DNA of 34,757 nt, taken from contig JACQGM010000354.1 of the NCBI GenBank assembly GCA_016199585.1, positions 1 through 34,757 on the forward strand, read 5' to 3'. The notes under the pieces are model-generated. The model had not been told where the DNA came from. It did no database searches and saw nothing but the letters and a program-made list of their open reading frames with translations. Numbering within the stretch: the first letter of the stretch is position 1; each line of letters opens with the position of its first letter. Positions 1 to 34,757 of the stretch are shown piece by piece. A program made the translations under genes and the position numbers. This stretch comes from Armatimonadota bacterium. Lineage in GTDB: Bacteria; Armatimonadota; JAAZEB01.

Positions 1-1
1 G

Positions 2-589
<588 letters not shown>

Positions 590-607
590 GAGCCAAGGGG
601 GTCTCCC

Positions 608-1822
608 ATTAGCGAACCGCGCCCCAAGCTCCGCCCGATAGAGGTGCGCCACGTCGTTGAGAACGGCCGCGCGCTGCTGCTCCTGCGCGACCCGTTGGCG
701 CTCTCCGACCGCGTGCTGCTGGTGCCGCAGTCGCTGGCGCCGGCGCTGGCGCTGTGCGACGGCACCCGCGACGCCGGCACGCTGGGAGCCGCCCTGGCGC
801 TTCGCTACGGGATCCGGGTTCCCACCTCCCGGCTGAGGGAGATGATCGCCACCCTCGACGAGGCGCTCTTCCTCGAAGGCGACCGCTGCGAACAGGCACG
901 GCGCGCGGCGCTGGCGGCCTACCGCGCCGCTCCCTTCCGCCCGCCCGCCCTCGCCGGCGCCGCGTATCCCTCCGATCCCGAGGCGCTGCGCGCCGCCCTC
1001 CAGGGCTACCTGGAGACAGCGGCCGCCGACGTGCAGCCCGCTCCCGAGGGCCGCGGGGTCCTCTCTCCGCACATTGACTACCCTCGCGGCGGCCCCGTCT
1101 ATGCCCGCGTCTGGAAGCGCGCGGCGGCGATGGCCCGCGCGGCCGACCTCGCCGTCATCCTCGGCACGGACCACCAGGGGGGCGAGGACCTGGCGACACT
1201 CACTCGCCAAAGCTACGCGACGCCCTACGGGGTGCTCCCCACTCCGCGGGAGGCGGTGGACGCCCTCGCCGCGGCCGTGGGCGAGGAGGCCGCCTTCGCC
1301 GGGGAGCTGCGCCACCGCAGCGAGCACGCCATCGAGCTGGCCGCGATCTGGCTGCACCACGTGCGCGGCGGAGAGGCGTGCGCCCTCCTGCCGATCCTCT
1401 GCGGCTCCTTCGTCCGCTTCGTCCGGGGCGAAGCGGACGCGGGCGAAGACGCGACCCTGACGCGGCTGCTGGCGGCGCTGGCGAGCGTCATCGCCGGCCG
1501 GCGCGCGCTGGTGATCGCCGCGGGCGACCTCTCGCACGTCGGCCCCGCGTTCGGCGGGCCGCCGCTCGACCTGAACGGCCGCGCCCGCCTCCGCGCCGCC
1601 GATGACGCGCTGCTGCGCCACGTGTGCGCCGGCGACGCCCCCGCCTTCCTCTCGAGCCTCCGAAGCGTATCCGACCGCAACAACGTCTGCGGCCTGCCGC
1701 CCCTCTACCTGGCGCTCCGCCTGCTCGGCTCTTCCGCCGGCGAGGTCGTCGCCTACGACTGCTGCCCGGCCGACGCCAGCGGCGCCTCCGTGGTCTCCAT
1801 CGCCGGCGTGGTCTTCTCGTAG
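608..1822 (+). CDS. amrB: AmmeMemoRadiSam system protein B (Memo family), probable ATT start
   Basis: Memo-family protein of about 404 residues. The Memo domain shows SPHIDYPRGG, a GTDHQGG segment, HRSEHAIELAAIWLHH and a late AGDLSHVG; these histidine/aspartate motifs are shared with MEMO1 and the extradiol-dioxygenase LigB fold. A ~100-residue N-terminal region (LRDPLALSDRVLLVP, LCDGTRD) is typical of the bacterial AmmeMemoRadiSam protein B, which normally works with a radical-SAM and an AMMECR1 protein of unknown reaction; those partners are not in view. The only conventional in-frame start is GTG 644, but it would remove PKLRPIEV, which I recall as conserved in the family. No ATG, GTG or TTG lies between the thiC stop and 644; ATT at 608 has an AGGGGG Shine-Dalgarno (596-601) six bases upstream. 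I therefore place the start at 608. Family call is firm, start is inferred. Confidence 0.88.
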   Translation: MSEPRPKLRPIEVRHVVENGRALLLLRDPLALSDRVLLVPQSLAPALALCDGTRDAGTLGAALALRYGIRVPTSRLREMIATLDEALFLEGDRCEQARRAALAAYRAAPFRPPALAGAAYPSDPEALRAALQGYLETAAADVQPAPEGRGVLSPHIDYPRGGPVYARVWKRAAAMARAADLAVILGTDHQGGEDLATLTRQSYATPYGVLPTPREAVDALAAAVGEEAAFAGELRHRSEHAIELAAIWLHHVRGGEACALLPILCGSFVRFVRGEADAGEDATLTRLLAALASVIAGRRALVIAAGDLSHVGPAFGGPPLDLNGRARLRAADDALLRHVCAGDAPAFLSSLRSVSDRNNVCGLPPLYLALRLLGSSAGEVVAYDCCPADASGASVVSIAGVVFS

Positions 1823-1991
1823 ACCCTGTGCGGCATCCTCCGCGATGGCGCGGATCTTGCACACTCGGCTGCCTGGTTTTCCTGATGAAGCACACCGCTG
1901 CCCGACAGCGCAGGGCGCGGGGATCACGGAGCGCCAGCGGGGCCGGTGGAGGTCACGGGCCGCCTCCGCTCCCGAACACCAGGAGGGTCTC

Positions 1992-2945
1992 ATGCAGATG
2001 GATGCACTGAGGGTTGGGGCCACCGCCGCCCCGGAGGCACCTGCCGATCAGGAGGCACCCGGGCGGCTCCTCTGGGCCACCGAACTCCTGCCCGCTGTCG
2101 CCCCGCAGCCGGGCGCGCAAGGCGGCGATCCGGCCGCTGGCGCCGGCCTGCCGACCGGCATGGCATCGCTGGACTCCCTGCTGGGAGGGCTGTGGCCCGG
2201 GCTCTACCTGCTGGAGGGGCCGCCGGGCATCGGGAAGAGCACCCTCGCCCTGCAGATCGCCCTGAGCGCCGCGCGAGTAGCCCCGGTTCTCTACGTGACG
2301 TTCGAGAACTCGCCGGCCGACCTCGCCCTGCGGTGGGTTGCGTCCCGCTCGCGCATCCCCCTGTCGGACCTGCGCCAGGGAACCGCGGATGCGGCAGCCG
2401 TCGGCCGCGTCATCGCCGACTCGGCGGCGGAGGCCGCGCGACTCGCGTTCATACCGGGCAACATCAGCCTGACGGTCGCCGCGCTCCACGCCGCGGCGCG
2501 CGCGGCGCTGCGCCGGCACGAAGCGCGGCGCTGTCTGATGGTGGTGGATTCCCTGCCGGTGTGGGCGGCGCACGGCGTGGATGTGGCTCACTGCGCCAGC
2601 TCCGCCGACCGGGCGGAGGCGCTCGCGATCCTGCTGCGCGAGCTGGGCGCCGCGCTCGATTCCCCGGTGCTGGGAGTCGCCGCGCAGGAAATGCGCGAGC
2701 GCGAGTCGGAAAGGGTCAGCACCCGGTTGACCACGCCCGAAGCCGTATCCGTGTCCGGGGGACTGGATGCCGTGGCCGATGCCGTGCTCATTCTGACGGA
2801 GGCGCGCACCCGGGGCGAGAAGCCGCCCGCGCGAGCGATAGACCTGGTGGTTGCCAAGAACCGGCGCGGCCCTTCCGGACGCGTCGAGTGCGTCTTCCGG
2901 CCGGACCTGGCCCTGGTGCGGGAATCGATGCTCCAGCGCCACTGA
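1992..2945 (+). CDS. RecA/DnaB/RadA-type P-loop ATPase, stand-alone
   Basis: Single-domain RecA-fold ATPase of 317 residues. Residues ~55-84 read GLPTGMASLDSLLGG followed by Walker A GPPGIGKST (76-84); Walker B is LMVVDS with the aspartate at 186; near the C-terminus is KNRRGPSG (289 on), the lysine/arginine motif of DnaB helicases and RadA that senses the neighbour's nucleotide in a ring. The zinc finger and Lon-like domain of RadA and the N-terminal domain of DnaB are absent; residues 1-50 are Pro/Ala-rich and probably disordered. The ATG at 1992 has an AGGAGG (1981-1986) five bases upstream. It probably acts on DNA as an oligomeric ATPase, but substrate and pathway cannot be told; KaiC-like signalling ATPases are an alternative. 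Neighbours (Memo, sugar isomerase) do not clarify the role. Confidence 0.85.
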   Translation: MQMDALRVGATAAPEAPADQEAPGRLLWATELLPAVAPQPGAQGGDPAAGAGLPTGMASLDSLLGGLWPGLYLLEGPPGIGKSTLALQIALSAARVAPVLYVTFENSPADLALRWVASRSRIPLSDLRQGTADAAAVGRVIADSAAEAARLAFIPGNISLTVAALHAAARAALRRHEARRCLMVVDSLPVWAAHGVDVAHCASSADRAEALAILLRELGAALDSPVLGVAAQEMRERESERVSTRLTTPEAVSVSGGLDAVADAVLILTEARTRGEKPPARAIDLVVAKNRRGPSGRVECVFRPDLALVRESMLQRH

Positions 2946-2969
2946 CCGAAGGCACGCAACGGAGGGGCG

Positions 2970-3722
2970 ATGGCGAACCCGAGGATCGGCGCCCGGTTGG
3001 TGATCTACGGCGATCGCTGGCAGCGCGATCTGCCCGCCGTGCTGCGCGAGGTCGCGCGCGCCGGCTATGACGGGGTGGAGGTCGGCGCGTTGAGGGAACA
3101 CTACACCGCCGAGACGGTGCGCCAGTGCCTCTCGGAAACCGGCCTGTCGCTGGCGGGAACGCGCGCGGAGTGCGCGGACCTGCGCGATCCGGCGAAGCTG
3201 AGCGCCCACCTGGACTTCGTGACGGCGCTGGGCGGATCCTACCTGACCTGCGCCGGAGTCGGTTCGGTCGAGGGGATCCACACCTACGAGCGCGCCGCCG
3301 AGACACTCAATGCCGCCGGCCGGGAGTGCCGCCATCGAGGGGTGATCCTCTGCTACGCCAACCAGGATCGGGACTTCGACCCGCTGGAGGGCGACCGGGG
3401 CATCCACCGCCTGGCGGAGCGCATTCATCCCCGGGAGGCGAAGCTGTGCGTTGACATCTACGGGATACACGCCGGCGGCGAGGATCCTGCCGCGTTCATC
3501 GCCCGCTATGCCGACCGCATCGCCTACTACCACGTCAGGGACGGCAACGAAGGCGGCGTCACCGAGCTGGGCCGGGGGAAGGTGGACCTGCCCCGCGCCA
3601 TCGAGGCGGCCCGGCGCACGAACCCCGACTGGTTGGTCTGCGCGCAGGAGCGGACGGAGAAGACCCCCGAGGAGTCGCTGGTCCAGAGCCGGCAGTACCT
3701 GCGCGACCAACTCGGGCTGTAG
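2970..3722 (+). CDS. Sugar phosphate isomerase/epimerase, xylose-isomerase-like TIM barrel
   Basis: Cytoplasmic TIM-barrel protein of 250 residues of the AP-endonuclease-2/xylose-isomerase-like family, whose members isomerise or epimerise sugars and inositols using a divalent metal. Seen directly: GYDGVEVG early strand, a CVDIYGIHAGG segment with Asp162 and His167, YYHVRDG with His188 and Asp191, and a late CAQER segment with a glutamate, matching the usual metal-ligand order (D/H, H/D, E). The start ATG 2970 has a GGAGGGG site (2961-2967). It lies 24 bases after the ATPase gene and ends 15 bases before the convergent VOC gene. Length fits the family. Substrate unknown; inosose or keto-sugar metabolism are possibilities only. 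Confidence 0.88.
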   Translation: MANPRIGARLVIYGDRWQRDLPAVLREVARAGYDGVEVGALREHYTAETVRQCLSETGLSLAGTRAECADLRDPAKLSAHLDFVTALGGSYLTCAGVGSVEGIHTYERAAETLNAAGRECRHRGVILCYANQDRDFDPLEGDRGIHRLAERIHPREAKLCVDIYGIHAGGEDPAAFIARYADRIAYYHVRDGNEGGVTELGRGKVDLPRAIEAARRTNPDWLVCAQERTEKTPEESLVQSRQYLRDQLGL

Positions 3723-3737
3723 TCCCGGGCTGCCGGT

Positions 3738-4076
3738 TCAGCGCCAGGGGAGGGCGCTCTCGCTGGCGTACTCCATGAACTCGAACACGGCGCCATCCTT
3801 GTGGATGAAGGCGACCTGCAAGCCCGGTGACGCCTCGAACGGCCCGAGGATGACGTTCTCGCCGCCGATGGCATCGGCCAGGCTATCCACCCGGAACGCC
3901 ATGTGCGGGAGGTCGCGCGCGGGTCCCTTCACCGGGCTGTCCGGCTCGAAGCGAAGGTACTCGATGTGCTGCGGGTGGTCATCAGGGCTGGTGACCCAGA
4001 CTTTGGTTTCGGCTACGTAGACTTCACCGGGGTGGCTCTCCGTCGTGGGAACACCGACGTGCTGAAAGAGGCGCAT
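3738..4076 (-). CDS. VOC-family (glyoxalase/bleomycin-resistance fold) protein
   Basis: Small 112-residue protein of the vicinal oxygen chelate fold. It opens with FQHVGVP, a typical first beta-strand with histidine, continues with HIEYLRFE and PHMAFRVDSLADAI, and closes with AVFEFMEY, where the glutamate is the usual last metal ligand. The order of strand and helix fits one VOC monomer with two beta-alpha-beta-beta-beta halves. Members isomerise, epimerise or cleave small carbonyl compounds, or bind drugs; nothing here fixes the substrate. It has its own sigma70-like promoter at 4129-4157 and is convergent with the sugar isomerase, so it is probably a single-gene unit. Confidence 0.85.
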   Translation of the reverse strand: MRLFQHVGVPTTESHPGEVYVAETKVWVTSPDDHPQHIEYLRFEPDSPVKGPARDLPHMAFRVDSLADAIGGENVILGPFEASPGLQVAFIHKDGAVFEFMEYASESALPWR

Positions 4077-4128
4077 CGCTCGCTACCTTCCCGCCGGCCC
4101 GAACCGCAGCGCGCCGCCGGCCGGCACG

Positions 4129-4157
4129 CAAGCCTACCACAAGCGGGCGGCCCTGTC
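4129..4157 (-). promoter_or_regulatory. Sigma70-type promoter of the VOC gene
   Basis: Reading the minus strand, TTGACA (4152-4157) is followed after exactly 17 bases by TAGGCT (4129-4134). The -35 is a perfect consensus and the -10 keeps TA and the final T. It lies about 50 bases upstream of the VOC start at 4076 and downstream of the tRNA terminator, so it should drive the VOC gene independently of the tRNA. Confidence 0.7.
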
Positions 4158-4206
4158 AATAGCCCGAACGGCGGCCGTAGGGCCTTGCGCCGCGCCCCGG
4201 AGCGGA

Positions 4207-4241
4207 AAAGGGGCCGACGCCCTCACGGCTCCGACCCCTTT
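4207..4241 (-). terminator. Intrinsic terminator after tRNA-Asn
   Basis: On the minus strand an AAAGGGGTCG arm pairs with CGGCCCCTTT (10 pairs, one G-T) around a ~15-base loop, and the 3' arm ends in a short T run. It begins 6 bases after the encoded CCA of the tRNA, so it most likely ends the tRNA transcript before the VOC promoter. Confidence 0.75.
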
Positions 4242-4246
4242 CCAGG

Positions 4247-4321
4247 TGGCTCCTCGGGGAGGACTCGAACCTCCAACCTGCCGGTTAACAGCCGGACGCT
4301 CTGCCATTGAGCTACCGAGGA
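4247..4321 (-). tRNA. trnN: tRNA-Asn (anticodon GUU), CCA encoded
   Basis: The minus strand folds as a full cloverleaf of 75 bases. The acceptor stem pairs TCCTCGG (4315-4321) with CCGAGGA (4251-4257), the discriminator base is G, and CCA is encoded at 4247-4249. The anticodon stem is CCGGC/GCCGG... with loop TGTTAAC, giving anticodon GTT (4287-4289), read as asparagine. The T-arm carries GGTTCGAGTCC. It has its own consensus promoter (4367-4395) and a terminator just downstream (4207-4241), so it is a single-tRNA unit. Confidence 0.97.
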
Positions 4322-4366
4322 TCGCACGCGCGGCGCACGCCTCCGGGCGCCGCCCCGAACACACCC

Positions 4367-4395
4367 ATTCTACACGATAACCGGCGAACTGTCAA
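4367..4395 (-). promoter_or_regulatory. Consensus sigma70 promoter of tRNA-Asn
   Basis: On the minus strand TTGACA (4390-4395) and TAGAAT (4367-4372) are separated by 17 bases, an almost perfect sigma70 promoter. The predicted transcript start is near 4360, about 39 bases upstream of the mature tRNA 5' end, leaving a short leader for RNase P to remove. It is divergent from the exporter promoter. Confidence 0.85.
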
Positions 4396-4443
4396 CGCCG
4401 GAGGAGACGCGGCGGGCGGTTGCGCTGCGGCGCCCCACCCACC

Positions 4444-4472
4444 TTGCCCCCCGCCCGCCAGTGTGGTAGAAT
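4444..4472 (+). promoter_or_regulatory. Probable sigma70 promoter of the MFS exporter
   Basis: TTGCCC (4444-4449) is followed after 17 bases by TAGAAT (4467-4472). The transcript would begin near 4479, at the ribosome-binding GGAG and only about 10 bases before ATG 4489, so the leader would be very short. The -10 overlaps another in-frame ATG (4471), which speaks for one of the later ATGs as the true start if this promoter is used. Confidence 0.55.
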
Positions 4473-4488
4473 GCGCCTGGAGATGCGC

Positions 4489-5913
4489 ATGGTAAATGAG
4501 CAGTCCCCCCGAGGGTCCCCTCGCCTGGAGTACAAGTGGCGGGCGCTGGCAGCGGTGGCCATCGGCACCTTCATGTCCACCCTCGATTCCAATATCATCA
4601 ATGTATCGCTCCCCACGCTCGGCGGTGTCTTCTCGGCGGACCTGACCGTGGTGGAGTGGGTGGTGATGGCCTACCAGCTCACGGTGACCGGCCTGCTGCT
4701 CACCTTCGGCCGGCTGGCCGACATGCTGGGGCGCAAGCGGATCTACAACGTCGGGTTCGTCATCTTCACGCTCGGATCGCTGATGTGCGCCCTCTCGCGC
4801 AGCATCGGCGGCCTGATCGGGTCGCGCGTGCTGCAGGGGGTCGGCGCCGCCATGCTGGCATCGAACGGCACCGCCATCCTCACCGACGCCTTTCCCCGCT
4901 CGGAGCGCGGGAAGGCGCTCGGACTCAACGGCACGATCGTCGGCAGCGGCCTGATGATCGGCCCCCCGCTCGGCGGCCTCCTGATCGGCGCCCTGGGGTG
5001 GCGATCGGTGTTCACCATCAACCTCCCGATCGGGGTCGTGGGCATGCTCCTTGGCTACTACCTGCTGCGGCCGGATGAGCCGAGGCCGGAGCGCGAGCGC
5101 TTCGATGCCGCCGGGGCGCTGACCCTTCTCGTCGCCCTGACGAGCATCCTGCTGGCGCTGAGCCAGGGCGAGGCCTGGGGATGGAGCGCGCCGCCAACCC
5201 TGGGCCTGCTGGCGCTCTCGGCCGCAGGCTTCCTCGCGTTCGTCCTCACCGAGCTGCGCGTCAAACACCCGATGATGGACCTCGGCCTCTTCCGCAACCG
5301 TCTCTTCGCGGCGAGCAGCCTCAGCGCGCTCATCTCCTACATGGCGATCGCCACGGCAGTCTTCCTCATGCCCTTTTACCTCCACGACCTGCGGGGGTTC
5401 AGTCCGGCGCGAACCGGCCTGATCCTGGCGGTATCGCCCCTGACGATGATCGTCATCGCGCCCTTCAGCGGTTGGCTCTCCGACCGCATCGGCTCGCGGG
5501 TTCTCTCCACCCTCGGCATCAGCACCATCGCCACCGCGCTGGTGCTCCTCAGCCGGCTCACTCTCACGGCATCGGCGGGCGACATCGCCTCGCGCCTCTT
5601 CCTGGTCGGCGCCGGCAACGGCCTCTTCACCTCACCCAACAGCAGCGCCATCATGGGCGCCGTGCCCCGCCAGCGCCTCGGCCTCGCCGCCGGGATGATC
5701 TCCACCGTCCGCACCACCGGCATGGTCACCGGAGTGGCGATCGCCGGGGCGGTGGTGGCGGCCCGCCGCGCGGACTTCCTGGCGGCGGGCGCGGATCCGG
5801 CGCACGCCTTCGGCGGCGCCATTGACGCGGCGTTCCTGGTCGCCGCCGCCATCGCGCTGGCGGGCGCGGTGCCGTCACTGGTGCGCGGCAGGGAGGAACG
5901 GCGGGCCGAGTAG
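4489..5913 (+). CDS. MFS drug exporter, DHA2 (EmrB/QacA) family
   Basis: Inner-membrane proton-driven exporter of about 474 residues with the 14-helix layout of the DHA2 family. The N-terminus shows FMSTLDSNIINVSLPTLGG (helix 1 of EmrB/QacA proteins), then WVVMAYQLTV, motif A GRLADMLGRKR between helices 2 and 3, and motif C GSGLMIGPPLGG in helix 5, which marks antiporters. Three in-frame ATGs cluster at 4471, 4483 and 4489; only 4489 has a well spaced GGAG (4479-4482), so it is chosen. No adaptor (EmrA) or regulator gene is adjacent. Substrate is not predictable; efflux of drugs or metabolites is family knowledge. Confidence 0.93.
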   Translation: MVNEQSPRGSPRLEYKWRALAAVAIGTFMSTLDSNIINVSLPTLGGVFSADLTVVEWVVMAYQLTVTGLLLTFGRLADMLGRKRIYNVGFVIFTLGSLMCALSRSIGGLIGSRVLQGVGAAMLASNGTAILTDAFPRSERGKALGLNGTIVGSGLMIGPPLGGLLIGALGWRSVFTINLPIGVVGMLLGYYLLRPDEPRPERERFDAAGALTLLVALTSILLALSQGEAWGWSAPPTLGLLALSAAGFLAFVLTELRVKHPMMDLGLFRNRLFAASSLSALISYMAIATAVFLMPFYLHDLRGFSPARTGLILAVSPLTMIVIAPFSGWLSDRIGSRVLSTLGISTIATALVLLSRLTLTASAGDIASRLFLVGAGNGLFTSPNSSAIMGAVPRQRLGLAAGMISTVRTTGMVTGVAIAGAVVAARRADFLAAGADPAHAFGGAIDAAFLVAAAIALAGAVPSLVRGREERRAE

Positions 5914-5941
5914 GAGGCACGCTTACGAAATGGAGGCGGAC

Positions 5942-8569
5942 GTGAGCAAGCATCGGGGAACTCGCCGCATCGCAGCGTTCGTCCTGTGGTTCCTGCCGGC
6001 TCTGCTCTCGCCGTCGGGCGGATCGCCACTGCCCCGCTTCGAGGCGCAGGCCCCCATTGTGGCGGACGAGGCGGCGGTGCTGCTGCGCGGCGTCACCGAG
6101 GCGGAGCTGGCCGCGGCGCGGGCTGCGTTCCCGCCCGGGAAGGAGCCTGACGTGGGCAGGCCGGCGCCGCGCCCGGTGACGGTGGCCGGGCGAGTGTTCC
6201 TCGATGCGAACGCGAACGGCGAACCGGATGCGGCCGAGCCCGGTCTGCCGGGGGTCGTGGTGACGGATGGCGAGCGTGTCCGCGAGACCGGGCGCGATGG
6301 CAGCTTCCTCCTGCGCTTCGCGATGGGGGACGAGGCGCACTGCCGCTTCGTCGTCGTCACGCGCCCGAGCGGCTACCGGCCCACGACCGGGTGGTTTCTC
6401 CGCATCCTTCCCGACGAGACCGGCACGCAGCATGCAGCCGCGTTCGGATTCGCGCCCGACCCGCTCTCGCGCCGCCGGGAGTTCGCGTTCATCGCCGCAA
6501 GCGACAGCCAGTTCTCACAACCGGATGAGATGATCCCCACCGCGAAGGACTACGCGCAGATGACCGCCGCCCCCGGGGATCCCGCGTTCCTGGTGACGGC
6601 CGGGGACCTCACCATGAATGGCACCCACGGCGAGTTCGGCATGTATGCCGCCATCCGCTCCGCCTCGCGCCTCCCCGTCTACGATGGCTTCGGCGGGCAC
6701 GACGGCAACTGCCTGGACCCGAGGAGCACGCTCAACTTCGAGCTGCGCATCGGACCGCCGTACTACTCATGGGACTACGGCGGCGTGCATTTCATCCAGT
6801 TTGTCACCGAAACCGGGTATCTGGGCGCCGAGGGACAGGCACACCAGGAGGCCTGGATCCAGGCCGACCTGAAGGCCATGCCCCGAAACCGACCTGTGGT
6901 GGTGGTCACCCACTTGCCACTGCCCGGCGAGTGGTTCGACCAACGCAGCGCCGAAGGCGTGCGCATCCTCTGCCAGATCGCGGCGCACTGGCACGTCGTG
7001 CAAGCCGGCAGCCGCGGCGGCGTACCCGTGCTCATCGCGGCGCCCGCGCGTGGCGGCGACTCGGGCGCCTACTCCCGCGCCTACCGCCGGGTGCGCGTCG
7101 GCCCGAACGGGATCCGCACCGAGGTGCGCATCGCCGGTCAGTACCGCCGCCTGGAGCTGGTTGCTCCCGGAGCCGACGCCGCCTCCGGCCGGCAGCCTCT
7201 GGTCGTCCTCGCCTACGACTCCGCGCGCGCCGTGCGGGAGGTGACGTGCCGCGTCACCGGACCAACAGGCCGTCCCCGCGTGACGAAACTGGTCCGGCGT
7301 GGCGATTGGTCCTGGCACGGCACCTTGGCGCCGGGCGAACCGGGGGAGTGGCGCATCGAGCTGAAGGCCACGGACGAGACGGGCGCGGTGTGGCAGAGCG
7401 ACCGCTCGCTCCGCGTGGTGCCGGCCCGACCGGCGATGGCCCGCCCCGGCGCCGGCTTCCCATCGTTCCTGGCCGGCGATCCGCCCCGGTGCCTCCCCGC
7501 GGGGCCGGGCGCGCCCCTGCGGCCCCTCTGGGTGACGCACACCGGGTCTGTTCACGTGACCCTCGCCTCGCCGGTCGTCAGCGGCGGGCGCGTCTACGTG
7601 CCGGTCTCCAACCCGAATGCCGGATCGCCTGGCGCGGGCCTTCTCTGTCTCGACGCCCGCACCGGCAAGGAGGTGTGGCGCGCGCGCAGCCCGCGAGGCG
7701 ACGTCCGCGGGCCGGCCGCGGTACATGACGGCCGCGCCTACGTCCTCACCGCCGAGGGATGGGTCGGCGCCTACGACGCACGCACGGGTCGTTCCCTGTG
7801 GCGGCGCCCACTGCGCCCGGAGTACGGAGCGGGAAGTCCGCTGGCGCAGAACCAGGCGCCGCCCCTGCCCACGCCGCACGGACTCCTGGTCACCGACTGG
7901 CAGAAGCCCCAGCACCTGTTGGACTACGCCACCGGCAAGTCCCTGGCCCGTCTGGATGGCGATGCGGGTCAGTACAACAGCTTCCCGACGCTCTTCGATG
8001 ACGTGATGTACTGCGTGCGACGCGGAGGCAACCTCGCGCTGCGGGTTCCCACGGGAACGGCGGTCTGGCAAGCGCCGGAGACGGCCCGCGCCACCTCTGC
8101 CGGGATCGTTGCTTTCGGGAAGCTCTTCTACATCGCCGCCTCGGCGCTCTGCTGCGCCGACCCGGCGACGGGAAATGTCGAATGGCAGGCGGCGGTGCCC
8201 CAGGTGGGGCAGCTCCGCTCCGTACCGGTCGTGTGGGGCGACCTGGTCTTGGTCAACGGTGCCGGTCTCAGCGCCATCGATCGCAGTACGGGCCGACTGC
8301 GATGGCGGGTGCCCTGCGGCAGCGACCCGGAGCGGTTCCGACAGTCGCAGCGCGATGTGCTGGCCGGCGTCGCCACGCCCGTCGCTGCCGGAGAACTGGT
8401 CTACTTCGGCCACGATGATACCTCGCTTCGCGCCGTTGACCGGGCCGGCGAGGTTGTTTGGGAGTACCGCCCGGGAACACCGATCAAGGCGAGCCCCGTA
8501 GTTTCCGGCAACCTCCTCTTTGTCCACGACTTCGCCGGCAACCTGTGGTGCTTCGGCCCGACAGGGTGA
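5942..8569 (+). CDS. Secreted metallophosphoesterase fused to a PQQ-type beta-propeller
   Basis: Exported multidomain protein of about 875 residues. A signal peptide (RR, then FVLWFLPALLS) is followed at ~80-125 by an SdrD-B-like beta-sandwich with DANANGEPD and EPGLPGV, which may bind calcium. A calcineurin-like phosphoesterase domain follows (~180-370): ASDSQ, GDLTMNG, GGHDGN in place of the usual GNHD, and VVTHLPLP; the usual last GHxH motif is not evident. From ~525 on come repeats such as LLCLDARTGKEVWR and AYDARTGRSLWRR, the PQQ/quinoprotein-like eight-bladed propeller. GTG 5942 is chosen because GGAGG lies 5 bases upstream; ATG 5930 is possible. The propeller probably binds a partner or polymer rather than PQQ, as no cofactor genes are near. 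Enzyme activity is uncertain because of the altered motifs. Confidence 0.85.
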   Translation: MSKHRGTRRIAAFVLWFLPALLSPSGGSPLPRFEAQAPIVADEAAVLLRGVTEAELAAARAAFPPGKEPDVGRPAPRPVTVAGRVFLDANANGEPDAAEPGLPGVVVTDGERVRETGRDGSFLLRFAMGDEAHCRFVVVTRPSGYRPTTGWFLRILPDETGTQHAAAFGFAPDPLSRRREFAFIAASDSQFSQPDEMIPTAKDYAQMTAAPGDPAFLVTAGDLTMNGTHGEFGMYAAIRSASRLPVYDGFGGHDGNCLDPRSTLNFELRIGPPYYSWDYGGVHFIQFVTETGYLGAEGQAHQEAWIQADLKAMPRNRPVVVVTHLPLPGEWFDQRSAEGVRILCQIAAHWHVVQAGSRGGVPVLIAAPARGGDSGAYSRAYRRVRVGPNGIRTEVRIAGQYRRLELVAPGADAASGRQPLVVLAYDSARAVREVTCRVTGPTGRPRVTKLVRRGDWSWHGTLAPGEPGEWRIELKATDETGAVWQSDRSLRVVPARPAMARPGAGFPSFLAGDPPRCLPAGPGAPLRPLWVTHTGSVHVTLASPVVSGGRVYVPVSNPNAGSPGAGLLCLDARTGKEVWRARSPRGDVRGPAAVHDGRAYVLTAEGWVGAYDARTGRSLWRRPLRPEYGAGSPLAQNQAPPLPTPHGLLVTDWQKPQHLLDYATGKSLARLDGDAGQYNSFPTLFDDVMYCVRRGGNLALRVPTGTAVWQAPETARATSAGIVAFGKLFYIAASALCCADPATGNVEWQAAVPQVGQLRSVPVVWGDLVLVNGAGLSAIDRSTGRLRWRVPCGSDPERFRQSQRDVLAGVATPVAAGELVYFGHDDTSLRAVDRAGEVVWEYRPGTPIKASPVVSGNLLFVHDFAGNLWCFGPTG

Positions 8570-8792
8570 GCCCGCACGCCCGACGGCGCGGGCCGGTCTC
8601 CTCCCCGGGGCGTCAACAGCCCGGGTGCCGACGCGCGGCACGCCACCCGGCGGCTGCCGAGGGCAGTCGGGGCCTTCTCATTCAAGCCGCGTCTTGGCGC
8701 CGGGCCGGGACGGAGCAGCGGCGCCGACGGAGTGCCCGGGGTGCGTAGGGGCGCCGCTCTCTCTGCGCCCGCGGGTCGGCTTCAGATCGCCG
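8570..8792. other. Intergenic stretch before the riboswitch promoter
   Basis: No gene is supported here. A GC-rich hairpin (GCCCGC 8570-8575 with GCGGGC 8588-8593) directly after the phosphoesterase stop could end that transcript, but lacks a T run. A GTAGGGGCGCC string (8745-8755) resembles the short palindromic repeats at 9001-9035 and 13597-13631. The rest is plain GC-rich sequence up to the promoter at 8793. Confidence 0.5.
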
Positions 8793-8822
8793 TTGACATG
8801 CACCGGCGGGGTGTGCTATCAT
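8793..8822 (+). promoter_or_regulatory. Sigma70 promoter of the SAM-riboswitch / kbl-tdh operon
   Basis: TTGACA (8793-8798) is followed after 18 bases by TATCAT (8817-8822), a strong sigma70 promoter. The predicted transcript start, near 8829, lies about 5 bases before the first base of the SAM aptamer, exactly where a riboswitch leader should begin. Confidence 0.85.
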
Positions 8823-8833
8823 AAGACAGACGG

Positions 8834-8940
8834 CTTATCCAGAGTGGCAGAGGGTGACGCACCCGATGAAGCCCGGCAGCCTGCGGAGAAAGTGCCGCAA
8901 GGTGCCCTTGCGTTGAGCAGAGCGATCTGCAAGAGATAAG
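8834..8940 (+). promoter_or_regulatory. SAM riboswitch aptamer (SAM-I clan)
   Basis: The leader matches the S-box aptamer closely. P1 pairs CTTATC (8834-8839) with GATAAG (8935-8940). After it come the kink-turn-type AGAGTGG, the P2 hairpin GAGGGTGACGCACCC, the core GATGAAGCCCGGCAGCC, a P3 of TGCGG/CCGCA, the AAGGTGCC joining strand and a P4 hairpin GCAGA-GCGA-TCTGC with a GNRA loop, then AGAGATAAG. Family knowledge: S-adenosylmethionine binding stabilises P1. The core reads GGCAGCC instead of the usual GGCAACC, and P2 is slightly unusual, so a SAM-I subtype or SAM-I/IV-like variant is possible. A promoter directly upstream and a terminator downstream complete a transcriptional off-switch for kbl-tdh. 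P4 argues against SAM-IV proper. Confidence 0.92.
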
Positions 8941-8955
8941 GGAATAGCTCTCGCG

Positions 8956-8988
8956 ACGGCCTCTATCTTTTGCGGAAGAGGCCGTTTT
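8956..8988 (+). terminator. Riboswitch-controlled intrinsic terminator with competing antiterminator
   Basis: ACGGCCTCT (8956-8964) pairs perfectly with AGAGGCCGT (8977-8985), followed by a TTTT run (8985-8988). The sequence 8960-8971 (CCTCTATCTTTT) can instead pair with 8931-8942 (AAGAGATAAGGG), which includes the 3' strand of aptamer P1, with one mismatch and two G-U pairs. The two folds exclude each other, so SAM binding should release the terminator and stop transcription before kbl, while lack of SAM favours read-through. Confidence 0.9.
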
Positions 8989-9000
8989 CGATTCTGGGGC

Positions 9001-9035
9001 GAGCCGGCGCGGGGCGGAACCCGCGCCCTACGGGG
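9001..9035. repeat. 35-bp palindromic REP-like repeat, copy 1
   Basis: These 35 bases agree at 34 positions with 13597-13631, differing only at the 19th base. The core is a GCGCGGG.../CCCGCGC hairpin followed by CCTACGGGG. This copy sits in the kbl leader between the riboswitch terminator and the ribosome-binding site, so it is transcribed when the switch is on. Related strings begin with GTAGGGG near 8745 and 12197. Such intergenic palindromes are commonly dispersed in GC-rich genomes. Confidence 0.7.
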
Positions 9036-9068
9036 GGCGTGGGGCGAGCGCCCGACGAAGGGAGCAGC

Positions 9069-10256
9069 ATGGACACCGGATTCCTGGCGTACCTGGCGCG
9101 TGAGACGGAGAAGCTGCGCGAGTCCGGCCTCTTCAAGCCGGAACGGGTGATGACATCGCCCCAAGGACCGGTCGTCGAGGCGAACGGGAAGCGTGTCATC
9201 AACCTCTGCGCTAACAACTACCTGGGACTGGCCAACGACCCCCGGCTCATCGCCGCGGCGCAGGCCGCGCTCCCGAAGTACGGATTCGGCCTCTCCTCGG
9301 TGCGCTTCATCTGCGGCACGCAGACGGTTCACAAGGAGCTGGAGCGGCGCCTGAGCGAGTTCCTCGGCACCGAGGACACCCTCCTCTACTCCTCCTGCTT
9401 CGACGCGAACGGCGGCGTCTTCGAGGCGCTCTTCGGCGAGGAAGATGCGATCCTGAGCGACGCCCTGAACCACGCGAGCATCATTGACGGCGTCCGCCTC
9501 TGCAAGGCGAAGCGCTTCCGCTACGCCAACAACGACGCGCAGGACCTGGAAACGCAGCTCCAGGCGGCGCAGGAGAGCCGCTACCGGATTATCGTCACCG
9601 ACGGCGTCTTCTCCATGGACGGCATCCTGGCCGACCTGAAGGGGATCTGCGACCTGGCGGATCGCTACGGCGCCCTGGTGATGGTGGACGACTCGCACGC
9701 CGTCGGCTTCATGGGCGAGAAGGGCCGCGGCACCCACGAGCACTGCGGCGTGATGGGACGGGTGGACATCCTCACCGGCACGCTCGGGAAGGCGCTGGGC
9801 GGCGCCTCCGGGGGCTACTGCTCCGGGCGCCGGGAGATCATCACCTGGCTGCGCCAGCGCTCGCGGCCCTACCTCTTCTCCAACACCCTCGCCCCGGTCA
9901 TCGCCGCCACGTCGCTCGCCGTGCTCGATATCCTCGACGGCACCGACGACCTCCGCCGCCGCCTGCGCGAGAACAGCGCCCATTTCCGCCGCGGCCTGGA
10001 GGGACTCGGCTTCCGTCTGGTGCCCGGCGAGCACCCGATCATCCCGGTGATGCTCGGCGACGCCCGCCTCGCCCAGCGGATGGCCGACGCGCTGCTGGAC
10101 GAGGGCGTCTACGTCATCGGCTTCTCCTACCCGGTGGTGCCGCAGGGCCAGGCGCGCATCCGGGCGCAAGTGTCGGCCGCGCACGCGCGCGAGGAGCTGG
10201 ACCGGGCCCTGTCGGCGTTCGGCAAGGCGGGGCGGGCGCTAGGAGTGATTCCCTGA
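9069..10256 (+). CDS. kbl: Glycine C-acetyltransferase (2-amino-3-ketobutyrate CoA ligase)
   Basis: PLP enzyme of 395 residues of the alpha-oxoamine synthase family that cleaves 2-amino-3-ketobutyrate with CoA to glycine and acetyl-CoA, the second step of threonine degradation. The KBL-specific block [19 protein letters not shown] is present, as are [10 protein letters not shown] near the N-terminus, [11 protein letters not shown] (aspartate for the PLP ring nitrogen) and [15 protein letters not shown] with the PLP lysine at about residue 241. Length equals E. coli Kbl. ATG 9069 has an AAGGGAG site (9058-9064) and removes the riboswitch leader from the reading frame. The tdh gene follows after 11 bases, which settles the choice against related enzymes such as BioF or HemA. 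Expression should be under the upstream SAM riboswitch. Confidence 0.97.
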
Positions 10257-10267
10257 GGGAGCGAGCG

Positions 10268-11296
10268 ATGAAGGCACTGGTCAAGCGAAGGAGGGAAGTC
10301 GGCCTCTGGATGGAGGACGTGCCGATCCCGGTGATCGGGCCGAACGACCTGCGGATCCGCATCCGGAAGACGGCCATCTGCGGCACGGACGTACACATCT
10401 ACAACTGGGACCCCTGGTCGCAGCGGACGATTTCGGTGCCGATGACGATCGGGCACGAGTTCGTGGGCGAGGTGGCCGAGGTGGGGTGCGCCGTCAGCGG
10501 CTGGGAGGTGGGCGACCGCGTCTCGGGCGAGGGGCACATCACCTGCGGGCACTGCCGCAACTGCCGCGCCGGGAAGCGCCACCTCTGCCGCAACACCTGC
10601 GGCGTCGGGGTGGATCGCGACGGCGCCTTCGCGGAGTATCTCTCGCTGCCCGCCGGCAACGCCTTCCGCGTTCCCGAGGGCATCTCCGACTCCATCGCCA
10701 CCATCCTCGACCCCCTCGGCAACGCCGCCCATACCACGCTCTCCTTCGACGTGGTGGGTGAGGACGTGTTGATCACCGGCGCGGGGCCGATCGGCTGCCT
10801 GGCCGTGGCGATCGCCCGGCACGTGGGCGCCCGGCACGTCGTCATCACCGACGTGAACGACTACCGTCTGGGGCTGGCGGCGAAGATGGGGCGGGTGCGC
10901 GCCAGCAACCCGCTGCGCGAGAGCCTGCGCGACGTGATGGCCGAGCTGGGCATGGTGGAGGGCTTCGACGTCGCCCTGGAGATGTCCGGCAACCGCCAGG
11001 CGTTCGCCTCGCTGTTGGAGGTGATGAACCACGGCGGGCGGGTGGCCTGCCTCGGCATCTTCCCGGAGCCGGTGGAGTTGGACTGGATCCAGGTCATCCT
11101 CAAGGGGCTGACCCTGAAGGGCATCTATGGCCGCGAGATGTATGAGACGTGGTACAAGATGGCGAGCATGCTGCAGAGCGGCCTCAACATCGAGCCGGTG
11201 ATCACCCACCGCTTCCCGATCTCCCGCTGGGAGGAAGCCTTCGCGATCATGCGCTCCGGGAAGTCGGGGAAGGTGATCCTGGAGTGGGAAGCGTAG
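10268..11296 (+). CDS. tdh: L-threonine 3-dehydrogenase
   Basis: Zinc-dependent medium-chain dehydrogenase of 342 residues that oxidises L-threonine with NAD+ to 2-amino-3-ketobutyrate, the substrate of the Kbl enzyme encoded just upstream. Seen: [12 protein letters not shown] with the catalytic-zinc cysteine Cys38, GHEFVGEV (His-Glu zinc ligands), the structural-zinc motif [15 protein letters not shown], and the Rossmann segment [11 protein letters not shown]. The WDPWSQRTI and NAAHTTLSF stretches are characteristic of bacterial Tdh. ATG 10268 has a GGGAG site directly upstream and lies 11 bases after kbl, so the pair is one operon under the SAM riboswitch. Confidence 0.97.
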
Positions 11297-11362
11297 TCGG
11301 AAGCATGCGCCGAAGCCCGCCAGCGGCGCGACGGAACCCCACGGGAAGGCAGGGGAGCGGAG

Positions 11363-12163
11363 ATGGCGGATTGGCCCGGTCTCGACGTCGCGTACCGTGA
11401 GTTCATCAAGGGCTCGGGGATCCGCCCCGGCATGTGGCGGCCGCACGCCGCCTGGGAGCAGGTCGCCTGGGTCAAGCCGCCCTGGTCGGAAGAGGGGCAC
11501 GTGTGGCTGGACTTCCCCGAGGTGATCATCGGCGGCGACGGCTCCTTCCTGTACGCCGGACACGGACCGGTCGGCCATCCGGCCGTCACCCACGGAGCGC
11601 TGCCGAAGGTCCCCTGGCGCGAGGTGGCAGGGGGAATCGCCTTCGAGCGGACGCTGCCGAGCGGGATCGCCTTCGGGGGGAGCGTGACGGGCAGAGACGA
11701 GTGCCGGATTGACCTGCGCCTGCACATCCGCAACGGCAGCGGGGAGACTCTTCGCGGCGTGAAGGCGCAGACCTGCGCCTACCTCAGGATGATAGACGAG
11801 TTCGCCCAGCGCACGAACAGCAACAAGTACGTCCACGTCGCCGGCGGCGGCTGGATGCCATTCCCGGAAGCACTGAAGATACCTGAGCCCAGGGGGAAGA
11901 TCCGGCTGGGCTGGCGGGGAGGTCCGCCCTTGGCGGATCTCCCCTGGGTGATCACGCTCTCGTCGAAGGCGGAGCAGCTCGTGGCGATGACCTGGCACGC
12001 GGACACCTTCTCCCTGATCGGCAATCCATCCCACCCCTGCATGCACGCGGATCCCGCCTTTCCCGATCTGGCGCCGGGCGCGAGGCACGCCATCCAGGGG
12101 TCCCTCTGCTTCTTCGAGGGTTCCATCGCCGACTTCGACACGTACCTGCAGCAGAGCGGCTGA
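11363..12163 (+). CDS. Protein of unknown function, third gene of the kbl-tdh operon
   Basis: I do not recognise this 266-residue protein. It has no signal peptide or membrane helix. It is rich in aromatic residues and short beta-like stretches, for example WPGLDVAYREF, HVWLDFPEVI, GSFLYAGHGPVGHP, VPWREVAGGIAFERTL and VITLSSKAEQLVAMTWHADTF, which suggests a beta-sandwich such as a mutarotase-like or carbohydrate-processing fold; several His, Trp and Asp residues could form an active or binding site. ATG 11363 is preceded by GGGGAGCGGAG. It follows tdh by 66 bases with no terminator between, so it is probably co-transcribed and under the SAM switch. A link to threonine or glycine metabolism is inferred from position only. 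Confidence 0.75.
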   Translation: MADWPGLDVAYREFIKGSGIRPGMWRPHAAWEQVAWVKPPWSEEGHVWLDFPEVIIGGDGSFLYAGHGPVGHPAVTHGALPKVPWREVAGGIAFERTLPSGIAFGGSVTGRDECRIDLRLHIRNGSGETLRGVKAQTCAYLRMIDEFAQRTNSNKYVHVAGGGWMPFPEALKIPEPRGKIRLGWRGGPPLADLPWVITLSSKAEQLVAMTWHADTFSLIGNPSHPCMHADPAFPDLAPGARHAIQGSLCFFEGSIADFDTYLQQSG

Positions 12164-12203
12164 GAAGAGAAGGTGTGGTGGGCCGCGCGTCGAATGTAGG
12201 GGT

Positions 12204-12224
12204 GACGCGCCGCACCGGCGCGTC
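12204..12224. repeat. Perfect hairpin/palindrome after the kbl operon
   Basis: GACGCGCCG (12204-12212) pairs perfectly with CGGCGCGTC (12216-12224) around a three-base CAC loop. It is preceded by GTAGGGG, like the REP-like copies at 9001 and 13597, and followed by CTTCTCCCCCT. It may act as a factor-independent stop without T run or simply be a repeat family member. Confidence 0.5.
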
Positions 12225-12333
12225 GGCTTCTCCCCCTGTGCCCTGAAGCTTGAAGGGCACCGGCTAAGATTCATTGAAGCTATCTGGCGAGTGCCACCGT
12301 CTAATGGGTAGACCGCGAAGGGAGGCGGTAACC

Positions 12334-13026
12334 ATGTCACCACGCTGCGGGGCCAAGCGCGGGGGCTTCACCCTCATCGAATTGCTCGTTGTCATTGCCA
12401 TCATCAGTATACTCGCCAGTATTCTGATGCCGGCATTCGCGCGCGCGCGCGAATCGGCGCGCAAGATCGTGTGCGTCAGCAACCTGCACCAACTCGCGTC
12501 GGCAATCGACATGTACGTGCAGGATCACGATGGCTACTACCCGATCGCGTGGGCGTTCTGGGCGCCCGCCATGACTCCCCCCCAACCGATGTACCCGAAC
12601 CTGAAGTCGTGCATCCAGCCCTACGTCAAGGATCACCAGGTGTGGTGGTGCAAGACGTGGGAGGGGAAGTACGGGCGCAACGCCTGGCGCAATCCCAACG
12701 GGAGCGGCTACGATTTCATCGTGCCCTCGACGGACCCCTCCACCGGCATGCCCCTCAGCTTCGAGGTGATCGGGGCGCCGCGCACCGCCACGTCGTGGGG
12801 CTCGTGCTGGGCGGAGGCGACGATGCAGTCGCCGTCCACCTACCCGCTCCTCTTCTGCGGGTCTCATTGGACGCGGTCGCTCAACGCGCACTCCGGCACC
12901 AGCGACTACTTCTTCTTCAACGCAGGGTCCGTCGGCGGCACCAACATCGCCTACGCGGATGGGCACGTGAAATGGGAGCCGCTGGATAGCAGCAAGTGGG
13001 ACCGCATCTACCGGACGCCGCGGTGA
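12334..13026 (+). CDS. Type II secretion/type IV-like pseudopilin, DUF1559 (H-X9-DG) family
   Basis: Pseudopilin-like protein of 230 residues. The N-terminus has the class III signal [15 protein letters not shown], with prepilin peptidase cleavage expected after Gly11 and the conserved glutamate at mature position 5; the first ~25 mature residues form the hydrophobic assembly helix. [23 protein letters not shown] follows, typical of DUF1559 proteins in Armatimonadota and planctomycetes, and the C-terminus carries the [14 protein letters not shown] motif. The globular part is Trp/Tyr-rich. Start ATG 12334 is chosen because of GGGAGGCGG just upstream; it gives a short basic leader. Surface-displayed pseudopilin is family knowledge; the particular partner machine is not encoded here. 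Confidence 0.93.
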
Positions 13027-13043
13027 TCCGGCCGTCGCGTGAC

Positions 13044-13060
13044 GAGGGGATGATCCCCTC
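13044..13060. repeat. Short perfect inverted repeat after the pseudopilin
   Basis: GAGGGGAT (13044-13051) and ATCCCCTC (13053-13060) form a perfect 17-base palindrome, 17 bases after the pseudopilin stop and 46 bases before the next start. It could be an operator for the downstream gene or a weak hairpin; there is no T run. Confidence 0.4.
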
Positions 13061-13105
13061 CCTGAGCAGCCCGCCGCCGGATAGGCGGGGACGAGGGATG
13101 GTAAC

Positions 13106-13552
13106 ATGGTTCTGAGCATTGTCTGGGGCGCCTTGTGGCGACTGGCCCTCTGCGCGCTCTTCTTCACCATGGCCTACTACGCGCTCCGTCCCGATGTCTT
13201 CCCGACGGTGCTCGGGGACATGGCGGAGCGGATTGACCGGGAGCGGAACTTCTTCGATCGCGTGCTGAAGTATCGCACGCGGATGGTGAAGGGCTTCTAC
13301 GCGCTCAGCGGGATCTTCTTCCTGATGGTCTCCTACTTCCTGTTCAAGCAGCTTCGGCCGCTGCACGTTCGGCCCCCCAAGGGCGGATCGGCGCCCTACG
13401 TTCAACCGCAGGGCGGCTACCGCTACAACTACCGCTACTGGCGGCAGCCGGGGAATTACGGCGGCAGCCAGCAGCCGTACCGCCGCCCGGCGCAGCCGTA
13501 CTCTCAGCCTGCCAACCCCTATGGCTCTTCCCGGGGTGCGCAGCCCCGATGA
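13106..13552 (+). CDS. Small two-helix membrane protein with Pro/Gln/Tyr-rich tail
   Basis: Unknown 148-residue protein. Two hydrophobic helices are visible: residues ~3-27 (VLSIVWGALWRLALCALFFTM) and ~64-83 (FYALSGIFFLMVSYFLF), separated by a charged 35-residue stretch with RIDRERNFFDRVLKYRTRM. The last ~60 residues are a low-complexity tail of Tyr, Gln, Pro, Gly and Arg with repeated QPY and YRYNYRYW words. Such tails can be disordered, surface-exposed or binding segments. ATG 13106 has a GAGGGATGG context. It is preceded by a palindrome and followed by the REP-like repeat, so it is probably a single-gene unit. No function is assigned. Confidence 0.7.
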   Translation: MVLSIVWGALWRLALCALFFTMAYYALRPDVFPTVLGDMAERIDRERNFFDRVLKYRTRMVKGFYALSGIFFLMVSYFLFKQLRPLHVRPPKGGSAPYVQPQGGYRYNYRYWRQPGNYGGSQQPYRRPAQPYSQPANPYGSSRGAQPR

Positions 13553-13596
13553 GCCGCGATGAGCAAGATCGGTAGCACGTTCTCCGGCGCGGGGCG

Positions 13597-13631
13597 GAGC
13601 CGGCGCGGGGCGGAGCCCGCGCCCTACGGGG
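13597..13631. repeat. 35-bp palindromic REP-like repeat, copy 2
   Basis: Identical at 34 of 35 bases to 9001-9035. A partial extra copy of its first half (CCGGCGCGGGGCGG, 13583-13596) sits directly upstream, giving a short tandem. It lies between the two-helix membrane protein and the next gene. Confidence 0.7.
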
Positions 13632-13677
13632 ATGTTGCGGGGCGCGGGGTTCGTGCGTGAAAGGAGTTGCTCTGCCC

Positions 13678-14613
13678 GTGGGGTGCGGAGGATGGCGGTT
13701 GGTGTGGCTCGTCGCTGCGCTGGGGGTGCTCCGGGTGGGCGCCGCGGGGTGGGCGGCGCCGGGCGGCGCGGAGCGGCAGCGCGTGCGGCTCACGCTGCTG
13801 AACCTGGTGCCCTCGCAAGGGGCGCTGGACGGCATCCGTCCTTCGGGGACCCCGGTCTGTTTCGGGCCGGAGAGGCTCCGCCGCTATCTGCCCGAGCACG
13901 CCGAGGCGCTGGCCGGTCTGTCGTGCCGCCAGGGCGCGGCGGCGTCCTTCACCGACGGAAAGGCGCCCACGCGCCTGGTGATCCTCGACTTGACCAGTGT
14001 GCTGAATGCCCTGGCTGCCCTGCAGCGGATCACCCCGGCGCCGGCGAAGAGCGTGGACGTGGGACGGCGCGGCTTCCGCCTCGGCGGCGTGTGGGCCGCC
14101 TGCCGGGGGTGCTACCTCTTCCGGGCCGCGGGTCCGGCGGCGGAGGCGCTGGTGCGCGGCGTGGATCGGTCGCTGGCGGGTGTTGCCTCACAGCCGACGC
14201 TCCTCGATGTTCTTCCCCGCAGCGGATTGGTGAAGGGGAGCGAGCGCGCCTACCCGGACGGCATCCCCGGGATCGAGTCGCTCGGGGGCGCCGCAGGCGC
14301 CTCCTACCAGCTCTGGTCCAAGCCGGTGGACCTCTACCTCGTCGAGTACCCGACACGGGAAGCGGGCGCGGAGGCGTTCGCGCGCCTGAAGCAGGAGTCG
14401 AGTCCCTATCGGGGCACCTCCCGCTGGGTGAGCATCCGGGGCGGCGAGGGGTTCAGCGTCGAGTGGAAGGGGCTGGGCCGGACCGTGGCGGCGTGCGCCG
14501 GGAAGTACGTCATCGTCGCGGCGGGCAACGCGGAGGTCACGCTCCTGCAGCAGAGCGTTTCAAGCGCCGTTGACAGCCTCGTGCGCCAGGTCGGCGCGGA
14601 AGGCATGAAGTAG
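13678..14613 (+). CDS. Secreted protein of unknown function
   Basis: Exported protein of ~311 residues. A signal peptide (GGWRLVWLVAALGVLRVGAAGWA) lies at the N-terminus. The mature part shows FGPERLRRYLPEHAEALAGL, a Cys pair near CRGCYLF, and a C-terminal repeat-like domain with YLVEYPTREAGAEAFARLKQE and YVIVAAGNAEVTLLQQSVSSAVDSL. The last part resembles domains in which a short strand-helix unit follows tracked particle or heme proteins, but I cannot name a family. Start: AAGGAG (13661-13666) points to GTG 13678; GTG 13657 would give 21 more residues but has no site. No neighbours explain the role. Confidence 0.65.
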   Translation: MGCGGWRLVWLVAALGVLRVGAAGWAAPGGAERQRVRLTLLNLVPSQGALDGIRPSGTPVCFGPERLRRYLPEHAEALAGLSCRQGAAASFTDGKAPTRLVILDLTSVLNALAALQRITPAPAKSVDVGRRGFRLGGVWAACRGCYLFRAAGPAAEALVRGVDRSLAGVASQPTLLDVLPRSGLVKGSERAYPDGIPGIESLGGAAGASYQLWSKPVDLYLVEYPTREAGAEAFARLKQESSPYRGTSRWVSIRGGEGFSVEWKGLGRTVAACAGKYVIVAAGNAEVTLLQQSVSSAVDSLVRQVGAEGMK

Positions 14614-14742
14614 CGGCGGCGTCCCTCCGGTGGTGCCGGGGACGGGGCTGCGCGTTTGGTGCTCTCGCAAATCGGCCGGGAACGGCTGCCCTGCCGAAGT
14701 GGCGGCCCTGCCTCGATGCGCTGAGGCAGCCACCGGTTACTT

Positions 14743-14756
14743 GGTCTCCTGAGACC
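14743..14756. promoter_or_regulatory. Perfect palindrome upstream of the ECF sigma gene
   Basis: GGTCTC-CT-GAGACC is a perfect inverted repeat 43 bases upstream of the putative ECF promoter. A second hairpin, CTGCCTC (14708-14714) with GAGGCAG (14723-14729), lies just before it. Either could be an operator or the end of the upstream transcript; no T run follows. Confidence 0.4.
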
Positions 14757-14798
14757 TAATCCCCACGTTCTGAACCCCGACCCCGACCCGGCCCCGGC

Positions 14799-14821
14799 GA
14801 ACATCCGCCCTTCTCTCTCGT
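14799..14821 (+). promoter_or_regulatory. Candidate ECF-type autoregulatory promoter
   Basis: GAAC (14799-14802) is followed after 16 bases by CGT (14819-14821), the usual -35 GAAC / -10 CGT spacing of ECF sigma promoters. No good sigma70 promoter was seen for this gene. The transcript would start near 14828, about 28 bases before the start codon. Pattern match only; the motif is short. Confidence 0.4.
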
Positions 14822-14855
14822 ATATGAGTGTAGTGAGGAACGCAGCAGCACGGCC

Positions 14856-15440
14856 ATGCGGGATGATCTGCCCGACGAGGTACTCATGGATCAGGTCGCG
14901 CGTGAGGACGCGGCGGCGTTCGATGCGTTGTTCGTGCGCCACCGCCGGGGTGTCTTCCATTACACCTTGCGCATGGTGAGCGAGCACGCCCTGGCGGAAG
15001 ACCTGACGCAGGAGGCCTTCCTGCGCGTCTGGCGCGCCCGGCATTCCTACCGGATCGGGGCTTCGTTTCGGGCATGGCTCTTCACCATCGCCCGCCGGGT
15101 GGCACTCGACGAGCTCAGGAAGCGGCGCCTGCCGACCGTGCGGCTGTCGCCGGACGGCGACACGGATCCGCGCGCCGCATGCGAGCCGCCGGCCGACCGT
15201 TCGGGGGCCGACCCGGTGGATGCCGTCGTGGCGAGGGAGCTCGAGCGGGTCATTGATGTCGCCCTGGACCGGCTGCCCGAGCCGCTCCGGGAGGTCGTTA
15301 TCTTGAGGGACGCGGAGGGCATGAGCTACGAGGAGATGGCGCAGGTTGTGGGCTGCCCGCTGGGCACTATCAAGTCGAGGCTGAGCGCCGCCCGCGCCCG
15401 CCTGCGTGACGCGGCGGCGGCGTGGCTGGATATCCCATGA
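14856..15440 (+). CDS. ECF-type RNA polymerase sigma factor (sigma-70 family)
   Basis: Sigma factor of 194 residues. Region 2 is clear at residues ~20-90: FDALFVRHRRGVFHYTLRMV, AEDLTQEAFLRVWRA and FRAWLFTIARRVALDELRKRR, the -10 and core-binding elements. Region 4 is at ~130-185: LDRLPEPLREVVILRDAEGMSYEEMAQVVGCPLGTIKSRLSAARARLR, the helix-turn-helix that reads the -35. A short acidic linker with PADRSGADP joins them; there is no region 1 or 3, as usual for ECF proteins. Its stop overlaps the start of the anti-sigma gene (ATGA), so the two proteins are translationally coupled. It probably transcribes its own operon. The signal is unknown. Confidence 0.95.
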   Translation: MRDDLPDEVLMDQVAREDAAAFDALFVRHRRGVFHYTLRMVSEHALAEDLTQEAFLRVWRARHSYRIGASFRAWLFTIARRVALDELRKRRLPTVRLSPDGDTDPRAACEPPADRSGADPVDAVVARELERVIDVALDRLPEPLREVVILRDAEGMSYEEMAQVVGCPLGTIKSRLSAARARLRDAAAAWLDIP

Positions 15441-15889
15441 GCGACGCGCAAGCTTCCCTGCCGGCGGAGTGCGCCTCTGCCCGCGCCGGCCTGAGCGAGT
15501 GGCTGGATGGCGAGTTGTCTGCGAGGCCGCGCGCTGCCCTTGAGCGGCATCTGCCGGGCTGCCCCGCGTGCCGGAAAGAGGCGGCGGCGCTCCAGGTGGT
15601 TACTCACACCGTTCGCAGGATGCCGCGACCCGAGCCGGGCGAGACGGTGCGGTGGCGCCTGCTGGGGCAGGTGTGGGCCGAGGCCGGGAGCACGTGGGCG
15701 CAGGTCCAGATCAGCGAGAGCGGCAGCGAGTGCGTCAGGGTGGAATGGGGTCCCGGGGACGCACCTTCGCCGCAGCCCACGCGGGGGTCGGCACCTACGG
15801 CGCCCGGCCTCCGGGTCGTCACGTCGGTCTGGCAGGGGTGGGGCGGCGATGCCATGCGTTGCGACGAGTGGACGGCGCTGACAGGATAG
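15437..15889 (+). CDS. Zinc-finger (zf-HC2) anti-sigma factor
   Basis: Protein of 150 residues that begins at ATG 15437, overlapping the sigma stop by ATGA. The N-terminal ~45 residues have the zf-HC2/ZAS layout: an early Cys, LSEWLDGELS, then LERHLPGCPACRKE, giving the HxxxCxxC zinc motif that binds sigma region 2/4 and holds it inactive. Residues ~60-150 contain no membrane helix, only a Trp-rich stretch and an acidic region, so it is probably a cytoplasmic sensor rather than a membrane anti-sigma factor. Redox or zinc sensing is typical of soluble ZAS proteins; that role is inferred. Confidence 0.88.
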   Translation: MSDAQASLPAECASARAGLSEWLDGELSARPRAALERHLPGCPACRKEAAALQVVTHTVRRMPRPEPGETVRWRLLGQVWAEAGSTWAQVQISESGSECVRVEWGPGDAPSPQPTRGSAPTAPGLRVVTSVWQGWGGDAMRCDEWTALTG

Positions 15890-15913
15890 ACCCCGAGGGG
15901 AGAGGATGGTTCG

Positions 15914-16522
15914 ATGATGAGCGTTCTTCAGGCAGACGTGGATGCGCTGCGGCGCGAGGTGGCCGAGCTCCGGGCAGAGCTGCAGGCGGCCGGGAAGGCA
16001 GCGATTCCTTCGGCAGCGCCCTCGGAGCAGACGGGGCGCCAGTCGCTGGAGGGATCACCTCAAGACGCGGTGCGCCACTACATGCATCGCAGGCTGACGG
16101 ATGAGGCGGCCAAGAAGGGCGCCAGCAGCATGGGCGTGTTCCGCATCGTCGGGTTCCATCGCGACCCCGAGTTCAACACCTCATCCGCGTCGGAGCCGTA
16201 CTGGTTCGACGCCGCGAGCCTTCCCCCCGAGCAAACGCTGGTTGACCTCGGCGCGGCGCTGAACCCGATCGCCGTGCGGGCGTTCTATGACTTCATCCGC
16301 CGTTTCTTCGAGGAGGAGTGGTGGTCGGCGGTGCCCAAGATGGAGTTGTCGGCGGCGCTTGCGGTCTCCGAGAGCGACCTTGAGGATGCACTCCGTCCCG
16401 CGGTGGCGAGCGGGATGGTGCAATGGGGCAAGCGAGCCTCGGGGGAGGAGTTCTACGCGCTCAGCAGCGATAGGTTCATCCTCCTGCTCGCGATCGTGCA
16501 GCCCCGAGGGGGACAGAGATGA
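15914..16522 (+). CDS. Unknown coiled-coil/winged-helix-like protein in the sigma operon
   Basis: Unrecognised 202-residue cytoplasmic protein. Residues ~5-27 (LQADVDALRREVAELRAELQAAG) have heptad spacing and form a coiled coil, followed by a Ser/Ala/Pro linker. The rest is alpha/beta: VRHYMHRRLTDEAAKKGASSMGVFRIVGF, a cluster of aromatics near FYDFIRRFFEEEWW, and a C-terminal ALAVSESDLEDALRPAVASGMVQW that resembles a winged-helix recognition unit. It starts 24 bases after the anti-sigma stop (ATG 15914 or 15917) and shares its direction, so it is likely part of the sigma operon and may be its target or partner. No function is assigned. Confidence 0.7.
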   Translation: MMSVLQADVDALRREVAELRAELQAAGKAAIPSAAPSEQTGRQSLEGSPQDAVRHYMHRRLTDEAAKKGASSMGVFRIVGFHRDPEFNTSSASEPYWFDAASLPPEQTLVDLGAALNPIAVRAFYDFIRRFFEEEWWSAVPKMELSAALAVSESDLEDALRPAVASGMVQWGKRASGEEFYALSSDRFILLLAIVQPRGGQR

Positions 16523-16598
16523 TCCCTGCCGACGGGCCGAAGGTTGTCATGCGCGGGGCGGCGATGGTGAAGACACTCCGCAGAGGGTAAGCACCCTG

Positions 16599-16623
16599 GG
16601 GGGCACCGGGAGTTCGCGCCCCC
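16599..16623. other. GC hairpin before the SDR gene
   Basis: GGGGGC (16599-16604) can pair with GCCCCC (16618-16623). It could end the sigma operon transcript or influence the SDR leader. The surrounding 136-base gap (16523-16658) shows no further gene or clear promoter. Confidence 0.35.
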
Positions 16624-16658
16624 GGCGAGAGTGAGGTCACCATCGAATGGAGCGAGTC

Positions 16659-17435
16659 ATGACAACCTACGAGGCGCAGAAGGAACACCTCGAGCCGGAG
16701 GTGATGAAGCTCGAGGGGAAGATCGCGCTGATCACGGGCGGGACGACCGGCATCGGCCGGGCCACCGCCAACCTGCTCGCGAAGAAGGGAGTCAAGGTCT
16801 TTATCTACGGACGCGACGAGCAGGACCTGCAGGATGCCCTGCACGATCTGGGCGAGACCGGCGGCGAGTACCACGGACTGAACGCCGACCAGGCTTACGA
16901 GGACCAGGTACTCCACGTGTTCGATGAGACCCGGCGCGTCTTCGGCGACCCGGATGTCCTGATCAACAACGCCGCCCTGCCGGCCGCGAGCATCCTCGGC
17001 ACCAGCTACGACGACGCGCTCTACATTCTACGCACGAACCTGTTGGGTTACCTGATGTGCATCCGCGAGGCGGTGAAGGGGATGCGCGCCAAGGGCGGCG
17101 GACACATCGTCAACATCGGCTCGATGTCGGCCAAGGTGCGCGAGGCCGGCTCCGATATCTACGTGGCGACGAAGGCGGGGATCGAGGGCCTGAGCGAGAG
17201 CCTGCGCAAGCAGCTCGGCAAGGAGAACATCCGCGTCAGCCTCATCGAGCCCGGCCTGGTGGGCACGGACCTCCACGGTGATCCTGCCGACGTACACCGC
17301 CAGCTCCAGATGGAGGTCGAGGGGAAGATGCTGGAGGCGGAAGACATCGCCCAGGCTGTCTACTGCGTCCTCACCTACCCGCCGCGCAGCAACGTCTACG
17401 AGGTGCGCGTGGGCCCGGTGAAGCAGGCGATCTGA
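16659..17435 (+). CDS. Short-chain dehydrogenase/reductase (SDR)
   Basis: Classical SDR of 258 residues, an NAD(P)-dependent oxidoreductase with a Rossmann fold. Visible: cofactor motif TGGTTGIG (Gly27 to Gly33), NNAALPAAS (NNAG-like), catalytic Ser155 in NIGSMSAK, and Tyr168/Lys172 in YVATKAG, all spaced as in the family. IEPGLVGTDLHGD follows, the usual substrate-lid segment. ATG 16659 is chosen because GGAG (16649-16652) lies six bases upstream; ATG 16647 is possible. The substrate is unknown; the following genes are separated by a strong hairpin, so it is likely transcribed alone. Confidence 0.93.
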   Translation: MTTYEAQKEHLEPEVMKLEGKIALITGGTTGIGRATANLLAKKGVKVFIYGRDEQDLQDALHDLGETGGEYHGLNADQAYEDQVLHVFDETRRVFGDPDVLINNAALPAASILGTSYDDALYILRTNLLGYLMCIREAVKGMRAKGGGHIVNIGSMSAKVREAGSDIYVATKAGIEGLSESLRKQLGKENIRVSLIEPGLVGTDLHGDPADVHRQLQMEVEGKMLEAEDIAQAVYCVLTYPPRSNVYEVRVGPVKQAI

Positions 17436-17460
17436 AGTCCCCCGCGACCGGGTGTCACTC

Positions 17461-17499
17461 CCGCCCTCGGCTGGTGGTCTCCGGCGCGGCCGAGGGCGG
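17461..17499. terminator. Strong hairpin after the SDR gene
   Basis: CCGCCCTCGGC (17461-17471) pairs perfectly with GCCGAGGGCGG (17489-17499), an 11-base-pair stem with a 17-base loop. It starts 25 bases after the SDR stop, so it probably terminates that transcript, although no T run follows. Confidence 0.55.
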
Positions 17500-17553
17500 G
17501 GTGGCGCCGATGATCCCGCGGCTGCCAGCGCGTGAAACAGCGCGGGAACCCTC

Positions 17554-17606
17554 TTCCCATTTGCCCCGCGATATGGCATACTATGGATCAGTGAGGCGCC
17601 TGATCC
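17554..17606 (+). promoter_or_regulatory. Putative mannosidase promoter with inverted-repeat operator
   Basis: TTCCCA (17554-17559) and CATACT (17577-17582) are 17 bases apart, and a TGn extended -10 precedes the latter; this is a weak but plausible promoter. Directly downstream lies a perfect inverted repeat, GGATCAG (17585-17591) and CTGATCC (17600-17606) around 8 bases, a good operator shape covering the transcript start. A repressor bound there would block the beta-mannosidase gene. The binding protein is not identified. Confidence 0.5.
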
Positions 17607-17720
17607 GACGGCGATGACCCGGGGCCGCACGGCGGCTCGGCCCCGGCCTTCCCCGGCGGCTCACCTGTTTCCCGGCGGCACCGCCCGCCCCTGCTGTGAG
17701 TTCCCTGGAGAGCATCAACC

Positions 17721-20183
17721 GTGGATGTCCTGACGCGCGATCTGCATTCCGGATGGGAATTTGCCACCGCCGACTACGGGAGAGTGAGGAGCCCCGACGA
17801 CTTGGCCGGCCGGGAGTTCCGACCGGCGACCGTGCCCGGCACCAATCTGACCGACTTGCAGGCGGCCGGCCTGGTGGAGCCGGAGACCTCGGCGACCTAC
17901 GAGCAGTCGTTCGCAGTCCACAAGCGCGCCGACTTCATCTACCGGCTGGCTTTCGAGGGGGGCGAGGAGGCGCGAAAGCGGCGGGTGTTCCTCTGCTTCG
18001 ACGGCCTGGATACCCTCTGCGACATCTTCTTGAATGGTGAGAAGATCGGAGCGGGGGAGGACGCCTATCTTCGCTACCGCTTCGATGTCTCCGGGAAGCT
18101 GCGGCCCGGGCGGAACGAGCTGGTAGTCATCTTCCGGTCGCCCGTCCTCGGGGCGGCCGGTCTACAGCGGGCGCACCAGGTCAAGTTCCCGATGCGCCTG
18201 GATGCCGAGTTCATGCACATTCGCAAACCCGCCTACTCCTTCTTCTGGGATTGGGGTCCCGAGGTGCCGGTGAGCGGCATCTACCGGCCCGTCTACCTGA
18301 AGGCTCACGACCGGGCGGAGATCAAGGACTTCCACGTGCGCTACCGGGTTGACGGGCAGCACGTGTCGGGTACAGTGCGCGTCACCGCGCCCGGCGCCGA
18401 CGGCGCGGTGGCCGTGGTCGCGGTCGCCGGCCGGCGGCAGGCCTGCCGGGTTTGCGAGGGCGTGGCCACGGCCCTCTTCGATATCCCGTCTGCCCGCCTC
18501 TGGTTCCCGAACGGTGAAGGCGATCCCTTCCTCTACGACATGGAGATCACCCTCGAGGATGGGGCGGTGCTCGACCGGAAGCGCCACCGGATCGGCTTCC
18601 GCACGGTAGAAATCGTGCGTGACGACCGCACCGACCGCCCGGGGAGGCGCTTCCGTTTCCGCGTCAACGGCAAGGATCTCTTCATCCGGGGTTACAACTG
18701 GATCCCGGTGGACAGCTCGATCCCGCGGGGTTACTACGACCGGTACCGGCGCAACCTGGACCTGGCGCGCGAGAGCCACGTGAACATGCTGCGCGTCTGG
18801 GGCGGCGGCTACTACGAGGACGATGAGTTCTACCGCCTGTGCGATGAGCGGGGCATCATGGTCTGGCAGGACGGCATGTTCACCTGCTCCATGTACCCGG
18901 AGGCGGAGTCGTTCCTCAAGCTCGTCGAGGCCGAATTGACGGATAACATCCGGCGGCTGCGCAACCACACTTCCCTGGCTCTCTGGTGCGGCGAGAACGA
19001 GTGCCACTGGGGCTGGGAGGAATGGTGGGTGGATCTGCGCTCGCAGTTCGAGCACTTCCCCGGCGGCGCCATCTTCGATACCCTCTTCCGCGCGCTGGCG
19101 GCCGACCTCGACCCGGATCGATTCTACTGGAACGGCTCGCCCTATTCCGGGGAGCCCGGCGTGGCGGCGAATGATCCGCACTTCGGCGACACCCACCTCT
19201 GGGATCTGCACACGAACTGTGAAGACCTCTCACGCTACCATCGGACGCGCCCCGGCTTCGTCAGCGAGACGGGAATCCAGTCGCTGCCGGACTTGCGCAC
19301 GGCGCTGACCATCGGCACGGCGGAGGACCACGACATTCAGTCGTTCCTGTTCGACACCCGCAACCACTACGAGAGCCCGGCCAAGAACGACCGACTGCTG
19401 AAGTTCGTCGCCGCGCTCTTCCGCGTGCCCGCCGACTTCGCGCGCGCGGTCATCCTGACGAACCTTGCCCATGCCGAGTACCTGAAGTGCGCCGTCGAGC
19501 ACTGGCGCTCGCAGGCCCCCAACTGCGGCGGGGTGCTCATCTGGCAGCTCAATGACTGCTGGCCGGCCATCTCCTGGTCCGCCGTGGACTACAACCTGAT
19601 TCCCAAGGCGTGTCACTACGCCATGAAACGGGCGTTCCAGCCGGATCTGGTGGGCTTCCGCCAGGAATCATCGCTTGACTACAATGCCCTTGCCGATTCC
19701 CGGGGCGAGCTGTTCGTGGCGTCGGAGCGCGACGGCGCGAAGAGCGGCACGGTGGCGATGCGGGTGGTTCGCGTGACCGGTGAAGAGGTCGCCCGGGAGG
19801 GCTTCGCGGTGGTGATGGAGGGCCGGGGCGCCGTATCGCTGGGCGAGGTGACGCTGCCGAATTACCAGGCTTGCCGCTTCGACTGCGTGGTGGAGTTCGT
19901 GCTGCGATGGGAGGGCGGCGGCGGCGCCCGGAACGTCTACACCTTCTCCCGACCCAAACACATGCGCCTGCCGCCCCCGCAGTTCGTGCTCACGCAGGTG
20001 TCTCCCGATTCGCTCACGGTTCGGTCGGGGGTCTTCGCGAAGGGAGTCTATCTCTTCCACGCGGACCGATCGGTGGTCTTCAGCGACAACTACTTCGACC
20101 TGATGCCGGGTGAAGAGCGCGTGATCCACGCCTCACGAGAGGTGGCAGTGGAGCAGGTGCAGGCGTACCCGTACCATCACTGA
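17721..20183 (+). CDS. Beta-mannosidase, glycoside hydrolase family 2
   Basis: GH2 enzyme of 820 residues that releases mannose from the non-reducing end of beta-mannosides. It has the usual order: N-terminal sugar-binding jelly roll (GWEFATADYG, VPGTNLTDL, CFDGLDTLCDIFLNG), an immunoglobulin-like domain, and a TIM barrel from ~310. The family-typical HIRKPAYSFFWDWGPEVPV is present. The acid/base Glu427 lies in WCGENE and the nucleophile Glu516 in VSETG; RVWGGGYYE and WQLNDCWPAISWS also match beta-mannosidases rather than beta-galactosidases. GTG 17721 has TGGAG ten bases upstream. There is no signal peptide, so it is likely cytoplasmic, acting on imported oligosaccharides. The last ~100 bases overlap a minus-strand fragment. 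Confidence 0.95.
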   Translation: MDVLTRDLHSGWEFATADYGRVRSPDDLAGREFRPATVPGTNLTDLQAAGLVEPETSATYEQSFAVHKRADFIYRLAFEGGEEARKRRVFLCFDGLDTLCDIFLNGEKIGAGEDAYLRYRFDVSGKLRPGRNELVVIFRSPVLGAAGLQRAHQVKFPMRLDAEFMHIRKPAYSFFWDWGPEVPVSGIYRPVYLKAHDRAEIKDFHVRYRVDGQHVSGTVRVTAPGADGAVAVVAVAGRRQACRVCEGVATALFDIPSARLWFPNGEGDPFLYDMEITLEDGAVLDRKRHRIGFRTVEIVRDDRTDRPGRRFRFRVNGKDLFIRGYNWIPVDSSIPRGYYDRYRRNLDLARESHVNMLRVWGGGYYEDDEFYRLCDERGIMVWQDGMFTCSMYPEAESFLKLVEAELTDNIRRLRNHTSLALWCGENECHWGWEEWWVDLRSQFEHFPGGAIFDTLFRALAADLDPDRFYWNGSPYSGEPGVAANDPHFGDTHLWDLHTNCEDLSRYHRTRPGFVSETGIQSLPDLRTALTIGTAEDHDIQSFLFDTRNHYESPAKNDRLLKFVAALFRVPADFARAVILTNLAHAEYLKCAVEHWRSQAPNCGGVLIWQLNDCWPAISWSAVDYNLIPKACHYAMKRAFQPDLVGFRQESSLDYNALADSRGELFVASERDGAKSGTVAMRVVRVTGEEVAREGFAVVMEGRGAVSLGEVTLPNYQACRFDCVVEFVLRWEGGGGARNVYTFSRPKHMRLPPPQFVLTQVSPDSLTVRSGVFAKGVYLFHADRSVVFSDNYFDLMPGEERVIHASREVAVEQVQAYPYHH

Positions 20184-20739
20184 GCGAGGCGCCTCGGGAT
20201 CCCACCTCAGCGCCGCGGATTCGGGGCAGTCGGCCCGTCCGGTGCTGGCGAAGACTTCCCGTGTCGTCGCGCTCTCGGAGCTTGCGTTCCACGAGTTCCC
20301 GCAGGCGCTCGGCGCCCAGGCCGGCGATCAAGTCCTCGACGAGGCGCTCCTCGCCGATCTCGCGGATGATCTTCTCCTCGCCGATCTCGCGGATGACGTC
20401 CTCCTCCCCGATTCTCTCGATCAGCGCCCGCCTCCCGAAGAGCATCTCCAAGGCGTCAATGATGTTGTTAATATCGTCAGGGTTGACCAGCTTACGGTAC
20501 GCTTCGATGCTCGAGCTCCTCATCGCCAGCACCTCCTTCACCGCCAGGCTGTGGTACGTGAACGCCTGCTCCAGGAACAGGCGGTGCCCACGGCCGTGCT
20601 CCAGAACGAACTCGACGATATCCTGTTTCCGTGGTCCCTGGTACACCATCAGCAGGGGGAGCGCCTGCACCGACAGCGGGAGCGCGTCGAGATCCACGAT
20701 GAGATGCCACTGCTTCCGCTCCCCCGGGCTATCGGACAT
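20080..20739 (-). pseudogene. Rpn/YhgA-like protein remnant, C-terminal region only
   Basis: Minus-strand frame of 219 residues whose central part is a real conserved sequence: LPLLMVYQGPRKQDIVEFVLEH, VKEVLAMRSSSIEAYRKLVN and the self-repeating IGEEDVIREIGEEKIIREIGEERLVEDL, the typical C-terminal repeats of Rpn/YhgA-like PD-(D/E)XK putative transposases/nucleases. The nuclease domain that should precede it is missing. ATG 20739 has an AAGGAG, three bases upstream; an ATG at 20766 has none. After about residue 160 the frame continues into Gly/Arg/Pro-rich low-complexity sequence antisense to the 3' end of the mannosidase gene, which suggests the natural stop was lost. It is best seen as a decayed fragment; a short functional protein is not excluded. 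Confidence 0.6.
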
Positions 20740-21014
20740 GTGCTCCTTCGGCCCCCCGCCACTCATCGGGATGTTTGCTCTTTCGTGCGCTTTCCTGCAA
20801 GCTCGGAATGAGGAAGGGCAGGGAACCCCTGCCCCCGCGAAGAACTACACGCCACAGAACCCGAACGGTGGGTCGGGTGGCGTTCCCGCTTGGACGGCCT
20901 CGCCGAGGGCCGGTTCGATCCCGCCTGCAACTGGCAGCGTGAGATCCGCGACCGTGATGAACCTTTCCCGAGCGGCTGACGTCGCTCGTATCGAGAGCAA
21001 GGAGGGACACACCC
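20740..21014. other. Intergenic stretch with short hairpin
   Basis: Between the divergent remnant and the LPP20-like gene there is no supported gene. A hairpin GGGCAGGG (20816-20823) / CCCTGCCC (20827-20834) is present. No clear promoter for the rightward genes was found. Confidence 0.4.
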
Positions 21015-21920
21015 ATGCAGAACCGATACCGACTGGGGCGGCTGGCCGGGGCTCTGCTCGCCCTCGGTCTGATCGTGCCCGTTGTGGGCGATGACGCGCT
21101 GGTGCGACACTTCCCGAAGTACCATGCGGTCGTGAACTGGCAGACGCGGGTGGTGGTGGTCCAGGGGTTCGCGCCCCTGGGCAAACCCGCCACCCCCTGG
21201 GCGCTTCGCCGGGCGAAGGATGCGGCCGCGAGCAGCGCCCGGCGGAACCTCCTCGGCGTGGCCACCGTGATTGTGCCGATCACCGGCGACCAGAAGCGCC
21301 GCCAGGCGATGGCCAATGAGGTGCTGCGCGCGGCCGCCCGGGGCAAGCGCCGCGACAGGAAGCTCCCCGACGGGCGCTACCAGGTCACGCTCGAGGTCGC
21401 CCTGGCGGGGAAGTCGGGGCTGACGGGGGTCCTGGCCGCCTACCTGCGCCGGTCGGCCCCGGTGACGCTCCTCACCATCGCCAGCCGCGGGGACTCCCCT
21501 GAGAAAGCGTATGATCTCTTGCCCGCGACCGGGGAGGAGGACCTGCTGACTCCGGCGGAGGCGAAGGGTCCCTTCACGGGGCTGATCGTGGACGCCCGCG
21601 GTCTGGGCATTCAGACCTCCATGTCGCCGGTGATCTACGACCCGCGGAATAACAAGGTGTACGCGGGGGAGTTCGCGGATCCCGACTTCGTCTCGGACGT
21701 GGGCGTGGTGGGCTACATGGCTGCCATCAAGGCGGCGCTCGCCACCTCTCGCGTGGGCAAGAAGCCCCTCGTCGTGCGCGCTGTCGGCAGCCCCGACGAG
21801 TTCCGCCGCTGCGTCTCGGTGAGCGAGGCGGACGCGGCGCGCCTCCTGGCGGCCGCCAAGGCCGACGGCTTCCTGAAGAAGTGCGCCGTCACCTTCGTGA
21901 TCGATCGCCAGGGACCTTGA
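21015..21920 (+). CDS. LPP20-like secreted protein
   Basis: Exported protein of 301 residues with an N-terminal signal (YRLGRLAGALLALGLIVPVVGD). Residues ~60-150 (RRAKDAAASSARRNLLGVATVIVPI, then RYQVTLEVALAG) match the LPP20/FlgP pattern of an alanine-rich helix after which a short beta unit follows. The second half, FTGLIVDARGLGIQTSMSPVIYDPRNNKVYAGEF and VVGYM, is a motif block found attached to LPP20-like domains in several bacterial groups. Its job is unclear; LPP20 relatives are envelope proteins tied to motility or surface structures. ATG 21015 has AAGGAGG upstream. Its stop is 10 bases before the HEAT-repeat gene, so the two form one operon. Confidence 0.7.
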   Translation: MQNRYRLGRLAGALLALGLIVPVVGDDALVRHFPKYHAVVNWQTRVVVVQGFAPLGKPATPWALRRAKDAAASSARRNLLGVATVIVPITGDQKRRQAMANEVLRAAARGKRRDRKLPDGRYQVTLEVALAGKSGLTGVLAAYLRRSAPVTLLTIASRGDSPEKAYDLLPATGEEDLLTPAEAKGPFTGLIVDARGLGIQTSMSPVIYDPRNNKVYAGEFADPDFVSDVGVVGYMAAIKAALATSRVGKKPLVVRAVGSPDEFRRCVSVSEADAARLLAAAKADGFLKKCAVTFVIDRQGP

Positions 21921-21930
21921 GGAGGTACTG

Positions 21931-23334
21931 ATGAAAGCACGCGTTCTTCTATCAACCGCACTGGTGCCGCTCATCGGGGCGGTCTGGATCGCCGGGGCGT
22001 GCCGGGCGGAGACCCCTCGCACGGTCGCCGACCTGGTGCGATCACTGACGGATGTGAAGGCCCAAGCGACCCTCGGTCAGGACCCGCAGTCGGTGGCAGC
22101 GGTGGAGCTGGTGGGCATCGGTAAGCCCGCCGTGGCGCCGTTGGCGGCCGCCCTCGGCCACGAGGAGGCGGGGGTGCGCAGCCGCGCCGCCTGGGCGCTC
22201 GGGCAGATTGGCGACGCGGCTGCGGTGAAGCCGCTGGCGGCCGTGCTCCGAGACCCGGATGGGTTCGTGCGGGCGGCCGCGGCCGCGGCGCTCGCCCGCA
22301 TCGGCGCGCCGGCAGCGGCGCCGTTGGCCGCCGCCCTGGGGGATGGCGACACCAGCCTCCGAACCGATGCCGCCAGCGCCCTCGGACAGACTGGCCACCC
22401 GGGGGCCGTCCCTGCCCTCGTCCGCGGCCTCCAGGACCGCGACGCCGAGGTGCGGCTCGCCTCGGCCGGGGCGCTGGGACGGATCCCGGACCCACGGGCG
22501 GTGAATCCCCTGGTCACAGCCCTCAGTGATGCCCACCACAGCGTGCGCCGCCAGGCCGCCTGGGCGCTGGGCGAAATGGGCGAAGGCGCGGCGCCGGCTC
22601 TGGTCGGGGCTCTCAGCGCGCCCGATCCCGGCGCCCGTGATCTCGCCACAGAGACCCTTGCCGCGGTGGGCTCGCCGGCCGTGACACGGCTGCTCGCTGC
22701 CCTGCGGAGCCAGAGCCCGTTGGTTCGGGCACACGCCGCCGAGGCCCTCGGCCGGATCGGCGACCCGCGGGCCTTCGCCCCGGTATCGGGCCTGCTGAAG
22801 GAGCGCAATGATGACGTGCGCGCTCGGGCCGCGGGCGCCCTGGGCAGGACCGGCGCCGGGCAGGCCATCGAGCCGCTGACGGCCGCGATCGCCGACCCGT
22901 CGCCCGAGGTGCGGCGGCGGGCCGCCCGGGCCCTGGGTGAGACGGGCGACGCGCGTGCCGTGCCGCTCCTGGCGCCGGCGGCGAAAGACCCGGACGCTGC
23001 GGTGCGGCTCTGGGCCGTCGAGGCGCTTGGCACCACCCGGGGGCCCCGGTCGGTCGAGCTGCTGGTGGCGGCGCTGCTGGATGCCGACCGCGCGGTGCGG
23101 CGGTCGGCGGCGGATGCCCTGGGCAAGGTGGGCGACCGGAGCGCGATCCGCCCCCTGATTGACGCAGTGGGCGACTCCTACCACGGCGTCGGCTACGCGG
23201 CCAACGCTTCCCTGAACCGGATCACCGGGTACGTGGTCGAGATCCCGTTGGGGTGGGACGCCGGGACGATCAAGCAGTACCGCCAGCCCCTCTGGGAGAA
23301 GTGGTGGGAGGCGAACCAGGACGGGAAGCCTTAG
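21931..23334 (+). CDS. Secreted HEAT-repeat (PBS lyase-type) protein
   Basis: Protein of 467 residues. A signal peptide (ARVLLSTALVPLIGAVWIAGACRA) precedes about a dozen ~31-residue helical repeats of the form AVxPLxAALxDxxxxVRxxAAxALGxIGDP, the bacterial HEAT/PBS-lyase type. The repeats run from ~45 to ~440 and the C-terminal ~25 residues (GWDAGTIKQYRQPLWEKWWEANQ) form a different Trp-rich cap. Such solenoids bind other proteins; with a signal it is probably periplasmic and may work with the LPP20-like protein encoded 10 bases upstream. GAGGAGG upstream of ATG 21931 supports the start. No enzymatic role is claimed. Confidence 0.9.
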   Translation: MKARVLLSTALVPLIGAVWIAGACRAETPRTVADLVRSLTDVKAQATLGQDPQSVAAVELVGIGKPAVAPLAAALGHEEAGVRSRAAWALGQIGDAAAVKPLAAVLRDPDGFVRAAAAAALARIGAPAAAPLAAALGDGDTSLRTDAASALGQTGHPGAVPALVRGLQDRDAEVRLASAGALGRIPDPRAVNPLVTALSDAHHSVRRQAAWALGEMGEGAAPALVGALSAPDPGARDLATETLAAVGSPAVTRLLAALRSQSPLVRAHAAEALGRIGDPRAFAPVSGLLKERNDDVRARAAGALGRTGAGQAIEPLTAAIADPSPEVRRRAARALGETGDARAVPLLAPAAKDPDAAVRLWAVEALGTTRGPRSVELLVAALLDADRAVRRSAADALGKVGDRSAIRPLIDAVGDSYHGVGYAANASLNRITGYVVEIPLGWDAGTIKQYRQPLWEKWWEANQDGKP

Positions 23335-23385
23335 CGCGTGGGCGACGGTGAAGGCTTGCGCGCTGCGCGCTGGCGAAGGTGAGGC

Positions 23386-23569
23386 TGAAGAGGGGGGCCG
23401 AACCCGGCTCACCTTCACCGCGGGCGCGCGCACTCACGCTGTCGCGTTGAACCGGACGGGTGACGTGGGCGGGAACATCCGCACCACGGAGGGGGAGCGG
23501 GTGCTCGTGGAGCGCCCGCTGATAGAGACGGTCATGCCGCAGTCTGGCCTCGCGCTGGATACAGAGTAG
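23386..23569 (+). pseudogene. C-terminal remnant of a heparinase II/III-like gene
   Basis: The frame read from ~23386 gives RTRLTFTAGARTHAVAL, LNRTGDVGGNIRTTEGERVLVE and VMPQSGLALDTE, closely like the last ~55 residues of the full heparinase-like protein at 26011-28716 (ELVFAANGRGYTIGLNKTG..., IMPQSGLALDR). Everything N-terminal of that is absent: the upstream bases (from 23335) are unrelated GC-rich sequence. It therefore looks like a leftover of a third paralogue. It ends at TAG 23567-23569, inside a large hairpin. A GTG at 23348 would open the frame, but no ribosome site supports expression. Confidence 0.8.
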
Positions 23570-23602
23570 AGGAAGGCCGGGCTTGCGCCCGGCCTTCCTC
23601 TA
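23567..23602. terminator. Perfect 16-bp hairpin terminator
   Basis: A 16-base arm (23567-23582) beginning TAGAGGAAGGCC pairs perfectly with 23587-23602 around the TTGC loop. It includes the stop codon of the heparinase remnant. It likely ends rightward transcripts from the HEAT operon; by symmetry it can act on both strands. Only CT-rich bases follow instead of a T run. Confidence 0.75.
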
Positions 23603-23681
23603 CTCCCTCTCACCGCGCCCGCTCCGCGCACGCCCGCGCGTGCTGCACCCCCATCGAGAACACCCGAACTAAAAATCCATG

Positions 23682-23738
23682 TTGACAGGCAGGCAGCCGC
23701 CCGCTAGAATAGGTTAACGATAATCCATGAACGATAAT
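23682..23738 (+). promoter_or_regulatory. LacI-regulator promoter with direct-repeat operator
   Basis: TTGACA (23682-23687) and TAGAAT (23705-23710) are 17 bases apart, a strong sigma70 promoter. Starting six bases past the -10 are two direct copies of AACGATAAT (23716-23724 and 23730-23738), 14 bases apart, over the transcript start. The first is flanked as GGTTAACGATAATCC, which is weakly symmetric. This is the natural place for repression by the LacI protein it drives. The GTTAACGATA core recurs at the second heparinase start. Confidence 0.75.
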
Positions 23739-23784
23739 TGGTGCAGGCGGGCTTTTGGGGAAACAAGGGGATCGGCTTCCTGTT

Positions 23785-23824
23785 CGTAGTAGCTGGCTGC
23801 AGCCGGCTAGAGCCAGCCACTACG
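23785..23824 (+). other. Large hairpin in the LacI-gene leader
   Basis: CGTAGTAGCTGGCT (23785-23798) pairs with AGCCAGCCACTACG (23811-23824) with one A-C mismatch; the loop itself contains the palindrome AGCCGGCT. CCTGTTC occurs on both sides (23779-23785 and 23830-23836). It lies in the ~200-base 5' leader (23720-23924) of the LacI-family gene; the leader holds no other gene. It may be a repeat element or a stability structure. Confidence 0.6.
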
Positions 23825-23924
23825 AGCGTCCTGTTCCCTTACGGGTCCGGCGGGCGAGGAGAGTGCGTTCGAGAAGCGCGCCCCTCGCGCATCCATCGGT
23901 TGTGTGGGAGGCAGACGCGTTGGC

Positions 23925-24983
23925 ATGGCGACGACACTGAAGGATGTGGCTCGCGAGGCGGGCGTGGCGGTGAACACGGCGTCGAAGGTGCTCCGGGGAG
24001 ACCCGCACCCGATGGTCAGCATCAAGACGCGCGAGCGGATCATGGAGGCGGCTCGGCGGCTGAGATACCGGCACAACCTGCACGCCCGCCAGCTCCGCAC
24101 GGGCAGGAGCGAGGTGGTGGGCATCCTCGCCGGAGCCCTCAGAGAAGGCGTGAACCTCGCCCGGTTCCAGGCGGTCGAGCACGCCATCCGGGCGAGGGGC
24201 TGCCGCACTCTCCTGGGGCACGCGGCCGGAGAGCCGGAGCTGCAGCTTCAGTTCGCGAAGGACTTCGCCAGCAACATGGCCGAGGGAGTAGTCGTTCTCA
24301 GCACGCTGCTCGGCTACCGGTACTCGCTGGAGCTGTTGAACGAGTGGCGGATCCCGATCGTGAGCCTGGAGCCGCTGGACGGGGTGAAGGCGGACGTCGT
24401 CACGGTGGATCGGAGAGAGGGCGCCCGCCTGGCCACCCGGCACCTCCTGGAGTTGGGGCACCGCAGGATCGCGATGCTCCACGGCGGGATGAAGACCCCT
24501 ACCATGGCGGAGCGGCACCAGGGGTTTCGGGAAGCCCTGACCGGGCACGGGTGTCCCCTGGAAGAGGCGCCTCTCATCCAGATGGACCCCACCACCTCCG
24601 GGGGCGTCTGCGCGCGTGGTGAAGCAACCGCATGGCGCCTGCTGGCCTTGCGGCCATTGCCCACGGCCGTCCTCTGCAGCAACGACGAGGTCGCCATCGG
24701 GGTGATGAAGACACTGGCGGAAGCGGGCGTGCGAGTGCCCGAGGAGATGGCGGTTGTTGGGTTTGACGACATCTACATCGCGGCGCACCTCCCGGTGCCG
24801 CTGACAACGATCGCGCAGCCGGTGGAGGAGCAGGCCGCGCGGGCGGTGGCGCTCCTCTTCGAGCGGATTGAGGACCCGGATCTCGAACGCCCACCGCAGG
24901 TGATCCGCCTGGCGCCGCGCCTGGTCGTGCGCGCATCCTGCGGCGCATCGTCCGCGGGGGAGGAAAGGAGAGCCGCAGACTGA
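23925..24983 (+). CDS. LacI-family transcriptional regulator
   Basis: Sugar-responsive DNA-binding protein of ~352 residues. The N-terminal helix-turn-helix is TLKDVAREAGVAVNTASKVLRG, followed by hinge RLRYRHNLHARQLRTGRSEVVGIL and a periplasmic-binding-like effector core with VTVDRREGARLATRHLLELGHRRIAMLHGG and GFDDIYIAAHLPVPLTTIAQP. In the usual 'TVSRVLNG' block it has NTASKVLRG, a mild deviation that changes recognition residues. ATG 23925 is used because it gives the standard MxxTLKDVA start, though its GGGAGG site is 13 bases away. It has its own strong promoter with probable operators and is followed 59 bases later by a pseudopilin gene and then heparinase genes, so it probably controls this polysaccharide island. 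Confidence 0.92.
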   Translation: MATTLKDVAREAGVAVNTASKVLRGDPHPMVSIKTRERIMEAARRLRYRHNLHARQLRTGRSEVVGILAGALREGVNLARFQAVEHAIRARGCRTLLGHAAGEPELQLQFAKDFASNMAEGVVVLSTLLGYRYSLELLNEWRIPIVSLEPLDGVKADVVTVDRREGARLATRHLLELGHRRIAMLHGGMKTPTMAERHQGFREALTGHGCPLEEAPLIQMDPTTSGGVCARGEATAWRLLALRPLPTAVLCSNDEVAIGVMKTLAEAGVRVPEEMAVVGFDDIYIAAHLPVPLTTIAQPVEEQAARAVALLFERIEDPDLERPPQVIRLAPRLVVRASCGASSAGEERRAAD

Positions 24984-25042
24984 GTGCTGCCGTGCTTTCG
25001 CCCTGAGAGAGGGGCGGCGTTCCAGAAGAGAGGAGAGACGTG

Positions 25043-25795
25043 ATGAAGCGGAGGAATCGCGGAACGAACGGTTTTACCCTGATTGAATTGCTCGTCGTAA
25101 TAGCGATCATCGCTATACTGGCGGCGATTCTCTTTCCGGTGTTCTCCCGTGCCAGGGAGAGAGCGCGGGCCGCGACCTGCATGAACAACATGAAGCAGCT
25201 CGGCACCGCCTTCACCATGTACATGCAGGACTACGACGCCGTGATCATCGAGCAGGTGGGGCTGCCCGGGGTCTTCACCAACAGGATCTGGTGGCCGTAC
25301 CTGGCATACCCCTACGTGAAGAGCTACGACGTCTTCAAGTGTCCGTCGTGGTCGGGCAGCATGAGAATATGCTACGGCCCCGAGCCCCCTCAACTGAGGA
25401 TCCCGTTCAGCTACCTCTACAACAAGATGGCCCCGACTTACTGGGCGCTCAACCCGTCGTACGCGGGCAAGATGGGCTTCGCCACCGACCTGTACCTGGG
25501 GGCCCTCCCGGATGCCAGGATAGAGGATCCCTCCGGCACGATCTGGCTGGTGGAGGCCGGCTCGAGGACCACCGGGCCGATGGAGGACCGGATCGCCTTC
25601 GGCGGCCAGCAGGCCGTCTACGAGTGGCACCTCGACTACCACATGAACACCTACATGAACAGTGCCTCGGGCTACTGGCGGCGGGTGGGCAACCCCCACT
25701 TCGACGGGTTTAACGCGGTCTATGGCGACGGGCACGCCAAGTGGGTGAAGTGGAAGAGCACCACGCCCCGCATGTGGACCATCGAAGCCGACTGA
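25043..25795 (+). CDS. Second DUF1559 pseudopilin, in the LacI operon
   Basis: Pseudopilin of 250 residues with short basic leader and [24 protein letters not shown]; prepilin peptidase should cut after Gly10 and Glu5 of the mature form is present. The [32 protein letters not shown] block and the C-terminal [14 protein letters not shown] motif place it in DUF1559. The middle is Tyr/Trp-rich ([18 protein letters not shown]). ATG 25043 has AGGAG seven bases upstream; a GTG at 25040 is in the same frame. It lies between a LacI regulator and a heparinase gene and ends at a strong terminator (25862-25899). A role in surface capture or export for polysaccharide use is inferred from position. Confidence 0.92.
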
Positions 25796-25861
25796 ACGGC
25801 CGGACGCCACGGATGCCCGGCGGCCCGGGGCCCTCGACTCGCGAGCCCGGCCGTCCGGCCG

Positions 25862-25899
25862 GAAAGAGAGAGCAGGCGAGACCGCCTGCTCTCTCTTTC
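25862..25899 (+). terminator. Intrinsic terminator after the second pseudopilin
   Basis: A 17-base arm (25862-25878) beginning GAAAGAGAGAGC pairs perfectly with 25883-25899 around the AGAC loop; the 3' side ends CTCTCTTTC. It starts 67 bases after the pseudopilin stop and separates the LacI-pseudopilin transcript from the heparinase gene. Confidence 0.85.
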
Positions 25900-26010
25900 G
25901 GCGGATCGATCGCCGTGCCGGATCGGCACTCCGGTGTCTCCCGCCCCAACGTCAGGGCTCGGCTACCGCGGTTCGCACGGGCGGCGGCCCTGAAGCAAGG
26001 AAGTGATGAC

Positions 26011-28716
26011 ATGAGCCATAGCATCCACCCCGCGGTTCACGCGCTGAACATCGCCGCGCTGCTGGCCCTTGGCGCGGGCACGAACGCTGCCGCAGCGGTG
26101 CCTGGCGCGAGCGCACCCTTCCGGGAAGCGATGGATCGCGGGAGGGAGATCCTTCACCCTCGCGCCAACTCCGGCGTCCAGCAGCCACTCCTCCGCTTCC
26201 CGGAGGCGCGCGACGCCTACCGCCGGGCGCTGGCACTGGCGCAGACGGACCCGGAGCGGGCCGCCGCCTATCTCGCCATCGCCGAGTGCCAGCTCTACGA
26301 CTGGGACGAGCGCGATTTCGCGGCGGTGCGCCGGGAGTGCGCCGGCGTTCTGGACCTGCCCGGCGCCTCCCCCGAACAGCGCGCCCGGGCCACCCTCGGC
26401 ATCGGGGAGACCTACCTCCGAGAGAAGGAGTATCGCCGGGCGCGGTCAGAGTTCGCGCGGGCGAAAGAGACCTGTCCGGAGCCCGACCTGATGGTGAAGG
26501 TGCAGTTTGCGGTTGCCCGGTCGTATCTGCAGGAGCGAAACTACACGGCGGCCCGGCAGGAGTTCTCGCGTTTGCGCGACGCGAAGGGGATGGATCCAAG
26601 GCGGAAGCTGGAGGCGGAGGCCTATCTCAACGCCATCGTCTTCCAACCTCGGGTGCGCCAGGATCACCCGCGGCTCTTTTTCAACCGCGAGACGTGGCCG
26701 GCAGTAAAGGCTCGCGCGCTGGGCGTCGAAAGAGAGTACTTCGCCCGGATGCAGGCGGAAGTGGCCGCCATCCGCCCCGGCAGCCCCGGGCTACCCGAAC
26801 CCGAAATGGCTCTGATGAAGGCCGCGTTCGTCTATCGGGTGACCGGCGACGAGGCGGTGTTGGTCAAGGTCAGAGCGATGCTCGCGGCCAGCGTGGAGCG
26901 CTTCCTTCAGCGAGCCACACTGGACAACGGCGGCCACCCCCGCGTGGCTTGCCTGGCGGCCCTGGACTGGGTGTGGGATGATCTGCCGCCCGCGGAACGG
27001 GAGGGCCTCGCCGATGGCATGCTCCGCTATGCTTCCCGCTTCTACACCGAGTGGGAGTTGCGCGGCATGCTCCACAGGCAGAACTGGTACTACGAGAAGA
27101 ACATGCTCTGGTATGCCGGCCTGGCCCTGCTCGACGACCGCCTGGATGACGTGGACTATGCGCAGGTGCTCGCCATCCTGGGCCAGGGCTACAGCGACAA
27201 CATGGACGACCTGGGCACTCACGTGCGCCGGGCGGGGGATGATGGCGGCTGGCACGTGAACCTCGAGTACTGCTTCCGGGCGATGCCTACCATCATCTGG
27301 TCCTTCATGTACACCTTGCAGTCTGCGACCGGCGCCGCGATCCCCGAGGAGTGGCTCAGCGCCGGCGTATCTCCCGACTACACGATCCGGAACATCCTTG
27401 GCTACGGGCGCGAGCGCTGGGGGCTGCGCCACTTCAACTACTCGCGGTCCTGGGGTGGGGGGCATCTGCCATCCGACGTGCTCCACGATCACCTGGGGCA
27501 CTTCATCCATTTCTTCGGGGAGCGCCACCCCGACCTGGCCGCCATCGCCCACCACGTGCGCGCGCGCATCCAGGATGCCGGCCAGCCGACGGCTGGCAAG
27601 TACCCGGTCTACCCCTTCCTGATGACCAACCTGGAGAAGGTGCCCGCGCGGCCGCTTCCCGCGAGCCTGCCGCTGGCCCGCCACTTCGAGAACGTGGGCC
27701 TGGTCCTCATGTCCTCCGGCTTCGGCCCCGCGGACACCTACGCGCTCTTCGCCGCCGGCGGAGCCCCCGACTACGACTCGGAGCACCTCGATGCCACCCA
27801 CTTCACGATCTATAAGAGAGGTCTCCTGGCCCTCGATACCGGGTTCCGCAACGAGCCGTACGGAGCGGATACCTACAACTACTGGGAACAGACGGTCGCC
27901 CACAACGCGGTGCTGATCCGGATGCCGGGAGAGGTCTCCCTGAGCTGGAAGGGGCAGCCGATTGCGGCTAACGCCGCCGGCCAGAACAAGACCACTCGCT
28001 ACGCCCGGGTGGTTGCGTTCGAGAGCCGTCCCCACTTCGCCTACGTGGCCACCGACGCTACCGCCACCTACGCCCCGGAGAAGTGCGCGCAGATGGTGCG
28101 CCAGTTCCTCTTCCTCACCCCCGACTGGTTCATCGTGTTCGACCGCGTGGTTGCCACCCGGGCGGAGTTTCCGAAGACCTGGCTCCTGCACACCGCGGAC
28201 GAGCCGGTGGTTGCAGGGAGAGAGTTCCGCGCGGATCGGGAGGGAGGACGCCTCTTCTGCCGCACGCTCTACCCTCTAGACGCGATTCTGAAGAAGGTGG
28301 GCGGGCCGGGGAGGGAGTTCTGGGTGGACGGTCGGAACTACACCATCCCGGAGGACTTCCGCTACTGGCGCTACTTCGCCAACTTCGGCGCGCGCAAAGA
28401 AGACGGGGTTCCACCGGATATGGGCCGCTGGCGCGTGGAGGTGAAGCCCGGCGCGGCCCGTGAAGAGGACTGCTTCCTGCACCTCATCCAGGTTTCCGGC
28501 CGGGGCCTGGAGAAGATGGTGGAGAGCCAGGTGAGCGAGAAGGACAACCGGATCGAGCTGGTGTTCGCGGCCAATGGGCGTGGCTACACCATCGGCTTGA
28601 ACAAGACCGGCGAGGTAGGCGGGCACGTCAGGATCGTTGAGGCAGGGAAGGTCGTGGTGGATCGGGCGCTGACGCAGGCGATCATGCCGCAGAGCGGGCT
28701 GGCGCTGGACCGCTGA
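26011..28716 (+). CDS. Heparinase II/III-like polysaccharide lyase with N-terminal TPR-like region
   Basis: Exported protein of 901 residues. A weak signal segment (HALNIAALLALGAGTNAAAA) leads to ~4 TPR-like helical repeats (~50-205: ARDAYRRALALA, RATLGIGETYLREKEYRRARSEF). HPRLFFNRETWPAVKARA (~222) opens the alpha/alpha-toroid of DUF4962/heparinase II-type lyases, which cut uronic acid polysaccharides by beta-elimination. Candidate residues are His415 and Tyr420 in WHVNLEY, His597 in DATHFTIYKRG and His631 in VAHNAVLI; the C-terminal beta-sandwich ends in IMPQSGLALDR. ATG 26011 has AAGGAAG upstream. A paralogue starts at 32542 and a fragment of a third lies at 23386. Substrate (heparin-, chondroitin- or alginate-like) cannot be told. 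Confidence 0.88.
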   Translation: MSHSIHPAVHALNIAALLALGAGTNAAAAVPGASAPFREAMDRGREILHPRANSGVQQPLLRFPEARDAYRRALALAQTDPERAAAYLAIAECQLYDWDERDFAAVRRECAGVLDLPGASPEQRARATLGIGETYLREKEYRRARSEFARAKETCPEPDLMVKVQFAVARSYLQERNYTAARQEFSRLRDAKGMDPRRKLEAEAYLNAIVFQPRVRQDHPRLFFNRETWPAVKARALGVEREYFARMQAEVAAIRPGSPGLPEPEMALMKAAFVYRVTGDEAVLVKVRAMLAASVERFLQRATLDNGGHPRVACLAALDWVWDDLPPAEREGLADGMLRYASRFYTEWELRGMLHRQNWYYEKNMLWYAGLALLDDRLDDVDYAQVLAILGQGYSDNMDDLGTHVRRAGDDGGWHVNLEYCFRAMPTIIWSFMYTLQSATGAAIPEEWLSAGVSPDYTIRNILGYGRERWGLRHFNYSRSWGGGHLPSDVLHDHLGHFIHFFGERHPDLAAIAHHVRARIQDAGQPTAGKYPVYPFLMTNLEKVPARPLPASLPLARHFENVGLVLMSSGFGPADTYALFAAGGAPDYDSEHLDATHFTIYKRGLLALDTGFRNEPYGADTYNYWEQTVAHNAVLIRMPGEVSLSWKGQPIAANAAGQNKTTRYARVVAFESRPHFAYVATDATATYAPEKCAQMVRQFLFLTPDWFIVFDRVVATRAEFPKTWLLHTADEPVVAGREFRADREGGRLFCRTLYPLDAILKKVGGPGREFWVDGRNYTIPEDFRYWRYFANFGARKEDGVPPDMGRWRVEVKPGAAREEDCFLHLIQVSGRGLEKMVESQVSEKDNRIELVFAANGRGYTIGLNKTGEVGGHVRIVEAGKVVVDRALTQAIMPQSGLALDR

Positions 28717-28752
28717 GAGGCGGCCCGGGCGGGAGAGAAGGAGCGGAGTGGA

Positions 28753-29916
28753 ATGAAGGAGATTCGCTTCGGAGTGCTCGGCTTGTGTCGTGGTTGGCAG
28801 TACGGGAAACTGATCCCCGGCTTTGAGGGCTGCTCGGTTGCGGCAGTATGCGATCACAGCCCGGCATACCAGGAAAGGCACCGGCGGAACCACCCGGACA
28901 TCCCGCTGTGCGACACCTTCGAAGAGCTGCTGGCCGCCGACATTGATGCGGTCGTGATCGCCGGGTACTGCACCGAGCACGCCCCCCAGGCGGTCCAGGC
29001 GCTGCGCGCCGGGAAGCACGTGCTCTCGGAAGTGACGGCCTTTCACACGCTCGCCCAGGGCGTGGCGCTGGCGCGCGTCGTGGACGAGACCGGCCTGACC
29101 TACATGATGGGGGCCAACTCCCTGTTCATCTTGGGCGTCGAGGAGATGGTTCACTTGGCACGCAGCGGGCGCCTGGGCGAGTTCATGTATGCCGAGGCCG
29201 AGTACGTCCACAACCTCCCGATCCCCTTCAAGCGCCACTTCGACGGCAGCATCCACTGGCGTCTCTGGCAGCCCTGCATCTATTACTGCACCCACTCGCT
29301 CAGCCCGGTCCTCCGAATGACCGGCGACCGGCCCGTCTCGGTCGTCGGGATGGATACGGGGGACAAGATCGCCCGGGAGTGGGGCTACACCACCGGCCGT
29401 GCCGATCTAGGCGTGGGCCTGGTGAAGATGGCTTCGGGCGGGGTCGTGCGGGTGATGGTCACGTTCGCCAATAGCCGCCTCGGCGGCCACTTCTACAAGT
29501 ACTACGGCACGAAGGGGTGCATGGAGAACGACCGCATCCATCAGGACCTGCTCCATGTGCGGGAGAGGGACAACCCGCTCACCGACGGGTGGGTGACGTA
29601 CGCTCCGCGGCGGCGGTACCTGGCGAAGGAGATCGCGACGCTGGGGGCGCCATCGGGCGCGCACGGCGGCGCCGACTACGTGATCCTCTACGAGTTCGTC
29701 AAGGCGCTGCGCGACGGAGCCCCGTCTCCGCTGGGCTTCTACGAAGCGGCCGACGCGACCATCCCGGGCATCCTGGCCCACCGGTCGGCGCGGGAGGGGG
29801 GGCGTCCCTTCGCGGTGCCCGACCTGCGCGACGAGGCCGTCCGCAAGGAGTACGAGAACGACGATTGGTCGCCGCTCGCAGATGCCATGAGGCGGTCGGA
29901 CATGGCACCTTCATGA
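28753..29916 (+). CDS. Gfo/Idh/MocA-family oxidoreductase
   Basis: Two-domain NAD(P)-dependent oxidoreductase of 387 residues. The N-terminal Rossmann fold reads RFGVLGLCRGWQYGKLIPGF, lacking the classical GxGxxG spacing, and then VAAVCDHS, FEELLAADIDAVVIAG, HAPQAVQALRAGKHVLSEVTA; the family's EKP is replaced by SEVT. The C-terminal alpha/beta part has GRLGEFMYAEAEYVH and WRLWQPCIYYCTHSLSPVLRMTGDRP, which contains the histidine region of the family. Members oxidise or epimerise sugars and sugar acids. It follows the heparinase by 36 bases, so it probably handles a product of polysaccharide cleavage. The odd dinucleotide motif leaves cofactor use uncertain. Confidence 0.88.
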   Translation: MKEIRFGVLGLCRGWQYGKLIPGFEGCSVAAVCDHSPAYQERHRRNHPDIPLCDTFEELLAADIDAVVIAGYCTEHAPQAVQALRAGKHVLSEVTAFHTLAQGVALARVVDETGLTYMMGANSLFILGVEEMVHLARSGRLGEFMYAEAEYVHNLPIPFKRHFDGSIHWRLWQPCIYYCTHSLSPVLRMTGDRPVSVVGMDTGDKIAREWGYTTGRADLGVGLVKMASGGVVRVMVTFANSRLGGHFYKYYGTKGCMENDRIHQDLLHVRERDNPLTDGWVTYAPRRRYLAKEIATLGAPSGAHGGADYVILYEFVKALRDGAPSPLGFYEAADATIPGILAHRSAREGGRPFAVPDLRDEAVRKEYENDDWSPLADAMRRSDMAPS

Positions 29917-29954
29917 TGGGCTCCGATGGGTGTTGCAGAGAGGAGAGCTGACTC

Positions 29955-31019
29955 GTGCAGATTCGCAATCCCGCGTTCTTCGAGGCGCCGTCCTTCTGGA
30001 AGTCGGACTGGGGAGAGGTGAATGCCTACCTCGACGGCGTGAAGGCCGGCCAGGTGTGGGAGATCGGGCGCTCGCACGGCGGGCTGCCGATCCGCGCCGT
30101 CGCCTACGGCCCGAAGGAGCCGATAGAGCGCCGCGGCAACCCCTTCTCCGCCGAGGCGTTCGGCCACCCGGAGGACTTCTTCGACCCGAGGAAGCGCACG
30201 CGGCCCGTGGTGGTCCTCATCTCGACGGTTCACGGCGTGGAGATCGAGGGGTGCGTCGCGTGCCTCAACTTCGCGCACCTGATGGAAAGCGGAGCCGACC
30301 TGCGCGGCCGGCGCTGGGAGGCCTTGCACGAACTGGCCGCCGGGATGCGCGTGGTTCTGGTGCCGCTCGCTCAGCCGGATGGCCGGGTTCGCAGCGCCGT
30401 GCGTCACCTGAGGGGGGGATCCCTGGCGGACCTGAGCTACTACGGGCAGGGCGTCCCGAAGCCGGATGCCGGCGGGGACCTGCCCGAAGGGTGGCACTAT
30501 CGCTACAGCCCGGTGCCCGTGGACCGGATGGAGTACCAGGGCGGCTACACCAACGACGGCGGCATCAACATTGACCTTGATGACTTCTTCTCCGCCCACA
30601 TGGCGCCGGAGACGCGGGCGTTGATGGACCTCGTTCGCGACGAGACCCCCGACGGCTTCCTCGTGATGCACAGCCACAACCCGGGCCCGTGGATCGCCTC
30701 GCCCAACGCCCTGGTGCCGGAGCGCTGCCAGTACCACCAGGTGCAACTCGGAGCCCTCGTGGCCGCGCGCCACCGGCGCGACGATCTGCGGCCCGCCTGG
30801 CGCGCCAAAGCCGGGCTGGACCGGAGCGGTTACTTCGGCACGATCAACCTGCCCACGGCGCTCCACCATGTCTCGGGCGCCCTGCCGCTCGCGTTCGAGT
30901 TCCCCCACGGACTGGCGCCGAATCCCTACACGTTCGACGAGATCCTGGACATCGGCCTGACGCTCTTCGAGGAGATCCTGCGCTACATCCAGACATGGGG
31001 ACGCCAGCGGGGGCGCTGA
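29955..31019 (+). CDS. M14-family zinc carboxypeptidase-like protein
   Basis: Metallopeptidase-like protein of 354 residues. Zinc site: STVHGVEIEG with His93 and Glu96 (HxxE), HSHN with His239, and Glu315 in FEFPHG as catalytic glutamate, the M14 order. RSHGGLPIRAVAYG near the start is also typical. There is no signal peptide, so it is likely cytoplasmic. GTG 29955 has AGGAGAG upstream and lies 38 bases after the oxidoreductase. M14 members remove C-terminal residues or cleave peptidoglycan peptides or amide-linked glycans; next to lyase and oxidoreductase genes it may act on glycopeptides or proteoglycan parts, which is an inference. Confidence 0.88.
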   Translation: MQIRNPAFFEAPSFWKSDWGEVNAYLDGVKAGQVWEIGRSHGGLPIRAVAYGPKEPIERRGNPFSAEAFGHPEDFFDPRKRTRPVVVLISTVHGVEIEGCVACLNFAHLMESGADLRGRRWEALHELAAGMRVVLVPLAQPDGRVRSAVRHLRGGSLADLSYYGQGVPKPDAGGDLPEGWHYRYSPVPVDRMEYQGGYTNDGGINIDLDDFFSAHMAPETRALMDLVRDETPDGFLVMHSHNPGPWIASPNALVPERCQYHQVQLGALVAARHRRDDLRPAWRAKAGLDRSGYFGTINLPTALHHVSGALPLAFEFPHGLAPNPYTFDEILDIGLTLFEEILRYIQTWGRQRGR

Positions 31020-31221
31020 GCGCGCCCGGGCGCGCATGGCGGCCTACGGCGGTCGGCATGCGCTCACCGACTGGCGGCAGGCAGTCGCTGCGGAAGGTGC
31101 GTTCGGGGAGGCGGAGAACAGGTAGGGGGAAGGGTTACATCTCCCTGCGCGCCCGCTCCGCACCGTCGACGTGCCGGCACTCCTTACCGAGGGGTGGGCG
31201 GCGCAGCGAGAAGGTGAAGGC

Positions 31222-32286
31222 ATGGACCACACGCAGCAGCTCCTCAAGGAACTCACGGAAGCCCACGGCGTGCCCGGTTACGAATCGGAGGTGTGCGCCC
31301 TGGTGCGCCGGTACCTGGAGCCCCTCGGGGCGATCGGGCGCGACCGCATCGGCAGCCTGATCTGCCGCCAGGGGGATTCCGGCCCGCGGGTGATGCTGGC
31401 CGGGCACATGGACGAGATTGGGTTCATGGTGAGCCATATCACCGGCGAGGGCTACCTCAAGTTCCTGCCCCTCGGCGGGTGGTGGAACCACGTGCTCCTG
31501 GGCCAGCGCGTGATCGTCAAGGCCCGTCAGGGCGACCTCCTCGGTGTCCTCGGCGCCAAGCCGCCCCACATGCTCCGCGGCGAGGAGCGGAGCAAGGTCA
31601 TGGACAGGAACGACATGTACATTGACCTTGGCATCACGTCCAAGGAGGAAGTGGAGCAGCTCGGCGTCCGCCCGGGAGACCCGGTGGTGCCCGACGCCAG
31701 CTTCCAGGTGATGGCCAACGGGAAGGCATACGTGGGCAAAGCATTCGACGACCGCGTGGGCGTCGCCCTGGTGATTGACACGCTGCGCCACTTCCTCGAG
31801 GCGCCGCGCCCGAACCGGCTCTTCGGCGTGGCGACCGTGCAGGAGGAGGTCGGATGCCGCGGGGCCAGGACCAGCGCGGAGGTGGTCAAACCGGACGTGG
31901 CGATCGTCCTGGAGACAGACCTCTGCGGCGACGTGCCGGGCATCAAGCCGGAGGAGTCCACGGTGAAGCTGGGCGGTGGCCCGTCCCTCTTCCTCCTCGA
32001 CACCCGCATGGTACCCAACCATCGGCTCCGCGATCTCGTGGTCGACACGGCCCGCGAGTTGGAGATCCCGCTGCAGTTCTCGGCCCACACCGGCGGCGCC
32101 ACCGACGGCGGCGAGATCCACCTCCACGATACGGGCGTGCCGACCCTCGTCATGGGCGTGCCGACGCGCCACATCCACAGCCACTCCGGCATCCTGCACC
32201 GCGACGACTACGACCGGGCGCTGCGCCTCCTCTGCGCCGTGGTGGCGAAGCTGGATGCGGAGACGGTGGCCGGGCTCGTCGTTTGA
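31222..32286 (+). CDS. M42-family glutamyl/leucyl-type aminopeptidase
   Basis: Aminopeptidase of 354 residues. M42 signatures: GHMDEIG with His62 and Asp64, KAFDDRVG with Asp176 as bridging metal ligand, TVQEEVGCRGA with the catalytic Glu pair, ETD, and the late HIHSHSG with the final His ligand. TxxxGVPGYESEV at the N-terminus fits. Two-metal enzymes of this family form large dodecameric rings that trim peptides from the N-terminus in the cytoplasm. ATG 31222 is preceded by AAGGTG; a longer frame from 31171 lacks conserved sequence. It follows the M14 gene by 202 bases with no firm terminator, so it may belong to the same peptide-degrading set. Confidence 0.95.
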   Translation: MDHTQQLLKELTEAHGVPGYESEVCALVRRYLEPLGAIGRDRIGSLICRQGDSGPRVMLAGHMDEIGFMVSHITGEGYLKFLPLGGWWNHVLLGQRVIVKARQGDLLGVLGAKPPHMLRGEERSKVMDRNDMYIDLGITSKEEVEQLGVRPGDPVVPDASFQVMANGKAYVGKAFDDRVGVALVIDTLRHFLEAPRPNRLFGVATVQEEVGCRGARTSAEVVKPDVAIVLETDLCGDVPGIKPEESTVKLGGGPSLFLLDTRMVPNHRLRDLVVDTARELEIPLQFSAHTGGATDGGEIHLHDTGVPTLVMGVPTRHIHSHSGILHRDDYDRALRLLCAVVAKLDAETVAGLVV

Positions 32287-32296
32287 GAGCATGTGC

Positions 32297-32450
32297 AAGA
32301 AGCGGAGAGACCGCGGAGAGAACCCAACTCAGAGGCAACAGAGAAGAGGGAGAACGCTGAGGTCTGCGCAGGAATCCGCCCTGATCCTCAGCGCCCTCTG
32401 AATCCTCAGCGCCTCTGCGTTCCCCCCCTCTGCGTCTCCGGGCCTTCTCG
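32297..32450. repeat. Imperfect inverted-repeat element rich in CTCTGCG/CGGAGAG
   Basis: The left half carries GCGGAGAGACCGCGGAGAG, the right half CTCTGCGTCTCCGGG, forming an imperfect inverted repeat. Inside, CGCTGAGG (32355-32362) faces CCTCAGCG (32386-32393), and ATCCTCAGCGCC occurs twice in tandem (32384 and 32402). No gene is present. Similar CTCTGCGTCTC-type palindromes are scattered in many environmental genomes; it may also slow or stop transcription between the M42 gene and the next heparinase. Confidence 0.6.
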
Positions 32451-32541
32451 TACACTCTCGAACTCCGGATCACCGAGTTCATCCCGAGGTGGTGAGGACG
32501 CGAGAACGCATCCAGAACCCCGGGGAAGAGGAGTTAACGAT

Positions 32542-34757
32542 ATGGTCTGTAGGACCCACCCCGCAGTTCAGGCCCTCAACGTCGCAGCCTTTCTCGCCTT
32601 CGGAACAGGCATCAGCGATGCCCAACCGGCGCCCGGCGCCGACGCGCCTTTTCAGGAAGCGATGGACCGCGGCACACAGCTCGTTCGTCCGCGCACGAAC
32701 TCCGCCTTTCAGCGGCCGTTCCTCCGCTTCTCGGAAGCGCGCGACGCGTACCGCCGGTCGCTGCCGCTGGCTCAGACCGACGGCGAGCGAGCCGCCGCCC
32801 GTCTCGCCATCGCTGAGAGTTCCCTCTACGATTGGGATGAGACCGACTTCGCCGCGATCCGCGAGGAGTACGCCGCCGTCCTCGAGCTGCCCGGCGCCTC
32901 GCCCGAACAGCGCGCCCGGGCCCGCCTGGGCATTGGGGAGACCTACCTCCGTGAAAGCGGCTATGCCCCCGCGCGCCAGGCATTCACCGAGGCGCGCGAT
33001 GCCCTGGCGGATCCGGCCTGGAAGGTTGAGGTGCAACTGGCAATCGCCCGCTCCCGCCTGCAAAAGCGCGATCTCCCCGCCGCGCAGCGTGTTCTCGCCT
33101 CTGTGCTCGACGAGGAGGAGCTGAATCCGTCTCTGCGGCACCGGGCGCAGTCCTATCTTGATGCCATCGCGGTCATGCCCCGCCTGCGCCCGGACCATCC
33201 CCGCCTCTTCTTCAATGCCGACACCTGGCCCGCCGTCAGGGACCGCGCCCTCGGGCCGGAGCGGGAGCGCTTCGACCGCATGAAGGAGGAGGTCGAAGCA
33301 ATCGCCCCGGATGAGATCCACCCGAACGACTGGGGTATCTTGCTGATGAAGGCGGCCTTCGTCTACCGGATCACTCGCGACCCGGGGCTTCTGGAGAAGG
33401 TCAAGCGGATGCACCGGGCCACCGTGGAGCACTACCTGCGCCGGGAGCACGACCGCTTCCACGCCTACTCGCGCGTGGGCACCGTGGCCGCGTTGGATTG
33501 GGTCTGGAATGACCTGACCACCGAAGAGCGGCGTGCGCTGGCGCTGCCCCTCCTCCGCTACGCGTACACCCTCTACGCCGAGGACTGCTTCCTGAACCGC
33601 GTCCATGGGGATCGGTGGTACTACCAGCAGAACATGTGGTGGTACACCGGGGTGACGTTGCTTGACGACGCCTGGGATGACCTGAACTATGGCCGCGCAC
33701 TGCTCCTGCTGGGGCAAGGCTACCGCGACAACGCCCGCACCTTCGCCCTGGCCACCGAGCGCGCGGGCGATGACGACGCCTGGCACCTGAACCTCGAGTA
33801 CACCTTCGCCGAGATTCCCAACATCCTGTGGGCCTTTGTGCACACCTGGCAATCCGCCACCGGCGCCGACATCCCCGGGGCGTGGCTCAGCGTCGCTTCG
33901 CCCGACTACGTCCTGCGCAACGTCCTGGGCGTAACCCGGAGCGGCGTTCGCCACTTCGGCTACTCTCGCTCCTGGGGTCTGGGCACCCTGGGCTGTGCCC
34001 TGCTCTACGACCACCTGGCGCACTTCATCCACCTCTTCAGGCCGTCGCACCCACACCACGCGGCGATCGCCGGCCACCTTCGGGGCGTCATCGTCGAGGC
34101 GTCCCGCAACAGCTCCGGTGCATACCCGGTGAACCCCTTCCTGGTCACTGGCCTGGAGACGGCGCCGCCGCCAGGCGTGCCCCAGGGCCTGCCCGTCGCC
34201 CGCCACTTCGAGAACATCGGGTTGGTGCTGATGTCCTCGGGGTTTGGGCCCGAGGACACGTACGCCCTCCTTGCGGTCGGTGGGGGCCAGCTCACCTCCG
34301 AGCACTATGACGCCACTCACTTCGCCCTCTACAAGCGCGGGTATCTGGCCCTCGATACGGGTGTCCGCCACAACAACGTGTCCGAGCACGTCGACAACTA
34401 CTGGACACAGACGGTCGCCCACAATGCCGTGCTCATCCGCATGCCGGGAGAGGCCCTGAAGGACTACTTCGGGAAGCCGATCACCGCTAACTCCGGAGGG
34501 CAGAACCGGTTCAACGGCGCCGCGAAACCGCTCGCCTTCGAAACCGGCCCCCACTTCAGCTACGCGGCCACCGACGCCACCGCTACGTACCAACCCGAGA
34601 AGTGCGCGCAGATGGTCCGCCAGTTCCTATACCTGAATCCCGACCACTTCGTCGTCTTCGACCGCGTCACGGCGAAGAACGCGGAGTATCCCAAGACCTG
34701 GCTGCTGCACACCGCCAACGAGCCCCTGGTGGCAGGCAGGGAGTTCCGCGCCGACCA
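32542..34757 (+). CDS. Second heparinase II/III-like polysaccharide lyase (3' end outside window)
   Basis: Close paralogue of the protein at 26011-28716. It is open in frame from ATG 32542 to the window end (~738 residues seen, ~160 missing). The weak signal, TPR-like region (EARDAYRRSLPLA, ARLGIGETYLRESGYAPARQAF), HPRLFFNADTWPAVRDRA, WHLNLEY, DATHFALYKRGYLALDTG, TVAHNAVLIRMPGEAL and DATATYQPEKCAQMVRQFL all align with it in order, so the candidate His/Tyr residues are kept. The central region is more diverged, so the substrate may differ. The ATG overlaps the 3' end of a GTTAACGATA string (32533-32542) also found in the LacI operator region. GAGGAG lies seven bases before the ATG. Confidence 0.93.
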   Translation, partial: MVCRTHPAVQALNVAAFLAFGTGISDAQPAPGADAPFQEAMDRGTQLVRPRTNSAFQRPFLRFSEARDAYRRSLPLAQTDGERAAARLAIAESSLYDWDETDFAAIREEYAAVLELPGASPEQRARARLGIGETYLRESGYAPARQAFTEARDALADPAWKVEVQLAIARSRLQKRDLPAAQRVLASVLDEEELNPSLRHRAQSYLDAIAVMPRLRPDHPRLFFNADTWPAVRDRALGPERERFDRMKEEVEAIAPDEIHPNDWGILLMKAAFVYRITRDPGLLEKVKRMHRATVEHYLRREHDRFHAYSRVGTVAALDWVWNDLTTEERRALALPLLRYAYTLYAEDCFLNRVHGDRWYYQQNMWWYTGVTLLDDAWDDLNYGRALLLLGQGYRDNARTFALATERAGDDDAWHLNLEYTFAEIPNILWAFVHTWQSATGADIPGAWLSVASPDYVLRNVLGVTRSGVRHFGYSRSWGLGTLGCALLYDHLAHFIHLFRPSHPHHAAIAGHLRGVIVEASRNSSGAYPVNPFLVTGLETAPPPGVPQGLPVARHFENIGLVLMSSGFGPEDTYALLAVGGGQLTSEHYDATHFALYKRGYLALDTGVRHNNVSEHVDNYWTQTVAHNAVLIRMPGEALKDYFGKPITANSGGQNRFNGAAKPLAFETGPHFSYAATDATATYQPEKCAQMVRQFLYLNPDHFVVFDRVTAKNAEYPKTWLLHTANEPLVAGREFRAD

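Follow-up and report, generated by a model that had tools for sequence, protein, structure and literature searches.

In our study, the Memo-family gene downstream of thiC in the window (the whole stretch of 34,757 nucleotides analysed, from an Armatimonadota bacterium) was found to be probably translated from AUU 608, where a strong and well-placed Shine-Dalgarno sequence would compensate for the weak codon. The source genome is a 5.38-Mb draft of 449 contigs and 80% completeness. The comparison within its class covered three genomes of one family, namely the window's own (G000), G001, and G002; the genomes searched included none from the genus of the source. The thiC frame stayed open past its TGA as far as the TAG at 1820–1822, and the first ATG, GTG or TTG codon in it was GTG 644. 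An earlier sequence-only reading had proposed ATT 608, which sits 18 nt after the thiC stop, as the start, and had stated that no ATG, GTG or TTG lies in frame at 590–643; the coordinates and the frame were checked and this statement was correct. An out-of-frame ATG at 579 overlaps the thiC end and opens a 20-codon ORF (579–641), the TAG of which (639–641) is found 2 nt before GTG 644. The features of the locus are given in Table 1.

Table 1. Features around the putative ATT start of the Memo-family gene (window positions).
Feature	Position	Strand	Remarks
thiC, 3' part (ThiC radical SAM)	2–589	+	stop TGA 587–589; same frame as the Memo gene
Putative 7-bp hairpin, 581–587 with 599–605	581–605	+	pairs the thiC end with part of the Shine-Dalgarno; stability not above shuffles
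Shine-Dalgarno AAGGGGGT, serving ATT 608	595–602	+	predicted anti-Shine-Dalgarno duplex −11.6 kcal/mol
Putative ATT start codon, Memo-family gene	608–610	+	
Memo-family CDS, ATT to TAG (1820–1822)	608–1822	+	404 codons and stop
PKLRPIEV, conserved N-terminal segment	623–646	+	last codon is GTG 644; motif in orthologues
GTG, first canonical in-frame start codon	644–646	+	judged internal Val13; no Shine-Dalgarno; residue 13 in beta strand 1
Memo domain	944–1810	+	profile match; Memo/MEMO1 structures top by fold

The start at ATT 608 is well supported by conservation 5' of GTG 644, the placement of the Shine-Dalgarno, near-cognate starts in relatives, and a structure model. The segment PKLRPIEV had been named in the sequence-only reading as part of the conserved N-terminus, and an alignment of homologues had been suggested as a check; in our alignment the conservation extended upstream of GTG 644, and the motif P[KR][LIMR]R of this segment was retained in 112 of the 123 orthologues assessed. 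The orthologue set consisted of the best matches and sixty picked from a larger match table; two further loci (L191, L222) with unalignable N-termini were dropped. All four proline codons and all six arginine codons were used in the motif across the orthologues, and this wide synonymous usage indicates that selection acts on the protein. The Shine-Dalgarno lies 5 nt upstream of ATT 608, as well placed as had been claimed. Its predicted duplex energy, computed against a generic anti-Shine-Dalgarno, was matched by 1.8% of 3000 random plus-strand 17-mers of the window, and the energies at GTG 644, ATA 638, and the out-of-frame ATG 579 were 0.0, 0.3, and 0.6 kcal/mol, respectively. The strong Shine-Dalgarno looked for in genes with IF3-discriminated starts is thus present at −11.6 kcal/mol, and conservation together with the Shine-Dalgarno points to a non-canonical start for which the homologous position offers no canonical codon instead. 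In the structure model, built from 8 sequences, beta strand 1 was formed by residues 12–18 counted from ATT, with GTG 644 as residue 13; a start at GTG 644 would lose the motif and just one residue of the strand. The mean pLDDT of the model was 87.2, with modest values near the start (62 for residues 1–10 and 83 for residues 11–20).

The absence of a canonical start codon is rare in the Memo family. A canonical codon was found within 13 codons before the motif in 119 of the 123 orthologues, and only three lacked one over the whole stretch from the in-frame stop to the motif, namely the window (ATT), G401 (ATC), and G302 (CTG), the latter two being Chloroflexota-type genomes. In G401 (L211) a gene with a confirmed penicillin-binding transpeptidase domain precedes the ATC, its stop lying 6 nt upstream; as a caveat, an A-run one base shorter would bring an ATG into frame. 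In G302 (L255) the CTG was present behind AAGGAGG, and three confirmed tRNA genes lie upstream on the opposite strand. G001, of the window's family, contained ATC behind GGAGG with a duplex of −11.8 kcal/mol, and a GTG 6 codons upstream of it was unsupported (+1.2). In G002, the remaining genome of the family, a TTG had a duplex energy of −12.9, and the value for an ATG located 3 codons further on was −2.5. The gene tree, made from about the first 105 residues, placed the four near-cognate cases on three branches, with a support of 0.83 for the window's family, 0.95 for a clade of three with G401, and 0.96 for a clade of three with G302; the clade mates of G401 and G302 carry ATG, GTG or TTG. 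The duplex energies of the four near-cognate sites ranged from −10.1 to −13.0 kcal/mol, against a median of −5.9 at the 119 canonical sites, of which 22 reached −10. The canonical medians were −4.7, −8.2, and −7.2 for ATG (n = 90), GTG (n = 16), and TTG (n = 13), respectively. The Shine-Dalgarno was stronger at near-cognate than at canonical sites (one-sided Mann-Whitney, 4 vs 119, p = 0.003), a value that is optimistic because the near-cognate codons were partly chosen by their Shine-Dalgarno. In PMC5622118, weaker start codons are reported to accompany stronger Shine-Dalgarnos, start-codon switches themselves are described as having no significant association with Shine-Dalgarno strength, and 61,358 ancestral AUG starts are stated to have changed to CUG in 2 cases and to AUU in 1.

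These data bear also on an AUU start without any regulation, in which a gene of low need has drifted to a weak codon and a stronger Shine-Dalgarno compensates. This explanation, the odds of which overlap those of our preferred one, has close to an even chance. ATG, GTG or TTG is present in close relatives of the near-cognate cases, and therefore the near-cognate state looks labile; moreover, the Shine-Dalgarno strength was graded by codon, in agreement with the compensation described in PMC5622118. On the other hand, the best-supported start was non-ATG in G001 (ATC) and G002 (TTG) as well, and the non-ATG start is therefore not only a one-off.

An error in the draft consensus is improbable. 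It would mean either that codon 608 is truly ATG, from which ATT differs by one base, or that the G-run at 597–601 is mis-sized and ATG 579, which overlaps the end of thiC in a different frame, is the start. The genome is indeed a draft; however, G001 of the same family also has ATC, not ATG, behind its Shine-Dalgarno, other relatives have ATC or CTG, and ATG 579 is devoid of a Shine-Dalgarno. A base-call error is possible but less likely than a real AUU start. Still less credible is a protein shorter by 12 residues that starts at GTG 644, possibly through reinitiation once the ORF running from ATG 579 to TAG 639–641 has been translated. Although GTG is a common start codon, no Shine-Dalgarno serves this one, the motif upstream of it is conserved, residue 13 falls within strand 1 of the model, and the Shine-Dalgarno placed for ATT would stay unexplained. 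Readthrough of the thiC TGA into a ThiC-Memo fusion, suggested by the shared frame with a single TGA between the genes, was rejected as extremely unlikely, since a frame match is expected one time in three by chance, a Shine-Dalgarno lies between the genes, and in the G001 and G002 drafts thiC and Memo are on separate contigs with different sequence upstream of Memo.

For translation from AUU 608, the preferred reading, the strong Shine-Dalgarno (AAGGGGGU) would hold the 30S subunit over the codon, and the initiator fMet-tRNA would read AUU, pairing at two positions, because the strong and well-placed Shine-Dalgarno makes up for the weak codon. The product would be a protein of 404 residues, in which some 112 N-terminal residues form a domain ahead of the Memo domain. 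Initiation at AUU 608 is presumably weak. IF3 would destabilise the AUU initiation complex, and the output would be low and track the supply of IF3. The rejection of AUU-type codons by IF3 is established for infC; the level of the Memo protein would therefore increase under a shortage of IF3 and decrease when IF3 is plentiful. An IF3-dependent level of this kind is a tentative proposal, and the near-cognate starts of the Memo gene and a few relatives hint at synthesis of the protein at a low and perhaps tunable level. Coupling to thiC translation may be possible at the window locus, given the distance of 18 nt, but it would not be the general reason, because no same-strand gene was seen directly upstream in G302 and the gene of G001 is distant from the preceding one. 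That the Memo branch represents a further kind of IF3-sensitive gene, with the recurrence on three branches favoured by low, IF3-tuned synthesis, is rather unlikely. If true, the synthesis of the Memo protein would be tied to the state of translation initiation.

No regulatory RNA structure was found in the regions folded. A 131-nt region was no stabler than its shuffles (z 1.20), and two shorter cuts containing the 7-bp hairpin over the Shine-Dalgarno gave z values of −0.48 and −0.33 against shuffles; both candidates were rejected. No Rfam match was found in window positions 1–3000. A GGGTCTC leader common to Memo and the next gene was dropped, as it had 46 matches in the sampled G000 sequence.

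Near-cognate starts are of a known kind, with infC, pcnB, and sigR as examples, and the Memo gene adds another member. In the three class genomes infC, encoding IF3, appears to begin at a near-cognate codon as well; the putative starts were ATC in G000 (L088) and G001 (L047) and ATA in G002 (L048), behind GGGAGG or AGGAGG. The arrangement of infC in the class is thus the usual one, and discrimination against AUU by IF3 is expected. The Memo gene resembles infC in its near-cognate start behind a strong Shine-Dalgarno, but such a start was present in 3/3 class genomes for infC and in 2/3 for Memo. The start of infC is described as ATT in E. coli and ATC in Streptomyces, and the gene as autoregulated by its own product (PMC5472188), whereas IF3 control of the Memo gene is suggested by analogy. 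The sequence-only reading had likewise hinted at control of the kind described for infC and pcnB, and this hint stays an analogy. The Memo gene also resembles sigR, a non-infC gene with a near-cognate start, which in the account of PMC5472188 has an extended Shine-Dalgarno and was misplaced by annotation. In contrast to the Memo gene, the near-cognate start of sigR is reported there as conserved within Streptomyces (GTC in 32 and GTT in 2 of 34 genomes), and its repression by IF3 from the GTC start as demonstrated by experiment. The pcnB gene of E. coli, which like the Memo gene codes for an ordinary enzyme, also starts at AUU, although pcnB is a different gene of a different organism. No report on the start codons of Memo genes was found among the openly licensed papers listed, as judged from titles and the beginnings of abstracts. 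Gene callers use ATG, GTG, and TTG, and genes with near-cognate starts are therefore shortened or missed; a call at GTG 644 would drop the conserved motif of the Memo gene, and infC would be shortened in all three genomes. Recurrent near-cognate starts in one family provide a compact case of whether such starts are regulatory or merely tolerated outside infC.

The background of near-cognate starts was examined in about 1.43 Mb sampled from the three class genomes, with 1019 ab initio genes. ATG was enriched behind Shine-Dalgarno sequences 5.7-, 5.5-, and 4.0-fold in G000, G001, and G002, respectively; no clear excess of ATT, ATC, ATA or CTG was found in the same samples. The seen/expected numbers for ATT, ATC, ATA, and CTG were 4/4.3, 22/20.8, 0/2.0, and 21/33.9 in G000, 1/5.5, 20/16.9, 3/2.6, and 11/23.0 in G001, and 1/2.5, 14/9.4, 0/1.1, and 14/14.3 in G002. 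TTG itself was hardly in excess (9/6.3, 12/7.9, and 2/3.8, respectively), and the codon-excess test is therefore blind to rare starts. Cross-genome homology before the first canonical codon flagged 12 of 102 genes (4/39 in G000, 4/44 in G001, and 4/19 in G002), consisting of infC three times, the Memo gene once, and 8 others. On realignment, seven of these 8 were alignments running past a shared or nearly shared start or not reaching upstream of the start, and one (L159, minus strand, 11373) was fragment-like. Of the 39 genes of G000 for which a homologue was available in another genome, infC and the Memo gene were those in which homology truly preceded the first canonical codon. A wider comparison covered 126 genes in which the N-terminal homology was usable; 27 were flagged, and four were convincing by eye, namely infC of the three genomes and the Memo gene. 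The other 23, among them the Memo genes of both G001 and G002, were read by eye as copies of repeats or insertion sequences, as probable antisense ORFs, or as short extensions over a Shine-Dalgarno. Besides Memo, infC is apparently the only gene found with a near-cognate start in the three sampled genomes. A scan for coding signal before the first canonical codon was noisy, with many likely antisense ORFs, and was dropped as evidence.

The protein matched the Memo profile PF01875 with 96.6 bits (cut-off 27) and AmmeMemoSam_B TIGR04336 (AmmeMemoRadiSam system protein B) with 92 bits (cut-off 26). The predicted model has the Memo fold, with Memo 3bcz_C at E 2.6e-15 and a TM of 0.76 by target length, and the domain starts at about residue 113 when counting from ATT. 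The metal ligands of MEMO1 are His, His, and Cys. H155, H189, and C361 were invariant in 8 Memo sequences and putatively correspond to these ligands; C244 of MEMO1 is named in the title of 7m8h. Compared with AmmeMemoSam_B/Memo, the window protein contains an additional N-terminal domain of about 112 residues that is weakly PqqD/RRE-like. For this domain (608–943) Pfam gave no match at E values up to 1, the N-terminal domain of a relative (L031) matched the PqqD profile at E 0.0028, under the cut-off, and by fold the domain showed a weak likeness to TbiB1, a RiPP recognition element, with a Foldseek E of 0.09 and a probability of 0.96. The protein may be a Memo-RRE-like fusion.

Genes from the class to which the Thermoflexus genome G291 belongs (L203–L228) were up to 61% identical to the Memo gene (608–1822), against 56–57% for the two other members of its own family and at most 38% for other families of its own phylum in near-full-length matches, which suggests that the Memo gene was horizontally transferred. 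Downstream of it (1992–3722) the window contained a DnaB_C/RecA-like ATPase gene, beginning by eye at ATG 1992, followed by an AP_endonuc_2 gene; an AP_endonuc_2 match was likewise present downstream of Memo in G001 (L041). On the minus strand of the same G001 locus, at about 4940–5040, the 19-nt sequence GTCGAGGTTCTCTTCAGCT from the last part of the gene upstream, which looked helicase-like, was seen by eye to be repeated directly before the Memo gene, as if it were a remnant of a duplication or insertion.

Follow-up and report, generated by a model that had tools for sequence, protein, structure and literature searches.

A SAM-I riboswitch of the metY-leader type upstream of probably acquired kbl-tdh genes in an Armatimonadota genome

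The closest known relatives of the leader described here are the SAM-I leaders of the metY genes in the three genomes that make up its class in our collection, named G000 (the genome of the DNA analysed here), G001, and G002. These metY-type leaders, found on contigs C240, C191, and C342, respectively, control metY-metX and have a homologous aptamer, pseudoknot, antiterminator, and terminator in the same arrangement, whereas the leader in the window, that is, the whole stretch of 34,757 nucleotides (34.8 kb) that was analysed, precedes kbl-tdh and has a longer terminator stem (9 bp). Elsewhere in the phylum, SAM-I riboswitches of the same Rfam family, likely also working as OFF controls, are found in metK leaders, and these differ from the window in their target (metK instead of kbl), in the sequence of the P2 loop and pseudoknot in most cases, and in having A instead of G at position 46. 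The two enzymes are themselves familiar in the phylum from tdh-kbl operons such as that of the sister genome G002 (contig C336), which encode the same pair in the opposite order and belong to a separate clade; the G002 operon is preceded by ordinary promoter-like sequence, with no SAM riboswitch upstream. SAM-responsive control reaching the threonine branch has likewise been described in Alteromonadales, where the MetJ regulon includes the threonine synthesis genes thrABC (PMC4239095), with the difference that MetJ is a protein repressor directed at threonine synthesis, whereas the window would hold an RNA switch directed at threonine breakdown.

We consider, with a probability of roughly 0.78, that positions 8793-8989 form a transcription-attenuating SAM-I riboswitch on kbl-tdh, which would be a duplicate of a metY leader joined to acquired genes. 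The initial annotation had proposed a complete aptamer of the SAM-I clan before kbl and had named an Rfam covariance-model search among its checks, and this search bears it out: in the 34.8-kb window, cmscan placed the SAM-I (S-box) family RF00162 at 8832-8942 on the forward strand, covering the full model, P1 to P4 and the pseudoknot between the P2 loop and J3-4 included, with 48.0 bits (E 3.6e-8) against a gathering score of 44.4 bits, which is a modest score, though above gathering. It is the sole riboswitch that cmscan found in the window, and a whole-genome search returned it at the identical place with the identical score. The pseudoknot joins ACGCA (8857-8861) to UGCGU (8909-8913) and is identical in the kbl leader and the three metY leaders, and being invariant, it therefore lends no covariation support. 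Aptamer positions are numbered here by what we take to be the T. tengcongensis reference sequence, and P2 has G19-A20 and G35-A36, as needed for the sheared G.A pairs of the kink-turn. The outer pairs of P1 depart from Watson-Crick pairing, and P1 was not reproduced by minimum-energy folding of the isolated aptamer, a method with a known limit for folds that are held by a pseudoknot and a ligand.

Upstream of the aptamer, a predicted sigma-70-type promoter lies at 8793-8822 on the forward strand (TTGACA, an 18-nt spacer ending in TG, and TATCAT), with 11 of 12 consensus matches, and therefore transcription would start just 5' of the aptamer. Two promoter-like sites were counted in the 2.85-kb region against a shuffle mean of 0.2, and TTGACA recurs at about the same distance upstream in the metY leaders of G000, G001, and G002. 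Downstream, the terminator already noted in the initial annotation is found at 8956-8989 (forward strand), with a stem of 9 bp (8956-8964/8977-8985) followed by UUUUC, a short U tract that begins within the stem; region 8950-8995, folded in isolation, reaches z = -3.9 against shuffles, and 7 of the 9 stem pairs are common to all four leaders. With a loop of 12 nt, above the limit of the automatic terminator scan, this terminator is absent from the output of that scan. The antiterminator, first drawn as 8931-8942 with 8960-8971, proved to be real and longer, given that its 5' half at 8926-8942 (forward strand), made of the 3' strands of P4 and P1, pairs with 8960-8976 at 16 of 17 positions, a number that 2000 shuffles of the downstream stretch never reached. 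Its 3' half is the terminator's 5' arm and loop, the P1 3' strand is shared, and the terminator and antiterminator are mutually exclusive. The antiterminator is conserved in all four leaders of the family, and pair 8933:8969 reads G-U, G-C, A-U, and A-U across them, with pairing kept despite changes on both sides, which amounts to modest covariation evidence from four related sequences. When each structure was forced in silico, the terminator gave -66.8 and the antiterminator -64.6 kcal/mol; such close energies are expected of a switch, yet they are no proof of one.

This anatomy of the P1 and P4 3' strands supports the proposal that low SAM turns the genes on, and we infer both the binding of SAM and the direction of the response (SAM-OFF) from the sequence of the leader. 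At low SAM, the terminator 5' arm would be captured by the 3' strands of P4 and P1, so that the terminator would be blocked and kbl-tdh transcribed; with SAM bound, P1 and P4 would retain those strands and transcription would stop at 8985-8989.

The likely parent of this leader is present in the same genome, since, above threshold, G000 contains two SAM riboswitches and no more, the second one preceding metY and then metX; the G000 MetX is identified by its resemblance to the protein of G001, on which the scan was run. G001 and G002 have one SAM riboswitch each, in both cases upstream of metY. The two G000 aptamers are 92.8% identical, differing at 8 of 111 positions, and the window aptamer has 89.3% identity to that of G001 and 86.5% to that of G002; the duplication was probably made within the G000 lineage. 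All four leaders have in common the ACGCA/UGCGU pseudoknot, the P3 and P4 arms, the antiterminator, and the terminator core, and between the kbl and metY leaders of G000 the identity is 75% in the platform and 58% in the promoter region and flanking spacer. The comparison of the four leaders, pair 8933:8969 included, indicates that drift affected spacers and promoters and spared the working parts, and the simplest account of the kbl leader is a duplication of the metY leader in which the switching parts remained intact.

The identities first given to the two genes hold, as both proteins pass curated equivalog cut-offs. The kbl gene, at 9069-10256 on the forward strand, encodes a glycine C-acetyltransferase (2-amino-3-ketobutyrate CoA ligase) of 395 aa, with 653.8 bits for NF005394 (cut-off 460) and 642.1 for TIGR01822 (cut-off 493), and its best solved relative is 3tqx, a 2-amino-3-ketobutyrate CoA ligase. 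The tdh gene, at 10268-11296 on the same strand, encodes an L-threonine 3-dehydrogenase of 342 aa, with 565.5 bits for NF003808 (cut-off 380) and 506.2 for TIGR00692 (cut-off 458.35), and its best solved relative is 5kia, an enzyme of the same name. The span originally outlined, 8793-10256, stops at the end of kbl, and tdh extends to 11296. A kbl start at TTG 8970, giving a 428-aa ORF, was rejected, since it lies within the terminator; ATG 9069 has GGGAG upstream. On the 5' side of the leader, positions 5822-8569 encode a 915-aa protein with a calcineurin-phosphoesterase-like N-terminal part and a C-terminal BamB/PQQ-type propeller (PF13360), for which the sister genomes have distant matches only.

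Gene order and phylogeny suggest that kbl-tdh is probably not native to the family and was acquired from an Acidobacteriota- or Proteobacteria-like source outside the phylum. No kbl was found in G001 at the threshold used, and every in-phylum neighbour seen with both genes has them as tdh-kbl; the order kbl-tdh is that of the window and of most Proteobacteria and Acidobacteriota. In the maximum-likelihood tree, the window Kbl groups with four Acidobacteriota sequences (support 97/97), and this group belongs to a mainly proteobacterial clade of 28 rows (98/96) that is separate from the one with G002 and most sampled in-phylum copies. A grouping of the window and G002 Kbl was rejected by the AU test (p = 0.0014), at a cost of 79.6 log-likelihood units. 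In the Tdh tree, the window lies outside a 100/100 clade comprising all the sampled in-phylum copies; the nearest neighbour of the window differs between the kbl and tdh trees, and the donor neighbour is therefore not exactly the same. The ancestral empty site was not found in the sister genomes G001 and G002, since close orthologues of the neighbouring genes at 5822-8566 and 11363-12160 are lacking there. Acquisition of kbl-tdh and its placement behind a duplicated SAM leader would be the parsimonious account of these data.

In the phylum, SAM riboswitches occur in 52 of 291 genomes, at 58 places, of which 48 are followed by MetK-type genes (assigned by sequence motif), three by metY, one by kbl in the window, and one by a contig end, the remaining five being in one genus before other genes; thus, kbl follows a SAM riboswitch at none of the other 57 places. 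Outside the phylum, no SAM riboswitch was found at the nearest kbl loci of GTDB genomes (0 of 77, these being the Rfam-scanned ones among the nearest 80), nor in an Rfam scan of all 27 kbl loci found in a draw of 331 Chloroflexota genomes, 231 of which have SAM riboswitches. In the open-access article texts that were covered, no paper describing a SAM riboswitch upstream of kbl or tdh came to light, in agreement with the earlier remark that no established regulon was known in which threonine catabolism is a direct target of such riboswitches. In the comparison of kbl leaders in related genomes that had been suggested at the outset, the association of the switch with kbl is so far unique to one genome, an 80%-complete MAG; the switch itself is shared with the metY leaders. 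A conserved SAM riboswitch-kbl-tdh regulon is not established, given this single occurrence and a leader that resembles a metY duplicate placed before acquired genes.

Two other sets of leaders were observed during this survey. One genus has extra RF00162 matches, with 41-71 bits, before non-methionine genes, namely at L107 (G030 C116:40186-40294 and 41045-41151), L126 (G032 C180:7679-7785 and 6839-6945), and L128 (G031 C97:49710-49817). One of them precedes a protein of about 220 aa without a Pfam or PHROG match, and some 860 nt further on, a second RF00162 lies 7 nt 5' of the start codon of an SNF2-type helicase (phrog_62, DNA helicase), an arrangement suggesting that DNA-metabolism or mobile-element genes sense SAM, with the control acting on translation. 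In G063-G067 (L134-L138), the SAM riboswitches have a similar type of P2 loop (ACGCG/CGCGU) and are followed by a divergent MetK-like gene with the motif VERKGKGHPDSLCDGAAE, which we take to be of the archaeal type.

The single-genome association, the foreign tree position and gene order of kbl-tdh, and the lack of recurrence at the 77 related kbl loci, the 27 Chloroflexota kbl loci, and the other SAM places of the phylum all agree with another explanation, in which the riboswitch is real and SAM-responsive and its link to kbl-tdh is incidental, the duplicated leader having been a ready promoter with no selected metabolic reason. We regard this as rather unlikely, given that the aptamer, pseudoknot, and antiterminator pairings have all been kept despite the divergence from the metY copy (8 of 111 positions in the aptamer and 75% identity in the platform), which suggests continued selection, and that the flanking spacer and promoter (58%) are far more diverged than the parts of the switch.

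A metabolic reading that extends the one-carbon logic of the initial annotation, and that we offer tentatively and at less than even odds, is that selection wired the acquired kbl-tdh into the SAM regulon by duplication of the metY leader, so that threonine would become a glycine and one-carbon source for methionine, induced by low SAM. With kbl-tdh on, threonine would be oxidised and cleaved to glycine and acetyl-CoA, and the glycine would yield methylene-THF for methionine synthesis; in addition or instead, the two enzymes would remove threonine and so relieve its competition for, or feedback inhibition of, the homoserine branch. G000 encodes the glycine cleavage P protein (gcvP) and MTHFR-family proteins, and thus glycine could supply methyl groups for methionine, which makes a one-carbon rationale for SAM control of kbl-tdh plausible; both the selection for leader duplication and the metabolic benefit are what we infer from this arrangement. 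Alternatively, the purpose could be the removal of threonine instead of the making of glycine, with less competition or feedback on the homoserine branch leaving homoserine for MetX-MetY. The homoserine-consuming metX-metY route is indeed under the twin riboswitch in G000, and MetJ control of thrABC in Alteromonadales (PMC4239095) is a precedent for SAM control of the threonine branch; we nevertheless find this explanation doubtful as the sole purpose, since the one-carbon route with gcvP and MTHFR is present too.

The ligand of the kbl leader is likely SAM. The aptamer keeps 22 of the 23 highly conserved SAM-I nucleotides listed in PMC3764141, the exception being A61, and the conserved or ligand-contact residues kept include U7, U88, A87, A6, G11, C44, A45, U57, and G58. 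Position 46 (8879 in the window) is G in all four leaders of the family and A in the reference, and A61 is lost in the SAM aptamers of G000, G001, and G002, in metY and kbl leaders alike, so that neither departure singles out the kbl copy; G46, at a position next to the bound SAM, together with the lost A61 makes up a family-wide variant. In SAM-I, residues 44-47 are found no more than 5 angstroms from SAM (PMC6890682), and it could be argued from G46 in four of four leaders that the family senses a related ligand such as SAH instead of SAM. This is very improbable, since position 46 is absent from the conserved list of PMC3764141, the residues contacting the methionine, adenine, and sulfonium moieties (G11, C44, A45, U57, G58, U7, and U88) are retained, and the sister leaders control metY, the usual SAM target. 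Likewise improbable is an assembly or binning artefact that falsely joined a host leader to a foreign operon, as might be feared from a MAG of 449 contigs with 3.4% contamination, in which kbl-tdh is foreign by phylogeny and the flanking genes lack a close match in both sister genomes, given that kbl and tdh have GC and GC3 like the rest of the contig, that they lie mid-contig behind a sensible leader and ribosome-binding site with no break, and that the leader differs from the metY copy and is therefore not a simple repeat-induced join.

In summary, what is new at this locus is a kbl-tdh pair that, by tree and gene order, appears foreign to the family and stands behind a metY-type leader. As a switch it is an ordinary member of SAM-I, with an unusual target. 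The locus is a clean example of how a regulon can grow when a leader is duplicated, since one genome contains both the metY leader and the copy that precedes foreign genes, which allows a direct comparison of parent, copy, and target. Provided that the switch functions as described, SAM-I riboswitches would gain a catabolic route, from threonine to glycine, among their targets, and a shortage of SAM would be linked in a testable way to the supply of one-carbon units.
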